Shown one piece after another: positions 1 through 64,000 of a stretch of DNA of 64,000 nucleotides (the first letter of the stretch is position 1; each line of letters opens with the position of its first letter). The notes beneath the pieces were generated by a model. That model ran no database searches. It was not told the origin of the DNA and saw nothing but the letters and a program-made list of their open reading frames with translations. The stretch comes from Kitasatospora phosalacinea (GTDB taxonomy: Bacteria; Actinomycetota; Actinomycetes; Streptomycetales; Streptomycetaceae), in NCBI RefSeq assembly GCF_000716545.1, contig NZ_JNWZ01000003.1, forward strand, positions 1 to 64,000, given 5' to 3'. A program made the translations under genes and the position numbers.

Positions 1-1165
1 CCCCCGCCCCCAGCCGCTCCCCCTCCCGCGCCCCCGGCAGCACCCACGCCACCGCCGAGGCCGTGTGCGTCAGGAACGGCGTGAGCGCGTCGCGTTCGGC
101 GAGGCGGGTCTGGACGCGGGTGAAGAGGGCGGGGTCGCGCATGAAGGCGCAGAAGAGCAGGCCCCGGTCGGTGGGGGCGTCGTCGTAGGACCAGCCGCGG
201 CGGAGCATCCGGGCGCCGCCGTCGAGGCGGGGGCTGCTGAGGCGGACGTGGGCGGTGGCGGGGATGACGTAGGAGCCGTCGGGGTGCTTGGCGTAGATGT
301 CGGGGTCGTCGCGTTCGGCGCTGCCGGTGAGCGGGGCGCCGGTGTCGGCGCGGCGGCCCATCGCGAGTTCGCGGGCGTCGGCGGGGAGGGCGGCGAAGGC
401 GGCGGTGTCCATCCGGATCCGGCGGTAGACCAGGACGGTGCCGTCCTGGTGCCAGAGGGCGGGGTCGGCGGGGTCGGGGTTGGCGGTGCCGTCCTTGAAG
501 CCGAACAGGTTGCGGGGGGTCTGGCCGTCGGGGGCGGGGGGCAGGAAGCCGCCCTGGTGCCAGCGGAGGTTGGCGCCGGCGGCGGTGGCGGCGGTGAGCA
601 GGTGTTCGGTCAGGATGCCGGTGGTCCAGGGCTGTTCGGCGGCGACCTGGAGCAGCAGGTCGCCGCCGCCGCGGGCCGGGTCGAGGCGGTCGCCGGGGAG
701 GGCGGGGAGTTCGGCGAAGCCGTCGGGGGCGGGGAGGTGGAGGCGGGTGGCGAGGGCGGGTCCGATCGCGGCGAGCGAGGTGAGCGGCGGGGTGCCGGTC
801 AGCCGGGGGTCGGCGAGGGTGCCGTCGGCGGCCCGGGCGAGGACGTCCCCGGTGGCCGCGAGCAGGGTGCGCAGGGCGGTGCGGTCGGCGTCGGCGGGCA
901 GGTCGAGGGCGAGCAGCCGGGTGGCGGGGAGCTGGCGGTGGACGACGCCGCTCTGCCGGGCGCCGTGGAACGGGACGGCCGCGGGGGGTGGCGGGGCGGC
1001 GGTGGCGGGCCGGTCCTCGTGGGCGAGGGTGGCGGCCCCGGCTGCTCCGGCCGCTCCCGCGACGAGGGCGGCTCCGGCGGTGAACAGGGTGCGGCGGTCG
1101 ATCCGGGGCCGGTCCGGCGTGCTGCGGTCCTGCGGGTTCCCCGGTTCGGTGTGCATGGCCGCCAT
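1..1165 (-). CDS. efeB: DyP-type heme peroxidase, EfeB-like, Tat-exported (3' end cut by window edge)
   Basis: The frame is open from an ATG at 1165 to the window edge, about 388 residues. Visible features are a twin-arginine signal near residues 20-45 (DRRTLF followed by an Ala/Gly-rich stretch) and the DyP distal motif GFKDGTAN with the catalytic Asp. The proximal heme His lies in AHVRLSSP, and RDP near the end fits the family. DyP/EfeB enzymes are heme proteins that oxidise dyes or remove iron from heme at the cell surface. EfeB normally works with EfeU and EfeO; those partners would lie left of the window and cannot be checked. A second in-frame ATG at 1156 is possible. It is divergent from the lipoprotein gene at 1188, sharing a very short promoter gap. 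The family is clear; the choice of EfeB over another DyP subclass is inferred from the Tat signal and motif style. Confidence 0.88.
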   Translation of the reverse strand, partial: MAAMHTEPGNPQDRSTPDRPRIDRRTLFTAGAALVAGAAGAAGAATLAHEDRPATAAPPPPAAVPFHGARQSGVVHRQLPATRLLALDLPADADRTALRTLLAATGDVLARAADGTLADPRLTGTPPLTSLAAIGPALATRLHLPAPDGFAELPALPGDRLDPARGGGDLLLQVAAEQPWTTGILTEHLLTAATAAGANLRWHQGGFLPPAPDGQTPRNLFGFKDGTANPDPADPALWHQDGTVLVYRRIRMDTAAFAALPADARELAMGRRADTGAPLTGSAERDDPDIYAKHPDGSYVIPATAHVRLSSPRLDGGARMLRRGWSYDDAPTDRGLLFCAFMRDPALFTRVQTRLAERDALTPFLTHTASAVAWVLPGAREGERLGAG

Positions 1166-1187
1166 TGCAGACGATAGAACACGTTTC

Positions 1188-2519
1188 ATGCAACTTCGCC
1201 TCTCTTCCTCGCGTTTGATGTCCCGTCAGTTCAGGACGGGCCGGTCACTGCTCGGCGCCGCGCTGCTGCTGTTCCCGGCGGCGGCGGCCTGTTCCCCGGG
1301 CGGCGGCGGCGCGTCGGCCGACCGGCACCCGCCGGGGACGGTGCTCCGGGTGCCGGAGGACTTCCCGACCGTGCAGCGGGCGGTGGACGTCGCGGACCCG
1401 GGCGACCTGGTGCTGGTCGGGCCGGGGACGTACCGGGAGAGCGTGCGGGTGACCAGGCCGCGGGTGGTGCTGCGCGGGACGGACCGGAACGCGGTGGTGT
1501 TCGACGGCGGGCTGAAGCTGGTCAACGGCGTCACGGTGACCGGTGCGGGCGGCGTGGTGGAGAACCTGACCGTGCGCGGCTACCTGGCCAACGGCGTGCT
1601 GTTCACCGGCGTCACCGACGAGAAGCTGCAGCGGCACGGTGCGGGCGGTTCGGCGTACGACCCGCTGGACACCACCCGGTTCCCGGCGGTGGAGGGCTTC
1701 CGGGCGACGCGGGTGACGGCGTACGGGAACGCGCTGTACGGGATCTACGCGTTCGACGCGCGCGGCGGGGTGATCGAGGAGTCGTACGCGTCGGGGCAGG
1801 CCGATTCGGGGATCTACGTGGGGCAGTGCAGGCCGTGCGACACCCTGGTGCGGGGCAACACGGTGGAGCGCAACGCGGTGGGGATCGAGATCACCAACGC
1901 GTCGGAGAACCTGACGGTGGTGGGCAACCGGGTGGTGGGCAACCGGGTCGGGGTGACGGTCAACTCCAACGACCTGGAGTCGCTGGCGCCGCAGCACGCG
2001 GCGGTGATCGCGGGCAACGTGGTGGCGGACAACAACGCGGCGGACTCGCCCGAGCAGGCGGACGGCGGGTTCGGGATCGGGATCGGGATCGGCGGCGGCA
2101 CGGGCAACCGGGTGGAGCGGAACCTGGTGCGCGGCAACCGGGCGGCGGGCGTGGTGGTGACCGATCCGCCGGGGCACCCGGCGTCGGGCAACCGGGTGAC
2201 CGGCAACAGCGTCACCGGCAACGGGGTGGACCTGGTGAGTTCGGCGGCCGATCCGGGCAACTGCTTCACCGGCAACGGGCCGTCCACCCAGAGCCCGCCG
2301 GAGCTGGAGCGGCTGGCGGCCTGCGACGCGGCGGGCGCGGGCCCCGTCCCGGCCGGGCGGGCGGCGGGGGTGCAGGCCCCGCCGGGGACGGCGTTCAACG
2401 CGGTGCCGGTGCCGCCCGGGCAGCCCTCGCTGCCCGATCCGCACGCCCCCGCGGTGCCCGCCGTCGGCCTGCCGGGGGCGGTCGACCCGGGTTCCTACCC
2501 GCTGCCGTCGGGCTCCTGA
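1188..2519 (+). CDS. Right-handed beta-helix lipoprotein, NosD/PbH1-like
   Basis: The predicted protein has about 443 residues. The first 35 form a lipoprotein-type signal (LLGAALLLFPAAAAC), and a second ATG at 1218 would give a more usual 25-residue signal, so the start is uncertain; neither has a good ribosome-binding site. The mature part begins with a NosD/pectin-lyase-like opening (FPTVQRAVDVADPGDLVLVGPGTY). Many PbH1 coils follow, with recurring N-R-V, G-N and N-A-V-G-I steps (NGVLFTG, NALYGIYAFDA, NAVGIEITNASENLTVVGN). The C-terminal 100 residues are Pro/Gly/Ala-rich and low in complexity. The family binds polysaccharides or, in NosD, helps deliver copper. It stands head to head with the DyP peroxidase, so the pair may share a surface redox role; this is inference. 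Confidence 0.8.
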   Translation: MQLRLSSSRLMSRQFRTGRSLLGAALLLFPAAAACSPGGGGASADRHPPGTVLRVPEDFPTVQRAVDVADPGDLVLVGPGTYRESVRVTRPRVVLRGTDRNAVVFDGGLKLVNGVTVTGAGGVVENLTVRGYLANGVLFTGVTDEKLQRHGAGGSAYDPLDTTRFPAVEGFRATRVTAYGNALYGIYAFDARGGVIEESYASGQADSGIYVGQCRPCDTLVRGNTVERNAVGIEITNASENLTVVGNRVVGNRVGVTVNSNDLESLAPQHAAVIAGNVVADNNAADSPEQADGGFGIGIGIGGGTGNRVERNLVRGNRAAGVVVTDPPGHPASGNRVTGNSVTGNGVDLVSSAADPGNCFTGNGPSTQSPPELERLAACDAAGAGPVPAGRAAGVQAPPGTAFNAVPVPPGQPSLPDPHAPAVPAVGLPGAVDPGSYPLPSGS

Positions 2520-2526
2520 GGCCACC

Positions 2527-3294
2527 TCAGCCCGCTGTCGCCCAGGGGGCCTCGGGGAGCTTCGCCCCGGCCCGCTGCCCGTGGAAGTCGAGGGTGGTGG
2601 GGGTGCCGATCCCGGGCATCCGCATGCTGACGCGGCGCAGGCCGCCGTCGGCGTCGATCCAGTAGGTGAGCGGCGAGGTGTCGCCGTCGGTGGCGGCCTC
2701 GCGCGGGCGGGGGCCGGAGATCCGGTCGTGGTCGCGGCCGTCGATCCGGTCCCGGCCGAGCCGGCGGGGCCCGGCCTGGGCGAGCAGCAGCGGGTTGTCG
2801 GGGCGGTCGGCGCCGAGTTGGACGGCGAGGTCGAGTCCGGCGTCGAGCGGGTCGGTGCCGTAGGGGCGGGAGGTCCAGCCGGTGCGCGGGACGTGTTCGG
2901 CCTGTTCCCAGGGCTGGCCGGCGGCCCCGGCGGGGGCCTTGGCGAGGCCGAGGCCGCCGGCGTCCCAGACGACCAGTCCTTCGTCCAGGACGCCCCGGCC
3001 GCCGGTGACCCGGTAGCTGCCGGCGGCGTGCCGGGTGCGGTAGTCGATCACGCCGTGCACCTCGACGGTCGTCCCGCCGCCCTCCTGGACGGTCAGGTCG
3101 ACGGCGGCGGGGCTCGTCCCGTGGAGGGTGAACCGGGACAGCGCCAGCCGGGACGCCTCCTCGGTGGTGAGCGGGCGGCCGCCGTCCTCGCGGGCGGCGA
3201 CCTGCCAGGCCGTCACGCCGCCGGCGGCGGCCAGGACGGCGGTCAGCGCGGCGGCCACCGCGTACCGCCGGCGGTTCTTCTTCTGCGTTGCCAC
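2527..3294 (-). CDS. Membrane-anchored extracytoplasmic protein of unknown function
   Basis: The product has 255 residues. A GTG start at 3294 is chosen because GGAGGAACCC lies just upstream. A basic N-terminus (KKNRRR) is followed by one hydrophobic segment at about residues 10-30 (YAVAAALTAVLAAAGGVTAW), then a soluble outside domain. That domain has alternating strands (TTVEVHGVIDYRTRHAAGSYRV, TYWIDADGGLRRVSMRM), a fold reminiscent of LppX/LolA-like or DUF2092-like sheet proteins, but I do not recognise the family with confidence. It starts 77 bases downstream of the SpaA-like gene on the same strand and may be cotranscribed with it. That suggests a cell-envelope role, which is inference. 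It ends 7 bases from the convergent beta-helix lipoprotein gene. Confidence 0.7.
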   Translation of the reverse strand: MATQKKNRRRYAVAAALTAVLAAAGGVTAWQVAAREDGGRPLTTEEASRLALSRFTLHGTSPAAVDLTVQEGGGTTVEVHGVIDYRTRHAAGSYRVTGGRGVLDEGLVVWDAGGLGLAKAPAGAAGQPWEQAEHVPRTGWTSRPYGTDPLDAGLDLAVQLGADRPDNPLLLAQAGPRRLGRDRIDGRDHDRISGPRPREAATDGDTSPLTYWIDADGGLRRVSMRMPGIGTPTTLDFHGQRAGAKLPEAPWATAG

Positions 3295-3371
3295 GGGTTC
3301 CTCCGCGGGGGGCTGGGGTTCGGCGGGCGGGGCCCCGGGTCCGTGCCCGGGGCCCCGTTCTCGACGGTGCG

Positions 3372-6074
3372 TCAGTCGCCGCGGCGCCTCCTCGCCACGA
3401 CCACCAGGCCGGTGCCGAGGGCCAGCAGCAGGGCGCCGCCGGCCAGCGCGAACGGGACGGTCCCGTCCGTGCCGGTGCTGGCGAGGCTGCCGGACGGCGC
3501 CGGGCGGGCCTGCGGCGGCGCGGGCGGGGCCGGGGTGGTGGGCGCCGGGGTGGGTGTCGGGGTGGGCGTCGGGCTCGGGCTGGGAGCCGGCGGGACGGCG
3601 GTGTTGACGGCGGTGGTGGTGATGCCCGCGTCGAGGTGCGCGTCGTCCAGCACGACCGGCCCGAGGACCGGCCGCTCGGGGGCCTGGTAGCCCTTGGGCG
3701 GGCTGACCTCCTGCCAGTAGTAGGTGCCGAGGTCGGCCTGCTCGGCGCAGGTGCCGTCCTCGCCGGTGGTGCACGGGTCGCCGACCTTGCCGTCCTCGGG
3801 TTGCAGGCCCGGGGTGCCGTTGGTCTCGCGCCACAGCTGGAAGACCGCACCGGGCAGCGGCTTGCCGTCCTGGTCGTGCTTGACCAGGCGCAGCGCGCCG
3901 CGCTGCCGCTGGAAGCCGAAGTCGAAGCTGTGGTCGTCCTGGCCGGGGCCGCCGGTGGTGAGCGCCCGTTCGACGTAGGTGCCGCCCTTCGGGACGGTGC
4001 CGTCGGAGTCGGTCAGGCGGTTGTCGCCGACGTTGTCCCCGGTCGGGACCCAGTGGTGCAGCGGGCCGCCCTCGGCGTAGTCGGCGGGGTCGTCGAGCCG
4101 GATGGTGTAGGCGGTCCTCGGCTTCAGCCCGCCGGTGACGTTGCCGTCGTCGAAGTAGTACTCGCCCCGGGCGGTGGTCTTCGTGGTGCCGACCAGTTTG
4201 CCGTCCGCGTCGTACAGGTGGACGGTGACACCGGGGACGGGCCGCTGCTGCGGCAGTTGCAGGCCGGAGCGCTCGGGGTCGTACCAGACCCGGTTGCCGA
4301 TCTGCAGCGGGGCGCGGTCGCAGAGCACTTCGAGGTCGGCCATCGCGGCGCCCTTGCCGAAGCGCGAGCGGCCGTCGGACAGTTCGTTGCCGAAGCCCGG
4401 GTCGGGTGCGCCGGTGCGCAGGGTGAACATGGTGCCGGCGGTGACGATGTTGTTGGAGACGTCGTAGCCGGAGGCGGCGATGGAGTCCTCGACCCTGGAC
4501 AGCGCCAGGCCGGCGAACGCCGGGTACGGGTGGCCGCCGGGGTAGGGCCGGCTCAGGTCGAAGAAGCCCTTGCCCCGGGTGGTCTGCCCGCAGCCGAGGT
4601 TGACGTCCAGCACGTACGCGCCGCCGGACTCGCAGGCCTTGTTGAGGTCGGCCGAGGCGAGCACGTAGACGAAGCCGTTGGGCAGCGGCTGCCCCTCGGG
4701 CGGGGCGGCGGCGGCCTGGTCGGCGTACCGGTCGCGGAAGGCCAGCAGCATCGAGCCGTCGGTCTCGAAGCCGACCTCGCCGAGTTCGGGCTCCGGGTTG
4801 AGGCCGCAGACCTGGCCGTTCTGCGTCGGCTGGTCGTCCTGCCACGGGTACCAGTAGTAGCCCGCGCAGCCGGCCGCCGGGGTGCCGCGGTGGTCGAGCG
4901 GCTGGTCGAGCACGGCCGGCCCGAAGGCGCCGGTGGCCGGGTCGAAGGGCAGCACGACGGCCCGCAGGTCGGTGATCCTCCCGGTCGACTGGCCGGAGCA
5001 GACGCCGCCGACGTAGCCGACCCCGTCCTGCATGCCGAGGCCGTACGGGCGCCAGTCGTCGGGCGACGGGCAGCCGCCGGACGGGACGGTGTAGACGGCC
5101 TTGGGCGCGGACGCGGTCGGGGCGGTGGCGTCGTACCGGTACAGCCGGCGGTCGTGCAGGTTGACCACGTACAGGTCGCGGCCGTCCTCGGTGAGCTTGA
5201 GCCCGCCGAGGCTCTCCTTGCCGACGGCGGGCAGGAACGCCGCGTCGTCGCCACCGGTGTGCGCGGTCGTTCCGGCGTTCGGGACGGTCGCGAACAGCGA
5301 AGTGGTCTTCTTCGCCGGGTCGGTGACGTAGATCGCCCCCGGCCCGCCGGGGCCGTACGCGGTGGCGCGCTTGGCCTGGGCGGAGCTGAACAGCCGCTGG
5401 TCGTCCCGGTTCCAGGCGATGCCGAAGACGTTGCCGGTGTCGCCGCTGGTGGCGACGTCGGTGACGTCCTTGTTCACGCCGCGCGACCGGTAGGGGAAGG
5501 TCAGCAGGGTGCGCCGGCCCGCCGGGGCGTCGGTCGGCGGCTGGCAGGCGGTGGCCAGCGGGGCGTTGCGCTGGCAGTAGTCGGCGGGGTTCCACAGGCC
5601 GGTGGTGAGGGCGGCCTGCTTGCCGGCCGAGAGGTCGACGAACTCCTCGTTGCTGCTCAGCTTGTTCGGCGCCCCGGTGAGGCCCTCGCGGGCGGCGAAC
5701 GCCGGGTGGAGCACGCCGGGTTTCGGGTTGACCACCTCCACCCGGTACCTGCCGCTGGGGGTGGCCTTGGCCGGGGTGAGCGTCACGGTGCCGTCGGCGG
5801 CCGTGACGCCGGTGCGCACCGCGCCGTCCTCGCCGGTCAGGGTGACGGTCACCCCGCCCATGCCCGGCTCCAGCGCCGGGCTCCACGTTCCGCTCTCGTC
5901 CACCGCCCGGACCACCCGCACCGTCACCGCGCCGTCCGCGGTGGCCGGGGAGGCGGTCGGGGCGGCGACGGCGGTGGCCGCCGCGAAGGCCGCCACCACG
6001 GCGGCGGCCCGTTCGGCCCGCCGCCGGCCCGCGCCCGGTACGGGCGCCCTGGTCTGTTGTTCCGTCTGGGTCAT
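3372..6074 (-). CDS. Large LASTG-anchored surface protein with SdrD-B and SpaA/prealbumin-like domains
   Basis: The product has about 900 residues, with the start chosen at MTQTEQQ where the signal peptide begins. The N-terminal signal spans roughly residues 18-46. Residues about 50-150 look like an Ig/Cna-type domain. The middle third resembles a beta-propeller-type repeat region (NVFGIAWNRDDQRLF, LKLTEDGRDLYVVN). An SdrD-B-like module at about 590-720 has IGNRVWYDPERSG and GEYYFDD. A SpaA-like module at about 725-800 has LRLVKHDQDGKPLPGAVFQL and YYWQEVSPPKGY. A Pro/Thr-rich wall-spanning stretch, LASTG at about 864, a hydrophobic helix and RRRRGD follow. LAxTG is the class E sortase signal of actinomycetes, so the protein should be covalently anchored to the wall. 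No sortase lies in the window. The ligand is unknown; domain calls are by eye. Confidence 0.87.
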   Translation of the reverse strand: MTQTEQQTRAPVPGAGRRRAERAAAVVAAFAAATAVAAPTASPATADGAVTVRVVRAVDESGTWSPALEPGMGGVTVTLTGEDGAVRTGVTAADGTVTLTPAKATPSGRYRVEVVNPKPGVLHPAFAAREGLTGAPNKLSSNEEFVDLSAGKQAALTTGLWNPADYCQRNAPLATACQPPTDAPAGRRTLLTFPYRSRGVNKDVTDVATSGDTGNVFGIAWNRDDQRLFSSAQAKRATAYGPGGPGAIYVTDPAKKTTSLFATVPNAGTTAHTGGDDAAFLPAVGKESLGGLKLTEDGRDLYVVNLHDRRLYRYDATAPTASAPKAVYTVPSGGCPSPDDWRPYGLGMQDGVGYVGGVCSGQSTGRITDLRAVVLPFDPATGAFGPAVLDQPLDHRGTPAAGCAGYYWYPWQDDQPTQNGQVCGLNPEPELGEVGFETDGSMLLAFRDRYADQAAAAPPEGQPLPNGFVYVLASADLNKACESGGAYVLDVNLGCGQTTRGKGFFDLSRPYPGGHPYPAFAGLALSRVEDSIAASGYDVSNNIVTAGTMFTLRTGAPDPGFGNELSDGRSRFGKGAAMADLEVLCDRAPLQIGNRVWYDPERSGLQLPQQRPVPGVTVHLYDADGKLVGTTKTTARGEYYFDDGNVTGGLKPRTAYTIRLDDPADYAEGGPLHHWVPTGDNVGDNRLTDSDGTVPKGGTYVERALTTGGPGQDDHSFDFGFQRQRGALRLVKHDQDGKPLPGAVFQLWRETNGTPGLQPEDGKVGDPCTTGEDGTCAEQADLGTYYWQEVSPPKGYQAPERPVLGPVVLDDAHLDAGITTTAVNTAVPPAPSPSPTPTPTPTPAPTTPAPPAPPQARPAPSGSLASTGTDGTVPFALAGGALLLALGTGLVVVARRRRGD

Positions 6075-6615
6075 GCCCTGCTCTCGTCGTCGGCGGGGGG
6101 AGGCTCGCCGGACCGCCGCCGGAAGACCGTCCGAACGGCCCGGAGCGCACCTCTTTTGGCCGAATGTTAAGTGGAATGCGAGCATCCGGGTTGCGATACA
6201 AGGAAATTGACGGCCCGTCACGAAGCACGCCGGTCGGATCCGCGTGCGCCCCGTGCGCCCCCTCCTGACGGAGCATCAGATTGTCGCCGGGGCCCCTGCT
6301 CGCCCCCGGCACGGGACGCACCCGGCCGACCAGGCCGGACCGGGGCCCCGCCGGGCGCACGGCGGGCACGCGGAGGGCGCACGGGAGATCGCTCCGTCGA
6401 CCTCTCGCCCTACCGACTTGTCGACCTGCCGACCTGCCTGCCCGGCGCCCCCTGCCCGGTGGGGTGCGGCCGCGGCGTCGTCGGGGGCGAGGAAGAACAC
6501 GACGGTGTCGGGCACCGGCCGCTTCTCGCAGCGGACGTTCCGGCGTGACCGGGGTGGGTGGGCGCAGGAGAATGGAACGGCTCGCGGAAGCCCGAACAGG
6601 CCCAGGAGGCGTGCG
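6075..6615. other. 540-base intergenic region between divergent genes
   Basis: I see no gene with proper codon-position bias here. The part near 6165-6210 is the only AT-richer stretch and probably holds the promoter of the surface-protein gene. Around 6400-6440 there are short direct repeats of CGACCTGCC type. The last 15 bases hold the AGGAGG site of the next gene. No terminator or operator could be supported. Confidence 0.5.
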
Positions 6616-6909
6616 ATGCGAACCCTGATCGTCGCGGAGATCGACACCGACAAGTCCAACGAGCTGATCACCAGCGGGAAGATGCCCGAGACGATGGGCC
6701 GGCTGATGGAGCAGTTGCGGCCCGAGGCCGCGTACTTCTACCCGCTGAACGGCCACCGCGGGTTCACCCTGGTCGTGGACGTGGACCAGGAGTCCTCGCT
6801 GGTCACCACGATGGAGCCGCTGTGGGTGCAGCTGGGCGCCAAGGTCACGCTGACGCCGTGCATGTCGGCGGACGAACTGCGGGCCGGGATCGACAAGCTG
6901 AGGGGCTGA
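6616..6909 (+). CDS. Small protein of unknown function, ferredoxin-like fold suspected
   Basis: The product has 97 residues. ATG at 6616 follows AGGAGG by 6 bases, a strong initiation site. The protein is compact and has no signal or membrane segment. The alternation of strands and helices (MRTLIVAEIDTD, a helix to about 36, AAYFYPLNGHRGFTLVVDV, then VQLGAKVTLTPCMSADEL) suggests a dimeric alpha/beta barrel-like ferredoxin fold such as DUF3303 or GYD proteins. This is a fold guess only. It stands alone between the surface-protein promoter region and the convergent LysE gene, with 25 bases to the latter. Confidence 0.8.
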   Translation: MRTLIVAEIDTDKSNELITSGKMPETMGRLMEQLRPEAAYFYPLNGHRGFTLVVDVDQESSLVTTMEPLWVQLGAKVTLTPCMSADELRAGIDKLRG

Positions 6910-6934
6910 GGCAACAGGCGCACCGCCGCACCGA

Positions 6935-7555
6935 TCAGTCGCCGAGGGCGAGCTTCGCGCCGAAGCCGAGCACCGCCACGCCCGTGGCGCGGTCGAGCAG
7001 GCGGCGGACGGCGGGGCGGCGCAGGCAGGCCCGCAGGGTGCGGGCGAAACCGATCAGGGCGGCGGACCAGAGCAGGCCCTCGACCACGTGGACGGAGGTC
7101 AGCAGCACGCCGGCGGCGAGGTGCGGGGCGCCCGCCGGGATGAACGGCGGCAGGACGGCCGCGTAGAAGACGCCGACCTCGGGGTTGAGCAGGTTGGTGA
7201 GCGCCCCGCGCCGCCAGCCGGCCCACCAGCCGCCGCCGGCGCCCGGGTCGGCGACGTCCTCCTCGGGTGCCGCGTGCCGGTCGCGCAGCATCCGCGCGCC
7301 CGTCCACAGCAGGTAGCAGACGCCCGCCCAGCGCAGCGCCTCGTACCCGAGGCGGGAGGCGGTGAGCAGCACGCTGATCCCGGCCGCGGAGGCGGTGCCC
7401 CGGATCAGCGTGCCGGTCTGGATGCCGAGCACCACGCCCCACGCCTGGCGCCGCCGCCCCAGGACGGCGGTGCGCAGGATCAGCGCGGTGTCGAGCCCCG
7501 GGGTGAGCGTGAGCAGGCCCACCACCAGGGCGAAGGAGGCGAGCGGTCCGGCCAT
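6935..7555 (-). CDS. LysE/RhtB-family amino-acid exporter
   Basis: The product has 206 residues, the usual size for LysE translocators, with about six hydrophobic segments. The family signature is visible: TPGLDTALILRTAVLGRR near residues 18-35 and NLLNPEVGVFYAAVLPPF near 120-138. Members export amino acids, homoserine lactones or related small metabolites across the cytoplasmic membrane. The substrate cannot be read from sequence. Start at 7555, MAGPLASF. It lies 50 bases downstream of the EphD-like gene on the same strand and might be the last gene of that operon, but its role there is unclear. Confidence 0.9.
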   Translation of the reverse strand: MAGPLASFALVVGLLTLTPGLDTALILRTAVLGRRRQAWGVVLGIQTGTLIRGTASAAGISVLLTASRLGYEALRWAGVCYLLWTGARMLRDRHAAPEEDVADPGAGGGWWAGWRRGALTNLLNPEVGVFYAAVLPPFIPAGAPHLAAGVLLTSVHVVEGLLWSAALIGFARTLRACLRRPAVRRLLDRATGVAVLGFGAKLALGD

Positions 7556-7605
7556 CGTCGTCAGGTCCACGGACGGCCGGCCTACCGGGGCGGCCGGTCC
7601 GGGGC

Positions 7606-9339
7606 TCAGCCCGCGTCGATCCGGGCCGCCCTGCGCAGCAGCGCCGGGCTGAGCCGGCCGAGCAGCCGGGCGGCCTTCGCCTCGACGGTGACCGGGACGA
7701 CGGGCTTGCGGGTGCGGACGGCGCGGACGATCTCGGCCGCGACCTTCTCCGGGGGGAAGCCGCGGCGGGCGTACAGCTTGGAGACCTTGGCCTGCTTGGC
7801 GGCGAGGGCCTCGTCGTCGAGGCCGGAGAAGGTGGAGGTGCGGGTGATGTTGGTGTTGACGATGCCGGGGCAGATGGTGGAGACGCCGATGCGGTGCGGG
7901 GCGAGTTCGGCGCGCAGGCAGTCGGAGAGCATGAAGACCGCGGACTTGGAGGTGGCGTACGCGGCGAGTCGCTTGGCGGGTAGGTACGCGGCGGCGGAGG
8001 CGAGGTTGACGAGGTGGCCGCCGGTGCCGCGCTCGACCATGAGCCGCCCGAAGGCGCGGCAGCCGTGGATGACGCCCCACAGGTTGACGTCCAGGACGCG
8101 CCGCCACTCCTCCTCGGTGGTCTCCAGGAAGGTGCCGGAGTGGCCGATGCCGGCGTTGTTGACGACCACGTCGGGGACGCCGTGCTCGGCGGCGACCCGC
8201 TCGGCGAAGGCGTCGACGGCCGCGCCGTCGCCGACGTCGACCAGGTAGGCGGCGGCCTTGGCGCCGGAGAGCTCGCACAGTTCGGCGGTGCGCTGCGCGG
8301 CGGGCAGGTCGCGGTCGCAGACCACGACCCGGGCGCCCCGGTCGGCGAAGGCGAGCGCGGTGGCCCGGCCGATGCCGCTGCCGCCACCGGTGACCACGAC
8401 CAGCTCGCCCGTGGCGGAGGGCTCCTGGCGGAGGGCGCCGTGGTCGCGGGCGGTGAACTCGCGCACCATCGCGGCCACCGTGGGGCCCTGCTCCAGCAGC
8501 GCGGACCAGTGGGTGGCGTTCAGGGTGCGCCGGGTGAGCCGGGGCACCCAGCGCTCCAGGCCCTCGGAGAGGAAGTCGCAGACGTAGCGGTCGCGTTGCA
8601 GGGTGACCAGCTGCACCGGCACCTCGGTGTACCGCTCGCGCGGGGCCCGGACCCGGGGGCTCATGTTGGCCCGGTACAGCTCGATGCCGTGCACGGCGTC
8701 CTGGGCGAGGGTGGCCTGCGGGTGGCCGGGGCGGGTGCGGACGGCCTCCAGGTCGCGCAGCACGCGGGGCCACAGCCGGGCCAGGCCGAGCCGCCAGGCG
8801 GCGGGGGCGAGGACGGGCAGTTGGAACAGCGCGATGTACCAGGAGTGGGCGCCCTGGCGCAGCAGCTGGGCCAGGTGCCGGGGGGTGGGGCGGCGCAGCC
8901 GGTGCCTGATCCAGTACCCCATGTGGTCCAGGCACGGGCCGGACATCGTGGTGTAGGAGGCGATCCGCCGGTACGCGCCGGGCGTGGTGACGGCCTCCCA
9001 GGACTGGACGCTGCCCCAGTCGTGGGCTACCACGTGCACCGGGCGGTCGGGGCTGACGGCGTCGGCGACGGCGTACAGGTCCTGTCCGAGCAGTTCGAGC
9101 CGGTAGTCCTCGCGGGCGGCGGGCACCCCGGAGGCGCCGGAGCCGCGGGTGTCGTAGCGCACCACGTGGTGGTCGGCGGCCAGGTCGGCGGCGACGTCGT
9201 CCCAGACCGAGTGGTCGTCGGGGTAGCCGTGCACCAGGATCACCGTCGGGTCGGCCGGGTCGCCCTGCTCGTACACGGCGAGGGCGAGGCCCCCGGAGTC
9301 GACGGTGCGTCGGCGGGTCCCGTTGCTGCGGCCGGTCAT
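7606..9339 (-). CDS. Alpha/beta hydrolase (epoxide-hydrolase-like) fused to short-chain dehydrogenase, EphD-like
   Basis: The product has 577 residues in two domains. Residues about 12-290 are an alpha/beta hydrolase with the oxyanion HGYPD, nucleophile Asp in VHVVAHDWGS and a likely base His in NATHWS. Residues about 305-577 are a classical SDR with TGGGSGIGRA, NNAGIG and YATSKSA (catalytic Tyr and Lys). This arrangement is known from mycobacterial EphD, where the hydrolase domain acts on epoxides and the SDR domain on lipid-type substrates. Streptomycetes lack mycolic acids, so the substrate must differ. AGGAGGACGC precedes the ATG. The start overlaps the stop of the M24 gene by 4 bases (ATGA), showing translational coupling. 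Both active sites look complete. Confidence 0.9.
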   Translation of the reverse strand: MTGRSNGTRRRTVDSGGLALAVYEQGDPADPTVILVHGYPDDHSVWDDVAADLAADHHVVRYDTRGSGASGVPAAREDYRLELLGQDLYAVADAVSPDRPVHVVAHDWGSVQSWEAVTTPGAYRRIASYTTMSGPCLDHMGYWIRHRLRRPTPRHLAQLLRQGAHSWYIALFQLPVLAPAAWRLGLARLWPRVLRDLEAVRTRPGHPQATLAQDAVHGIELYRANMSPRVRAPRERYTEVPVQLVTLQRDRYVCDFLSEGLERWVPRLTRRTLNATHWSALLEQGPTVAAMVREFTARDHGALRQEPSATGELVVVTGGGSGIGRATALAFADRGARVVVCDRDLPAAQRTAELCELSGAKAAAYLVDVGDGAAVDAFAERVAAEHGVPDVVVNNAGIGHSGTFLETTEEEWRRVLDVNLWGVIHGCRAFGRLMVERGTGGHLVNLASAAAYLPAKRLAAYATSKSAVFMLSDCLRAELAPHRIGVSTICPGIVNTNITRTSTFSGLDDEALAAKQAKVSKLYARRGFPPEKVAAEIVRAVRTRKPVVPVTVEAKAARLLGRLSPALLRRAARIDAG

Positions 9340-10178
9340 GCTGCGTCCTCCTGGAGTGCCCAGCGCCGCACGTGCGGCAGGTCGTCGTCGAGCCAGTACG
9401 CGTCCTCGTCGGTGACCACGAGGAGTTCCTCGAACTTGATGCCCACGTCGCGGAAGCCGATGTGCGGCTCGACCGCCCACAGGCCGGGCGTCGGGGCGTG
9501 CCGGGAGGCCCGGCCGCCCGCCCACAGCGGGGAGCGGCCCTCCAGCCGCTCCTTCACCAGTTCGCGTCCGAGGGTCTGCAGCGTACGCACCCCGAAGCCG
9601 AACAGGCTGACGCCGGCCGGGCCGCGGGCGGTGCTCCTGGTCACCTGGTGGCCGATCACCCGGCCCGGGTAGACCTGGTGGCGGTTGTCGTAGCCGTGCG
9701 CGGCGAGTTGGGCGTCGACGGCGGCGTACACCTCGGCGAGGGTGCGGCGGGCCCTGACCTCGCGCAGGATCAGCTCGCGGTAGGTCCGCAGGTCCTTGGC
9801 GAGCAGGTCCCAGACGGGGTTCTCGCCGACCTTGCCGCCGTAGCCGATGTCGGCGGTGTAGCCGTCCACCACGGGCGCGCAGTCCAGCACGTACGGCATG
9901 CCCTCGGCCAGGACGCGGGAGCCGGCGAAGAACTGCAGCGGGGTGTGGAAGTGCCGGAACGCGGTGCGGTCGCCGAACCAGGCGAACGGCACGTGGAAGA
10001 AGTCCCGCACCCCGGCCCGCACCAGGCAGCGGCGCAGTTCGGCGGTGGCCTGTCGCTCGGTGACGCCGGGCTCGATCCAGGCGGCGACCTGCTCGGCGCA
10101 GTGGTAGGCCAGCTGCTGGGCCTCCCGGAACTTCGCCAGGTCCTTCTCGCCGTAGGGGAATCGCGGCTGGTCCGGCAT
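9336..10178 (-). CDS. M24-family metallopeptidase (aminopeptidase P/methionine aminopeptidase fold)
   Basis: The product has 280 residues. The five metal ligands of the pita-bread fold all appear to be present: two Asp in YVLDCAPVVDGYTADIG, a His in RVIGHQV, a Glu in LWAVEPHIG and a Glu in GIKFEELLVV. Members cleave N-terminal residues, often before proline, or act as creatinase-type hydrolases or proteolytically inactive binders. The N-terminal creatinase domain of aminopeptidase P is missing, so the protein is of the short type. It starts one base after the reductase stop and overlaps the EphD-like start by 4 bases, so it belongs to a tight operon. Why a peptidase sits with redox genes is unknown; a non-peptide amidase role is possible. 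Confidence 0.85.
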   Translation of the reverse strand: MPDQPRFPYGEKDLAKFREAQQLAYHCAEQVAAWIEPGVTERQATAELRRCLVRAGVRDFFHVPFAWFGDRTAFRHFHTPLQFFAGSRVLAEGMPYVLDCAPVVDGYTADIGYGGKVGENPVWDLLAKDLRTYRELILREVRARRTLAEVYAAVDAQLAAHGYDNRHQVYPGRVIGHQVTRSTARGPAGVSLFGFGVRTLQTLGRELVKERLEGRSPLWAGGRASRHAPTPGLWAVEPHIGFRDVGIKFEELLVVTDEDAYWLDDDLPHVRRWALQEDAA

Positions 10179-10179
10179 C

Positions 10180-11259
10180 TCACACCTCCAGGACGAGGGT
10201 CTCGCCCTCGGCGGCCCGGGACACGCACGGCAGCACCAGGCCGGCGGCCCGCTGCTCCTCGGTCAGTCGGCGGTCGCGGTGCTCGGGCGTCCCGGCGGAG
10301 ACCTTGAGCACGCACGTCCCGCAGAAGCCCTGCTTGCACGAGTAGGGCAGGTCGGGCCGCAGTTCGCGGGCGACGTCCAGCGCGGAGCGGTCCGCCGGGA
10401 CGGTCAGCGTCGTGTCACCGATCCGGAGGCCGAACGGTCGGCCGTCCCGGACCGGCGCGGCCCCGAAGCGCTCGAAGTGCAGTGCGGCGGCGGGCGAGGC
10501 GGGCAGCGCGCGCTGGACGGCGAGCAGCATCGGCGCGGGCCCGCACACGTAGACGGCGGCGCCCCGGGGGGCGTGCGCGAGCAGTTCGGCCGCGTCGGGG
10601 ACGCCGTGCTCGTCGTCGGTGCGCACGTGCACCCGGGCCGGGTCGAGCGCGGTCAGCTCGGCGGTGAACGGGAGCGCGGCGGCGGTGCGGCCGGTGTGCA
10701 CCAACCGCCAGTCGAGCCCTGCCCGTTGGGCGGCCCGGGCCATCGGGAGCAGCGGCGTGACGCCGATGCCGCCGGCCAGGAACAGCACCCTCTCCTCCCC
10801 GCAGAAGGCGAAGCCGTTGCGCGGGCGGCGCACCCGCAGGCGCACGCCCACGTGCAGCGCGTCGTGCACCTCGACGGAGCCGCCGCCGCCGTCGGCGATC
10901 CGGCGCACCGCGATCCGGTAGACGTGCCGGTCGGCCGGGTCCCCGCACAGCGAGTAGTGGCGCTCCCGCCCGGACGGCAGGGTCAGCACGATCCGCGCCC
11001 CGGGCTGCCAGGGCGGCAGCGCCCCGCCGGAGGGGTCGCCCAGCCGCAGCTCCACCACGTCCTCGGCGACCACCCGGTGCGAGACCACCACCAGGTACAG
11101 CGGCGGCACCCCCCGCGCCTCGCCCCGACGCGGGCTGCGCCGCAGCCCGGGTCGGCCCAGCGCGGGGCCGTACCAGTCGCCGAAGGCGGTCAGCCGGGCG
11201 AAGAACCGGTCTGCGCGCGGGCGTCCGTAGAGGTCGGGGGGCGGCGTTTCGAGATCCAT
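10180..11259 (-). CDS. PDR/VanB-type ferredoxin reductase with C-terminal [2Fe-2S] domain
   Basis: The product has 359 residues. The flavin domain at about 55-155 has RHYSLCGDP, the FNR-type flavin-binding turn. The NAD(P) domain at about 160-265 has LFLAGGIGVTPLLPMA and VYVCGPAPML. The C-terminal plant-type ferredoxin at about 275-359 has CKQGFCGTC and a fourth Cys in LPCVSRA. The enzyme would carry electrons from NAD(P)H through flavin and the iron-sulfur cluster to an oxygenase or desaturase. The neighbouring di-iron PF10118-type protein upstream is a natural candidate acceptor; this is inference. The N-terminal 50 residues are an extra segment. The reading starts at ATG 11259 with GGAG 8 bases before it. 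Confidence 0.9.
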   Translation of the reverse strand: MDLETPPPDLYGRPRADRFFARLTAFGDWYGPALGRPGLRRSPRRGEARGVPPLYLVVVSHRVVAEDVVELRLGDPSGGALPPWQPGARIVLTLPSGRERHYSLCGDPADRHVYRIAVRRIADGGGGSVEVHDALHVGVRLRVRRPRNGFAFCGEERVLFLAGGIGVTPLLPMARAAQRAGLDWRLVHTGRTAAALPFTAELTALDPARVHVRTDDEHGVPDAAELLAHAPRGAAVYVCGPAPMLLAVQRALPASPAAALHFERFGAAPVRDGRPFGLRIGDTTLTVPADRSALDVARELRPDLPYSCKQGFCGTCVLKVSAGTPEHRDRRLTEEQRAAGLVLPCVSRAAEGETLVLEV

Positions 11260-11497
11260 GGGGTCGGCTCCAAGTGGCGTTCGCGCCGGTCGGGAGGGCG
11301 GGGAACCGCGCGAGGGGAACGGGACGCGGGCAGGGTCCTTGCACGGAGGGGCGGTTGCAGGTGGGCGGGGCCCCTGGGGGGTGGGACGCTCCGCGCGGGC
11401 CACGGACGGGATGCGGGTTCCGGGCAGGCCGGATCTTTCCGAGGTCCCGTTCCCCCTCGCGCAGCTCCCCGCCCCCCGGTTTCGCGTCCCGCCCGGC

Positions 11498-12391
11498 TCA
11501 GTGCGTCGCGGCGGCCCGGGCGGCGGGCGACTTCGCGAGGTAGGCGAGGGCCTGCGAGGAGCTGCCCTCGCGGGTGGGGTGGTAGCCGGGGCCGAGATAG
11601 CGGGCGGCGGAGCGCAGGAAGCGCCCCGGCTCGGGGAGCAGGCCGCGCCGCGCGGCACGCCGGGCCTCGCGCCAGGTGGGGACGAGGCGGCCCTCCAGGG
11701 TGGGGTCGGCGGCGAGCATGAAGCGGGCGCCGCGGACCCACAGGTGGACCAGGAGCGGGCCGGAGACGAACATGCCCCGGACGCGGCGCAGGTAGCCGGG
11801 GTCGAGGTGGCGCATCAGGTCGAAGGCGACGCTGCGGTGCTCGACCTCCTCGGCGCCGTGCCAGCGCAGCAGGTCGAGCATGGTGGGGTCGGCCTCGGCG
11901 CGGTCGAGGCCGGGCGAGTTGAGGGCCCAGTCGCCGAGGAAGGCGGTGAAGTGCTCGATCGCGGCGACGAAGGCGACCCGTTCGATGGTGTTCTCGCGGC
12001 GCTGGCGGGCGGTCAGTCCGGGCTTGTCGCCGAGGACGCGGCGGAACAGCCAGCTGATCTGCCGGACGTAGGGGCGGGGGTCGAGGCCCTGGCCGAGCAG
12101 GTGGTCGAGCACCTCCTGGTGGGCCTCGGCGTGGATCGCCTCCTGCCCGATGAAGCCGAGCACCTCCTCGCGCAGCTGCTCGTCCCGGATCAGCGGCAGC
12201 GCGTCCTTGAACACCTTGACGAACCACCGCTCGCCCTCGGGCAGCAGCAGGTGCAGGACGTTGATGGTGTGGGTGGCCATCGGCTCGTCGGGGATCCAGT
12301 GCAGGGGCAGCTCGGACCAGTCGAAGTGCACGTCGCGCGGTTCGAGCACCAGGCTGTCGTGCACGGTGACGGGCGGGGTGGGGCGGGGCAT
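11498..12391 (-). CDS. Metal-dependent hydrolase-type di-iron protein (PF10118-like)
   Basis: The product has 297 residues, mostly helical. The ferritin-like metal motifs are visible: GQEAIHAEAHQ near residue 95, IEHFTAFLGDW near 150 and EEVEHRSVAFDL near 190. Each supplies Glu/His pairs expected for a di-iron site. The family is annotated as predicted metal-dependent hydrolases, but di-iron oxygenase chemistry is equally likely. The partner reductase gene follows after a 238-base gap on the same strand, then the M24 and EphD-like genes. GGAGG precedes the ATG at 12391. The gap before the reductase means the two may have separate promoters. Confidence 0.85.
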   Translation of the reverse strand: MPRPTPPVTVHDSLVLEPRDVHFDWSELPLHWIPDEPMATHTINVLHLLLPEGERWFVKVFKDALPLIRDEQLREEVLGFIGQEAIHAEAHQEVLDHLLGQGLDPRPYVRQISWLFRRVLGDKPGLTARQRRENTIERVAFVAAIEHFTAFLGDWALNSPGLDRAEADPTMLDLLRWHGAEEVEHRSVAFDLMRHLDPGYLRRVRGMFVSGPLLVHLWVRGARFMLAADPTLEGRLVPTWREARRAARRGLLPEPGRFLRSAARYLGPGYHPTREGSSSQALAYLAKSPAARAAATH

Positions 12392-12715
12392 GGGGGTGCC
12401 TCCTGACGCGCGGCGGACGGGTGGGGCGGGCCGGGGCGGACCCGGTGGGCACACCGGCAAACTACTCGCGGGTAGCGGGCCCGACAAGGGGTTCGACCAC
12501 TCTTATCGACATCGAGTCTAATAAGCCGCCCGATCGGGTGACCCCGCCCCGCGAATCCGCTTGTCCCCACGGCCGCGAACCGTCAGTGTGGGTCCCGTGC
12601 CGGGGAGACCGAAGCGCGGGCGCGGGCAGGACGAGGGGCGCCGCCGCCACGTCCGCCCCGCGAACCACCGGGCCGGCCGGCCGGCGCCGCCCGACGACGA
12701 CCCCCTGGAATCCCG
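12392..12715. other. Divergent intergenic region with a low-GC palindrome
   Basis: This 324-base gap separates the minus-strand di-iron gene from the plus-strand PNPOx gene. It holds one clearly AT-rich patch near 12495-12530, unusual in this genome, which contains the palindrome listed separately. The rest has no coding signature. A run of weak ORF on the plus strand up to 12715 has no start or codon bias and is not called. Confidence 0.5.
12502..12525. promoter_or_regulatory. Imperfect palindrome, likely operator of the di-iron/reductase cluster
   Basis: On the plus strand the arms are CTTATCGAC and GTCTAATAAG around a short ATCGA centre. The arms are complementary with one bulged base. 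Its position 110 bases upstream of the di-iron gene, in the only AT-rich patch of the gap, fits a repressor operator of TetR or GntR type. No regulator gene is adjacent, so the partner is unknown. Confidence 0.45.
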
Positions 12716-13258
12716 ATGACCGACACCCCCTCCCCCCTCGTCCGCGCCCTGCTCGCCCACCCGGTGCTGGCCGCCCCCGCCTACCCGCCGCCGGACCACG
12801 GGCCCACCGACCCCGCCGAGCTGTTCACCGCCTGGCTGCTGGACGCCCTGGCCGCCGGCGCCCCGGACGCCCAGGTGCTGACGCTCTCCACCGTCGACGC
12901 CGAGGGCCGCCCGGACGCCCGGGTGCTCGTCCTGCGGGACGTCGAACTCCCCGCCGCCGCTTGGCACTTCTGGACCGAACCCGACTCCCCCAAGGCCCGC
13001 CAGCTCGCCGCCCGCCCCGACGCCGCCCTCACCGCCTACTGGCCCGCCCAGGGCCGCCAAGTCCGCCTGCGCGGCCCGGTCCGCCCCTCCCCCGGCTGCA
13101 CCACCCCCTCCCCCGCCCTGCACTGCTACGCCCTGCACGCCGCCCAGGCCGAGTTCTGGCAGGCCTCCCCCGACCGCCACCACCTGCGCCGCCGCCACAC
13201 CCGCACCGCCGGCGGCTGGACGGACACCGGCTGGACCGACACCCGCCTGCCCGGCTGA
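12716..13258 (+). CDS. Pyridoxamine 5'-phosphate oxidase-like flavoprotein, shortened
   Basis: The product has 180 residues. It follows the PdxH pattern: a split-barrel start with TLSTVDAEGRPDARVLVLRDV (FMN-binding region), FWTEPDSPKARQLAARPDAALTAYW and VRLRGPV. The C-terminal part reads AEFWQASPDRHHLRRRH, matching the substrate and dimer region of PdxH. The segment between (about residues 122-140) is shorter than in PdxH and lacks the usual SxAxxxSxQS part, so the true substrate may not be pyridoxine phosphate. Members reduce or oxidise small substrates with FMN or F420. Gene ends 7 bases before the convergent esterase stop. Confidence 0.8.
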   Translation: MTDTPSPLVRALLAHPVLAAPAYPPPDHGPTDPAELFTAWLLDALAAGAPDAQVLTLSTVDAEGRPDARVLVLRDVELPAAAWHFWTEPDSPKARQLAARPDAALTAYWPAQGRQVRLRGPVRPSPGCTTPSPALHCYALHAAQAEFWQASPDRHHLRRRHTRTAGGWTDTGWTDTRLPG

Positions 13259-13264
13259 TCCGTC

Positions 13265-14266
13265 TCAGGCGGCGCAGCCGAGCAGCCGGCGCAGCCAGTC
13301 CGTCCGGGCCGCGGTCGCCGTGCGGCTGAGGGCGGACCGCGGGGCGAGGGTGTCGAAGCCGTGGCAGGCGCCGGGCCAGACGTGGAGTTCGGCGTGGCCG
13401 CCGGCGCGCCACAGGGCGTCGGCGTAGGCGGTGACCTCGTCGCGGAAGGTCTCGGCGGAGCCGACCTCCAGGTAGGCGGGTGGGAGGCCGGAGAGGTCGC
13501 GGGAGCGGGCGGGGGCGGCGTAGGGCGGGAGGTCGGGGGTGCCGTGCAGCGGGCCGAGGGCGGCCCGCCAGGCGGTGGTGTTGGAGACGGCGTCCCAGGT
13601 GTCGTGGCCGGCGGCCTGCCGGGCGGAGGCGGTGGCGCCGCGGTCGTCCAGCATCGGGCTGAGCAGGAGTTGGCCGAGCGGCGCCGGGTCGCCCCCGTCG
13701 CGCAGCAGCAGGGCGAGCGCGGCGGCCAGCCCGCCGCCGGCGCTCTTGCCGGCGAGCACGATCCGCCCGGGGTCGATCCGCAGCCGCCCGGCGTGCGCGG
13801 CGGCCCAGCGCAGGGCGGTGCGGCAGGCGTGCAGCGGGGCCGGGTAGCGGGCGGCGGGGGCGAGCGGGTACTCGACGGAGAGCACGGTCAGCCCGAGCGG
13901 CCGTGCCAACTCCCGCAGCACGCGCGGCAGTACGGCGTACGCGTTGCCGCCGATCAGGCCGCCGCCGTGCAGGTACAGCAGGGCGGGCAGCGCGCCGTCC
14001 GCTCCGGCCGGGCGGCCGGAGACCACGGTGACCCCGTCCGCGTCGTGCTCGGCCGCCTCGAACCTTCCGCCGTCGGCGAGTTGGCGCAGCGTCGGTCTCG
14101 GCCGCCGGGCGGCGTCCCGCCGCTGCCACCGCGCCAGCCCGTCGGGGGTCAGCGGGGCGGGCACCCCGCCGCGGGCGGCCAGCGCGGCCGCCGACTCGCG
14201 GTCCAGGTAGGGCGCCCGCAGGTCGGGGTGGGGCGGCGCGCACGGGGGCGGCGGGTCTTCGGGCAC
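13265..14266 (-). CDS. Alpha/beta hydrolase, hormone-sensitive-lipase family esterase
   Basis: The product has 333 residues. The HSL signature is plain: YLHGGGLIGG (oxyanion hole), GKSAGGG (nucleophile Ser), an acid Asp in the FRDEVTAYADAL stretch and a His in WPGACHGFD. Such enzymes hydrolyse short acyl esters in the cytoplasm. The start is taken as GTG 14266, the first start after the upstream in-frame region that continues into the helR frame; no strong ribosome-binding site is seen, so the true start could be a little further in. It follows helR on the same strand by 83 bases. Confidence 0.85.
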   Translation of the reverse strand: MPEDPPPPCAPPHPDLRAPYLDRESAAALAARGGVPAPLTPDGLARWQRRDAARRPRPTLRQLADGGRFEAAEHDADGVTVVSGRPAGADGALPALLYLHGGGLIGGNAYAVLPRVLRELARPLGLTVLSVEYPLAPAARYPAPLHACRTALRWAAAHAGRLRIDPGRIVLAGKSAGGGLAAALALLLRDGGDPAPLGQLLLSPMLDDRGATASARQAAGHDTWDAVSNTTAWRAALGPLHGTPDLPPYAAPARSRDLSGLPPAYLEVGSAETFRDEVTAYADALWRAGGHAELHVWPGACHGFDTLAPRSALSRTATAARTDWLRRLLGCAA

Positions 14267-14349
14267 GGGGTCGAGTATGCGCGAACCGGCCGCCGCCCGC
14301 AGGGGGTTGCGGGTGGCGGCCGGGCGGGGAGCGGCCGGGCGGGGAACGG

Positions 14350-16509
14350 TCAGCGCAGGATCGCCAGCTGCCCGGTGGCGCGGGTCATCGCGACGTAGCG
14401 GTCCACGGCGCCCTCGATGCCGTCGCCGAACGCCTCCGGGTCGATGATCACCACCAGGTCGAACTCCAGCCCCTTGACCAGTTCGGGGCTGAGCGAGCGG
14501 ACCCGGGGCAGGCCGGGGAAGAGCGGGTCGCCGATCACGCAGGCGGTGCCCTCGGGGTGCTCGGCCAGCCAGGTCTCCAGCAGCGCGTCGCGTTCGGCGC
14601 GGGCGCCGTGGTGGACGGGCACTCCGCTGCGCCGGATCGAGGTGGGGACGTTGGCGTCGGGCAGCGCGGCCCGGATGACCGGCTCGGCCTCGGCCATCAC
14701 CTCTTCGGGGGTGCGGTAGTTGACGGTCAGCGAGGTGAGGGTGACCCGGTCCAGGCCGGCCCGCTCCAGGCGTTCCGTCCAGGACTCGGTGAAGCCGTGC
14801 CTGGCCTGGGCGCGGTCGCCGACGATGGTGAAGGAGCGGGAGGGGCAGCGGGCGATCAGCATCTGCCACTCGGCGTCGGTGAGTTCCTGCGCCTCGTCGA
14901 CCACGATGTGGGCGAACGGCCCGGCCAGCAGGTCGGGGTCGACGGGCTCGGTCTCGGTGTGGTCGATCAGCGCGTCGCGCAGGTCGGCGCCGCGCAGCAT
15001 GGCGACCGCGCCCTCGCTGTCGTAGTCGGCGTTCAGCAGGTGGTCGACGACGCCGTCCATCATCTCGCGTTCGGCGGCCAGCCGGGCCCGGTGGGCGCGC
15101 TCGCGGCGGTCGGCGTCGGTGTCGCCGAGGCGGCGGCGGGCGGCGTCCAGCAGCGGCAGGTCGGAGAGCGTCCAGGCGGCGGGGTCGGTGCGCTGCAGGG
15201 CGCGGATCTCCTCGCGGCCGAGCCAGGGCGCGCACAGCCGCAGGTAGGCGGGGACGGTCCACAGGTCGCCGACCAGGTCGGTGGGCTCCAGGATCGGCCA
15301 GGCGCGGCGCAGCGCGCCGAGCAGTTCGGGGTCGCGGCGCAGTTCGCGGCGGAGCACCTCGGGCGAGATGCCGTCCTCGTCGTCGAAGGAGTCGGCGTTC
15401 TTGTCGAGCAGGATGGTGATCAGTTCGTCGAGGATCTGCTGGCGGGCCTCGTTGTGCGGGGTGCCGGGGCCGGGGGCGGCGAACGCCTCGGACCAGTCCT
15501 CCGGGTCGATCCACAGCTCGTACCACTCGGTGGAGAGCTTGCGGCCCTCGGCGGGCGGCTCCTCGTACACGGCGACGGCCTTCTCGATGGCGCGCACCAT
15601 GCCGGCGGCGGCCTTGAGCCGGGCCACCTCGGGGTCGGGCTCGGGCTCGACGGCGGCGCCCTCGGGCAGCAGGTCGCGCAGGGTGCAGGTCTGCACGCCC
15701 TCCTCGCCGAGGCTGGGCAGCACGTCGGAGACGTACGCCAGGTACGGCTGGTGCGGGCCGACGAACAGGACGCGGCCCTTGCGGTGGCCCAGCCGCGGGT
15801 CGGAGTACAGCAGGTGGGCGGTGCGGTGCAGGGCGACGACGGTCTTGCCGGTGCCGGGGCCGCCGTCGACGACCAGGGCGCCGCGCGAGCCGGCCCGGAT
15901 GATGGCGTCCTGGTCGGCCTGGATGGTGGCCAGCACGTCGCGCATCCGCTCGGAGCGGGAGCTGCCCAGGCTGGCGATGAACGCGGACTGGTCGTCCAGC
16001 GCGGCGTGGCCCTCGAGGCCGTCGGCGGTGAACACCTCGTCCCAGTAGTCGCCGACCCGGCCGCGCTGCCAGCGGTAGCGGCGGCGGCTGACCAGGCCCA
16101 TCGGGTTGGCGTGGGTGGCGGCGAAGAAGGGTTCGGCGGCGGGCGAGCGCCAGTCGACCAGCAGGCGGCGCCCGTCGGCGTCGGCGAGGCCGAGGCGGCC
16201 GATGTAGACGGGCTCGGGGTCGTCGGCGCGGACGATCCGGCCCAGGCACAGGTCGTGGCCGAACCGGCTGAGGGTGCGCAGCCGGGCGGAGAGCTGGTGC
16301 ACCTCGTTGTCGCGGTCCATCGCCGCCTGCCCGGCCCCGCCAGGGCTGCGGCGCACCTGCTCCAGGCGCGCGGTCAGCTCCGCGGTGTCCCGGCGCAGGG
16401 TGTCGGCGACCTCGGCGAAGTGCCGGTCGTCGGCGGCGATCAGGGCCGGGTCCGCCTTGGCGGCGAGCCGCTCGGGGAGGTCGAAGGCGCTGGTCGTCGG
16501 CTGGTTCAT
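14350..16509 (-). CDS. helR: RNA polymerase recycling helicase-like ATPase HelR (rifamycin protection)
   Basis: The product has 719 residues. UvrD/HelD-type motifs appear in order: GGPGTGKTVVALHR (Walker A) near residue 215, HIVVDEAQELTD (Walker B/DEAQ) near 545, VNYRTPEE near 615 and AMTRATGQLAIL at the C-terminus. The N-terminal coiled region (residues 1-70) would enter the RNA polymerase secondary channel. HelR proteins displace rifamycins from RNA polymerase and rescue stalled complexes in Streptomyces venezuelae and Mycobacterium abscessus (established knowledge). The assignment to HelR rather than plain HelD rests on the N-terminal pattern and on the palindrome 122 bases upstream that matches the rifamycin-associated element. 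ATG 16509 follows CGGAGT. Expression is probably rifamycin-inducible. Confidence 0.88.
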   Translation of the reverse strand: MNQPTTSAFDLPERLAAKADPALIAADDRHFAEVADTLRRDTAELTARLEQVRRSPGGAGQAAMDRDNEVHQLSARLRTLSRFGHDLCLGRIVRADDPEPVYIGRLGLADADGRRLLVDWRSPAAEPFFAATHANPMGLVSRRRYRWQRGRVGDYWDEVFTADGLEGHAALDDQSAFIASLGSSRSERMRDVLATIQADQDAIIRAGSRGALVVDGGPGTGKTVVALHRTAHLLYSDPRLGHRKGRVLFVGPHQPYLAYVSDVLPSLGEEGVQTCTLRDLLPEGAAVEPEPDPEVARLKAAAGMVRAIEKAVAVYEEPPAEGRKLSTEWYELWIDPEDWSEAFAAPGPGTPHNEARQQILDELITILLDKNADSFDDEDGISPEVLRRELRRDPELLGALRRAWPILEPTDLVGDLWTVPAYLRLCAPWLGREEIRALQRTDPAAWTLSDLPLLDAARRRLGDTDADRRERAHRARLAAEREMMDGVVDHLLNADYDSEGAVAMLRGADLRDALIDHTETEPVDPDLLAGPFAHIVVDEAQELTDAEWQMLIARCPSRSFTIVGDRAQARHGFTESWTERLERAGLDRVTLTSLTVNYRTPEEVMAEAEPVIRAALPDANVPTSIRRSGVPVHHGARAERDALLETWLAEHPEGTACVIGDPLFPGLPRVRSLSPELVKGLEFDLVVIIDPEAFGDGIEGAVDRYVAMTRATGQLAILR

Positions 16510-16630
16510 GGGTGGTGACTCCGATCCGCTGCCGGGTGGGCCGCGCTCCGTCCGCGTGCTGTTCGCGGTCTGCCCCGTCTGTGCTGTTCGCGCGGGTCCC
16601 CGGTTCAGATCAGCGATTGTGCGGCATCGA

Positions 16631-16653
16631 GGGGGCCTTGCGGCAAGGCCCCC
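16631..16653. promoter_or_regulatory. Rifamycin-associated element (RAE) upstream of helR
   Basis: A perfect palindrome has 11-base arms, GGGGGCCTTGC and GCAAGGCCCCC, around one G. It closely matches the RAE consensus known upstream of rifamycin phosphotransferase, monooxygenase and helR genes in actinomycetes (recalled as GGGGCTTGCGGCAAGGCCCC). It lies 122 bases before the helR start. On the minus strand it contains TTGCCG, with CACAAT 19 bases further on, which could act as promoter hexamers; that detail is speculative. Confidence 0.8.
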
Positions 16654-16799
16654 CTTACGGTATAAGTTTGATAACGGCAGGAGAGTGCGAGCTCCCTGCC
16701 TTTCGCGTTTCCGGGGCCGGGTTCCCCCCCGGGCTCCCCCCGGGTGCTTCGCGGGGCGTCCCGGGCGCGTCCCCCGCACCGTACCGGGCGCGGCCGGTC

Positions 16800-17059
16800 G
16801 GCTGCCCCCCTCGCGCCCGGCTCTGATCGACTCGGTGATCTTCCGGACGAGTTCGCCGTCGCCGCGGACGGCGCCGTAGAACAGGCCCTCGGCGCCGCTG
16901 ATCCGAGCGGTGGCGAGCAGGCCGACCATGAGCAGCCCGGGAGTCCGCCGACGCCGTGCACGCCGACCACGTCGGGCAGGACCACGGCGGTGGCGGCCGG
17001 CGGCCAGGCCGTGTCACCGGCGTTGCAGGCCGGGGGCATCGGCGGGGCGCGGAGAGCAC
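16800..17059 (-). pseudogene. Degenerate gene fragment of unknown family upstream of helR
   Basis: Two minus-strand stretches have strong coding-type third-position GC but lie in different frames. One reads TAVVLPDVVGVHGVGGLPG. It is followed after an apparent one-base shift by LLMVGLLATARISGAEGLFYGAV and then GDGELVRKITESIRAG. Joined, they look like the C-terminal part of a protein with one hydrophobic segment. There is no stop; the second frame runs on into the helR reading frame through sequence without codon bias. No start codon context is seen. I do not recognise the family. Either a decayed remnant or chance; together with the ureD remnant next door I favour decay. Confidence 0.35.
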
Positions 17060-17100
17060 GGGGGGTACCTCCCGAAACGGGCGGGCGGACGGGCGGGCGG

Positions 17101-17619
17101 TCAGGTCTTGCGCAGGGCGGGTGCGGGCTCGCCGGTGAGCAGCAGCCGGACGGCCCGCCAGGCGGCGTCCAGGGCGGCGGCGGTGCGCACGGGGCTGTCC
17201 TCCAGCAGGCGCAGCCAGGCGCCGCTGTCCTCGGGCAGGGTGGAGACGCCGTAGCGCAGGCCGCTGCCGTCGAGGGCGCGGTGCAGGGTGTCGGCGATCT
17301 CGGCGGCGGGGCGCAGGCCGCTGACCGCGAACAGGGTGGCGAGGTGGTCGTGCCCGGCGAACACGGCGGGCCCGGTGACGGCGCCGCGACCGCCGCCGGG
17401 GGTGAGCCGCAGGGTGTCGACGGCGAGCAGGGTGCCGTCGGGGCGGGCGATCTCCAGGTCGGTGGCGAGCACCCGGTAGTCGTGCCGTTCGCCGCGGGCG
17501 AGCCGTCCGGCGGTGATGGTCTCGCCGAGCACGACGGTGGCGCCGGGCGCGGCGGTGACGGTGGTGCGCTGGTGGAAGCGGGAGCCGCGGAACGGGATCA
17601 GCGGGTCGGGCAGGTACTC
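17101..17619 (-). pseudogene. ureD: 5'-truncated urease accessory protein UreD remnant
   Basis: About 172 codons resemble the C-terminal two thirds of UreD/UreH: EYLPDPLIPFRGSRFHQRTTV, GETITAGRLARGE, YRVLATDLEIARPDGTLLAVDTLRL and a Leu-rich helical end. Intact UreD has about 230-280 residues. Upstream of the visible homology there is only low-complexity Pro/Gly sequence running straight into the stop of the permease gene, with no ATG or usable GTG in frame before the conserved part. The first GTG (17532) lies inside a conserved strand. No ureABC, ureE, F or G is in the window. UreD inserts nickel into urease, so alone and truncated it should not work. A start at 17532 making a short protein cannot be excluded. 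Confidence 0.65.
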
Positions 17620-17674
17620 CGGTGGCGACGGCCCGGCGGGGCGACCGGTGCCGGCCGGGCGCCCCGACGGCGGG

Positions 17675-18991
17675 TCAGGAGCGGTGGCCGGGCTCGAAGC
17701 GCATGCCCCGGCGGTCGTAGTAGCGGGTCATGCCGAAGCCGAAGAGCAGCGCCACCACGATGCCCAGCGGCAGCATCAGCCAGCCGCGGACCAGTCCGGC
17801 GCCGGCCCGGGCGTCGAAGTACAGGATCGACCGGACGGCGTCGACCATCTGCCGCATCGGCTCGAACACGCCGAGGAAGCGGTAGAAGCCCGGCGAGGCG
17901 CTCAGCGGGACGGTCGCGCCGGAGGCGGGCAGGTCGAAGGCGATGAACACGAACATCGCGACCAGTTGCCCGACGTTGCCGAACGCGGCGATGATCGCCA
18001 GCACGCCGAGGCCGACGGTGGTGACGGCGCAGTAGGAGTACAGCCACAGCTGGCCGGCGTGCGGGGCGTCCATGTCGAGGATCACGGTCGCGGCGAGCAT
18101 CACCAGGCTGGCGGAGACCAGCGAGACGCCCGCCGTCATGCCCATCTTGGCCAGCAGGACCTGGGTGCGGCTGATCCGCAGGGTGGGTTCGCGCAGGTGG
18201 AACGGGCCGATCTCGGCGTCCGCGAAGCCCATCGAGACGTCGAGTCCGGCGTGCACGATGTTCGCGGTCATGAACCCCGCCAGGAGCAGCAGCAGGGTGA
18301 AGTAGAACGCGCCGAGCCCGGCACCGGTGCGCTCGCCGATCGGGTGGCCCACCTCGACGGCCACCTCGACCGGGTCGGCGAGGAACACCTCGGCGGTCTT
18401 CGTGGTGGCAGCGGCGGACAACTGCTGGCCGATCTCCCGGGAGGCCCGGTGCGCGGCGGTCTGGTTGATCTGACTGGCGATGCCGGAGCCGAGGCTGCCC
18501 GTGCCGGGGTTGGTGAGCACCTGGATCCTCGGTCGGGCGGGCGCCTCCGCGGTGGTCAGTGCGGCCACCGCGCGGGAGAAGTCCTCCGGCACCACCAGGG
18601 CGCCGTAGACCTTGCCGGAGGACAGCTGGCGCTGGGCCTCCTCGCGGCTGACCCGCCGCCAGTCGACCTCCCCCGGCGGGCTGCCGGCCACCACCCGGTC
18701 GGCGACCTCGGCGCCGAGCGGGCGGGACTGGCCGGGCAGCGGCGGTCCGGCGTCGGAGTCGACCAGCGCGATCGGCATGTGGTGGAGGTGCTTCTGCGGC
18801 GTCAGGATGTTGCCCATGTAGAGCAGGGACAGGCCCAGTGCGACCAGGGCGCTGAGCACCACCGGGGTGAGCCAGTTCTTCCAGCGGCCCAGGACCCGGC
18901 CCGCGTCGGAGGGCCGGGGCCGTTCGCCGCCGGGGTCGTCGGGGCCGTCGGGGCGGTCGGGGGTGTCGGGGGGTGTCCCGGTGCTCGCCAT
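17675..18991 (-). CDS. YhgE/Pip- or DUF3533-type ABC-2-like membrane protein
   Basis: The product has 438 residues. A basic, Pro/Asp-rich N-terminal tail (1-35) precedes one membrane helix (VVLSALVALGLSLLYMGNIL). A large outside domain at about 65-235 follows, with ALVDSDAGPP, QLSSGKVYGALVVPEDFSRAV and a helical part. Then come five helices at about 245-430 (FYFTLLLLLAGFMTANIV through LPLGIVVALLFGFGM). This is the layout of the YhgE/Pip and DUF3533 proteins, which look like ABC-2 permeases but often lack a dedicated ATPase. No ATPase gene is adjacent. It is divergent from the AraC-type regulator at 19287, which may control it. ATG 18991 follows GTGGAG. Confidence 0.8.
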   Translation of the reverse strand: MASTGTPPDTPDRPDGPDDPGGERPRPSDAGRVLGRWKNWLTPVVLSALVALGLSLLYMGNILTPQKHLHHMPIALVDSDAGPPLPGQSRPLGAEVADRVVAGSPPGEVDWRRVSREEAQRQLSSGKVYGALVVPEDFSRAVAALTTAEAPARPRIQVLTNPGTGSLGSGIASQINQTAAHRASREIGQQLSAAATTKTAEVFLADPVEVAVEVGHPIGERTGAGLGAFYFTLLLLLAGFMTANIVHAGLDVSMGFADAEIGPFHLREPTLRISRTQVLLAKMGMTAGVSLVSASLVMLAATVILDMDAPHAGQLWLYSYCAVTTVGLGVLAIIAAFGNVGQLVAMFVFIAFDLPASGATVPLSASPGFYRFLGVFEPMRQMVDAVRSILYFDARAGAGLVRGWLMLPLGIVVALLFGFGMTRYYDRRGMRFEPGHRS

Positions 18992-19286
18992 GGCGCTCCA
19001 CGCACTCGCGTTCCGCGGCCCGGCCCGTTCCCGGGACCGGCCGCGCACCCCGACGGGGTGCGAAAGCGACAATATGCGTAAAACGGTGGTCCGGTCGCGG
19101 AGTGCCGACGCCCCGTCAATCCGCGTGGCGCGCACCGGCTTTGACGCGGGGTCATTTTTCCCTTTCCGGACGGCGGAAGGACGCCGGGAACGCTGCGGGA
19201 TCCGGCACGCCGAACGGCCGGACCACCTGTAATGCTTGGCGCGCCGTCGGGGGGCCGTACGGCGCGAAGGAGAAGGTGGACGGAGC

Positions 19287-20294
19287 ATGACCGCGACGAC
19301 GGAACACGACGACCGGACCCGGCGGAACGACTCGGAGCAGCGTTTCGAAGCCTGGCGGGACCTCCTGTCGCTGACCAGGGATTGCGATGCCAGCACCCCG
19401 CACGTCGACGACTTCACGGCCGACCTGCGCCGGCTGGAGCTCGGCCCGGTGACCTTCCTCGGCTCGTCCTTCCCGTCCGCCCGCTTCCGGCGCAGCGCCG
19501 CCCGCGTCCGGGACTCCGACCCCGGCGTCTTCCACGTCACCCTGGTCCTCGACGGCGGGTTCTGCCTGGAGATGCCCGACGGGACCGGCTTCGCCGCCCG
19601 GGCCGGGGAGTTCAGCCTGCTCGACAGCTCCCGCCCGTACGACCTGCGGGCGCTCGGGGCCGGGCAGAACGGGCCCGGCCGGCCCCGGGTCAACGCGCTC
19701 GGCATCGACTTCCCGTCCGCGCTGCTGCCGGTGCCGCCGGACCGGCTGCGCCGGCTCCTCGGCCGCTACCCGGGCGGGTCCGGCACCTCCCTGCTGATAG
19801 CCGACTTCCTGCACAACCTGGACCGGCAGGCCGGCACCCTCAACCGGGCCACCGCGGAGCGGCTCGGCCCGATCATGGTCGACCTGGTGTCCACCTGGCT
19901 GGCCGAGGAGGTGGAGGCCACCGACGCCCTGACCCCGGAGACCCGGCGGCGGGTCCTGGTCGAGAACGTCCGGGCCTTCGTCCGGAACCACCTGCACGAC
20001 CCCGCGCTGACGCCCTCGGTGATCGCCGAGGCGCACCACCTCTCGCTCAGCTACCTGCACCGGGTCTTCACCGAGGAGAACGGCGGCGAGACGCTCGCCG
20101 CCTGGATCCGCCGCCGGCGCCTGGAGCGGGCCCACCGCGACCTCGCCGATCCCGCGCTGCGCGGCACCCCCATCCACGTGGTGGCCGTCCGCTGCGGCAT
20201 CCCGCGCCCCGACGACTTCAGCCGCGCCTTCCGCGCCGCCTACGGCCTCTCCCCGCGCGACCACCGCCACCAGGCGCTGCACGGGGCCGGGTAG
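19287..20294 (+). CDS. AraC-family transcriptional regulator
   Basis: The product has 335 residues. The N-terminal part (about 45-190) resembles the AraC-binding-like cupin domain (VFHVTLVLDGGFCLEMPDG, FSLLDSSRPYDL). The C-terminal 100 residues hold the double helix-turn-helix: TPSVIAEAHHLSLSYLHRVFTEENGGETLAAWIRRRRLERAHRDL, then VAVRCGIPRPDDFSRAFRAAYGLSPRDHR. ATG 19287 is supported by GGACGGAGC just before it. It is divergent from the YhgE-type permease gene across 295 bases, so regulation of that gene is the obvious guess. The inducer is unknown. Confidence 0.9.
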   Translation: MTATTEHDDRTRRNDSEQRFEAWRDLLSLTRDCDASTPHVDDFTADLRRLELGPVTFLGSSFPSARFRRSAARVRDSDPGVFHVTLVLDGGFCLEMPDGTGFAARAGEFSLLDSSRPYDLRALGAGQNGPGRPRVNALGIDFPSALLPVPPDRLRRLLGRYPGGSGTSLLIADFLHNLDRQAGTLNRATAERLGPIMVDLVSTWLAEEVEATDALTPETRRRVLVENVRAFVRNHLHDPALTPSVIAEAHHLSLSYLHRVFTEENGGETLAAWIRRRRLERAHRDLADPALRGTPIHVVAVRCGIPRPDDFSRAFRAAYGLSPRDHRHQALHGAG

Positions 20295-20475
20295 ACGCAG
20301 CGCCAACCCGCTGTGCACGCACCGCCAATCCCGGGGGGCGGCCGCTCGCTAACGTGGTCACCGCGCAGGAGGCCCTGGCCGCTCGGGGCTCCTCGCGGTC
20401 GACGTGCAAAGCCGCCCTGGGGGGAATCCACGGGGGAACCCACGGCGGTAGAGGGGACACGTCGAACAGGACGGC

Positions 20476-20509
20476 CCCGCCGCCGGATCGCCCCCGATCC
20501 GGCGGCGGG
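20476..20509. terminator. Bidirectional hairpin between convergent genes
   Basis: Perfect 15-base arms CCCGCCGCCGGATCG and CGATCCGGCGGCGGG surround a CCCC loop. It lies between the stop of the AraC gene (plus) and the stop of the GNAT gene (minus), where both transcripts must end. There is no U-run, as is usual in actinomycetes. Confidence 0.7.
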
Positions 20510-20556
20510 CCTCTTCACGTCTCCGCCGCCCCGGCCCGCCACCGCCCCGCCCGGGG

Positions 20557-21183
20557 CTAGTCGGTGGTGCGGCGGCCCAGGTAGGTGAGCGGGCCCGGGT
20601 CGGGGACGGGGATGACGTGGAAGCCGAGGCGGTCGTAGAAGGCCCGGGCGGGGGCGTTGGCGGTGACCATGCCGAGGTGGACGCGCGGGACGCCCTTGGC
20701 CGCGAGCGCGGCCAGCAGCGTGCGCATCAGCTCCCGGCCGTACCCGGCCCGCTGGTGGCTGGGCAGCAGGTCGATGTGCAGGTGGGCGGGGTAGTCGGCG
20801 AGTTCGGGCAGCACCATCCGCTCGGGGGTGTGCAGCAGGTGGATCATCACCTCGCTGGGGGTGGCCGGTTCGCCGGTGAGCGGCGGGTAGCGGTCGGCGA
20901 GGGTGGGCAGCCACTCGTCCCGGAAGCGCCGCACGAACGCCGGGGTGTCGGCGGTCGCCAGCACGTAGCCGACCGCGCGCCCGCCGTCGTCCAGCACGAA
21001 CGCCAGGTCGGGCTCCAGTTCGGCGTACGGGGCGGCGAAGATGTTCGGCAGCAGTTCGTGGTCCGGGTACGTCTGCCGGGAGTCGCCGCCGTTCTCGGCG
21101 GTGCGCACGCAGACGTCGAACAGGGCGGCCCGGTCGGCGGGCCGGTAGGGGCGGATGACGGGGCGGTTCGGGAGCTGGCTCAT
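20557..21183 (-). CDS. GNAT-family N-acetyltransferase
   Basis: The product has 208 residues. The acetyl-CoA site is seen as LHIDLLPSHQRAGYGRELMRTLLAAL (motif A, Q/R-x-x-G-x-G/A) near residues 140-165, and ANAPARAFYDRLGF is the closing motif B. The N-terminal part has an extended insertion, and the whole resembles the acetyltransferase-like domain found with O-GlcNAcase-type proteins. The substrate is unknown. The start at ATG 21183 is chosen because it gives the usual N-terminus (RPYRPADRAALFDVC). It follows the IclR gene on the same strand by 52 bases. Confidence 0.87.
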   Translation of the reverse strand: MSQLPNRPVIRPYRPADRAALFDVCVRTAENGGDSRQTYPDHELLPNIFAAPYAELEPDLAFVLDDGGRAVGYVLATADTPAFVRRFRDEWLPTLADRYPPLTGEPATPSEVMIHLLHTPERMVLPELADYPAHLHIDLLPSHQRAGYGRELMRTLLAALAAKGVPRVHLGMVTANAPARAFYDRLGFHVIPVPDPGPLTYLGRRTTD

Positions 21184-21235
21184 TCCGCGCATCCTGCTGT
21201 CGAAACGCCCGTTCGACAAGGGGGTCGGCCCTTCC

Positions 21236-22018
21236 TCAGACCGCCATCGCCAGCATCAGCGGCGCCGCCCGGACGGCCAGCAGTTCGGCGGCCTCGCGCA
21301 GCCGGTGGGCCTGGTCGACGGGCAGCGAGGTGGCCAGGCAGCCGACGGTGCTCCCGGCGACGACCGGGACGGCCGCGCACACCGTGTCCATCGAGTACTC
21401 CTGGAGGTCGAGCACGGGGACGGTGGCGGGCTGCCGGTCGAGCCGGTGCAGCAGCCGGTCGGTCTCGGTGATGGTGCGGGCGGTCAGCCGGGCGGCCGGG
21501 TGGCGGGAGAGGTGGTCGAGCCTGGCGTCGTGGTCGAGTTGCGCGAGCAGGCACTTGCCGATCGCGGAGGCGTGCGCGGTGGCCCGGAAGTCCGCCCACT
21601 CGTGCACGGCCGGGGCGTGCTCGTCCGCGCAGACCGCTTCCACCGAGAGCTCCCCGTCGTGGTAGCGGCTGAAGTACACGGCCGCGCCCAGCTCGTCGCG
21701 GAGTTCCTCCAGCCGGTGGTGCAGCCGGGCGCGCACCATCGGTTCCCGGTGCTGCGTCCCCAGCAGGGTGAAGGCGCCGCCGAGGGCCCAGCCGCCGTCC
21801 AGCCGGACCAGGTACCCCTCGGTCTCCAACTCCTCGGCGAGCAGCTGCACCTGGGTCTGCGGCAGGGTCAGCTGCCGGGCCAGTTCGGCCGTCGTCGCCC
21901 CGGTCGGCCGGCGGTCCACCGCCTCCAGCAGCCGCAGTGCCCGCCGCAGCACCCCGAACGGCCCGCCCGTGCCCGCCCCCGGCAGACCGTCCTGTCGTCC
22001 CCCGCGCACCGTCGACAT
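21236..22018 (-). CDS. IclR-family transcriptional regulator
   Basis: The product has 260 residues. A winged helix-turn-helix at about 20-80 (RALRLLEAVDRRPTGATTAELARQLTLPQTQVQLLAEELETEGYLVRL) is followed by an effector domain at about 100-255. The IclR signature SAIGKCLLAQL and the ligand-pocket region DLQEYSMDTVCAAVPV are present. GGGAGG lies upstream of the chosen ATG 22018. It stands before the GNAT gene on the same strand and next to the catalase gene, which is transcribed on the same strand behind another promoter. Its targets are unclear. It is distinct from the AllR-like IclR protein at 39967. Confidence 0.88.
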   Translation of the reverse strand: MSTVRGGRQDGLPGAGTGGPFGVLRRALRLLEAVDRRPTGATTAELARQLTLPQTQVQLLAEELETEGYLVRLDGGWALGGAFTLLGTQHREPMVRARLHHRLEELRDELGAAVYFSRYHDGELSVEAVCADEHAPAVHEWADFRATAHASAIGKCLLAQLDHDARLDHLSRHPAARLTARTITETDRLLHRLDRQPATVPVLDLQEYSMDTVCAAVPVVAGSTVGCLATSLPVDQAHRLREAAELLAVRAAPLMLAMAV

Positions 22019-22243
22019 GGCCTGGCCCCTCCCGCCGGTCCCGCCTTCCCTCCAGCGTAGACGGGCCACCGACTCCGCACCGTCCCCTCACCGGATATTC
22101 GTCCCGCCGGACCACTGCCCCCTTGACACGCATATGCCTCCGCCGGGCGGTGCCCGGGGCCCGGACGGACCGCCCGGGCGGCGGACGGCGAGCGCCTGCC
22201 GCTCACCGCCCCCGCCCGCCGGACACCGGGGGCCGGCGGCCCG

Positions 22244-23704
22244 TCAGTCCTCGGCCGCCTCGCGCCGGCGGGCGACCTCGGCGGCCAGGCGGGCGCCGTA
22301 CTCGGGGTCGGCGGCGCGGAAGTGGGCGAGGTTCTTCTCCACCACGTCGTCCCGGCCGACCTGGGCCAGCGAGCCGGCCAGGTTGGCGATCAGGCGGGAC
22401 TTCTCGGCGTCCGTCATCAGCCGGTAGAGCTCGCCGGCCTGGAAGAAGTCGTCGTCCTTGCTGTGCGCCGGCGAGGCGTAGGTGCCGGTGTGGCCGGAGA
22501 CCGGCTGCGGGGCGTGCAGCGGGTCGTCGCTCTGGACCGGGCCGCCGTACGAGTTGGGCTCGTAGTTCTTGTCGCGGCCGTTCCGGTTCAGTGCCGCGTA
22601 GCCGTCCTGCCCGTGGTTGGCGGCCTCGGTCGCCCGGGGGGCGTTGACCGGCAACTGGGTGTGGTTGACGCCGAGCCGGTAGCGCTGGGCGTCGGCGTAC
22701 GCGAACAGGCGGCCCTGGAGCATCTTGTCCGGCGAGGGGCCGATGCCGGGCACGAAGTTGTTCGGCGAGAACGCGGCCTGCTCGACCTCGGCGAACACGT
22801 TCTCCGGGTTGCGGTTGAGCACCAGCCGGCCGACCTTGACCAGCGGGTGGTCGGCGTGCGGCCACACCTTGGTGACGTCGAACGGGTTGAACCGGTAGTC
22901 CGCGGCGTCCTCGACCGGCATCAGCTGCACGTACAGCGTCCAGGAGGGGAACACCCCGCGCTCGATCGCCTGGTGCAGGTCCCGCTGGTGGCTGTCGGCG
23001 TCGCCGCCGGCGGTCTGCCCGGCCTGCTCGGCGTCCAGCGAGCGGATGCCCTGGTTGGTCTTGAAGTGGTACTTCACCCAGTGCGCCCGGCCCTCGGCGT
23101 TGACCCACTGGTAGGTGTGCGAACCGTAGCCGTTCATGTGCCGGTACGAGGCGGGGATGCCGCGGTCGCCGAACAGCCAGGTGATCTGGTGCGTGGAGGC
23201 CGGCGAGTGCGCCCAGAAGTCCCAGACGTTGTCGGCCTCCTGGACACCGGTGTACGGGTCGCGCTTCTGCGAGTGGATGAAGTCCGGGAACTTCAGCGGG
23301 TCCTTGATGAAGAACACCGGGGTGTTGTTGCCGACCAGGTCGTAGTTGCCCTGCTCGGTGTAGAACTTGACGGCGAAGCCGCGCGGGTCGCGCACCGCGT
23401 CGGTGGAGCCCAGCGCGCCCGCGACGGTGGAGAAGCGCAGGAACACCTCGGTGCGCTTGCCGACCTCGGAGAGGAACGCGGCCCGGGTGTACCGCGAGAC
23501 CTCGTCGGTCACCTCGAAGTACCCGTACGCGCCCGACCCGCGGGCGTGCACCACCCGCTCCGGGATCCGCTCCCGGTTGAACCTGGCCAGCTTCTCCAGC
23601 AGGTGCTGGTCCTGGAGCAGCAGCGGGCCGTACTCGCCGGCCGAGGCGCTGTTCTGGTTGTCGGCGACGGGCGCGCCGGACTCGGTGGTGAGGGTTCTGG
23701 GCAT
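22244..23704 (-). CDS. katA: Monofunctional heme catalase
   Basis: The product has 486 residues, the size of small-subunit clade 3 catalases. Catalytic features are [15 protein letters not shown] (essential His), [17 protein letters not shown] with the active-site Asn and the proximal Tyr motif [14 protein letters not shown]. It converts hydrogen peroxide to water and oxygen. It sits at the end of the purine/glyoxylate cluster on the minus strand. Uricase produces peroxide, which gives the enzyme an obvious job there. In S. coelicolor, as I recall it, a catalase gene neighbours glxR and hyi. AAGGA precedes the ATG. Confidence 0.95.
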
Positions 23705-23742
23705 GGGTGGTCCTTAGTTCGGCGATCGAGGGGGAACAAACC

Positions 23743-23892
23743 AGGGGCTCGGGGAACGGCGAGTCCGTACTGCTGACGGCCGGAGCCCGTCGAGGGTTCA
23801 TGCTGCTGCGGGTCCGTGACGGAACCGGAAGCAGACACGCGCGACGGCAGCGCACCGCCAGCAGCCCGGGCCTCGCCGTTCCCCGGGCCCCT
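23743..23892. repeat. Inverted-repeat element A between catalase and allantoicase
   Basis: Left arm 23743-23779 and right arm 23855-23892 are complementary over about 37 bases with five mismatches and one gap. The core reads GGGGAACGGCGAG, preceded by AGGGGC. The interior of about 75 bases has no coding signature. The arms are clearly related to those of element B at 27710-27842 (shared CCCGGGG-N-ACGGCG-N-G and GGCTGC or GCTGACGG). The right arm overlaps the last two bases of the allantoicase stop. Could be a small non-autonomous repeat or an elaborate terminator. Confidence 0.7.
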
Positions 23893-25048
23893 AAATGCCT
23901 TCGTACAGCGGCCGGATGGCCGTCGCGTCGGTGAGCGGGCGGGCCTCGGCGAGGTCGGTCGGCAGGCCGGCGGCCGCGAGGGCCTCGCGGGCCTCCGGCA
24001 GGGGGATCGCGTTGAACCAGCGCAGTGCCAGCGCGTCCTGGCCGGCGGGGGTGAGGCGGCCGGTGAGGCGCAGGCGGGCGAGGCCGCCGTCGGGGTAGAC
24101 GTTGATCCGGACATGGGTGACGGGGGTGCCCGCCGGGAGGCGGTAGCGGTGGCGGGTGTCGGGCTGCAGGCGGGTGCGCGGCAGCAGCACGGTCTCGGTC
24201 CCGCTCTCGCCGTCGGTGCCGACGAGTTCGGCCCAGCCGGGGGCGTTGGCGACGAAGCAGGAGGTGTCCACCTCCGCCGCCAGCACCTCGCCGCCCCCGG
24301 CCAGGGCCACTCGCACCCAGTCGTTGGCCTTGTCGCGCCGACGCCGGGTCTCCCAGCCGTCGCCCATGACGGAGGCGCGGCCGGGAGCGTTCAGGTTGTG
24401 CGGGGAGGAGAAGTAGCGGTCGGACGCGGCCTCGGCGACGCCGCCGTGCTCCTGGGCGGCCAGGTCGAAGGTGAGGCCGGCCAGGTCGCGCGGGTCGGGC
24501 AGCACCTCGCCGTGCACCCGCAGCCGGGCGACGCCGCCGTCCGGCCAGATGTTGAGGCGGACGTGGGTGTAGCGGGTGGGGTCGTCGACCGGGAACCGGT
24601 GCGCGGTGTCGCCCTTGAGGGCGGTGCGCGGCACGAGGTCGGTCCACTCGGCGGCGGCCAGTTCCTCGGGCGAGGGGTGGCCGGGGACGGACGCGGCCTG
24701 CACGGAGGCGGTCTCGGGGTAGTTGCCGGTGAAGTGCGCGGTGTCGACGATCACGCCGCGGACGCGGCCCGCGACGCCGAGCCGGACGACCGCCCAGTCG
24801 TGGTCGTCGTCGGCGGGGTGCGGCTGCTCGGCGCTGGCGCCGCGGCGGCGCCGGGACTCCCAGCCGTCCATGATCTGGCCCTTGTGGCCGAAGGTGTGCG
24901 GGCGGAACTCGGCGGGCTTGGCGACCAGCAGGTTCTCGGCGTCCGCGAAGGTGTCCTCGTTGGTGGCGACCACGCCCGCGCCCAGCAGCCGGGAGGCCAG
25001 GTCGACCAGCTCGGTGAACGGCGCGTTCGAGGTCAGGTCAGTACTCAA
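23891..25048 (-). CDS. alc: Allantoicase
   Basis: The product has 385 residues with the internal duplication of the family: HKGQIMDGWESRRRR near 58 and VMGDGWETRRRR near 230, each followed by THVRLNIWPDGGVARLRVHG or THVRINVYPDGGLARLRLTG. It hydrolyses allantoate to ureidoglycolate and urea. The start is a TTG at 25048, supported by GAAGGAG 6 bases before it. It follows the allantoinase gene by 39 bases on the same strand, so the two form an operon controlled from the allB promoter. No ureidoglycolate lyase is seen in the window. Confidence 0.94.
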   Translation of the reverse strand: MSTDLTSNAPFTELVDLASRLLGAGVVATNEDTFADAENLLVAKPAEFRPHTFGHKGQIMDGWESRRRRGASAEQPHPADDDHDWAVVRLGVAGRVRGVIVDTAHFTGNYPETASVQAASVPGHPSPEELAAAEWTDLVPRTALKGDTAHRFPVDDPTRYTHVRLNIWPDGGVARLRVHGEVLPDPRDLAGLTFDLAAQEHGGVAEAASDRYFSSPHNLNAPGRASVMGDGWETRRRRDKANDWVRVALAGGGEVLAAEVDTSCFVANAPGWAELVGTDGESGTETVLLPRTRLQPDTRHRYRLPAGTPVTHVRINVYPDGGLARLRLTGRLTPAGQDALALRWFNAIPLPEAREALAAAGLPTDLAEARPLTDATAIRPLYEGI

Positions 25049-25087
25049 CTGGTGCTCCTTCTTTCAGCGTTGTGTCGGCTTCGGGGT

Positions 25088-26440
25088 TCAGCCTCGGACG
25101 AGCCGGCGGCCGTGCGGGGCGCCGTCGGGGTCGACGGGCCGCCCGCGCAGCCAGGTGCGGTGGACCAGCCCGGTGAGGGTGCGGCCCGCGTACGGGGTGA
25201 CCGGGTTCTTGTGGTGGAGGCGTTCGGCGCGGACGGTCAGCTCGCCGTCCGGGTCGAAGGCCACCAGGTCGGCGTCGCACCCGGGCGCGATGGCGCCCTT
25301 GGTGCCGGTCAGGCCGACCAGGGCGGCGGGTCCGGCGGACATCCAGCGGACCACGTCGGCCAGGGTGTGGCCGCGGCGGCGGGCCTCGGTCCAGACGGCG
25401 GGCAGGCCCAGCTGGAGGGAGGCGATGCCGCCCCAGGCGGCGGCGAAGTCGCCGCTGCCGCCGTGCCGGCGCAGCAGTTTGAGGTCGGGGGTGGAGGGCG
25501 AGTGGTCGGAGACCACGGCCGCGAACTCGCCGTCCGCGAGGGCCTGCCAGAGCAGGTCGCGGTTGGACTCGTCGCGGATCGGCGGGCAGCACTTGAAGGC
25601 GGTGTCCCCGTCGGGGACGTCCTCGGCGGCCAGGGTCAGGTAGTGCGGGCAGGTCTCGGCGGTGACCCGGACGCCGTCCGCCCGGGCCTGCCGCAGCAGC
25701 GGCAGCACGGCGGCGGAGGAGACGTGCAGGACGTGCACCCGGGCGCCGGTGCGGCGGGCGGCGGCCAGCAGGGCGGCGACGGCGGCGGCCTCGGCGCCGT
25801 CCGGGCGGGAGGCCAGGAAGTCGCGGTAGCGGGCGCCGGGGACGTGCGGGGCGGCGTCGAGCACGGCCGGGTCCTCGGCGTGGATGATCGCCAGGGCGCC
25901 GATCCGGGCCTGTTCGGCGAGCGCGGCCTCCAGGTCGGTGGGGGTGGCCAGGTGCGGGAACTCGTCCACCCCGGACGGGGCGAGGAACGACTTGAAGCCG
26001 AACACGCCTTCCTGGTGCAGGAGTTCGAGCTGGTCGGTGTTGCCGGGGACGGCGCCGCCCCAGAAGCCCAGGTCGACCCAGGCCTGGCCGTCGGCGGTCT
26101 TCCGCTTGGCGTCGAGCCCTTCGACCGTGGTGGTCGGCGGGATCGAGTTGAGCGGCATGTCGATGACCGTGGTGACGCCGCCGGCCGCGGCGGCCTTCGT
26201 CGCGGAGGCGAAGCCCTCCCAGTCGGTGCGGCCGGGCTCGTTGACGTGCACGTGGGTGTCGACCAGGCCGGGCAGCAGGGCGGTGGCGCCGAGGTCGGTG
26301 AGCTGCCGGCCGTCGGCGGTCAGGGTGCCGTGCGGGGCGACCCGCTCGATCTTTCCGGCCCGGACCAGCACGTCGGCGGGGCGTTCGCCGTCCGGCAGGA
26401 CCACCCGCCGGGAGCGGATCACCGCGGCGTCGATGGGCAT
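25088..26440 (-). CDS. allB: Allantoinase
   Basis: The product has 450 residues, an amidohydrolase-fold enzyme. Metal-binding features are [20 protein letters not shown], a carboxylated-Lys candidate in [15 protein letters not shown], a His in [18 protein letters not shown] and the Asp in [10 protein letters not shown]. It opens the hydantoin ring of allantoin to give allantoate. It starts at ATG 26440 after GGAGGTT. Its promoter (TTGACG, 18 bases, TAGGCT) overlaps an AllR-type palindrome. It heads the allB-alc operon. Confidence 0.95.
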
Positions 26441-26494
26441 GAGGGAACCTCCGAGCGTCGTGGAAGAGCGAGGGTGGGTCGAAGGAGTGCTGGG

Positions 26495-26525
26495 AGCCTA
26501 GGCTCGCCTTCAACAAAACGTCAAT
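26495..26525 (-). promoter_or_regulatory. allB promoter overlapped by AllR-type operator
   Basis: On the minus strand a -35 TTGACG (26524-26519) and -10 TAGGCT (26500-26495) are 18 bases apart. The palindrome at 26509-26525 reads TTCAAC-AAAAC-GTCAAT on the plus strand and covers the -35 box. It matches, with a weaker second half, the sites upstream of hyi, uraD and aceB/allR. Confidence 0.65.
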
Positions 26526-26554
26526 GTGTGAACGTACGAGAGTGCGACGGGCCG

Positions 26555-27679
26555 TCAGCGCAGCAGTCCGGCCGCCAGCCGCTCCCCCGCCAGCTCGGCC
26601 AGCTCGCCCGCCCGGGCCATCGACTCCGCCGGATCGCCCGCCAGGTCGGCCAGCGCCAGCGCCTCGACGAAGCCCGCCGCCCGCCACTCCCGCTCGGACA
26701 GCTCCAGCCGCCCGGCCACCGCCGCCACCGGCACCCCGGCCCGGGCCGCCGCCGCGGCCACCCCCGCCGGGGCCTTGCCGTGCAGGGTCTGCGCGTCCAG
26801 GCAGCCCTCTCCGGTCACCACCAGGCGCGCGCCGCGCACCGCCCGGTCGAAGCCCAGCAGCTCCAGCAGCAGCTCGATGCCCGGCCGCATGGTCGCGCCC
26901 AGCAGCGCCAGCGCCGCGAAACCCACCCCGCCGGCCGCGCCCGCGCCCGCCGCGTCCCGGACCTCACGGCCCGTCAGCTCCGCGACCACGTCCGCCCAGC
27001 GGGTCAGGCCCTGCTCCAGCACCAGCAGGTCCGCGGCGTCCGCGCCCTTCTGCGGGCCGTACACGGCGGCCGCGCCGCGCGGGCCCAGCAGCGGGTTGTC
27101 CACGTCGCACGCCACGACCACCTCCACCCCGCGCAACCGCTCCGCGAGCGGCCCCGGCTCGGCCCGGGCCAGCCGGCGCAGCGCGGCCCCGCCGGGCGGC
27201 AGCGGCGCGCCGTCCGCGTCGTACAGCTCGACGCCCAGCGCCTGCGCCATGCCCGCACCGCCGTCGGTGCCGGCACTGCCCCCCAGGCCCAGCACCACCC
27301 GGGACGCCCCCAGCGAGACCGCCTTCGCGACCAGCTGGCCCACCCCGTACGAGCCCGCCGCCAGCGGCGCCGCGCGGCCCCCGGGGAGCCGGGCCAGGCC
27401 GGACGCCTGCGCCAGCTCGACCACGGCGGTCTCCCCCTTCACCGCCAGCCCCGCGACCACCGGCAGCCCGGTCGGCCCCGCGACCTTCACCTCCACCCGG
27501 GAGAAGCCCGCCGCGAGCGCCGCCGCCAGCGTCCCCTCCCCGCCGTCGGCCACCGGCAGCTCGCGCACCTCCACCCCGGGCGCCGCCCGCCGGATCCCGG
27601 CCGCGAGTCGCGCGGCGACCTCGGCGCCCTCCAGCGACCCCTTGAACTTGTCGGGGGCGACAACCACATGTCCTCGCAC
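26555..27679 (-). CDS. glxK: Glycerate 2-kinase
   Basis: The product has 374 residues. The family opening VVVAPDKFKGSLEGAEVAARLAAG is at the N-terminus. ELPVADGGEGTLAAAL and the nucleotide region LGLGGSAGTDGGAGMAQALG follow, and LVVTGEGCLDAQTLHGKAPAGV marks the C-terminal part. It phosphorylates D-glycerate from tartronate semialdehyde and so sends glyoxylate carbon to glycolysis. GTG 27679 is taken as the start because AGGAG lies 14 bases upstream and the protein begins directly with the conserved strand; ATG 27715 would add 12 residues and reach into repeat element B. It is followed after 114 bases by the allB promoter. Confidence 0.92.
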   Translation of the reverse strand: MRGHVVVAPDKFKGSLEGAEVAARLAAGIRRAAPGVEVRELPVADGGEGTLAAALAAGFSRVEVKVAGPTGLPVVAGLAVKGETAVVELAQASGLARLPGGRAAPLAAGSYGVGQLVAKAVSLGASRVVLGLGGSAGTDGGAGMAQALGVELYDADGAPLPPGGAALRRLARAEPGPLAERLRGVEVVVACDVDNPLLGPRGAAAVYGPQKGADAADLLVLEQGLTRWADVVAELTGREVRDAAGAGAAGGVGFAALALLGATMRPGIELLLELLGFDRAVRGARLVVTGEGCLDAQTLHGKAPAGVAAAAARAGVPVAAVAGRLELSEREWRAAGFVEALALADLAGDPAESMARAGELAELAGERLAAGLLR

Positions 27680-27709
27680 GGGGACCGGCCTTTCTCCTGG
27701 GACGAGCTT

Positions 27710-27842
27710 GTGCATTCGGGGGCCCGGGGTACGGCGGGTCCGGGCTGCCGCGTGGAGCGAACGGGACCAGCAGCAGATGCGCGCAACGGTAGTGAACCGT
27801 CAGCGGCCACGGGCCCGCCGCTCCCCGGGCCCCCGCACGCAC
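27710..27842. repeat. Inverted-repeat element B between glycerate kinase and GlxR genes
   Basis: The left arm starting at 27710 and the right arm ending at 27842 are complementary over about 35 bases with six mismatches. The shared core reads CGGGGGCCCGGGG followed by CGGCGGG. The loop is about 55 bases. Its arms resemble those of element A at 23743-23892. The two elements lie just outside the alc-allB-glxK block. It has no coding signature. Confidence 0.7.
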
Positions 27843-27847
27843 GGCCC

Positions 27848-28735
27848 TTACTCGACCTCGCGGCCGGAGAGCCGTTCGACGCCGCGCAGCAGGGCCGAGT
27901 GGTCGAGCGCGCCGTCGCCGTTGGCGCGGGCGGAGGCGACCAGTTGGGCGGCGACCGCGCCGAGCGGGAGCGCGGCGCCGACGGCGCGGGCGGCGTCGGT
28001 GACGATGCCCATGTCCTTGTGGTGGAGGTCGATCCGGAAGCCGGGGGCGAACTCGCGGGCCAGCATGTTGCCCTTCTTGCGGTTCAGCACGGTGGAGCCG
28101 GCCAGCCCTCCGCCGAGGACGTCGAGGGCGGCGGCGAGGTCGACGCCGGCGTTCTCCAGGAAGACCACGGCCTCGGCGAGCACCTGGATGTTGACGGCGA
28201 CGATCAGCTGGTTGGCGGCCTTGACGGTCTGGCCGGCGCCGGCCGGGCCGACGTGCACGACGGTGGTGCCGAGCGCGTCGAACAGCGGCTCGGCCTCGGC
28301 GAAGTCGGCCTCGGCGCCGCCGACCATGATGGAGAGCACGGCCTCGACCGCGCCGGCCTCGCCGCCGGAGACGGGGGCGTCCAGGGCGCGGAGGCCGGCG
28401 GCCCGCGCGGCGGCATCGACCTTGACGGAGGTCTGCGGGGTGATGCTGGACATGTCGATGACCAGGGCGCCGGCCTTGGCGTGCGCCAGGACGCCGTCCT
28501 CGCCGAGAATGACCTGCTCGACCTGCGGGTCGGCGGGGACCATGGTGATGACGACCTCGGCGTCGGCGACGGCCTCGGCGATCGAGCCGGCGCCGTGGCC
28601 GCCGGCCGCGACCAGGGCGTCGATGGGCTCCCGGGTGAGGTTGTAGCCGGTGACGTGGTGGCCGGCCTTGACCAGGTTGACGGCCATGGGCTTGCCCATG
28701 ATGCCGAGGCCGATGAAGGCGATCTTGCGGCTCAT
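27848..28735 (-). CDS. glxR: 2-hydroxy-3-oxopropionate (tartronate semialdehyde) reductase
   Basis: The product has 295 residues of the beta-hydroxyacid dehydrogenase family. The N-terminal Rossmann motif is IAFIGLGIMGKPMAVNLVKAGH. The substrate motif DAPVSGGEAGAVEAVLSIMVGG and the catalytic Lys region GQTVKAANQLIVAVNIQ follow, and DLHHKDMGIVTDAAR marks the C-terminal domain. It reduces tartronate semialdehyde to glycerate with NAD(P)H. It follows hyi by 44 bases on the same strand. Its substrate requires glyoxylate carboligase or hydroxypyruvate isomerase; the latter is next door. Confidence 0.94.
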   Translation of the reverse strand: MSRKIAFIGLGIMGKPMAVNLVKAGHHVTGYNLTREPIDALVAAGGHGAGSIAEAVADAEVVITMVPADPQVEQVILGEDGVLAHAKAGALVIDMSSITPQTSVKVDAAARAAGLRALDAPVSGGEAGAVEAVLSIMVGGAEADFAEAEPLFDALGTTVVHVGPAGAGQTVKAANQLIVAVNIQVLAEAVVFLENAGVDLAAALDVLGGGLAGSTVLNRKKGNMLAREFAPGFRIDLHHKDMGIVTDAARAVGAALPLGAVAAQLVASARANGDGALDHSALLRGVERLSGREVE

Positions 28736-28779
28736 CGCGTGCGGGTCCTTAGGGGTGAGGGTCTCGGTGGGTGGGGGGC

Positions 28780-29616
28780 TCAGCGCGCGGCGCGCAGCTC
28801 GCGCGGCAGCCAGTCGAAGCTCTCGGCGCTGACGCCGCCGGCCGGGCGGTACTCGAGGCCGACGAGCCCCCGGTAGCCGGCGGCGGTGAGGCGGGCGAAC
28901 AGGGCCTCGAAGTCGAGGACGCCGGTGCCGGGCTCGTTGCGGCCGGGGGTGTCGGCGATCTGGACGTGGCCGATCCGGTCGGCGTACGCGTCGATGACGG
29001 CGGCCGGGTCCTCGCCGTTGCGGGCGAGGTGGTAGAGGTCGCAGAGGAACTTGGCGTTGCCGAGGCCGGTGGCGGCGTTGACCTTGTCGACGACGTCGAC
29101 CGCGGCGGCGGCGGTGACCAGCGGGTAGTCGGGGGACTCGGCCGAGTTGAGGGTCTCGACCAGCAGGACGGCGCCGATCGAGTGCGCGGCGCGGGCGGCC
29201 AGGGCGAGGTTCTCCAGGGCGAGGGCGTCCTGCTCGGCGGGGTCCGCCCCGGGTACGCGGTTGCCGTAGAGGGCGTTCAGCGCGCCGGTGCCGAGGCGTT
29301 CGGCGAGGGCGACGGCGACCGGGACGTTCTCCCGGAAGCGCTCGCTCTCGGCGGGTACGGAGAGCGTGCCGCGGGCGCCGCGGGCCAGGTCGTCGAGGAA
29401 GTTGAGACCGGTCAGCCGGACTCCGGCCGCCTCGAACGCGCCCGCCAGCGCCTCGACCCCGTCCGTCCCGGGTGCGTGCTCCTCGCCGAAGGGCCACCAG
29501 AGTTCGGCGGCGGTGAAGCCGGCCGCGGCGGCCGCGGCGGGCCGCTCCAGCAGGGGCAGTTCACCGAACAGGATGGACAGGTTGACCGTGAAGCGGTGCT
29601 GGGCGGCAGCGGTCAC
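28780..29616 (-). CDS. hyi: Hydroxypyruvate isomerase
   Basis: The product has 278 residues, a TIM-barrel of the xylose-isomerase-like family. Typical stretches are NLSILFGELPLLERPAAAAAAGF, AELWWPFGEEH, LVETLNSAESPDYPL, FLCDLYHLARNGEDP, IGHVQIADTPGRNEPGTG and the Glu in VGLEYRPAGG. It interconverts hydroxypyruvate and tartronate semialdehyde. GTG 29616 is preferred because GAGG lies 8 bases upstream; GTG 29625 is an alternative. It is the first gene of a minus-strand unit with glxR. Upstream lie two conserved motifs shared with other promoters of the pathway. Confidence 0.93.
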   Translation of the reverse strand: MTAAAQHRFTVNLSILFGELPLLERPAAAAAAGFTAAELWWPFGEEHAPGTDGVEALAGAFEAAGVRLTGLNFLDDLARGARGTLSVPAESERFRENVPVAVALAERLGTGALNALYGNRVPGADPAEQDALALENLALAARAAHSIGAVLLVETLNSAESPDYPLVTAAAAVDVVDKVNAATGLGNAKFLCDLYHLARNGEDPAAVIDAYADRIGHVQIADTPGRNEPGTGVLDFEALFARLTAAGYRGLVGLEYRPAGGVSAESFDWLPRELRAAR

Positions 29617-29663
29617 GTCGTTCACCTCGATCGCTCTCTCACGGGCGGCTTCCGCCGGGCAAC

Positions 29664-29750
29664 TTCCACGATACGGAAGATGGATTCTGCTTGATGGAAG
29701 CTTCTCCGCCGCCGCGCGGACTGTCAAGGACGCCGCAACATTTTGTTGAA
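29664..29750 (-). promoter_or_regulatory. hyi-glxR control region: two motifs shared with the aceB/allR region
   Basis: At 29734-29750 the plus strand reads CGCAAC-ATTTT-GTTGAA, a copy of the TTCAAC-N5-GTTGAA palindrome. At 29664-29678 it reads TTCCACGATACGGAA, which differs by only two bases from the motif at 39889-39903 before malate synthase. A TTGACA lies between them on the minus strand at about 29726-29731, but no good -10 box follows it. Confidence 0.6.
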
Positions 29751-29826
29751 GCAGCCGAACGCCCGGCCGCCCGCCGGGGCCCCACTGTCCGATCCCCCAG
29801 GCCGACCGGGTCGATAAGGTGAGCGG

Positions 29827-30123
29827 GTGCGATTGATGGTGGAGTTCACGACAGAGCCGTTCGAACTGGACGGGTTCCCCGAGCACGCCAAGGCCGCGCG
29901 CCGCGTGGTGGACGAGGCGGGGCTGACCGTCTCGGTGGGGCCGTTCGGCACCAGCGCCGAGGGCGACGCCGAACCGGCCCTGGCCGCCGTCACCCGCCTG
30001 CTGCGGGAGACCCTGGCGGCGGGGGCGAGCCGGATCTCGGTCCAGGTCAGCGTGCTGGACGAGGAGCCCGGCGCCCCGCGGGCAACCGCGCCGGAAGGAT
30101 CCGAAGGAGGGGATGAGCCGTGA
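29827..30123 (+). CDS. Thiamine-binding-like protein (MTH1187/YqgV fold)
   Basis: The product has 98 residues. GTG 29827 gives MRLMVEFTTEPF; an ATG at 29836 is the alternative. The pattern VGPFGTSAEGD followed by a helix and then GASRISVQVSVLDEE fits the PF01910-type ferredoxin-like proteins that bind thiamine or related small molecules and form multimers. The last bases overlap the next gene by GTGA, so the two are translated together. It lies divergent from hyi in the purine region, with no known role there. Confidence 0.75.
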   Translation: MRLMVEFTTEPFELDGFPEHAKAARRVVDEAGLTVSVGPFGTSAEGDAEPALAAVTRLLRETLAAGASRISVQVSVLDEEPGAPRATAPEGSEGGDEP

Positions 30124-30491
30124 GCGACGCCCTGGACCACCCGCTCGCCGCCGCCCTGGAGCCGCTGCTGGCCGCCGTCGGCGCGACCGCGGTCGCGCCG
30201 ACCGAGGCCCGCGCGGAGGACGTCGTGCTGGAGTGGGACGGCGCGCCGGCCGTCGCGGTGCGCCTGCCGCACCTGAGCAGCGCGCTGGACCGGCTGCTGG
30301 CCGAGATGGTCCGGCAGTTCGACGGCCGGCCGCTGGCCGAGCTGGACCGCGCGGAGAAGCAGCGGGTGGTCGCCCTGCTGGAGGAGCGCGGCGCGTTCAC
30401 CGTCCGCCACGGGGTGGAGACGGTCGCGTCGGCGCTGGGGGTCAGCCGGTTCACGGTGTACAACTACCTGAACCGGCAGGAGAAGACCTGA
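30120..30491 (+). CDS. Helix-turn-helix protein with YheO/DauR-type C-terminal domain
   Basis: The product has 123 residues. The C-terminal part, LDRAEKQRVVALLEERGAF followed by GVETVASALGVSRFTVYNYLNR, is a typical DNA-binding domain of the YheO/DauR family. The N-terminal 70 residues lack the usual PAS-like domain, so the protein is a short form. GTG 30120 overlaps the stop of the preceding gene. It ends 150 bases before uraD and may contribute to control of the urate genes, which is inference. Confidence 0.8.
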   Translation: MSDALDHPLAAALEPLLAAVGATAVAPTEARAEDVVLEWDGAPAVAVRLPHLSSALDRLLAEMVRQFDGRPLAELDRAEKQRVVALLEERGAFTVRHGVETVASALGVSRFTVYNYLNRQEKT

Positions 30492-30569
30492 CCCGCCGGT
30501 CGCGTCCTTGGCGGATCGCACACGGCGCCGGGTCGCGGACCCGGCGCCGCGTGCTGTCACCACAAACAG

Positions 30570-30610
30570 TTCAACAAAGTGTTGACGACCTGTTGCGGCC
30601 GATCTAGCTT
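30570..30610 (+). promoter_or_regulatory. uraD-uox operon promoter overlapped by AllR-type operator
   Basis: A -35 TTGACG (30582-30587) and -10 TAGCTT (30605-30610) are 17 bases apart, a good housekeeping-type promoter. The palindrome TTCAAC-AAAGT-GTTGAC at 30570-30586 covers the -35. A repressor bound here would block the operon. This is the best of the four palindrome copies. Confidence 0.72.
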
Positions 30611-30644
30611 GTGCGGGTGGCACCAACCCTCAGGAGGTCCGCCC

Positions 30645-31151
30645 GTGACCCAGCCACCCCCTGTCCTCTCCGCCCTGGCCGCCGCTGACGCGGCCGAGCT
30701 GAGGGAACTCCTGCTGGAGGTCTGCTCCAGCCCCGCCTGGGCCGCCGCCGTGGCGGCGTCCCGCCCCTGGCACGAGCCCGAGGAGCTGCACGCCGCCAAC
30801 GCGAAGGCGATGGCGGAGCTCTCCGCGGCCGACCTGCGCGACGCGATGGCCGGTCACGCCCGGATCGGCACCCCGAAGCCCGGGGACGCCGTCTCCGAGC
30901 GCGAACAGGCCGGCATCCGGGGCGTCGACCCGTCCGTGCTGGACGAGTTGCGCGCGGCCAACGCCGCCTACGAGGCGAAGTTCGGCCACGTGTTCCTGAT
31001 CTGCGCGACCGGCCGCACCGCGGCCGGCATGCTCGCCGCGCTGCGCGAGCGGTACCCGAACGACGCCGCCGCCGAGGCGGAGGTCGTCCGGGGCGAGCTG
31101 CGGAAGATCAACGACATCCGCATCGATCGACTGCTCGGCGCCCGTCAGTGA
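30645..31151 (+). CDS. uraD: 2-oxo-4-hydroxy-4-carboxy-5-ureidoimidazoline (OHCU) decarboxylase
   Basis: The product has 168 residues, all helical. Catalytic features are the His in AGHARIGTPKPGD and the Glu in the AYEAKFGHVFLICATGRTA stretch. It catalyses the last step from urate to S-allantoin. GTG 30645 follows CAGGAGG by 8 bases. It opens an operon with HIU hydrolase (46 bases on) and uricase (32 bases on), placing the three urate-to-allantoin enzymes together in reverse reaction order. Confidence 0.95.
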   Translation: MTQPPPVLSALAAADAAELRELLLEVCSSPAWAAAVAASRPWHEPEELHAANAKAMAELSAADLRDAMAGHARIGTPKPGDAVSEREQAGIRGVDPSVLDELRAANAAYEAKFGHVFLICATGRTAAGMLAALRERYPNDAAAEAEVVRGELRKINDIRIDRLLGARQ

Positions 31152-31196
31152 ATTGACGGACCGTCGCTTACCGCCATCAGTGAGGTACCCCCACCC

Positions 31197-31529
31197 ATGA
31201 CCGGCATCTCCACGCATGTGCTCGACACCAGCCTCGGCCGCCCGGCCGTGGGCGTCCCGGTCGAGCTGGCACTGCACACCGAGGGTGGCTGGAAGGTGCT
31301 CGGCACCTCCGCCACGGACTCCGACGGCCGGGTCAAGGACCTGCCGGCCGCGGAGGCGGGCTCGGTCGTCCGGCTGCTCTTCGACACCGCGGCGTACTAC
31401 GCGGGGTCGGCCGGGCGGCCGTTCTTCCCCGAGGTCTCGATCGTCTTCACGGTCGCGCCCGCGCAGCACCACTACCACGTGCCGTTGCTGCTCAACCCGT
31501 TCGGCTACTCGGTCTACCGCGGAAGCTAG
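31197..31529 (+). CDS. uraH: 5-hydroxyisourate hydrolase (transthyretin-like)
   Basis: The product has 110 residues. All family marks are present: ISTHVLDTSLGRPA at the N-terminus, DSDGRVKDL in the middle and the C-terminal tetrapeptide YRGS. It hydrolyses the unstable uricase product 5-hydroxyisourate to OHCU. Length is normal and there is no signal peptide. It is the second gene of the urate operon. Confidence 0.96.
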   Translation: MTGISTHVLDTSLGRPAVGVPVELALHTEGGWKVLGTSATDSDGRVKDLPAAEAGSVVRLLFDTAAYYAGSAGRPFFPEVSIVFTVAPAQHHYHVPLLLNPFGYSVYRGS

Positions 31530-31560
31530 GTAGGCCGCCAGGAACCCTAGGAGCCACCTC

Positions 31561-32481
31561 ATGGCCCACGTGCTCGGTCAGAACCAGTACGGCAAGGCGG
31601 AGAACCGCATCGTCCGGGTCCACCGCGATTCCACCCGCCACGAGATCAAGGACCTGAACGTCTCGGTCTCGCTGCGCGGCGAGTTCGAGGACGTGCACCT
31701 CACCGGCTCGAACGCCAACTGCCTGCCCACCGACACCACCAAGAACACCGTGTACGCCTTCGCCAAGGAACACGGCATCGAGTCCGCCGAGGGCTTCGGA
31801 GTCCTGCTGGCCCGGCACTTCGTCGAGAACACCGAGCGCGGCGTGGTGCACAGCGCCCGGATCCGGATCGAGGAGTACGGCTGGGAGCGGATCAGGACCC
31901 CCGACTCGTCCTCCCGGTTCATCGGCTCGGAGGAGGTCGGCCACTCCTTCGTCCGCAAGGGCCAGGAGGTGCGCACCACCGAGGTGGTGTACGACGGCGA
32001 CCGGTTCCGGGTGGTCTCCGGGCTCAAGGACCTGGTGGTGATGAACACCACCAACTCCGAGTTCTGGGGCTACATCAAGGACAGGTACACCACCCTCCAG
32101 GAGGCGTACGACCGCATCCTGGCCACCCAGGTGACGGCCCGCTGGGCGTTCGGCTTCCACGGCCGCGACGGCGAGCCGGAGCCGAACTGGAACCGCTCGT
32201 ACCAGCAGGTGCGCCGCCACCTGCTGGAGGCGTTCGCCGAGACCTACTCCTACTCGCTGCAGCAGACCCTGCACGCGATGGGCACCCGGGTGCTGAACAA
32301 CCGCGCCGAGGTGGACGAGGTCCGCCTGGAACTGCCGAACAAGCACCACTTCCTGGTCGACCTGGAGCCGTTCGGACTGAAGAACGACAACGAGGTCTAC
32401 TTCGCCGCCGACCGGATGTACGGCCTGATCGAGGGCACCGTGCACCGCGAGGGCGTCATCCCGGTCATCCCGGTCTCCTGA
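31561..32481 (+). CDS. uox: Urate oxidase (uricase)
   Basis: The product has 306 residues with the tandem T-fold. Signature parts are NQYGKAENRIVRVHRD (catalytic Lys), TDTTKNTVYAFAKEHGIES (catalytic Thr) and LPNKHHFLVDLEPFGLKNDNEVYFAADRMYG near the C-terminus (His and active-site residues). It oxidises urate to 5-hydroxyisourate with release of hydrogen peroxide, which the cluster's catalase can remove. GGAG lies upstream of the ATG. The operon probably ends here or reads on into the permease gene 204 bases later. Confidence 0.96.
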   Translation: MAHVLGQNQYGKAENRIVRVHRDSTRHEIKDLNVSVSLRGEFEDVHLTGSNANCLPTDTTKNTVYAFAKEHGIESAEGFGVLLARHFVENTERGVVHSARIRIEEYGWERIRTPDSSSRFIGSEEVGHSFVRKGQEVRTTEVVYDGDRFRVVSGLKDLVVMNTTNSEFWGYIKDRYTTLQEAYDRILATQVTARWAFGFHGRDGEPEPNWNRSYQQVRRHLLEAFAETYSYSLQQTLHAMGTRVLNNRAEVDEVRLELPNKHHFLVDLEPFGLKNDNEVYFAADRMYGLIEGTVHREGVIPVIPVS

Positions 32482-34052
32482 CGCCCGGCCGGCCGGCTCT
32501 GGCAGTACCGCAGTTCTCCACTCCCCCACACCGTCCGGAGACCGCGCCCGCCCTCACGGCGGCGGTCCCGGGAGCTGGAGAGCAGACCGGAGGGACCCTG
32601 CACCGTCGTCCCGCCCTCCGTCGATCCACACCCTCTCCAGCGCCCGGGTCGCGCCGAGAGCCAGGGGCAGCAAAGGGGCTCTTCCATGGCACTCCGCACC
32701 ACCCCCCGCACTGACGACGGTTCCACCCCCACCCACCCGGTCGACGAGGTGCTCTCCCCGCCGAAGCTGTTCGGCACCGGGCTCCAGCACGTCGCCGCGA
32801 TGTACGCCGGCGTGGTCGCTCCACCGCTGATCGTGGGCGCGGGCGTCGGGCTGACCCCCGGCGAACTCGCCCTGCTGATATCGGCCAGCCTGTTCACCGC
32901 CGGGCTGGCCACCCTCCTGCAGACCCTCGGCGTCTGGCGGATCGGGGCCAGGCTCCCGTTCGTCAACGGCGTCTCGTTCGCCGGCGTCGCCCCGATGCTG
33001 GCGATCGCCAAGGAGCACGGCCCGCAGGACGCCCTCCCGGTGATCTTCGGGGCGGTGATCGTCGCGGGGGTCCTGTGCTTCCTCGCGGCACCGTACTTCT
33101 GCCGGCTGGTCAGGTTCTTCCCGCCGGTCGTGCAGGGCACCGTGATCACCCTCATCGGGGTGTCGCTGCTGCCGGTGGCGGTCAACTGGGCGCGCGGCGG
33201 CTCGCCGGGCGCACCCGGGTACGGCTCCACCAAGGCGGTCGGCCTGGCCGCGCTCACCCTGGTCGCGGTGGTGCTGGGCAACCGGCTGCTGCGGGGCTTC
33301 TGGCAGCAGATGTCCCTGCTGATCGGCCTGGCGGTCGGCACCGCGGCGGCCTTCCCGCTCGGACTGGCCGACTTCTCGGCCATCGGCGACGCGAAGGTGT
33401 TCGCCCTGCCCTCGCCGTTCCACTTCGGCGGGCCGCAGTTCGACGCCGCGGCCATCGCGTCGATGTGCATCGTCATGGTGGTCTCGATGACCGAGTCCAC
33501 CGCCGACATGCTGGCGCTGGGACGGATCGTCGACCGCGAGGCGGACGAGCCGACCCTGGCGGCGGGGCTGCGCGCCGACGGCCTGGCCACCGCGGTCAGC
33601 CCGGTGTTCAACGGCTTCGCGTGCAGCGCGTTCGCCCAGAACATCGGACTGGTGGCGCTCACCAAGGTGCGCAGCCGCTTCGTGGTCGCGGCCGGCGGCG
33701 GCATCCTGGTGCTGCTGGGGCTGTTCCCGGTGCTCGGCTCGCTGGTGTCGCTGGTGCCGCAGCCGGTGCTGGGCGGCGCGGGGATCGTGCTGTTCGGCAC
33801 GGTCGCGGCGTCCGGCATCCGCACCCTCGCGGAGGCCGGGATGGAGTCCACCTCGCACACCATCCTGGTATCGGTCTCGCTCGGGGTAGGGATCGTTCCG
33901 ATCGCCGTACCGACCTTCTACGACGGGTTCCCGGAGGCCGTCCGCACCCTGATGCACTCCGGCATCTCGGCCGGCTGCCTGGCCGCGGTGCTGCTCAACC
34001 TGCTGTTCCACCACGTCGGCTCCGCCGGCCGTTCCCTCCAAGGAGTACCCCC

Positions 34053-35435
<1,383 letters not shown>

Positions 35436-35451
35436 CCCCGCCCCCCGAACC

Positions 35452-35527
35452 CCGGGAGCCCGCCGCCAGGGACGACGGCGGGCTCCCGGACCAACGGCCC
35501 CGGACCCACGGCGAAGGGTCCGGGGCC
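35452..35527. terminator. Two tandem hairpins between convergent genes
   Basis: The first has 14-base perfect arms CCGGGAGCCCGCCG and CGGCGGGCTCCCGG (35452-35489). The second has 12-base arms GGCCCCGGACCC and GGGTCCGGGGCC (35496-35527). They lie after the deaminase gene on the plus strand and before the rsr stop on the minus strand, so they can end both transcripts. Confidence 0.75.
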
Positions 35528-35569
35528 GACCCCTCTCTGCCGCCCCGGCCCCCACCGGACCCCCGTCGG

Positions 35570-37198
35570 CTACGGCCGGCGGGTCTCGGAGGGCTTCTTC
35601 GGGCTCTGCCGGTCCCGCTCCCACGGCCAGGTGGCGTCCTGCCCGGCCTCCAGCAGGGGGATCAGGCGGAACGCGGCGTCGGTCAGGCCGCCGAAGGTGT
35701 GGCGGTTGCCGGTGCCGGAGGGGGCGTGGCCGAGGCGGTAGCCGGCCAGGTTCCAGGTGTAGCAGGGGACGTGGGCCGGGACGGACTCCAGCGGGTCGCG
35801 GACGAAGGCGCCGTACGCCTGCTCGTCGGTGACGACCACCACCCGGTCGTGGCCCCGGTAGTGGGCTCGGACGGCCTCGGCGGTGTCGGTGCCGCCGAGG
35901 TTGCCGAAGCGTTCGACCGCCTTGAGCAGGGAGTCGCCGGGCCGGAGGGCGATCGGCCGGCTGCCGGTGCCGAATTCGACCAGGTCGGCGTCGGCGGACC
36001 GCAGGGCGAGCGCGGTGCCGAAGACGGCCGCGGCGTCGGCCCGGTTGAGCTGGGTCTGCGCGCTCGGCGCGTCGAACATCGAGCCGGAGCGGTCGACCAG
36101 GACGAGGGTGCGCCCGGGCAGTTCCGGCACGTTCTCCAGCGAGTGCCGCAGCGCCTGCTCCAGGGCGTGGCCCCAGCGCAGCGAGGGCACGTTGCGGTGC
36201 GCGGCGAGGTACCGGAACGGGAACTGGCGCGAGCGCTTGACCTCGCCCCGGTCGGCGATCCGGCGGGCGACGGCCGCGGCCACCTCGTCCGGGACCTCGG
36301 CCCGGTCGAAGTTGCGCAGGTTGCGCACCAGCGCCATCGGGCCCATGGACGGGATGACGGCCTCCCAGACGGCGGCGTCCAGCGGCCCCTGGAGCCAGCC
36401 GGCCAGCGCCTCCCAGGTCATCCCGGCGGCGGCCAGGCGCTCGGCCCCGCCGGGGCCGGTGACCAGGGCGCGGCGCTCGGCGACGGGCACCGCCATCAGC
36501 TCGTGGTGCGCGGTCAGCACGGCGTTCCCGGCGGGCGGGAGCGCCTCGTCCGGGCGGTGGCGCCGGTCGAGCGCGTGGCGGAACAGCTCGCCCTGCCAGG
36601 GCTTGTCGCGGTGCGGGGCCGGGTGGGTCAGCTCCAGGACGTCACCGAAGCGGTAGCCCTTGCTCGCGGTGTCGTACTTGAGCAGGGCGCGCGCGTCGTA
36701 CAGCCGGGCGACGGCGTCGGCGACGCCGCGCTTGAGCGGCTTGGGCAGGTTACGGCCGTAGCGGGACGTCCAGTAGGCGAGCAGTTCGCCGGGCTCGTCG
36801 GGGCGCTGCAGCACCGCGTCGACGACCTGGCGGGAGTGGCCGGGCAGGCCGGCGTCGAGCCGGGCGCGGGTGAACTCGGCGGCGCCGACCAGCGAGGCGG
36901 TGCGCATCGCGGCGCCGTAGCGCAGCCAGCGCAGCAGGTCGAGGGTCCACTCGGGGGCGCTGACGGCGAGGTGGCGGACGAGCGCGGTGTAGCGGTCGTC
37001 GCGGTCGCCGCCGCGTTCGTAGAAGGTGTCCTGGCCGACCAGGTTGGCGACGGCGAGCAGGAAGAGTTCGGACTTCTCGTCGCGCAGGTGGCCCGTTCCG
37101 CCGTTGTGGTTGCGGACGGTCCGCCCGGTGGTGGCCACGGGCGAGGTCGGGCCGGTGGCGGCTTGGGCGGCGGTGCGGCGGATGTTGAAGCGGGCCAT
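35570..37198 (-). CDS. rsr: Ro60/Rsr ortholog, TROVE-domain RNA-binding protein
   Basis: The product has 542 residues, the normal size for Ro60. Residues about 1-350 form the TROVE HEAT-repeat ring (NHNGGTGHLRDEKSELFLLAVANLVGQDTFYERG, WTLDLLRWLRYGAAMRTASLV, GMTWEALAGWLQGPLDAAVWEAVIPSMGPMALVRNLRNF). Residues about 365-542 form a vWA domain with the MIDAS motif LVDRSGSM and GGTDTAEA. Ro60 proteins bind the ends of misfolded RNAs in the ring and Y RNAs on its rim. In bacteria they work with exoribonucleases in stress and rRNA maturation. GGAGG precedes ATG 37198. Directly upstream on the same strand lie the Y-RNA-like units described below, the expected partners. Confidence 0.93.
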   Translation of the reverse strand: MARFNIRRTAAQAATGPTSPVATTGRTVRNHNGGTGHLRDEKSELFLLAVANLVGQDTFYERGGDRDDRYTALVRHLAVSAPEWTLDLLRWLRYGAAMRTASLVGAAEFTRARLDAGLPGHSRQVVDAVLQRPDEPGELLAYWTSRYGRNLPKPLKRGVADAVARLYDARALLKYDTASKGYRFGDVLELTHPAPHRDKPWQGELFRHALDRRHRPDEALPPAGNAVLTAHHELMAVPVAERRALVTGPGGAERLAAAGMTWEALAGWLQGPLDAAVWEAVIPSMGPMALVRNLRNFDRAEVPDEVAAAVARRIADRGEVKRSRQFPFRYLAAHRNVPSLRWGHALEQALRHSLENVPELPGRTLVLVDRSGSMFDAPSAQTQLNRADAAAVFGTALALRSADADLVEFGTGSRPIALRPGDSLLKAVERFGNLGGTDTAEAVRAHYRGHDRVVVVTDEQAYGAFVRDPLESVPAHVPCYTWNLAGYRLGHAPSGTGNRHTFGGLTDAAFRLIPLLEAGQDATWPWERDRQSPKKPSETRRP

Positions 37199-37246
37199 CG
37201 GAAAGTCCTCCTGCGTCCTGCGGGGAGGCGTGCCGGACCGGGGCGT

Positions 37247-37280
37247 CCGAGATCGCGGGCCGGTGCGGCCCGCATCTCGG
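37247..37280 (-). terminator. Hairpin after the Y RNA array, before rsr
   Basis: Arms CCGAGATGCGGGCC and GGCCCGCGATCTCGG pair with one bulged G around a GCACC loop. It lies 49 bases before the rsr start. It could end the Y RNA transcript, act as a partial attenuator, or mark a processing site that separates the RNAs from the rsr message. Confidence 0.5.
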
Positions 37281-37380
37281 CGGAGGGAACCGGGCCACCG
37301 GCCGCGCGCACGCGCGCGGCCGTCCGGGACTCGAACCCGGTAATGCCCGCACCAAGAAGTAACCCCCGCCTGCGCACCGG
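37279..37380 (-). ncRNA. Y RNA-like unit 3 with T arm and long capped stem, no D arm
   Basis: The common block lies at 37378-37356. The closing stem GGCGGGGGUUAC pairs with GUUCCCUCCGCC (37290-37279), with mismatches near the same UU positions as in unit 1. Inside are a stem CGGGC/GCCCG, a T arm CCGGG-UUCGAGU-CCCGG (37340-37324) and a 10-base-pair hairpin GGCCGCGCGC/GCGCGCGGCC in the acceptor position (37321-37300). No D arm can be drawn. It looks like a shortened version of unit 1. Confidence 0.6.
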
Positions 37381-37415
37381 ACGCCCCGGCACGGTGGCCT
37401 CCCGAGATCTGAAGC

Positions 37416-37460
37416 GGTGCCGGTGGTTTCTTTGGAGGAAGTAACCGGCGCCTGCGCACC
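37416..37460 (-). ncRNA. Y RNA-like unit 2, minimal stem-loop
   Basis: It repeats the common block GGTGCGCAGGC-N3-GGTTACTTC (37460-37438). The stem GG-C-GCCGGU pairs with ACCGGC-A-CC (37424-37416) with one mismatch, at almost the same place as in unit 1. The loop is short and purely single-stranded (UUCCUCCAAAGAA). No T or D arm is present. It may be a separate small RNA or a second Ro60-binding hairpin of one long transcript. Confidence 0.55.
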
Positions 37461-37505
37461 GGGAGGTGGCAGTCTGTGAAGTTGGGTGTCCGGAGATCGA
37501 GGATC

Positions 37506-37620
37506 GGCGGGGGTGACGAAGTTGCTCTACCGACTGAGCTACGCCGGCCGGGGCCGGCGGCGGGGATCGAACCCGCGACACACTCACAGAGGAAGTAACC
37601 CCTGCCTGCGCACCTGGACG
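37506..37620 (-). ncRNA. Y RNA-like unit 1 with permuted tRNA-mimic module
   Basis: The closing stem pairs GGCAGGGGUUAC (37606-37595) with GUCACCCCCGCC (37517-37506), 10 of 12 pairs. Inside, in this order, are a T arm GCGGG-UUCGAUC-CCCGC (37576-37560), an acceptor-like stem CGCCGGC/GCCGGCG capped by CCCG (37559-37542) and a D arm GCUC-AGUCGGUA-GAGC (37539-37524). A tRNA has the opposite order, so this is a circular permutation whose ends leave through the anticodon position. Bacterial Y RNAs (YrlA) are known to carry a tRNA-like module of this kind. Location beside rsr supports the call. Ends are approximate. Confidence 0.72.
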
Positions 37621-37626
37621 AGGATC

Positions 37627-37632
37627 ACTCTA
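37627..37632 (-). promoter_or_regulatory. -10 box for the Y RNA/rsr transcript
   Basis: TAGAGT on the minus strand lies 7-8 bases before the first common block of unit 1 would be transcribed, giving a start near 37619. No good -35 is present 17 bases upstream (TGTGGG), so confidence is limited. It would drive the whole array and possibly rsr. Confidence 0.4.
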
Positions 37633-37714
37633 GCCAGCGCGCACCCCGCCCCACACCTGCTTTTCCTCCCGCCCGGAGGCGCCCCGTGACCACTCCCCCG
37701 CCCCGGCGGGGCGT

Positions 37715-38101
37715 TCAGGCCCCGCGGCCGAGGGTCGCCAGGTAGGCCCGCCAGCCGCCGTGTTCGGTGATCTCGCGGTGGACGCCGCGTTCCAGCTGGC
37801 CACGGGCCAGCACCATCGACAGCGAGGGGGCGCCGTCGGCCAACTCGATGACGCCCAGCTCCAGTTCGAGCGGTTCGCCGGGCAGGACGGCGTCCCGGAG
37901 GTGTTCCAGCGGGAGGTCGTACAGTTCGCCCTCGACGGCGGTGTCGACGCTCGGGTCGGCGAGCAGGGCGGGGCACTCGTCGCGGATGGAGAAGAAGCGG
38001 TAGCCGGGGGCGGTGCGGGCCGGGCCGACCAGGTGGCCGTGGACCTTGGCGTGGAACGGGCCGCCGGTCATCGCCTGGCCGTTGAAGAAGACGCGTGCCA
38101 T
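37715..38101 (-). CDS. Gamma-glutamylcyclotransferase-like protein, allophanate-hydrolase C-terminal type
   Basis: The product has 128 residues. The start MARVFFNGQAMTGGPFHAKVHGHLVG is the family opening for the small domain that in AtzF-type allophanate hydrolases follows the amidase part. YRFFSIRDECPALL and GELYDLPLEHLRDAVLPGEPLELELGVIEL continue the cyclotransferase-like fold. Stand-alone copies are common next to purine and urea catabolism genes; their reaction is not settled. It follows malate synthase by 92 bases on the same strand. GGAGCACC precedes the ATG. Confidence 0.85.
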   Translation of the reverse strand: MARVFFNGQAMTGGPFHAKVHGHLVGPARTAPGYRFFSIRDECPALLADPSVDTAVEGELYDLPLEHLRDAVLPGEPLELELGVIELADGAPSLSMVLARGQLERGVHREITEHGGWRAYLATLGRGA

Positions 38102-38193
38102 GGTGCTCCTTTCGTCGGGCCGCCCCGTACCGCGACCGGTGTGAGGGTGCCGGCGGTACGGGGCGGGGTACGCGGGGGCGGTGCGGCGGGCGC

Positions 38194-39840
<1,647 letters not shown>

Positions 39841-39864
39841 GGGCAGGACTCTCCTCGGGCTGTT

Positions 39865-39921
39865 CCGTTCTGTACAGTGGAGACTAGTTTCCGCGATACA
39901 GAATTTCAACGGTTTGTTGAT
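39865..39921. promoter_or_regulatory. Divergent aceB/allR control region with two shared motifs
   Basis: On the minus strand TTGAAA (39909-39904) and TAGTCT (39886-39881) are 17 bases apart, a promoter for aceB. The palindrome TTCAAC-GGTTT-GTTGAT at 39905-39921 overlaps the -35. The second motif TTCCGCGATACAGAA at 39889-39903 fills the spacer and matches the hyi site. TTCTGTA near 39868 and TACAGAA near 39897 form a further wide inverted pair. This is the natural place for AllR autoregulation. Confidence 0.65.
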
Positions 39922-39966
39922 GATCGCGTGGACTCTACTCCTCCCCGGACCTCGAAGGGAACGCTC

Positions 39967-40737
39967 GTGGCCAGCACCTCCACCGAACGCACCACCGGCT
40001 CGGTGCAGTCCGTCGAGCGCGCCTTCCAGCTCCTCGAGGCGCTCGCCGACTCCGGCGGCATCGCCACCCTCAGCGAGCTGTCCGCCAGCTCCGGCCTGCC
40101 GATGCCCACCATCCACCGCCTGGTGCGCACCCTGGTGCCCCAGGGCTACGTCCGGCAGGACACCGCCCGCCGCTACACCCTCGGCCCGCGCCTGATCCGC
40201 CTCGGCGAGACCGCCGGCCGCCTGCTCGGCTCCTGGGCCCGCCCCTACCTCGCCGAACTGATGGAGGCCACCGGCGAGACCGCCAACCTGGCCGTCCTGG
40301 AGGGCGGCGAGGTGGTGTACGTCGGGCAGGTCCAGTCCCGCCGCTCGATGCGGATGTTCACCGAGGTCGGCCGCCGCGTCCAGCCGCACTGCACCGGCGT
40401 CGGCAAGGCCCTGCTCGCCCAGCTCCCCGAGGACGAGGCCCGCGCCCTGCTCGGCCCCGGCCCGCTCCAGGCCCACACCCCGCACACCGTCACCGAGCCC
40501 GCCGCGCTGCTCACCCAGCTCGCCACCGCCCGCGACCTGGGCTACGTGGTCGACGACCAGGAACAGGAGATCGGCGTCCGCTGCATCGCCGTCGCCGTCC
40601 CCGGCGCCCCCACCCCCACCGCGCTCTCCGTCTCCGGCCCCGAGGCCCGCATCCAGGCCCTCGAAGCCCAGTCCGGCGCGGCCGGCCTGGTCCCCCTCAT
40701 GCAGGGCATCGCCGCCCGCCTCGGCGAAGTCCTCTGA
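39967..40737 (+). CDS. allR: IclR-family regulator, AllR-like repressor of allantoin/glyoxylate genes
   Basis: The product has 256 residues. The HTH is at about 15-75 (VQSVERAFQLLEALADSGGIATLSELSASSGLPMPTIHRLVRTLVPQGYVRQ). The effector domain has VVYVGQVQSRRSMRMFTEVGRR, the signature HCTGVGKALLAQLPEDEA and DDQEQEIGVRCIAVAV. GTG 39967 is preferred because AAGG lies 8 bases upstream; GTG 39928 would overlap the operator. It is divergent from aceB. AllR in S. coelicolor represses allantoin genes and responds to glyoxylate-type or allantoin-type signals. The operators seen at four promoters are its likely targets. Confidence 0.87.
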   Translation: MASTSTERTTGSVQSVERAFQLLEALADSGGIATLSELSASSGLPMPTIHRLVRTLVPQGYVRQDTARRYTLGPRLIRLGETAGRLLGSWARPYLAELMEATGETANLAVLEGGEVVYVGQVQSRRSMRMFTEVGRRVQPHCTGVGKALLAQLPEDEARALLGPGPLQAHTPHTVTEPAALLTQLATARDLGYVVDDQEQEIGVRCIAVAVPGAPTPTALSVSGPEARIQALEAQSGAAGLVPLMQGIAARLGEVL

Positions 40738-40765
40738 CGGGCCGTCGGCCTCCCCCGCGCGCAGG

Positions 40766-41207
40766 TCAGCAGCCGTTCAGCCCCTCGTGCACGCCTTCCA
40801 GGACGCGGGTCCAGTACGCCCCCGGGGCCGGCGGCAGGTCGGGGTCGGCGCGGCGCGGCAGGTCCACCGCAACCTCGTCGACCTGGTCGACCACGTACCG
40901 CAGCAGGTGCTCCTCCAGGTAGGACGGGGCGCTCCTCGCCGCCCTCGGGGATGAAGAAGTACGTCCCGCCCGCGCCGTCCTCGGCGAAGACCTCCAGCCG
41001 GGCCCCGGAGGCGAGGTGGACGGGTTCGCCGTGCTCGTAGTGGTCGAGGACGAGTTCGCCGGGCCAGGACAGGAAGTCGGCCGCGTCCCGGTGCGCGCGG
41101 ACGGCGTCGACCAGCGGGGGCGGGGAGGCGGGCGACGCGGGCGGGTGCGGGAGCGGAGGGGCCGTGCGGCGCACTGTAACGGCGTGGTCCGACACGGCCG
41201 GAAGCAT
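40766..41207 (-). pseudogene. Frameshifted SMI1/KNR4-like gene remnant
   Basis: The N-terminal part reads LVDAVRAHRDAADFLSWPGELVLDHYEHGEPVHLASGARL and then GTYFFIPEGGEERP, a pattern found in SMI1/KNR4-like streptomycete proteins. There the frame fails and an adjacent frame continues with strong codon bias: SYLEEHLLRYVVDQVDEVAVDLP to GAYWTRVLEGVHEGLNGC and a stop at 40766. The section that should follow GGEERPVLY is missing. This points to an internal deletion with frameshift, or two remnants joined. Starts at 41207 (ATG) or 41174 (GTG) are possible. A sequencing error alone would not explain the missing part. Confidence 0.55.
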
Positions 41208-41256
41208 CCGCCACTACGCTGGCCGCACCCCCGTCGACACTCCGCAGGAGGGTCCC

Positions 41257-41706
41257 GTGCACCGCCTCTTCTCCCTGCTCGCCGTGCCCGCCCTGGCCCT
41301 GGGCGCCGTGGGCGCGACCGCGGCGCCGTCGGACTCGGACCTCCGGGCGGTGCGCCTGGACCCGGACCCGGCGCCCCCCGGCGGGACCACCACGGTGCAC
41401 GCCTTCGTCGCCAACGGCGGCCCCGAGACGGCCGGTTCGCCGTTCACGGTGCTGGTCGACCTGCCGCCCGGCTTCACCCCGGCCGGCCCGTACTTCCCGT
41501 CCTCGTGCACGGCGACCGGGCGGACCGTCAGCTGCGCCTTCCCCGCCGGTCTGCCACCGCTGCGCTCCGCGACCGCGCTGGTTCCGGTGCGGGCGGGCGC
41601 GCACCTGCCCCACGGCCTGAAGACCGTGGGGCAGGTGCGGGTGGTGAGCGCGGACGACCGCGACCCGGCGAGCGACCGGACGCCGTTCACGCTCACCGTC
41701 TCCTGA
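41257..41706 (+). CDS. Secreted single-domain protein, DUF11-like
   Basis: The product has 149 residues. GTG 41257 follows GCAGGAGGG by 5 bases, and the protein starts with a signal peptide (HRLFSLLAVPALALGAVGATAA). The mature part is one beta-sandwich of about 120 residues resembling DUF11/CARDB repeats (AVRLDPDPAPPGGTTTVHAFVANGGPETAG, FTVLVDLPPGFTPAG, CTATGRTVSCAFPAGLP). Two Cys probably form a disulfide. It has no wall-anchor signal and should be released. Function unknown; such domains often support surface assemblies. Confidence 0.78.
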   Translation: MHRLFSLLAVPALALGAVGATAAPSDSDLRAVRLDPDPAPPGGTTTVHAFVANGGPETAGSPFTVLVDLPPGFTPAGPYFPSSCTATGRTVSCAFPAGLPPLRSATALVPVRAGAHLPHGLKTVGQVRVVSADDRDPASDRTPFTLTVS

Positions 41707-41743
41707 CGTGCGCCGTCACGCGTGACGCGACGTCAACGCCGCG

Positions 41744-42910
41744 TCACCGGTAGACCCGCAGGTAGTCGGCGCTGAACGCGATCGGCGCGCTGCCGCTCGC
41801 CGCCGGGTGGTACTGCCCGGCGCTGAGCGACAGGTTGAGGATGGGGTAGGCCGACCAGCCGGCGCCGACGCCCGTGCCGTCGGAGAACACCTTCGTGCCG
41901 TTGACGTACCAGTCGACCGAGTCGGCGCCGTAGTACGTGCCGATGGTGACCCAGCGGTCGGGGGCGATCGCGTTGGCGTCGGTGTGGTACTTCAGGCCGG
42001 AGCGGATCCGGTTGGAGAGTTCCAGCAGGTTCGGGTTGTCGGGGTGGTACTCGAAGCTGTCGATCTCGTTGTTGCCGTCCTTCCAGGTCCACAGCGCGGG
42101 CCAGGCCCCGGTGCCGGCGGGCAGCTTGACCCGGGCCTCGATGTAGTCGCCGGTACGGACCTGGAAGGCGTCCTTGCTGTACTCGGTGGTGAGCAGCCCG
42201 GTGTCCCAGGCCCGCTTGCCGTTCTCCAGGGTGTGCGCGGACGGGGTGGCGGTGAAGGTGGCGACGCCGCCGGAGACGGTGACGGCGGACGGGGCCAGCC
42301 AGTCGAGCTTGTTGTCGTCGGGGTTGTGGCTGCCGTAGCGGTAGGCGCTGCTGCGGTCACCGGTCCACTTGCTGCCCCAGGCGATCGGCCCGGAGAACTC
42401 CTCCGACCAGGTCAGCGCCTTGCCGGTGACGGGCACCGGCGCGGGGGCGGGCGCCGGGGCCGGCGCGGTGGCGGCGGGTGCGACGGTCAGGGTCCGCGAG
42501 GGCAGGTTGTGCCAGCCGCCCGCGGTGTCCTGCCAGAACCCGAACTGGGTGTAGCTACCGGTGGGGAGCGTGCGGGCGCCGGTGGTGACGGTGGTCCCGC
42601 CCGGGCAGATCCGGACGTTGCTCGCGCTGCCGGGGAAGTCCAGGTTCGCCCCGGCCGCGCCGCGGACGCCGACGCCGACGGTCTTCGCCGTGAAGCAGCG
42701 GTCGGCGTGCAGGGTGAGCGAGGCGGTGCTCGCGGTACCGGCGGTCATCCCGGCCGGGGCGAGCCGGTCCTGGACGACGCTGGTGCCGGTGGTGGTGAGG
42801 ACGGCGGCGCCGGCCGGTGCGGCGGCGAGCGGTACGCCGACCAGGGCGGCGGCGCCGGCCAGGACGCCGAGCCGGGCGGGGGTGGCGAGGGCAAGGGGCG
42901 TGGGTCGCAT
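41744..42910 (-). CDS. Secreted glycoside hydrolase family 16 beta-glucanase-like enzyme
   Basis: The product has 388 residues. It has a signal peptide of about 36 residues, then a beta-domain at about 37-150 with two Cys. A Pro/Ala linker (APAPAPAPAPVP) and the GH16 catalytic domain at about 165-388 follow. The domain shows LTWSEEFSGP, TGDYIEARVKLPAGTGAWPALWTW, the catalytic motif NNEIDSFEYH (E-x-D-x-x-E) and the C-terminal ADYLRVYR. Members cut beta-1,3 or mixed-linkage glucans. GGAGGACC precedes the ATG. The N-terminal domain is likely carbohydrate-binding, though not recognised. Confidence 0.92.
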   Translation of the reverse strand: MRPTPLALATPARLGVLAGAAALVGVPLAAAPAGAAVLTTTGTSVVQDRLAPAGMTAGTASTASLTLHADRCFTAKTVGVGVRGAAGANLDFPGSASNVRICPGGTTVTTGARTLPTGSYTQFGFWQDTAGGWHNLPSRTLTVAPAATAPAPAPAPAPVPVTGKALTWSEEFSGPIAWGSKWTGDRSSAYRYGSHNPDDNKLDWLAPSAVTVSGGVATFTATPSAHTLENGKRAWDTGLLTTEYSKDAFQVRTGDYIEARVKLPAGTGAWPALWTWKDGNNEIDSFEYHPDNPNLLELSNRIRSGLKYHTDANAIAPDRWVTIGTYYGADSVDWYVNGTKVFSDGTGVGAGWSAYPILNLSLSAGQYHPAASGSAPIAFSADYLRVYR

Positions 42911-43379
42911 GGGGTGGGGTCCTCCGCGACGCCTGCGAGGTGAGCTGTCGGGTTCGGGCCGCCGCGCAGTCACCGCGGACGCCCGGCCGCGCGTGCGCGC
43001 GGCTTCACCCCGAGCCGTGCCCGGGTCCCCGCCGCCGGGCAGGGGCGGTGACCTGGCACGGCGCACTGCCGTGGGTCCCCCGCTCCCGCCCGTGGTGTGC
43101 TGTGGGAACGCCGTCGGCCGGGCAGGATTCGGCGTTCCGACGGCGGGTGCGCCCGGTCCGGGGCGCCCTCGCAGGCTAGGCGGATTGTCGCTTTGTCTCC
43201 AAGGCTCCCGGCCCGGCTGAGAGGACTCTCACACCACGCTCCGTCACACCGGGGAGCGCCGGGCCGCCCGCGTCGGCGGTGGTACGGGACAAGTCCCGGG
43301 AGTGGTCCGGCAGTTACCCATTCGTGAAGTGTTCGCGTCATGGGTTCCGCCGGGGACGCCGAGGCGCCAGACTGCTGCC
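42911..43379. other. 469-base divergent intergenic region
   Basis: It separates the GH16 and ribonuclease genes. No frame has consistent coding bias. A somewhat AT-richer part near 43180-43380 probably holds the ribonuclease promoter. Several GC-rich partial inverted repeats are present (for example CGCGCGTGCGCGCG near 42985), but none forms a clear terminator or operator. Confidence 0.45.
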
Positions 43380-43775
43380 ATGCGAATGACTCTACGCGCG
43401 TTGAAGATCCGTGCCGTCTCGGTCGCCGCCCTCGGCCTGCTGACCCTCGTCCCCACCGTCGCGGCCACCGGCCGGGCGCAGGCCGCCGTCAGCGGGAACA
43501 TCTGCTACTCGGCACTGCCCAGCCAGGGGCGCGACACCATCCGCCTGATCGACGCGGGCGGGCCGTTCCCGTACTCGCAGGACGGGGTGGTGTTCCAGAA
43601 CCGGGAGGGCGTCCTGCCCGCGCAGACGTCCGGCTACTACCACGAGTACACCGTGATCACCCCGGGCAGTTCGACCCGCGGCGCCCGGCGGATCGTCACC
43701 GGGAAGGTCTACCACGAGGACTACTACACGGCCGATCACTACGCCACGTTCTACCGCGTGAACTTCGGCTGCTGA
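43380..43775 (+). CDS. Secreted guanyl-specific ribonuclease, RNase Sa-like
   Basis: The product has 131 residues: a signal peptide of about 34, then a mature enzyme of about 97. The match to RNase Sa is very close: CYSALPSQGRDTIRLI, GGPFPYSQDGVVFQNREGVLP, YYHEYTVITPG, RGARRIVTG, DYYTADHYATFYRV and the final Cys. The catalytic Glu (HEYT), Arg (GARR) and His (DHYATF) are all present, and the two Cys form the family disulfide. It cleaves RNA after G outside the cell. ATG 43380 sits at the end of the promoter region. No barstar-like inhibitor gene is adjacent. Confidence 0.95.
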   Translation: MRMTLRALKIRAVSVAALGLLTLVPTVAATGRAQAAVSGNICYSALPSQGRDTIRLIDAGGPFPYSQDGVVFQNREGVLPAQTSGYYHEYTVITPGSSTRGARRIVTGKVYHEDYYTADHYATFYRVNFGC

Positions 43776-43916
43776 CCGCCCCGGTCCGGGCCCCGGCCCG
43801 GGCGCCGGTCCGATAGGTTGGGCGGGTGCGGCCACCCCGGCCGCGTCCGCCCGACCGCCGTCCCGATCGCCGCTGCCGATCGCCGGACCGACCGCCCGAA
43901 GGACCGAGGACCTCCC

Positions 43917-44246
43917 ATGAACGCCCCCCTGCCGGGCTTCGCCGGCCGAACCTACCTCTTCGAGGTCGACAACGGCGCTTCCTTCCGCAACTCCTACTCC
44001 GCGGACGGCACCCGGCTGCGCTGGGAGGGCCTCGGCGAGTCGGCCGGCCAGTACGAGGACGTTCCGCTGCACGTCGCGGCCGTCGGTCCGGGCGTCTGGT
44101 TCGTGTCCTGGACGGAGCGCAGCGGCATCACCGTCAGCCACGTAATGGACCTCAACGCCCTGACGGTGAAGGTGTTCTGGACGTGGGAGGGCGAGACCGG
44201 CCGGGTCGGCGAGCTGCACACCGGCACCCTCACCCCGGCCCGGTAA
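43917..44246 (+). CDS. Small lipocalin-like protein, MoaF-like domain
   Basis: The product has 109 residues. GAGGACCTCCC precedes the ATG. The whole chain is made of strands (RTYLFEVDNGASFRNSYSADGTRLRWEGL, LHVAAVGPGVWFVSWTERSGITVSHVMDLNALTVKVFWTWE), fitting the calycin-type barrel of MoaF or phenolic-acid-decarboxylase relatives. No signal peptide. It lies 141 bases behind the ribonuclease gene on the same strand. An inhibitor role for the ribonuclease is conceivable but there is no similarity to barstar, so no claim is made. Confidence 0.72.
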   Translation: MNAPLPGFAGRTYLFEVDNGASFRNSYSADGTRLRWEGLGESAGQYEDVPLHVAAVGPGVWFVSWTERSGITVSHVMDLNALTVKVFWTWEGETGRVGELHTGTLTPAR

Positions 44247-44294
44247 CCGGAGCACGGGGACCGGCCGCCGACCGCCGCCACCGACCGCCGCCGC

Positions 44295-45482
44295 TCAGAC
44301 CTTCAGGCGCTGCGACAGGAACTGGAACCCGGCCGGCAGCAGCTTGATCCAGGTCGTGTAGTTGTGGCCGCCCTCGGGGACGGACGCCACCGCGACGGCC
44401 ATCGGCGGCTTCGCGGCAGCGGTGAACGCGTCGGCCTCGGCCCGGAAGTCGCCGTCGCCCTTCTCCGCGCCGCTGAGCATGACCCCGGTGGCGGGCACCG
44501 GCAGGTTGCGCAGCCGCCACAGCAGGTCGGCCTGGTCGCGGCGTTGCCGGCTGCCCTTGAACAGGTCGCCGGTGGTGACGTCCTCGGCGGCCTTCAGGTA
44601 GCCGGAGATGGAGACGCCGCCCGCGAACACCTCCGGGTGCCGCATGGCGAGCTTCGCGGCGCAGTACCCGCCGGTGGAATTGCCCATGACCCCCCAGGCG
44701 CCGGGGCCGGTGGCGATCCGGTAGGCGGCGCCGATCGCGCGCGGAACGTCCTTGGCGAAGTACGTATCGGCCTGCGCGCCGTCGGGGACGTCCTCGCACT
44801 CGGGGTCGGCGGGCATCGCCGGCGAGGGGCGCATCAGCACGAGGACGGTGGGCTGCATCCGTCCGGCCCGGATCTCGTCGAGCGCGACGCCCGGGTAGTT
44901 GAAGCGGGTGATCAGCGCCTTGGCGTCGCCGGGGAAGCCGGTCATCGCGATGATCGCGGGGAACCTGCGCTGCTCGTTGCCGGGCTGGAAGTACTGCGGC
45001 GGCAGGTAGACGTACCCGTCGGTGCTCAGGCCGGTGCGGGCGCCGGGGATCCGCACGGCGCGGATCTCGCCGACCCGGCCGGGGTCGCGCGGCCCGGCGG
45101 TGTTGACCGGTTCGCCGCCGGTCTCCTGGGCGGGCAGCAGGGGGAGGTCCGGCGGGTCGGGCTCGCTGCTCGGGGCGGCGGACGTGGCCGCGGACGGGGT
45201 GGCCCCGGGGACGGGCGCGGCGGCGGCTCGGACGGAGACCGGGGCGTCCGGTCCGGTGCCCAGCAGGTCGTTCCAACTGCTGTAGAACGAGAAGTAGTCG
45301 TTCGCCACCAGGGCGACCACGGCGAGCAGCGCGAACTGGCTGCCGAGCAGCGCGCCGATCCGTCCCAGCACCGCCCGCCAGTGCCGCCGGGCGAGGGCGG
45401 GCCACCACCAGACGGTGGCCCCCAGCGCCGCCACCGCGACCGCGATCGTGAACAGCAGCAGCGTCGTGCTGGTCAGCCCCAT
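44295..45482 (-). CDS. Membrane-anchored esterase of the antigen-85/esterase-D type
   Basis: The product has 395 residues. Two or three N-terminal membrane helices lie in residues 1-65, then an Ala/Pro-rich linker to about 115. The alpha/beta hydrolase domain has TDGYVYLPPQYF, IIAMTGFPGD, the nucleophile GVMGNSTGGYCAAKLAMRHPEVF and the His in PEGGHNYTTW. Such proteins resemble mycolyltransferase or feruloyl-esterase folds and act outside the membrane on acylated compounds. The chosen ATG 45482 starts directly with the first helix. Substrate unknown. Confidence 0.85.
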   Translation of the reverse strand: MGLTSTTLLLFTIAVAVAALGATVWWWPALARRHWRAVLGRIGALLGSQFALLAVVALVANDYFSFYSSWNDLLGTGPDAPVSVRAAAAPVPGATPSAATSAAPSSEPDPPDLPLLPAQETGGEPVNTAGPRDPGRVGEIRAVRIPGARTGLSTDGYVYLPPQYFQPGNEQRRFPAIIAMTGFPGDAKALITRFNYPGVALDEIRAGRMQPTVLVLMRPSPAMPADPECEDVPDGAQADTYFAKDVPRAIGAAYRIATGPGAWGVMGNSTGGYCAAKLAMRHPEVFAGGVSISGYLKAAEDVTTGDLFKGSRQRRDQADLLWRLRNLPVPATGVMLSGAEKGDGDFRAEADAFTAAAKPPMAVAVASVPEGGHNYTTWIKLLPAGFQFLSQRLKV

Positions 45483-45691
45483 GCCCCGTGGTCCCCGTAC
45501 TCTCCGGCGCGCGGCGCGCCCGCGAGCCGGAGAGGCGGGCTCGGGGCGGCCGCGACGAAACGTCCGACGTCTGAACGTGCGGCGCGGGGCACACGGCCCA
45601 CGACGCACCGCGAGCAGTATGCCCGCCGCCGGGGGGACGCCCGGGCCCGGCCCCGTGGTTGCGTCCGGGCCGGGCGGGCGTCGGGCACGGG

Positions 45692-46456
45692 TCAGGCGTG
45701 GGTGCCGCCGTCGATCCGGATCTCGGTGCCGGTGACGAACGCGCCGTCGTCGGAGGCCAGCATGGCGATCACGCCGGCCACCGTCTCGGGGCCCGCGAAG
45801 CCCTGGCCGAGCGCGGGCCGCAGCTTGACGAACCACGACGTGTCGGCGTCCTCGGGCAGGCCGGGGTCGGCGGTCATGCCGGAGGCGATCGAGCCGGGCG
45901 CGACGCTGACGGCGCGCAGGCCCTGCTTGGCGTACTCGGCGGCGATCGCGTGGGTGAAGGACTGGATGCCGCCCTTGGTCGCGGCGTACGCGGCCATGTA
46001 GGGGTGGGCGAAGGAGGCGGAGGTGGAGGAGAAGTTGACCACCACGCCGCGGCCGGTGGCGAGCAGCGCGGGCAGCGCCTCGCGGGTGACCAGGAAGGTG
46101 CCGGTCAGGTTGACCGCGAGCATCCGGTTCCAGAACTCCAGGGTGGTCCGCTCGGTGTGCGCGGAGCGCAGGATGCCGGCCGCGTTGACCAGCACGTCCA
46201 GGCCGCCGAGCCCGGCGATCGCGCCGCCGACGCCGTCCCGGACGGACGTCTCGTCGGAGATGTCGACGACCACGGTGGTCAGCCGGTCGGCGGTGCCGTC
46301 GGCCTCGGCCTGCCGGTGGGTGGCGGCGAGCCCGTCCTCGGCGACGTCGGCGGCGACCACGGTGCCGCCCTCGGCCAGGATCCGGTGGACGGCGGCCCGG
46401 CCGATGCCGGAGCCGGCGCCGGTGACCAGGGCGCGGCGGCCTTCGAAACGCTTCAT
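45692..46456 (-). CDS. Short-chain dehydrogenase/reductase
   Basis: The product has 254 residues, a classical SDR. The NAD(P) motif is ALVTGAGSGIGRAAVH; VDIS binds the adenine ring; VLVNAAGILR and the active-site YAATKGG follow. An Asp in AADVAEDG at the end of the second strand suggests NAD rather than NADP. Substrate not readable. It is divergent from a TetR gene across 153 bases that hold a perfect 17-base palindrome, so it is the likely regulated target. Confidence 0.9.
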   Translation of the reverse strand: MKRFEGRRALVTGAGSGIGRAAVHRILAEGGTVVAADVAEDGLAATHRQAEADGTADRLTTVVVDISDETSVRDGVGGAIAGLGGLDVLVNAAGILRSAHTERTTLEFWNRMLAVNLTGTFLVTREALPALLATGRGVVVNFSSTSASFAHPYMAAYAATKGGIQSFTHAIAAEYAKQGLRAVSVAPGSIASGMTADPGLPEDADTSWFVKLRPALGQGFAGPETVAGVIAMLASDDGAFVTGTEIRIDGGTHA

Positions 46457-46520
46457 GGCGGGGTCTCCCTGTGGTGCGGCGGATCGGCGGATCGATCCGA
46501 TGTATGCACGGTACGCCTGG

Positions 46521-46537
46521 ATGGCACGTTGTGCCAT
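46521..46537. promoter_or_regulatory. TetR-type operator between SDR and TetR genes
   Basis: The perfect inverted repeat ATGGCAC-GTT-GTGCCAT lies 64 bases before the SDR start and 72 bases before the TetR start. Size, symmetry and place are typical for a TetR dimer that controls both divergent genes. Confidence 0.75.
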
Positions 46538-46609
46538 ATCCGCATCCTGTGACGTCCGCCCCGCTAGGCTGGAGCCGCCGACCGACCGCACGCACCGGGG
46601 GAACCGCAG

Positions 46610-47236
46610 ATGCCCGCGCCCGACCGCCCGCCGCTCTCCCTCACCGAGCGCCGCAAGGCCGCCACCCAGCAGGAGATCGCGCTCGCCGCCGCCCGCCTGT
46701 TCGCCGAGCACGGCGCCGAGGCCACCACCGCCGAGGACATCGCCCGCACCTCCGGCGTCTCGCTGCGCACCTTCTACCGCTACTTCCGCACCAAGGAGGA
46801 CGCGGTGGCCCCGCTGCTCGCCGAGGGCTCCCGCCGGTGGGTGGCCCTGCTCGCCGCCACCTCCCCCGGCACCCCGCCGCTCACCGCCCTGCTGGACTCC
46901 GCCCGCGCCGCACTCGCCCCCGCCCCCGGCCACCCGGCCGAGTCCCTGGCCTGGACGCGCGGCCTGCTGCGCGCCATGCCGGACGACCCGGCGCTGCGCG
47001 ACGTCTGGCACCGCGTCCACCACGACGCCGAGACCGCGCTGCACCCCGTCCTGGCCCGGCTCGCCGGGCTGGACGCCGAGGGTCTGGACGCCCGGCTGCT
47101 GACCGCCGCCGCGAACACCGCGATGCGGGTGGCCGTGGAGACCTGGGCCGCCGGCGACGCGCCGCCCGCCGACGCCGCCGACCTGGCCGGCGCCGCGTTC
47201 CGCCGCCTCGCCGGGCCGCTCCTCCCACCCGCCTGA
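46610..47236 (+). CDS. TetR-family transcriptional regulator
   Basis: The product has 208 residues. The HTH is at about 15-60: RRKAATQQEIALAAARLFAEHGAEATTAEDIARTSGVSLRTFYRYFRTKEDAV. The C-terminal part is helical and Ala-rich with MRVAVETWAAGDAP, resembling the MftR-like group. It should repress the divergent SDR and itself through the palindrome at 46521. The ligand is unknown. Confidence 0.9.
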   Translation: MPAPDRPPLSLTERRKAATQQEIALAAARLFAEHGAEATTAEDIARTSGVSLRTFYRYFRTKEDAVAPLLAEGSRRWVALLAATSPGTPPLTALLDSARAALAPAPGHPAESLAWTRGLLRAMPDDPALRDVWHRVHHDAETALHPVLARLAGLDAEGLDARLLTAAANTAMRVAVETWAAGDAPPADAADLAGAAFRRLAGPLLPPA

Positions 47237-47332
47237 CGGCCGCCCGCCTGACGGCCGCCCCCGCCCGGCTCCCGCCCGCCCGGCAGCCGACGGCCCCGCG
47301 GCGGTCACCCCGGGACGGTCACCCCGCGGCGG

Positions 47333-48196
47333 TCACACCGGGACGACGGCCACCGGGCAGTGCGCGTGGTGCAGGACGGCGTGCACGGGCGTCGCCAGCC
47401 GCAGGCCGAAGCGCGGCGCCGGCTCGTGCCGGGAGACCACCACCAGGGCGGCTTCGCGCGAGGACTCGACCAGGGCCGCGGCGGCGCTGCCGGACGACTG
47501 GTGGCTCTCCACCTCGACGCCGGGGTACTCCTCGCGCACCGGGTCGCAGGTGCGGCGCAGCAGCTGCTCGTGCAACTGGGCCTCCTCGCCCAGTTCGTCG
47601 ACCATCGGCGCCATCCGCCCCACGTCGGCGACCACCGGCGACCAGGTGTGCACGGCCCGCACCGGCAGGCCCCGGCGGGCGGCGGTCTCGCAGCCGAACC
47701 GGAGCGCGGCGGCGTCGCGTTCGTCGTGGACGGCGACCAGCACCGGCCCGTCCGGGTGCTCGGTGCCGCGGACCACCGCCACCGGGCAGGCGGCGTGCGC
47801 GGCGACCCGCAGGCTGACCGAGCCGAGCAGCAGCGAGGCGAACCCGCCGTGGCCGCGCGTCCCGAGCACGGCGAGCGAGGCGTGCTCGGCCGCCGTCAGC
47901 ACCGCCTCCCCGGCGTCGCGCGGCACCACGTCCCCGGTGATCCGCAACCCCGGGTGGGCGGCCTCCAGCGTGGCCTGCACCGCCTCCAGCAGTTCGGCGG
48001 CCTCGCGCAGGATCAGGTCGGTGACGGTGGCGCCGGCGCGCGGCGAGAGCGTCACCGTGCCGGTGTTGACGGCGTGCACCAGGTGCAGCCCCGTCCCCCG
48101 CCACTCGGCCTCCCGGGCGGCCCACTCGGCGGCCTCCGCCGCGGGCACCGACCCGTCGATCCCCGCCACCACCCCGTTCGCTGCCCTGATCTCCAT
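47333..48196 (-). CDS. Universal stress protein with two UspA domains
   Basis: The product has 287 residues. The first domain (about 1-140) has VVAGIDGSVPAAEAAEWAAREA and the ATP-binding motif GTRGHGGFASLLLGSVSLRVAAHAACPVAVV. The second (about 148-287) keeps VLVAVHDERDAAAL but its nucleotide loop is degenerate (SRHEPAPRFGLRLATPVHAVLHHAHCPVAVV), so only the first domain probably binds ATP. GAGGAGTGCACC precedes the ATG. It lies behind the aspartate decarboxylase operon in the same direction but with 157 bases between, so it is probably separate. Confidence 0.92.
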   Translation of the reverse strand: MEIRAANGVVAGIDGSVPAAEAAEWAAREAEWRGTGLHLVHAVNTGTVTLSPRAGATVTDLILREAAELLEAVQATLEAAHPGLRITGDVVPRDAGEAVLTAAEHASLAVLGTRGHGGFASLLLGSVSLRVAAHAACPVAVVRGTEHPDGPVLVAVHDERDAAALRFGCETAARRGLPVRAVHTWSPVVADVGRMAPMVDELGEEAQLHEQLLRRTCDPVREEYPGVEVESHQSSGSAAAALVESSREAALVVVSRHEPAPRFGLRLATPVHAVLHHAHCPVAVVPV

Positions 48197-48353
48197 GGTG
48201 CACTCCTCGGATCGGGCTCACCCCGGCCCCTCCCTTCCAGCATGCGCCGCCCGCCCCCGCCCGGCCAGACCGGACCGGCCCCGCCCGGTCTTCCGCGTGC
48301 GCCGAGCGGGGCCGCGCCCCGGGGCGGGGGCGGGGCCCCGGGCCTGCGGGGCG

Positions 48354-50006
48354 TCACTCGCCCCCGGCGGCCCGCCACTCGGCGCGGTAGTCGTCGAAGA
48401 TGGCCTTCAGGTGGTGGCCGATCTTGAGGTAGTCGAGGTCGTCGAGGTTGGCGAGGGAGACCCGGACCGACCATTCGGGGCCGTCGAAGCCGCCGCCGTT
48501 GAGGAGGACGACGCCGGTCTGCTCGGCGAGGCGGAAGAGCGGTTCGGTGGGTTCGTAGTTCTCCTTCAGGAAGGCGGCGAAGCCGGGCCCCGAGGTGCGT
48601 TCGGCTTCGGCGAGCAGGTCGAGTTCGACGTAGTAGCCGGCCCGCTGCGGGTCCTCGGAGATCTTCATCCCGGAGCCTTCGAGCAGCAGGTCGAGGCGCT
48701 GCTTGACGACGGCCTGCACCTTGGCCTTGTACGCCTTGCCCTCGGGGAGCAGCGCGAAGAGCGAGAACAGGGTGAGCTGGGCCTGCTGCGGGAGGGAGAG
48801 TCCGGCGGTGTGGTTGAGGGCGACCTGCCGGGAGTCGGCGACCAGGCGGTCGATGAAGCGGATGCTGCCGGGGTCGAGGCTGAGGCTGCCGTAGCGCTTG
48901 GCGAGGCGGTCCTGCTCGGCCTGCGGGAGGGCGGCGATGGCGTCGTCGATGACGTTGTCGCGCTGGAGGCCGATGACGCCGAGGCGGTGGCCGGTGCAGC
49001 CGTAGTGCTTGGAGTAGGAGTAGACGAGCAGGGTGTTGCGGGGCAGGTCGGCGGCGATGCTGCGGAAGTGGTCGACGAAGGTGCCGTAGACGTCGTCGGT
49101 GACGATGACCAGGTTCGGGTTGTCGGTGGCGACGATGGACTTGATCTGGTCGGTGACCCGCTGGGAGAGCGCGAGGGAGGGCGGGTTGCTGGGGTTGACC
49201 AGGCAGACGAGCTTGACGGCGGGGTCGGCGAGCTTGGCGACCTCCTCGGTGGGGTAGCGCCATTCGCGCACGCCGGCCTCGGCGAAGGAGGAGGCCTGGA
49301 TCCGGACGACGTCGAACTCGTAGGTGTCGAGTTCGGGGATCTCGATGTAGGGGGTGAAGACCGGCACCATCAGGGCGATCTTGTCGCCCTTGTGCAGGAT
49401 GCCGTTCTTCATCAGGGAGTCGAAGATGTAGCACATGGCGGCGGTGCCGCCTTCGGTGGCGAACAGGTCGAGGTCGCCCTCGGGCGGCCGGCGGTCCATC
49501 AGTTCGTCGTGCAGGTAGCCGGTGACGATCTGTTCGGCGCAGGTCAGCATCCGGTCGGGGACGGGGTAGTTGTCGCCGATGGCGGCGTCGGCGAGCTCGT
49601 GCAGGAAGGCGTCGCGGTCGAGGTCGAAGCGGTCGACGGCGAGGCCGGTGCAGGCGGTGAGCAGTTCGATGCCGGGCAGTTCGGGGTGGGAGCGGGCGAA
49701 GTGGTCGTAGCGGGCGGCGATGCCGGTCTGCTCGGGCATGCCGCCGAGGTTGTCGGCGGTCCAGACCCGGCGGGACTCGCTGAGCGCGAAGTGGCCGAGG
49801 GCGAGCATGGCTTCGCGGGGGCCGGTGCAGACCCAGTTGGGGTTGCCGCGGCCGGCGTTGAGCATGTGGACGGTGGTCTTGTCCTTCTGCCCGGGCTGGT
49901 CGGCCTGGTAGACCTCGGCGAGCCTGATGAACTCGCCCTTGAGCTCGAACGGGCTGAGCCGGGAGAGTCGCTGGATCTCCTCGCGGCTGATCGACGGCTT
50001 GCTCAT
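48354..50006 (-). CDS. asdA: Aspartate 4-decarboxylase (bifunctional aspartate aminotransferase), PLP-dependent
   Basis: The product has 550 residues, the expected length for AsdA and much longer than plain aminotransferases. Typical parts are MLNAGRGNPNWVCTGPREAMLALGHFAL, FATEGGTAAMCYIFDSLMKNG, CLVNPSNPPSLALS, IVTDDVYGTFVDHF and the PLP-Lys in YSYSKHYGCTGHRLGVIG. It converts L-aspartate to L-alanine and carbon dioxide. It follows two AspT-type antiporter genes on the same strand (47 bases from the nearer). With aspartate in and alanine out, each cycle consumes a cytoplasmic proton and so can build proton-motive force. Confidence 0.94.
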   Translation of the reverse strand: MSKPSISREEIQRLSRLSPFELKGEFIRLAEVYQADQPGQKDKTTVHMLNAGRGNPNWVCTGPREAMLALGHFALSESRRVWTADNLGGMPEQTGIAARYDHFARSHPELPGIELLTACTGLAVDRFDLDRDAFLHELADAAIGDNYPVPDRMLTCAEQIVTGYLHDELMDRRPPEGDLDLFATEGGTAAMCYIFDSLMKNGILHKGDKIALMVPVFTPYIEIPELDTYEFDVVRIQASSFAEAGVREWRYPTEEVAKLADPAVKLVCLVNPSNPPSLALSQRVTDQIKSIVATDNPNLVIVTDDVYGTFVDHFRSIAADLPRNTLLVYSYSKHYGCTGHRLGVIGLQRDNVIDDAIAALPQAEQDRLAKRYGSLSLDPGSIRFIDRLVADSRQVALNHTAGLSLPQQAQLTLFSLFALLPEGKAYKAKVQAVVKQRLDLLLEGSGMKISEDPQRAGYYVELDLLAEAERTSGPGFAAFLKENYEPTEPLFRLAEQTGVVLLNGGGFDGPEWSVRVSLANLDDLDYLKIGHHLKAIFDDYRAEWRAAGGE

Positions 50007-50053
50007 GGTGCGCTTCTTTCGGAAGGGACGGCCCTCGGGGGACGGCGGACGGT

Positions 50054-51751
50054 TCAACCGAGCAGGGCGACGATGACGGCGCCCCAGATGGTCAGCAGGA
50101 CGTTCCCGGCGGCGTACGGGATGGTGTAGCCGAGGGTGGGGATCTGGCTGCGGGAGGCCTCGTTGACGGCCCCGATCGCGGCGGTGGTGGTCTGCGCGCC
50201 GGCGACCACGCCCATCAGGATCGGCGGGCGCATCCTGAACACGAAGTGGCCGATCAGCAGGCCGACGACCAGCGGGGCGACGGTGGCGACGGCGCCCCAC
50301 ACCAGCAGGCCCCAACCGGCCTGGGAGAGGCCGCTGGTGAAGCTCGGTCCGGCGTTGATGCCGACGATGGCGACGAACGCGCACAGGCCGAGGGTGTCCA
50401 TGAACCACTGGGCGCCGGGCGGCACGTTGCCGAAGGTCGGGTACTTGCCGCGGATCCAGCCGAACACCAGGCCCATGATCAGCGCGCCGCCGGAGGTGGA
50501 CAGGCTGATCGGCACGCCGCCGAGGGTGAGCGCGGGGATGCCGATGCAGCCGCCGAGGAAGATGCCGAGGCCCACCCAGGTCATGTCGGTGGCGAAGCTG
50601 GTCGGCACGGGTTTGCCGATCGCCCGCGCGGCCGGCCCGACCAGCCGCTCGGGGCCGGACAGCAGCAGGGTGTCGCCGCGTTCGACCCGGGTGGTGAGCC
50701 GGTACGGGAACTCGGCGCCGGAGCGGTACACCTCGTCGACGAACACCCCGACCATGAACGGCTCCCGGCGGAGCTCCGCGATGGTCCTGCCGAGCTGGGC
50801 CTTCTCGGAGGCGACGACGTGCAGGTGCTCGGTCTGGTAGCCGAGCAGTTCGACGTCGTCGCTCTCGGGGCCGACGGCGGCGACCGGGTCGAACTCGACC
50901 AGGTCGTGGCGGAGCGCGCTGACGGCGACCACGTCGCCGCGCTCGATGACGGTCTGCTGGTCGTGGTCGAGGATCTTGCCGTCGCGGCGGACGCGGGTGA
51001 GGTAGATCCGGCGCCCGGCGGCCCGTTCGCGCTGTTCGATCTGCTCGATGGTGGAGCCGGCCAGGCCGTTGACGGCGGTGTAGGCGCGCAGCACGACCTC
51101 GTAGTAGCCCTCGGCGAGGTCGGGGTCGTCGGCGGGGGCGTCGAGTTCGGCGGCGAGTTCGCGGGAGTCGGCGGCGAGGTCGCTGCGCAGGAAGCGGGGG
51201 GCGATGTTGGCCAGCAGGATCGCGCACAGGACGGTGCCGAGCGGGTAGGTGACGGCGTACCCGATCGGGACGAGGTTCTGCTGGGCGGTGACCTGGTCCT
51301 GGCTGAGGCCGGGCAGTCCGGCGATGGCGTCCTGGGCGACGCCGATGACGGCGGACTGGGTGAGCGCGCCGCCGAGCAGTCCGGCGCCGAGCCCGGGCCC
51401 GTAGCCGAGCATCTCGGCGAAGCCCCAGCAGATCGCCAGGCCGCTGAGGCAGACCGCGAGGGTGACCGCGACCTGCGGCAGGCCGTCCCTCTTGAGGCCG
51501 CGGAAGAACTGCGGGCCGACCTTGTAGCCGAGGGCGAACAGGAACATGATGAAGAACACCGACTTGACGGTGCCGTTGACCTCGACGTCGGTGAGCCAGC
51601 CGGTGAACAGCCCGGCGACCAGGCAGCCGGTGACGGCGCCCAGGCCGATCGCCTTCCAGTGCAGCCGGCCGATCAGGAAGCCGATCGCGATGGTCAGGAA
51701 GATCAGCAGTTCGGGGTAGGGCTTGAAGACGTGGTCGGTGATCCAGTCCAT
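50054..51751 (-). CDS. aspT: Aspartate:alanine antiporter, AspT family (copy 1)
   Basis: The product has 565 residues. About five helices at the N-terminus (residues 12-190), a cytoplasmic section with two RCK_C-type domains at about 205-365, and about five to six C-terminal helices give the AspT/AAE layout. TLGGVPISLSTSGGALIMGLVFGWIRGKYPTFG and GVVAGAQTTTAAIGAVNEAS are the pore-lining repeats. It exchanges aspartate for alanine. It starts 6 bases after the stop of its paralogue and precedes asdA, making a three-gene operon. Confidence 0.92.
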   Translation of the reverse strand: MDWITDHVFKPYPELLIFLTIAIGFLIGRLHWKAIGLGAVTGCLVAGLFTGWLTDVEVNGTVKSVFFIMFLFALGYKVGPQFFRGLKRDGLPQVAVTLAVCLSGLAICWGFAEMLGYGPGLGAGLLGGALTQSAVIGVAQDAIAGLPGLSQDQVTAQQNLVPIGYAVTYPLGTVLCAILLANIAPRFLRSDLAADSRELAAELDAPADDPDLAEGYYEVVLRAYTAVNGLAGSTIEQIEQRERAAGRRIYLTRVRRDGKILDHDQQTVIERGDVVAVSALRHDLVEFDPVAAVGPESDDVELLGYQTEHLHVVASEKAQLGRTIAELRREPFMVGVFVDEVYRSGAEFPYRLTTRVERGDTLLLSGPERLVGPAARAIGKPVPTSFATDMTWVGLGIFLGGCIGIPALTLGGVPISLSTSGGALIMGLVFGWIRGKYPTFGNVPPGAQWFMDTLGLCAFVAIVGINAGPSFTSGLSQAGWGLLVWGAVATVAPLVVGLLIGHFVFRMRPPILMGVVAGAQTTTAAIGAVNEASRSQIPTLGYTIPYAAGNVLLTIWGAVIVALLG

Positions 51752-51757
51752 CGACGG

Positions 51758-53440
51758 TCAGCCTCCGCCCAGTCCGACCAGGCCGACCAGCAGTGGTCCG
51801 GTGAGCGGGAGCAGGAAGTTGGAGATGGTGTAGGTGATGGTGTAGCCGAGCATCGGGACGCTGCTCTGGGCGACGTTGCCGACGGCGGTGATCGCGGGGG
51901 TGGAGCACTGCTGGCCGGCGATCGCGCCGACCAGGATCGGTGGTTCGATCTTGAGGAAGCGGCGTCCGATGAACAGGCCGAGGAAGGCGGGGATGACGAC
52001 CATGAGGATGCCGGAGACCGGGAGCAGCACGGGGTACTGCTTGAGCAGCGGTCCGGCGTCGGGGCCGGCGGCCATGCCGGTGACGGCGATGAACATGGCC
52101 AGGCCGAGGTCCTTCGTGGTCTGCGCGGCGGCCGGCGGGTAGGCGCCGAAGGTGGGGCGCAGCGAGCGGACCCAGCCGAAGACCAGGCCGGAGATCAGGC
52201 AGCCGCCGCCGGTGCCGAGGGTGAGGTTGACCTCGCCGAGGTGGACGTTGACCTTGCCGAGCAGGACGCCGAGGCAGATGCCGAGCGAGATGTAGATGTA
52301 GTCGGCGGTGTCGGAGCGGACGGTGGCGCCGACCTTGCTCGCGAACCGCTCGACCCGGGAGCGGGCGCCGACCACGGTGAGGGTGTCGCCGCGGTGCACC
52401 TCGGTCTCGCCGACGGCGGGCAGGTGGTGGTCGACGCGCTGGATGTCGGTGAGGAAGACGCCGCCGGTGGCGTCGCGGTCCCGGTCGCGGACGGAGTCGA
52501 GGGTGTGTCCGGCGACCTCCTTGTTGGTGACCACGACCTGGCGGACGGCCAGCGGACTGTCCAGGCCGGGGACGCCGCTGGTCTCGGGGCCGAGTTCGTG
52601 TCCGGCGTCGATCACGGCGGCGCGCCGGCCGACCACCAGCACCTGGTCGCCGCGGCGCAGCACCGGGTCGTCGTCGACGCCGAGCTTCTTGCCGCTGCGG
52701 CTGACCGCCTCGACGGTGACCAGTTGGCCGGAGCGCTCCTGGATCCGGCTGATCCTGGTGCCCTCGCCCTGTGAGACCAGGTAGGTGCGGCCGACCAGGG
52801 CGGGCAGCGCGGGGGCTTCGCCGGGCTCCAGTTCGCCGGCGCCGCCGCGCATCTTCTCCCAGACCTGGCGGGAGGCTTCGGGCAGCTTGATCCGCATCAG
52901 CAGCGGGAACAGCTGGCTGGTCAGCAGGACGATGCTGATCAGGCCGAACAGGTAGCAGACCGAGTAGGCGGTGGCGACGTGCGCCTGCAGCTGGGTGGTC
53001 TGGTCGGCGGTGATGCCGGGGAGTTTGGCGATCGCGTCCTGCGCGGTGCCGACGGCGGCGGACTCGGTGGCGGCGCCGGCCAGGATGCCCGCGGCGGTGC
53101 CGACGTCCAGGTCGAAGGCCTTGGCGATGCCGAGCGCCATCAGGACGACGACGACCGCCTCCATGACGGAGAGCACGCCGAAGCGCAGGCCCTTGGCGTT
53201 CATGTTGGCGAAGAACTGCGGGCCGGCGATGTAGCCGAGCGAGAAGATGAACAGGGCGAACGCCACGTTCTTGACGTCGGCGTTCACCGAGACGTTCTGG
53301 GCGCCGACCAGCATCGACACGATCAGGACGCCGCAGATGCCGCCCAGTTGGATCGGTCCGACGCGGAGTTTTCCGACCAGGTAGCCCAGGCCCAGACAGA
53401 AGAAGAGGGCGAGAACGGCGTTCTCACGCAGGAGGCTCAT
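51758..53440 (-). CDS. aspT: Aspartate:alanine antiporter, AspT family (copy 2)
   Basis: The product has 560 residues with the same two-half layout: RENAVLALFFCLGLGYLVGKLRVGPIQLGG at the start, a central RCK_C-type part at about 200-380 and the C-terminal half with GTGGGCLISGLVFGWVRSLRPTFGAYP and GAIAGQQCSTPAITAVGN. The two copies are only moderately alike, so they are old paralogues and may work as a pair or with different substrates. ATG 53440 lacks a ribosome-binding site but a TAATAC -10 box ends 4 bases before it, suggesting a leaderless message. A GTG at 53485 would add 15 residues and is less likely. Confidence 0.9.
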   Translation of the reverse strand: MSLLRENAVLALFFCLGLGYLVGKLRVGPIQLGGICGVLIVSMLVGAQNVSVNADVKNVAFALFIFSLGYIAGPQFFANMNAKGLRFGVLSVMEAVVVVLMALGIAKAFDLDVGTAAGILAGAATESAAVGTAQDAIAKLPGITADQTTQLQAHVATAYSVCYLFGLISIVLLTSQLFPLLMRIKLPEASRQVWEKMRGGAGELEPGEAPALPALVGRTYLVSQGEGTRISRIQERSGQLVTVEAVSRSGKKLGVDDDPVLRRGDQVLVVGRRAAVIDAGHELGPETSGVPGLDSPLAVRQVVVTNKEVAGHTLDSVRDRDRDATGGVFLTDIQRVDHHLPAVGETEVHRGDTLTVVGARSRVERFASKVGATVRSDTADYIYISLGICLGVLLGKVNVHLGEVNLTLGTGGGCLISGLVFGWVRSLRPTFGAYPPAAAQTTKDLGLAMFIAVTGMAAGPDAGPLLKQYPVLLPVSGILMVVIPAFLGLFIGRRFLKIEPPILVGAIAGQQCSTPAITAVGNVAQSSVPMLGYTITYTISNFLLPLTGPLLVGLVGLGGG

Positions 53441-53444
53441 GAGC

Positions 53445-53450
53445 GTATTA
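53445..53450 (-). promoter_or_regulatory. -10 box of the aspT-aspT-asdA operon, probably leaderless
   Basis: TAATAC on the minus strand ends four bases before ATG 53440. Transcription starting about 7 bases after the box begins at or within two bases of the ATG. GACATA 17 bases upstream could serve as a weak -35. There is no Shine-Dalgarno sequence before the ATG, consistent with leaderless translation, which is common in actinomycetes. Confidence 0.55.
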
Positions 53451-53498
53451 GATCCGAATTGCCGCTCTATGTCCCGATTTAACACGCCGCCATGATCA

Positions 53499-53858
53499 TC
53501 ATCTCTGCCCGAGGCGCTCCCGCACCACCTCCAGCAGCACCTCCGCGTGGCTGCGCTCCGGCTCCCGCACCGCCGTCAGCAGCACCAGCTCCCCGCCTCC
53601 GGCCGACTCGCACAACTCGTCCAACTCCCGCCGCGCGTCCGGCCCTTCCAGCTCCGCGCGGTAGCGCCGGGCGAACTCCCGGTACTCCCCCTCCGGGCCG
53701 TGGAACCAGCGGCGCAGCTCGGTGGACGGCGCCACCTCCTTGGCCCAGCGGTCCAGGTGCGCGTCCTCCTTGCGCAGCCCGCGCGGCCACAGCCGGTCCA
53801 CCAGCACCCGCACGCCGCCGTCCGGCGCCTCGTACACCCGCTCCACCCGTACGCCCAT
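53499..53858 (-). CDS. DUF488-family protein
   Basis: The product has 119 residues. The family pattern is complete: VRVERVYEAPDGGVRVLVDRLWPRGLRKEDAHLDRWAKEVAPSTELRRWF, then YREFARRYRAELEG and LVLLTAVREPERSHAEVLLEVV. DUF488 proteins are small conserved proteins of unknown reaction, sometimes tied to stress or nucleic acids. It stands between the MMPL gene (53 bases upstream) and the aspT operon (58 bases downstream), all on the minus strand. Confidence 0.9.
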   Translation of the reverse strand: MGVRVERVYEAPDGGVRVLVDRLWPRGLRKEDAHLDRWAKEVAPSTELRRWFHGPEGEYREFARRYRAELEGPDARRELDELCESAGGGELVLLTAVREPERSHAEVLLEVVRERLGQR

Positions 53859-53911
53859 GGGCCCCACCGTAAGCACGGCGGGGCCCGGGGGGCGGGAGCG
53901 GCGCGGGCGGG

Positions 53912-56050
53912 TCAGACGGTGACCGGCTGCTCGGCGGGGGCGGCGGGGGCGGCGCCGTGCTCGACCCGCAGGCGCGGCAGGAGGCGGTCCAGCCAGCCGG
54001 GCAGCCACCAGTTGTGGCGGCCGAGCAGGGTCATGGTGGCGGGCACCAGGACCATCCGGACCACGGTGGCGTCGACCAGGACGGCCACCGCCATGCCCAC
54101 GCCGATCATCTTGACCGTGATGTCGGGGTCGATCGCGAAGCCGGTGAACACCGCCACCATGATCGCCGCGGCGCTGCTGATCACCCGGCCTGTGGAGGAC
54201 AGCCCGCGCACCACGCTGCCGCGCGCGTCGCCGGTGGCCAGCCAGTCCTCGCGGACCCGGGAGAGCAGGAACACCTCGTAGTCCATCGACAGGCCGAACA
54301 GGACGGTGAACATCAGGATCGGCACCCAGCTGGAGACCGGCACCGCGTGCGGCAGGCCGAGCAGCTTCGCGCCCGCGTCGTGCTGGAAGACCGCCGTCAT
54401 CACCCCGTACGCGGCCGCCACCGACAGCAGGTTCATCGCGGCGGCCTTGACCGCGATCACCGGCGCCCGGAACAGCACGGTCAGCAGGATCAGCGAGAGC
54501 ACCACCACGAACGGGACGACCACCCACAGCCGTTGCGAGAGCCGGTCGGAGATGTCGGAGAAGGCCGCAACCACGCCGGTGACCCGCACCCCGGCCGGGA
54601 GTTCGGAGGCGCGCAGCCGCTTCAGCAGCTTCACGGTGGCCGCGTCCTGCGGGCCGGTGCGGGGCTGGACGCTGATCACGGCGGTGTCGCCCGCCGCGTT
54701 GACCCGGGCCGGCTGGACCGCGGCGACCGCCGGATCGACCGCCAACTTCTGCTCCAGAGACGGCAGTTCGGACTTCGACAGCTGCTCCAGGTCGACCGCC
54801 AGCAGCAGCGGCCCGTTCGCACCGGGGCCGTACGCCTCGGCGACCAGGTCGTACGCCTTGCGGGTGGTGTTGCCGGACGCCTGGCTGCCGGCGTCCTGCG
54901 GCCAGGTCCGCATGCCGAGCATCGGGGCGGCCAGGGCGAGCAGCACGGCCAGCGAGAGGACGGCGGCGGCGACCGGGCGGCGACCGACCAGCCGGGCCCA
55001 GCGCTCGGTGCGGGTCGGGGCGGCGGGGGCCGCCGGGACGGGGGCGGCGGCGGCCCGGCGTTCGGCGCGGCGCAGCAGGCGCGGGCCGGAGAGCGCGGCC
55101 AGGGCGGGCACCAGCGTCAGCGCGGCCAGCATCACGGCGCCGACGGTGGCGAAGGTCGCGTAGCCGAACGAGGCGTAGGTGGACAGGCCCGCCAGCTTGA
55201 GGCCGAGCAGCGAGACCAGCACCGTCGCACCGGCGACCACCACCGAGGAGCCGGCGGTGGCGTTCGCCTCGGCGGCGGCGGAGCGGGGGTCCAGGCCCCG
55301 GCGCAGCCCCTCCACGTGCCGGGAGACCAGTAGCAGCGCGTAGTCGATGCCGACGCCCAGGCCGACCATGGACGCCACGGTGGGCGCGATGCCGCTGATG
55401 TCGGTGACGGCCGACAGCAGGGTGATCAGCCCCGTCCCGGCGCCGAGCCCGGCCAGCGCGACCAGCAGCGGCAGGCCGGCGGCGATGACCGAGCCGAGCG
55501 CGACCACCAGGATCACCAGCGCGGCGCCCATCCCGATCGCCTCGGCCGTCCCGCTCGGGGCGCTGAAGTGCTCCGGCAGCTCGCCGCCGAACTCGACCTG
55601 GTACCCGGCGTCGGTGGTGGCCCGGGCGGCGGCGCGCAGCGCGTCCAGGCCCTCGGCGTCCTTGAACGCGGTGACCTTGACGTCGTAACCGACCGTCAGC
55701 AGCGCGGTGTCGCCGGCCCGGGACGGTATCGGCTCGCTCACCGACAGCGCGTGCGGCACCCGTGCCAGGCTCCCGCGCAGCGCGGTCAGCGCGTCGGCGG
55801 GCAGCGCCTCGCCGCCGCGGTCGTGGACGACCACCCGGGCGCTGGTGCCGGAGGTCTCGGGGAAGCGCTCGTTGAGCAGGTCCATGCCCGCGGTGGAGGG
55901 GGTGCCGGGGATCCGGTAGTTGTCGCGCGGCTCGCCGCCGAACGCCTGCGCCAGGCCGAGGACGGCGCCGATCAGCAGCACCCAGGCCGCGACGGTGCGC
56001 CAGGGCCGGGCCGCTGCGGCCCCGCCGAGTCGGCCGAGGAGTGTGGACAT
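53912..56050 (-). CDS. MMPL/RND-family exporter
   Basis: The product has 712 residues with 12 membrane helices in two halves of one plus five. Family motifs are GLGVGIDYALLLVSRHVEGLRRG near residue 235 and MFTVLFGLSMDYEVFLLSRVREDWLATGD near 590, each with the proton-relay Asp-Tyr pair. Outer loops at about 40-170 and 410-510 are the porter domains. Members export lipids, siderophores or antibiotics using the proton gradient. Its promoter carries SARP-type direct repeats, and a large SARP regulator lies 386 bases upstream on the same strand, so it is a likely target. Confidence 0.93.
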   Translation of the reverse strand: MSTLLGRLGGAAAARPWRTVAAWVLLIGAVLGLAQAFGGEPRDNYRIPGTPSTAGMDLLNERFPETSGTSARVVVHDRGGEALPADALTALRGSLARVPHALSVSEPIPSRAGDTALLTVGYDVKVTAFKDAEGLDALRAAARATTDAGYQVEFGGELPEHFSAPSGTAEAIGMGAALVILVVALGSVIAAGLPLLVALAGLGAGTGLITLLSAVTDISGIAPTVASMVGLGVGIDYALLLVSRHVEGLRRGLDPRSAAAEANATAGSSVVVAGATVLVSLLGLKLAGLSTYASFGYATFATVGAVMLAALTLVPALAALSGPRLLRRAERRAAAAPVPAAPAAPTRTERWARLVGRRPVAAAVLSLAVLLALAAPMLGMRTWPQDAGSQASGNTTRKAYDLVAEAYGPGANGPLLLAVDLEQLSKSELPSLEQKLAVDPAVAAVQPARVNAAGDTAVISVQPRTGPQDAATVKLLKRLRASELPAGVRVTGVVAAFSDISDRLSQRLWVVVPFVVVLSLILLTVLFRAPVIAVKAAAMNLLSVAAAYGVMTAVFQHDAGAKLLGLPHAVPVSSWVPILMFTVLFGLSMDYEVFLLSRVREDWLATGDARGSVVRGLSSTGRVISSAAAIMVAVFTGFAIDPDITVKMIGVGMAVAVLVDATVVRMVLVPATMTLLGRHNWWLPGWLDRLLPRLRVEHGAAPAAPAEQPVTV

Positions 56051-56093
56051 GGGAGAAACCTTCCGTACAGCGGTCGATGCGGTGTCGAACCCC

Positions 56094-56125
56094 AGTGTGG
56101 GAGGCGGCTCTTGGAGCCCACTTGG
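56094..56125 (-). promoter_or_regulatory. SARP-type direct repeats before the MMPL gene
   Basis: On the minus strand CCAAGTG and CCAAGAG start 11 bases apart (at 56125 and 56114). Exactly 8 bases after the second lies CACACT, a plausible -10. An 11-base period and 8-base distance to the -10 box is the classical layout of SARP-controlled promoters. The -10 itself is weak, as expected for an activated promoter. Confidence 0.62.
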
Positions 56126-56194
56126 CGGCCCGTTCCAAGCCCCGGGCCGAACGCGCCGGGGGACTCCGCCCGGACGGGCCGCGAGGATCGCGGG

Positions 56195-56413
56195 GTGCCG
56201 GACAGGTGCGGGGTGGGAACGACGGGAGGCGAGGCGTTCTCCGCCGAGTCGGACGGCAGCGGGCTGCCCGCCCGGTGCGCCTTCGTCGTGGATCCGGGCG
56301 GCGGGCGGATCCACGGCGACGAGGCGAAGCTCACCAGCGGGGCGGGTGCGCTCGACGTGCCGGTGCCGTCGGTGATCTCCTACACCGCGTACCTGGCCGC
56401 GGGCCGACGGTAG
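56195..56413 (+). CDS. Small hypothetical protein
   Basis: The frame has 72 codons with strong third-position GC, from GTG 56195 (GAGG 8 bases before) to TAG. It reads LPARCAFVVDPGGGRIHGDEAKLTSGAG and ends VPSVISYTAYLAAGRR. No signal or membrane segment. I do not recognise a family. It lies between the MMPL and SARP genes on the opposite strand and converges on the SARP stop (22 bases). It may be the remnant of a longer gene. Confidence 0.45.
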   Translation: MPDRCGVGTTGGEAFSAESDGSGLPARCAFVVDPGGGRIHGDEAKLTSGAGALDVPVPSVISYTAYLAAGRR

Positions 56414-56435
56414 CGGCCCCGGCCCCGGCGGGTGG

Positions 56436-59400
56436 TCACCTGCCGGGGCCGGGTCCGGGGCCGCCGACGGGGCCGGTGCCGAGGCCGGCCAGCGCGGCGC
56501 GGGCCTCGGCCTCCCAGCCGGGGGCCTCCCAGCGGCGGGCGACCTCGGCGGCCTGCCGGAAGTGCGCGGCGGCCTCGGCGGTGCGGCCGAGGTGGCGGGC
56601 GAGTTCACCGAGCGTGAGGGCGATCGGGCGGATCGCGATCGAGGTGGACGCCGCACCGGCCACCAGGTGGGCCAACGGGCGCAGCTCGTCCAGGAGCCGG
56701 GCGGCCTCCTCGCGCTCGTCCAGGGCGATCACCAGGTCGGCGCGCAGTTGCAGGAACAGCGAGCGGAAGTAGTCGGCCTGGACGCCCTGGTACTCGCCGC
56801 GGACCCGCCGGACCTCCGCCGGGTCGTGCCCGGCGGCGTGCATGGCGAGCGCGGTGACGTCGGCGATCAGCGGGCCGTACTGGGCGCGGTGCTCCTGGAT
56901 CAGCGGCAGCAGCTCGGCGAGGCGGCCCTGCCGGTGGGCGATCACGATCCGGATCAGCGCGCCCAGGCCGTCCGCGTGCAGCGAGCCCCGCTCGTGCAGG
57001 CCGGTCAGGGCCCGCTCGTACAGGGCGACCGCCTCGTCCACCCGGTCGGCGGCGAACTCCAGCATGCCGCGCTGGAACAGCACCACGTCGGCGAACTCGG
57101 CCAGCCCGTAGCGGCGGGCGATCTCCTCGCCGGCCGCCATGTGGCGGCGCAGCGCGGGCAGGTCGGCGCGCGCGGCGGCGGCGGTGGCGGCCAGGTGCTC
57201 GGCGTGCCAGCGGTAGGCGGGCAGGTCGTGCTCGGCGGCGAGGACGGCGAGTTCGGCGGCCAGCTCGGCCCGGTCGTCGGACGCCAACTCGTGGTCGCAG
57301 GACCGGGCCTGGGCGGCGAGCGCGAGGCAGAGCAGCCGCGGGTCGCCCTCGGCTCGGGCTATCGCGACCGCTTCGCGCCCGGCGTCGATCCCCTCGGGCG
57401 AGCCCGCGCAGTCGAGTTCCTGGGTGAGCGCGTCGAGCAGCCGGCAGCGGGTGGCGGGCGGCAGGCCGGTGCGGCGCAGCAGCCGGGTGAGCTCGTCGAC
57501 GGCCTCCTGGTCGAGCGCGCCGTACGGGTGGGTGACCCACGGGGTGGGTTCGGTCCAGGCCGTCCAGGCGGCGATCAGGAGTTCCTCCCGGCCGCTCTCC
57601 CGGGCGAGTCGCAGCGCGCGGGCCTTGGTCCCGGTGGCGGCGGTGACCTGCCCGGCCCGGACCTGGGCGCGTAGCAGGGCGCCGAGCAGGTCGATCCGGC
57701 GGGCGGGCCGGTCCTCGCCGGGCTGTTCGGCGGCACGTTCCAGGTTGTCGACGGCCTGCCGGAGCAGGTTGACGGCGCTGGTGTGGGCGTAGCGGCGTTC
57801 GGCGGCCTCGGCGGCGCGCACGCAGTGGTCGACCGCGAGGGCGGCCGTGCCGGCGGTCGCGGCCTGGGTGAAGTGGTGGGCCAGCGCGGTGAGTTCACCG
57901 GGGCGCAGGTCGCGCAGGGCGTGTCCGATCCGGCCGTGCAGGCGGGCCCGACGCAGGCCGCCGAGGTCGGCGTACAGGGTGTCGCGGACCAGCACGTGGG
58001 CGAACCGGACGGTGCCGGGCCGGGGTTCGAGCAGCAGGCCGCCCGCGACGGCCGCCTCGACGGCCTCGGTGGCGGTGTCCTCGTCCTGCTCGCCGGCCCG
58101 CAGCAGCAGGTCCACGTCGCTCTCCCGGCCCGCGACGGCGGCCAGCCGCAGCAGGTCCACGGCGGGGGCGGGCAGCCGCTCGAAGCGGCGGCGCAGCACG
58201 TCCCGGACGCCCTGCGGGACCTGCCGCAGCGCGGTGGACTCGTCCCCCAGCGAAAGGAGTTGGGCGCTCTCGGCGAGGTAGAACGGGTTGCCGCCGGTGC
58301 GTTCGGCCAGCGCCCGGACGGTCTCCGGGCGGACGGGGGCGGCGCACACCGCCTCGATCAGCCGTCCGGCGTCGGGCTCGGCGAGGCCGCCGAGCGGCAC
58401 CCGTGCCGGCGAGCGGCGGGCCAACTTCGCCAGCACGTCGGCGAGTTCACCCTCGCCGGGGCGCAGCGCGGCCACCACCAGCAGGCCGCCGCCGGTGCCG
58501 GGCGCGCCCTGGTCGGCGGCCAACTCGCCCAGCACCTCCCGGGTTTCCTGGTCGGCGGCGTGCAGGTCGTCCAGCAGCACGGCGAGCGGCGGGGCCTGCG
58601 CGGCGGCGTGCAGGTGGGCGACGACCGCGCGGTGCAGCCGGAACCGCCCCGACCGGGCGTCCTGGCGGCCCGTCGGGTCCGGGTCGGCGAGCAGCGGGGC
58701 GAGCAGCGGGTCGGAGGCGGTGGACGGCTCGTACCCGGCGAGGTCGCGCAGCACCTCGGTCCACGCCCACGCGGCGGGGGCGCCCTCGCTCTCCGGGCAC
58801 CGGCCGGTCACCACCCGCCATCCCGCACCGGCCAGTTGCTCCCGCAGCCGCCCCAACAGGGTCGACTTCCCGGCACCCGCCTCCCCGCTCACCAGCGCGA
58901 ACCCGACCCCGCCCCGCGCCTGTTCGGCCGCCCCCGACAGCGCCGCCAACTCCCCCTGCCGCCCCACGAACACCGGCGAGCGCCCGGCGCCCGAACGAAC
59001 GGCGGGGGCGGCGACGGGGGAAGGGGTGAGGGAAGGGGCAGGGGCAGGGGCGGGGACGAGGGCGGGGGCCGGGCCCGGGGACGCGGGCCCGGCCGTCCCG
59101 GCGCCGGGGGTCAGGACTTCGGCGCGCTGGTGGAGGATCGCGGATTCGACGGCGGTGAGCAGCGGGCCCGGGTCGAGCCCGAGTTCGGTGGCGAAGTAGG
59201 CCCGGGCGCGGCGGACGGCGGCGAGCGCGTCGGCCTGGCGGCCGCTGTGCCACAGGGCGAGCGCGAGCAGCCGCCAGGCCTCCTCGCGCAGCGGGTGGTC
59301 CTCGACCAGGCCGGCGGCGTCCTGCGCGGCGGCGCGGGCCCGCCCGGCGACGAGGTCGGCTTCGACGGCGGATTCCCGTGCGGTGGTGCGCAGTTCCTCC

Positions 59401-59846
59401 AGGCGGGCGATCTCGGGGGCGGCCCAGGCCCGGTCGGCGAACTCCCCGTACGCCGGTCCCCGCCACAGCCGGAGCGCCTGCCGCAGCCGCTCCGGGCCCT
59501 CCGGGTGCGGGCCGCCGAGCAGGTCCTCGAACTCCTGGGCGTCGGTGCGGACGCCGCGCAGCGCGTACCCGCCCGCTTCGCTGACCAGCAGGCGGGCTTC
59601 CTGCCGGGGGCCGCGTTCGGGTTCGAGCAGACGGCGCAGGTTGGAGACGTACGCCTGGAGGGAGGTCGCGGCCTTGGCGGGCGGGCTGCCGTCCCACAGG
59701 CCGTCGATGAGCCGGTCGGCGGGGACGACCGCCCCGCGCGCGACCAGGAGCCGGGCGAGCACGCCGCGCTGGCGCGGGCCCCCCAACCGGGTGGCGGCCC
59801 CCGCCACTTGCGCCGTCAGTGTCCCGAGCACAGTGATCCGCACCAT
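56436..59846 (-). CDS. AfsR/SARP-type large transcriptional activator (SARP + BTAD + AAA + TPR)
   Basis: The product has 1136 residues. Residues about 1-95 form the OmpR-like SARP DNA-binding domain (ITVLGTLTAQVAG, LGGPRQRGVLARLLVARGAVVPADRLIDGLW, LQAYVSNLRRLLEP). About 100-245 is the BTAD domain. After a Pro/Ala linker, an ATPase at about 300-560 has GREGELAAL-like VGRQGELAALSGA, Walker A SGEAGAGKSTLL and Walker B LAVLLDDLHAADQ. The C-terminal half is TPR-like helices. Such proteins activate antibiotic or export genes. ATG 59846 gives the direct start of the first strand. Target candidates are the MMPL exporter gene and the short divergent ORF at 59944. Confidence 0.93.
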   Translation of the reverse strand: MVRITVLGTLTAQVAGAATRLGGPRQRGVLARLLVARGAVVPADRLIDGLWDGSPPAKAATSLQAYVSNLRRLLEPERGPRQEARLLVSEAGGYALRGVRTDAQEFEDLLGGPHPEGPERLRQALRLWRGPAYGEFADRAWAAPEIARLEELRTTARESAVEADLVAGRARAAAQDAAGLVEDHPLREEAWRLLALALWHSGRQADALAAVRRARAYFATELGLDPGPLLTAVESAILHQRAEVLTPGAGTAGPASPGPAPALVPAPAPAPSLTPSPVAAPAVRSGAGRSPVFVGRQGELAALSGAAEQARGGVGFALVSGEAGAGKSTLLGRLREQLAGAGWRVVTGRCPESEGAPAAWAWTEVLRDLAGYEPSTASDPLLAPLLADPDPTGRQDARSGRFRLHRAVVAHLHAAAQAPPLAVLLDDLHAADQETREVLGELAADQGAPGTGGGLLVVAALRPGEGELADVLAKLARRSPARVPLGGLAEPDAGRLIEAVCAAPVRPETVRALAERTGGNPFYLAESAQLLSLGDESTALRQVPQGVRDVLRRRFERLPAPAVDLLRLAAVAGRESDVDLLLRAGEQDEDTATEAVEAAVAGGLLLEPRPGTVRFAHVLVRDTLYADLGGLRRARLHGRIGHALRDLRPGELTALAHHFTQAATAGTAALAVDHCVRAAEAAERRYAHTSAVNLLRQAVDNLERAAEQPGEDRPARRIDLLGALLRAQVRAGQVTAATGTKARALRLARESGREELLIAAWTAWTEPTPWVTHPYGALDQEAVDELTRLLRRTGLPPATRCRLLDALTQELDCAGSPEGIDAGREAVAIARAEGDPRLLCLALAAQARSCDHELASDDRAELAAELAVLAAEHDLPAYRWHAEHLAATAAAARADLPALRRHMAAGEEIARRYGLAEFADVVLFQRGMLEFAADRVDEAVALYERALTGLHERGSLHADGLGALIRIVIAHRQGRLAELLPLIQEHRAQYGPLIADVTALAMHAAGHDPAEVRRVRGEYQGVQADYFRSLFLQLRADLVIALDEREEAARLLDELRPLAHLVAGAASTSIAIRPIALTLGELARHLGRTAEAAAHFRQAAEVARRWEAPGWEAEARAALAGLGTGPVGGPGPGPGR

Positions 59847-59897
59847 CGTGGGGTCGAGCCTATGCGATGCCCGCGCGCAACCACCGCCCACCTGCGT

Positions 59898-59919
59898 TCC
59901 AAGCGGGCTCCAAGCGGGC
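59898..59919 (+). promoter_or_regulatory. Perfect 11-base direct repeat, SARP-box-like
   Basis: TCCAAGCGGGC occurs twice in direct succession (59898-59908 and 59909-59919). It matches the CCAAG-type repeats before the MMPL gene in sequence and 11-base spacing. Orientation is away from the SARP gene, towards the small ORF at 59944. It could serve that ORF or SARP autoregulation from the other strand. Confidence 0.5.
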
Positions 59920-59943
59920 GCGGGTCGGACGGTCCGCGATCGG

Positions 59944-60120
59944 GTGGAGTGCGGCGACGACCGGCCGTCGCCGCTGGTGCGGGAGATCGCCGAGGACGAG
60001 CGGGTGTGCGGCCTGTTCCGGGTGAGCCACGAGGTGGACGGCGCGACGGAGCGGCAGCTGCGCGACGGCGGGCTGCGGTGCGTACCGGCACCGCCGGGGC
60101 ACGACTACCTGGACGCGTAG
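59944..60120 (+). CDS. Small hypothetical protein divergent from the SARP gene
   Basis: The frame has 58 codons with strong third-position GC, from GTG 59944 to TAG. It reads SPLVREIAEDERVCGLFRVSHEVDGATERQLRDGGLRC and ends GHDYLDA. There is no clear ribosome-binding site and no recognised family. It begins 25 bases behind the SARP-box-like repeat. It may be a real small gene under SARP control or the remnant of a longer one. Confidence 0.4.
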   Translation: MECGDDRPSPLVREIAEDERVCGLFRVSHEVDGATERQLRDGGLRCVPAPPGHDYLDA

Positions 60121-60256
60121 CGCGCCGCCGTTCGGGCCGTCCGCACGATCGACGTGTCGACGCGGCCGGTCCCCCGCCGTGCCTGCTGCCGGGCGGCGCC
60201 CGTCCGGCTCGCCCGCCTGCCCCCCCCCGGCCCCGGCGCGGTTCCCGTGCCGGTGG

Positions 60257-60706
60257 TCAGACGGTGGCGCTGCCGGAGGCCAGGCGGACGGCGCTGAGCG
60301 GGACGAAGCCGCCGGTGCCGCCGCCGGTGTCGTCCTCGCCGAGGCGGCGCAGCATGGCGACGGCGATCCGCTGCGACTGGGCCTTGGCGCGTTCGGTGAC
60401 GGGGCCGGCGTGGCGGCCGTCGAGGGTGGCGCGCCAGAGCTGGACCCAGCGGCCGAAGTGGGCGGCGGTGAGCGGGGCGGCGGCGTGCAGGGCGGCGTGC
60501 GGGGCGAGCGCGTTGCCCCGGTAGGAGGCGGTGCGCAGCAGGGCGCTCTCCCAGAAGTCGGTGATCCTGAGGAGGTGGGCCTCCAGGTCGAGACGGGCGA
60601 TCTCGGTGAAGTACGGGCCGATCAGCGGGTCGGCGAAGGCGGCGCGGTAGAAGAGCCGCAGGGCCTGTTCCAGGTCCGTCCGGCTGGTGATGTCCGGCAG
60701 TGCCAC
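60257..60706 (-). CDS. Group III truncated hemoglobin
   Basis: The product has 149 residues. The pattern LEQALRLFYRAAFADPLIGPYFTEIARLDLEAHLLRITDFWESALL, then YRGN, and HFGRWVQLWRATLDG with the proximal His, is typical of group III (trHbP). These globins bind oxygen or nitric oxide and probably take part in redox or NO detoxification. GTG 60706 follows GAGGAGGAC. The C-terminal tail of about 20 residues is Gly-rich. It is divergent from the aldo/keto reductase gene across 140 bases. Confidence 0.9.
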   Translation of the reverse strand: MALPDITSRTDLEQALRLFYRAAFADPLIGPYFTEIARLDLEAHLLRITDFWESALLRTASYRGNALAPHAALHAAAPLTAAHFGRWVQLWRATLDGRHAGPVTERAKAQSQRIAVAMLRRLGEDDTGGGTGGFVPLSAVRLASGSATV

Positions 60707-60846
60707 GGCGGTGTCCTCCTCGTGCTGTCACGCGCTGTCACGTGCGGTCGCACGCTGCCCCTCCCCCGCCAGGCTACGCCGGACCGGGCGTCCGCGGGCG
60801 GGGCCATTGGTCCCGCCCGTGGGCCTCACCTGGCAGGATGCTGGTC

Positions 60847-61836
60847 ATGAGCTTCCTCCCCGCGGACGACCGCTACGCCTCGATGACCTTCCGCCGCGCC
60901 GGGCGCAGCGGTGTGCAGCTGCCCGCCGTCTCGCTCGGCCTGTGGCACAACTTCGGTGACACCCAGCCGCTGGAGGTGCAGCGCGCGGTGCTGCGCCGGG
61001 CCTTCGACCGGGGGGTGACGCACTTCGACCTGGCGAACAACTACGGCCCGCCGTACGGCAGCGCGGAGCGCAACTTCGGCTACCTGTTCGCGCAGGACTT
61101 CCGCCCGTTCCGGGACGAGCTGTTCATCGCCTCGAAGGCGGGCTGGGACATGTGGCCGGGCCCGTACGGGGACGGCGGCAGCCGCAAGTACCTGCTGGCC
61201 AGCCTGGACCAGTCGCTGGAGCGGATGGGCCTGGACTACGTCGACGTCTTCTACTCGCACCGGTGGGATCCTTCCACCCCGCTGGAGGAGACCATGGGCG
61301 CGCTGGACACGGCGGTGCGCTCGGGCCGTGCGCTGTACGCGGCGATCTCCAACTACCCGGCGGAGCAGCACCGGGAGGCGGTGGCGATCCTGCGCGAGCT
61401 GGGCACGCCGTGCCTGCTGAACCAGGCGAGCTACTCGATCCTGAACCGGGAGCCGGAGCAGGGGCTGCTGGACGCGGTGGGCGAGACGCAGACCGCGCTG
61501 ATCGCCTACTCCCCGCTGGCGCAGGGCCTGTTGACCGACCGCTACCTGTCGGGTGACGTGCCGGCGGGTTCGCGGATGTCGGTGGGCCACTTCCTGAAGG
61601 AGGAGGCGCTGACGGACGCGAAGCTGGAGCGGCTGCGGGCGCTGGCGAAGGTCGCGGAGGGTCGCGGGCAGAGCCTGGCGCAGCTGGCGCTGTCCTGGGT
61701 GCTGCGGGACGAGCGGGTGGTGTCGGTGATCATCGGCGCGTCGAGCGTGAAGCAGCTGGACCAGAACCTGGACGCGCTGGCGGCCGGTCCGCTGTCCGCC
61801 GAGGAGCTGGCGGAGATCGACCGGATCAGCAGGTAG
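60847..61836 (+). CDS. Aldo/keto reductase, YghZ-like
   Basis: The product has 329 residues. The catalytic tetrad is visible: Asp in THFDLANNYG, Tyr in NNYGPPYG, Lys in IASKAGWDMWPGPYG and His in FYSHRWDP. LIAYSPLAQGLLTDRYL and VSVIIGASSVKQLDQNLDAL form the NADPH site. The closest known pattern is YghZ, which reduces L-glyceraldehyde 3-phosphate and methylglyoxal. ATG 60847 is supported by AGGA upstream at moderate distance. Confidence 0.93.
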   Translation: MSFLPADDRYASMTFRRAGRSGVQLPAVSLGLWHNFGDTQPLEVQRAVLRRAFDRGVTHFDLANNYGPPYGSAERNFGYLFAQDFRPFRDELFIASKAGWDMWPGPYGDGGSRKYLLASLDQSLERMGLDYVDVFYSHRWDPSTPLEETMGALDTAVRSGRALYAAISNYPAEQHREAVAILRELGTPCLLNQASYSILNREPEQGLLDAVGETQTALIAYSPLAQGLLTDRYLSGDVPAGSRMSVGHFLKEEALTDAKLERLRALAKVAEGRGQSLAQLALSWVLRDERVVSVIIGASSVKQLDQNLDALAAGPLSAEELAEIDRISR

Positions 61837-61855
61837 GAAGCGTTCGACGCGGTGA

Positions 61856-61894
61856 ACGGGCGGGTGGCCGGGGAGAGTCCGGCCACCCGCCCGT
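61856..61894. terminator. Bidirectional terminator hairpin
   Basis: Perfect 16-base arms ACGGGCGGGTGGCCGG and CCGGCCACCCGCCCGT surround GGAGAGT. It lies 20 bases after the aldo/keto reductase stop and 23 bases before the convergent monooxygenase stop. Confidence 0.8.
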
Positions 61895-61916
61895 CCGGTC
61901 CGGGGGGCGTGCGGGC

Positions 61917-62987
61917 TCAGGGGTGCAGCTTCGGCAGGACGGTCTCGGCGACCCGGTAGGCCTCCTCCAGCAGCGGGTTGCCGGAGAGGATGAAGGTGTC
62001 CACGCCCAACTCCTGGAATTCCCTCAGCCGTTCGACGACCTGCTCGGTGGAGCCGACCACGGCGGTGCCGGGGCCGGGGCGGAACAGGCTCATCCCGGGC
62101 CACAGGTTGGGGTGGGCCTCCAGCTCGCGGGCCCGGGCCGGGACGCGGCCGCCGTGCTGGCGGAACTGGCGCTGCCAGCCGATGCCGTCCTCGCCGGTCC
62201 GGCCGCCGAGCTGGCGGGCGTAGGTGGCCTCGCTGGTGACGTCGAGCAGGCGGTCGGCGGCGGCCCAGGCCTGTTCCTCGGTGTCGCGGACGATCAGGTG
62301 CAGGCGCAGGCCGAGCCGCAGGGTGCGGCCGTGGGCGGCGGCGCGTTCGCGGACGCGCTCCAGCTTCTCCTTGAGCAGGTGCGGGGGTTCGCCCCAGGTG
62401 AGGTAGACGTCGACGTGTTCGGCGGCGACCTCGATCCCGGCCGGGGAGGAGCCGCCGAACCAGAGCGGGATGTGTCCTTCGCGCAGCGGCGGCAGGTCGC
62501 GCAGCGAGGCACCGGCGTTCTTCAGCTGGTAGAACTCGCCCTCGTGGTCGAAGACTTCGCCGCTGGTGAGGCGCTTGACCAGGCTCCAGTACTCGGCGGA
62601 CAGCCGGTAGCGGTCGTCGTGCTCGACGTGCAGGCCGTACTCGCGCAGCTGGTTGGTGGAGCCGTTGACCACGTTGAAGCGGAGCCGGCCGGGGCCGTGC
62701 AGGTGCTCGAAGGAGAGCGCCATCTTGGCCAGCAGGGTGGGCGAGACCAGGCCGGGGTGGACGGCCAGCAGGGGCTGGAAGCCGGGGCCGGTGGCGGCGG
62801 CCAGGGCGGAGCCGAGCGTCCACACGTCGTACTGGTCGGTGGCGAGCAGCGCGCCGGTGTAGCCGAGCCGTTCGACGGTGGCGGCGAGGTGCTGGAGGTA
62901 GCCGAGGTCGACCGGGCGGCGGCCTTCGGGCTCCCACGGGTAGTGGCCCTCGCGGGGGATCAGGTACCAGAGGACTTCGGTGGCCAT
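61917..62987 (-). CDS. ssuD: FMNH2-dependent sulfonate monooxygenase, SsuD-like
   Basis: The product has 356 residues of the bacterial luciferase-like fold. SsuD-type stretches are EVLWYLIPREGHYP, GYTGALLATDQYDVWTLGSALAAATGPGFQPLLAVHPGLVSPTLLAKMA, GRLRFNVVNGSTNQLREYGL, HDDRYRLSAEYW and PLWFGGSSPAGIEVAAEHVDVYLTWGEP. It releases sulfite from alkanesulfonates with reduced FMN. The gene follows the substrate-binding-protein gene by 5 bases, so the two are cotranscribed. The FMN reductase is not in the window. Confidence 0.9.
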   Translation of the reverse strand: MATEVLWYLIPREGHYPWEPEGRRPVDLGYLQHLAATVERLGYTGALLATDQYDVWTLGSALAAATGPGFQPLLAVHPGLVSPTLLAKMALSFEHLHGPGRLRFNVVNGSTNQLREYGLHVEHDDRYRLSAEYWSLVKRLTSGEVFDHEGEFYQLKNAGASLRDLPPLREGHIPLWFGGSSPAGIEVAAEHVDVYLTWGEPPHLLKEKLERVRERAAAHGRTLRLGLRLHLIVRDTEEQAWAAADRLLDVTSEATYARQLGGRTGEDGIGWQRQFRQHGGRVPARARELEAHPNLWPGMSLFRPGPGTAVVGSTEQVVERLREFQELGVDTFILSGNPLLEEAYRVAETVLPKLHP

Positions 62988-62992
62988 GGTGC

Positions 62993-63916
62993 TCAGACCT
63001 TCTGGGTGGCGGCGGGCCGCGCGGCGCGGGCGACGGCGTCGGCGACGGGCCGTTCCAGCTCGGGCAGGTGGATGTCGGCGACGGTGACGGCGCGGTCGAT
63101 GAAACCGACCTGGTGGAAGATGTCGGCGGCTTCCTGCTGCTCGGCGACGAACTCGGCGGTGGCGGGCTCCAGTCGCCAGGGCAGGGCGGCGAGCGCGGTG
63201 TGCCAGTCGGCGGCCTCGCCGCCCTGGTCCTCGGCGGCGATGGCGGCGGCCTCGGCGGGGTTGGCGGCGGCCCAGTGGTCGGCGCGCTGCAGGGCGGTGA
63301 CGATGGCGGCGACCACCTCGGGCCGCTGGACGGCGAGTTCGCGGCGGGTGAAGAACACCGAGCGGTCGGTGATGACGTCGCCGGTGCGGACCAGTTCGCG
63401 GAAGTGGCCGGTGCGGCGGGCGGCGGCGAGCTCGGCGCCCTGGGCGATCCAGCCGGCGATCCGGCCCTCGCGCAGCCGCTCGGCCTCGTCGCCGGCCGGG
63501 CGCTCGGCGGTGATGTCGTCGCGGTAGGAGAGCCCGTGCTGGTGCAGGGCCTTGGCGAGCAGGTGGGTCTGCCAGGAGCCGATGCCGAGCACCACGGTGG
63601 CGCCCTTGAGGTCGGCGATCGAGTGCACCGGCCCGTCGGCGGCGACCAGCAGCGCGCCGTGGTCGGGGCGGGGCGCGGAGACGGCGGTGTAGACGATGTC
63701 GTGTCCGGCGGCCTGGGCGGTGATCGGCGGGGTGGATCCGGTGCCGCCGAAGTCGATGGTGCCGTCGGCCAGGTAGGGGCCGGTCTTGGTGCCGTCGGTG
63801 TAGTGGTGGAACTCGGCGCTCTCGCCGAGCGGGGCCAACTCCTGCTGGAGGTAGTCGAGTCGGGCCAGGTGGTAGAGGGACGGGTTGGAGCGGTGCACAC
63901 CGACGGTGATGGTCAT
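62993..63916 (-). CDS. ABC transporter substrate-binding protein of SsuA/TauA type, without visible signal peptide
   Basis: The product has 307 residues. The PBP2 fold is seen in ITVGVHRSNPSLYHLARLDYLQQELAPLG, TIDFGGTGSTPPITAQAAGHDIVYTAVSAP, IADLKGATVVLGIGSWQTHLLAKALHQHGL and VFFTRRELAVQRPEVVAAIVTALQRADHW. It should bind a sulfonate for import. Starting at ATG 63916 (GGAAAGAG upstream) there is no signal peptide or lipobox, which is odd for a binding protein; no upstream in-frame extension with a signal exists in the 80 bases available. SsuC/SsuB may lie beyond the window. Confidence 0.85.
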   Translation of the reverse strand: MTITVGVHRSNPSLYHLARLDYLQQELAPLGESAEFHHYTDGTKTGPYLADGTIDFGGTGSTPPITAQAAGHDIVYTAVSAPRPDHGALLVAADGPVHSIADLKGATVVLGIGSWQTHLLAKALHQHGLSYRDDITAERPAGDEAERLREGRIAGWIAQGAELAAARRTGHFRELVRTGDVITDRSVFFTRRELAVQRPEVVAAIVTALQRADHWAAANPAEAAAIAAEDQGGEAADWHTALAALPWRLEPATAEFVAEQQEAADIFHQVGFIDRAVTVADIHLPELERPVADAVARAARPAATQKV

Positions 63917-63942
63917 GGCGGTCTCTTTCCTTGGTCGGGCGG

Positions 63943-64000
63943 TCAGTTGGCGTGCTGTGACGCAGCGTGCTGCGGCGCGGAGTGCCGTGCTGCGGAGTGC
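63943..64000 (-). CDS. C-terminal end of an upstream gene (partial)
   Basis: The minus-strand frame is open from the window edge to TGA at 63945-63943 and ends in a His/Ser/Ala/Gln-rich tail (QHAASQHAN). It ends 26 bases before the binding-protein gene, as expected for an operon neighbour. Only 18 codons are visible, in a repetitive GTGCTGCGG-type sequence, so it may not be coding at all. Confidence 0.3.
   Translation of the reverse strand, partial: HSAARHSAPQHAASQHAN

Follow-up and report, generated by a model that had tools for sequence, protein, structure and literature searches.

The region directly upstream of rsr, the Ro60 gene of this actinomycete, is best explained as three Y RNA modules arranged in tandem in the leader of rsr, a reading to which we assign a probability of about 0.8 on the strength of sequence comparisons. 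The array lies in the 64,000 nucleotides of DNA analysed here (hereafter the window). The original prediction of a multi-unit Y RNA locus beside Ro60 is well supported by conservation, by covariation and by co-occurrence with rsr; the array is a common actinomycete layout and not an oddity of one strain. These comparisons indicate that the three modules are under structural selection and tied to rsr. With a shared putative binding site and different payloads in tractable bacteria, a division of labour among Y RNAs becomes testable module by module, and the reasons for having several Y RNAs per cell, like the setting of the Ro60 level, are questions that reach to the human autoantigen.

Three modules upstream of the Ro60 gene

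The rsr gene (35570-37198, minus strand) encodes a 542-aa protein related to Ro60 and carrying a TROVE domain (Pfam PF05731, E 7.7e-15), which is similar to the PDB TROVE chains 9l5y and 9kop, and a search of its own genome found one copy. The closest named relative of this Rsr is a Kitasatospora phosalacinea protein, with 90% identity in the best segment. The neighbouring genes encode an amidohydrolase (34095-35435, plus strand) and a small protein with an allophanate-hydrolase C-terminal domain (37718-38119, minus strand). Relatives of Rsr were seen on 28 plasmid records, including those of Streptomyces, Pseudomonas, Rhodococcus, Bifidobacterium, Thermus, Deinococcus and haloarchaea.

The repeated block on which the original prediction was built, GGTGCGCAGGC-N3-GGTTACTTC, is indeed present in three exact copies on the minus strand (37614-37592, 37460-37438 and 37378-37356), while 100 dinucleotide-preserving shuffles, with up to three mismatches allowed, gave a mean of 0.01 matches and no shuffle with three. 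All three copies also form the 5′ side of a closing stem, as had been proposed. In the first unit (U1), GTCCAG (37619-37614) pairs with CCGGAC (37493-37488) with one A.C mismatch; in U2, CCTCCCG (37466-37460) pairs with CGGGAGG (37404-37398); and in U3, GCGTCCG (37384-37378) pairs with CGGACGC (37249-37243), this last stem being extendable to 13 bp and then reaching 37237-37390.

The modules share one plan, in which the basal stem is followed by an internal loop (5′ strand GGUGCGCAGG, 3′ strand UGAUCU), an inner stem and a payload. The internal loop and its stems are the predicted Rsr-binding site, and since each module carries such a putative site, several Rsr molecules could load onto one transcript or its pieces. 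The payloads differ. U1 (37487-37620, minus strand; 125.6 bits with our model R1) is of the tRNA-mimic type and carries a T-arm-like hairpin (37560-37576), a closed hairpin in the place of the acceptor stem (37542-37559) and a D-arm-like hairpin (37524-37539), all on the minus strand, all recognised in the alignment with the Rfam YrlA model and all covarying in relatives. U2 (37398-37466, minus strand; 76.2 bits with model R2, and an alignment of 55 units) is a minimal hairpin whose payload is a short loop only, so that it would offer the predicted Rsr-binding site with nothing but a plain hairpin. U3 (37243-37384, minus strand; 49.1 bits with R1) combines a T-arm with a GC-rich hairpin and has no D-arm in the window. 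The claim of three different unit types is well supported, except that the T-arm-only form of U3 is a local variant, most U3 units of relatives having both T- and D-arm-like motifs. In searches of the window's own genome with R1 and R2, the only convincing units were the three linked to rsr. Single-sequence folding gave a z of -2.99 for U3 and values of -0.63 for U1 and -1.52 for U2, which are uninformative.

Conservation, covariation and linkage to rsr

Modules were sought in the 900 bases upstream of rsr, for the window together with 80 named relatives (Kitasatospora, Streptomyces, Streptacidiphilus and others), by a scan that required a basal stem, the motif GTG[CA]G and some of the 3′ context and left the inner stem and the payload helices free. 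The scan missed the U1 of the window and that of locus L082, both with an A.C mismatch, and the counts were corrected by adding the former, leaving out the latter and dropping false units of L045, L059 and L064. On these counts, 77 of the 81 rsr loci have two to four modules (three in 49, two in 26 and four in two), with one module in two loci and none in another two, one of which (L050) shows a variant module by eye. The reverse strand gave single matches in 2 of 82 sequences.

When the rsr upstream regions of relatives were aligned, the common block and the stems were found to be conserved and the helices to covary, as the original prediction would have it. The U2 basal stem reads CCUCCCG/CGGGAGG in 53 of 55 aligned units, and the U1 and U3 stems are unlike it and unlike one another. 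When the 55 U1/U3-type units in the alignment are compared between loci, 54 are closest to a unit of their own class, so the array predates the sampled species; to judge from these alignments, the modules are orthologous by position across loci. At the class level, at least one R1 match was present directly upstream of each of the 29 rsr loci examined, and two to four modules were found at 8 of 9 such loci from three other families. A search of 296 genomes of the phylum, run under stricter filters than this direct look upstream of rsr, gave full-length R1 matches above 80 bits in six genomes besides that of the window, all of the same family and all with rsr. The comparisons indicate that arrays are present also in other actinomycete families and in phages.

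In the U1/U3-type units, 95.8% of 1225 cells over 23 pairs are paired and 17 pairs show two-sided changes (133 two-sided cells vs. 33.7 in shuffles); sliding the partners drops pairing to 39-52%. In U2, 93.6% of cells are paired and 37 are two-sided vs. 11.5 in shuffles. Neither the count of U2 pairs that change on both sides (49 of 500 shuffles were as high) nor that of further pair types (475 of 500) stands out, because the U2 basal stem hardly varies. Over 211 units, position 2 of the basal stem is C-G in 145, A-U in 60 and G-C in 5, and position 6 is C-G in 96, G-C in 66 and U-A in 44. RNAalifold did not recover the basal stem from the mixed U1/U3 alignment, since MAFFT offsets the 3′ arms of U1 and U3 by one column, and the stem was then counted by script.

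R1 matches were counted as strong at E 1e-7 or lower; among 70 genomes in the genus, such a match was found in 54 of the 59 with rsr vs. 1 of the 11 without (Fisher p 7.7e-8). Among the exceptions, G041 and G059 have rsr fragments only; G006, G052 and G066 have an rsr that is 68-71% identical, with the match starting at residue 13-22; and G048 has three modules (the third at 21 bits) and no rsr match, in an assembly with 6% contamination.

Several loci depart from the genomic arrangement described above. Modules away from rsr were seen at L180, L181, L182, L183 and L184, where tblastn found no Rsr within stretches of 6.5-8 kb; L181 is from a genome where no rsr was found. In IMG/VR pieces with Rsr (L186-L231), some of which, e.g. 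L186, may be bacterial rather than phage, at least two modules lie upstream of rsr in 41 of 46 loci, namely two in 17, three in 16, four in six, five in one and six in one. L201, L209 and L219 are located in tRNA clusters, and L219, probably a phage, has its three modules in an unannotated stretch between tRNA-Asn and a Ro-like gene. In the phage-like contigs L209, L214 and L218, the modules are downstream of rsr, not upstream.

Comparison with known Y RNAs

In the Rfam covariance-model search recommended by the original prediction, U1 matches YrlA (RF02553) over its full length, but its 39.9 bits (E 5e-7) are below the cut-off of 69. The relatives reach 33 to 52 bits, and no Rfam family reached its cut-off anywhere in the window. 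The YrlA-type tRNA-like order of T-arm, closed hairpin and D-arm is present in U1 and absent from U2, and the U3 of the window lacks the D-arm. More general traits of bacterial Y RNAs were found, namely the coding position beside the Ro60/Rsr gene and a basal stem and conserved internal loop that lead into a variable part. U1 resembles the YrlA of Salmonella and Mycobacterium smegmatis in its closing stem, in its arm order and in its place beside rsr; what sets the window apart from YrlA is an array of three dissimilar modules ahead of rsr, including one that has no tRNA-like part.

According to a review, the stem of YrlA binds Rsr and its tRNA-like domain binds PNPase (PMC8394870). That rsr can be accompanied by more than one Y RNA is already known from Salmonella, whose rsr-yrlBA-rtcBA operon unites these genes (PMC7790460). 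There, however, the operon name puts the Y RNAs after rsr and an RNA repair operon is attached (PMC7790460), whereas here two to four modules precede rsr. The literature searched contained no paper on Y RNA arrays in Streptomyces relatives; as the primary Y RNA papers lie outside it, the arrays may have been noticed earlier.

In another family of the class, locus L126 has three modules, recognised by eye, before a canonical Ro60 gene (E 4.3e-81 with the Rsr of PDB 2nvo; Pfam TROVE and vWA_Ro60), to which tblastn with the window Rsr gave no match at E 1e-3. One of the L126 modules matches YrlA at 40.2 bits. An L126 module (1220-1640, minus strand) scores 37.7 bits with the nematode stem-bulge RNA family RF01656, whose cut-off is 38, and has the motif GGUUAUC after the inner stem in common with it, so that the resemblance between the RNAs of bacterial and animal Ro60 may go beyond the lower stem. 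The window modules gave no Rfam match to metazoan Y RNA or stem-bulge families. The window block GGUUACUUC is placed like GGUUAUC and may be the counterpart of that motif.

Transcription and a possible switch on rsr

A -10-like box, TAGAGT (37627-37632, minus strand), would put the transcription start at about position 37619, where the U1 stem begins. Boxes of the form TANNNT end about 7 nt ahead of the first base of the stem before first units in 65 of 79 loci, and before later units in 9 of 131. The box is missing at 14 loci, 13 of which begin with U2 in the scan (L082 only because its U1 was missed). This placement, mainly ahead of the first unit, makes the single promoter of the original prediction probable. 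A strict sigma-70 consensus scan of 37150-37800 found no promoter, and a T-run terminator scan of the same segment found none before rsr. Of the terminator-like hairpin and the rsr gene that had been proposed to follow, the TROVE/Ro60 gene does follow, but the hairpin (37280-37247) is inside U3, where it shares bases with the 3′ arm, and an intrinsic terminator at this position is unsupported by the scan. Given the box mainly before the first unit and the lack of a T-run terminator before rsr, a transcript comprising both array and rsr is likely; transcription of the array probably starts with U1 and may continue into rsr. In L002 and L048, the interior of U1 is lost and a short hairpin remains there after the promoter-like box.

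We tentatively propose, at somewhat less than even odds, that the middle module U2 may be the sensor of an autoregulatory rsr switch in Streptomycetaceae. Four minus-strand segments would take part: the U2 5′ arm CCTCCCG (37460-37466), the U2 3′ arm GGGAGG (37398-37403), a CCTCCC in the rsr leader (37223-37228) and the rsr Shine-Dalgarno GGAGG (37207-37211). The leader CCUCCC, located after U3 and shortly before the Shine-Dalgarno, is complementary to the U2 3′ arm and able to cover the Shine-Dalgarno too, so that segment 2 can pair with either segment 1 or segment 3. If Rsr held U2 closed, pairing of 1 with 2 and of 3 with 4 would hide the Shine-Dalgarno; without the protein, the pairing of 2 with 3, favoured by folding models, would free it. 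Through a Y RNA module, Ro60 would then gauge how much of it is free and stop its own translation. In trp-type attenuators, four segments form either the pairs 1:2 and 3:4 or the pair 2:3, and ribosomal-protein leaders are autoregulated. The rsr leader is like these in its four-segment layout and in having a protein that could bind its own leader; unlike in those systems, a Y RNA module would serve as the sensor, with exposure of the Shine-Dalgarno as the output. The literature searched, which does not extend to the primary Y RNA papers, contained neither a Y RNA leader switch nor a Y RNA module sensing its own protein in cis.

Both pairings are conserved and, having six bases in common, are bound to compete wherever they lie on a single molecule: the U2 stem is 100% paired in 55 units, and the 6-bp core of the U2-leader helix is possible in 91 of 94 loci, with the best register picked for each locus. 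The complementarity continues into the U2-U3 linker, all 12 pairs being possible in 30 of the 91 loci. Linker position 2 is G-C in 38 loci, A-U in 18 and G-U in 13 (unpaired in 21 of 91), and position 4 is A-U in 24 and G-C in 18 (unpaired in 43 of 91). Covariation across relatives supports this attenuator-like layout: exchanging linkers and leaders between loci lowered the score from 17.8 to 13.9 (95 loci) and, with 52 distinct linkers, from 16.9 to 12.8, the original score being reached in none of 5000 permutations, although the permutation tests ignore relatedness between species. The duplex is better than with shuffled leaders at p<0.05 in 76 of 94 loci; that of the window is not (-18.6 vs. 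-16.6, p 0.198).

In folding models, the Shine-Dalgarno is 0.95 paired with U2 forced closed vs. 0.60 with the U2-leader helix forced, a difference that arises partly by construction, as the forced helix takes its partner. When this helix is forced, Shine-Dalgarno pairing drops by over 0.2 at 50 of the 86 loci; a comparable rise was seen in none. Over these loci the U2-leader state is favoured by a mean of 4.9 kcal/mol (sd 5.2); at nine of them the closed-U2 state is the stabler, and one is a tie. For the window, the Shine-Dalgarno is paired at 0.96 with closed U2 vs. 0.70 with the U2-leader helix, and the U2-leader state is the stabler by 3.5 kcal/mol. In protein-free models of the whole leader, the U2 basal stem has a probability of about 0 for the window and at almost all 86 loci; bound Rsr could reverse this preference and would then repress rsr. 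Two further results, like the window duplex and the nine loci with a stabler closed U2, tell against the switch. Pairing of the Shine-Dalgarno is only modestly higher than in shuffled leaders (0.948 vs. 0.897, higher in 85 of 101). The Shine-Dalgarno helix alone covaries weakly, with a z of -4.1 over 101 loci and 233 of 5000 permutations as good (22 distinct segments). If true, the switch would explain why the U2 basal stem is frozen while those of U1 and U3 drift, and a Y RNA module would, in cis, be sensing its own protein.

The weak covariation of this last helix also suits a different reading of the same pairings, in which a single precursor is cleaved into the three modules as individual Y RNAs and the U2-leader pairing is just the base of a long U3 stem that fixes a cleavage site, with no regulation of rsr. 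The U2-leader helix does extend the U3 basal stem outwards, and the number of modules varies from one to four between loci, as it would for independent units. However, the leader complement of the U2 arm stays where U3 has been lost or replaced (L009, L079 and L168), and the basal stem varies far less in U2 than in U1 or U3, a constraint that processing by itself would not call for. We regard processing without regulation as possible, with the balance leaning against it.

A leader that acts purely in cis, as a protein-binding attenuator of rsr and with no trans-acting Y RNA, would agree with the position of the array before rsr in the loci examined and with a Shine-Dalgarno that the leader can cover. 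It is nevertheless unlikely, as the mimicry of T- and D-arms is conserved and has no obvious role in cis, and as a few modules are found away from rsr or, in three phage-like contigs, downstream of it. The same T- and D-arm-like sequences could instead suggest that the blocks are functionless remnants of tRNA genes or repeats, and many weak R1 matches elsewhere do resemble neighbouring tRNA genes; such partial matches (model positions ~26-111) are probably those genes, as checked for L128 only. A tRNA gene or pseudogene was rejected for the window, where ARAGORN finds none. The order of the arms is T and then D, and the conservation and strong covariation, with two-sided changes in 17 of 23 pairs, refute functionless remnants, which we consider extremely improbable. 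A tandem array of Y RNA modules in the rsr leader is the reading that we prefer over these.

The arms of a module can stay where its interior has been lost, as for U3 in L009, L079 and L168 and for U2 in L071 and L153. In these last two, the inner hairpin of U2 is gone, and the arms and the strands of the internal loop remain.
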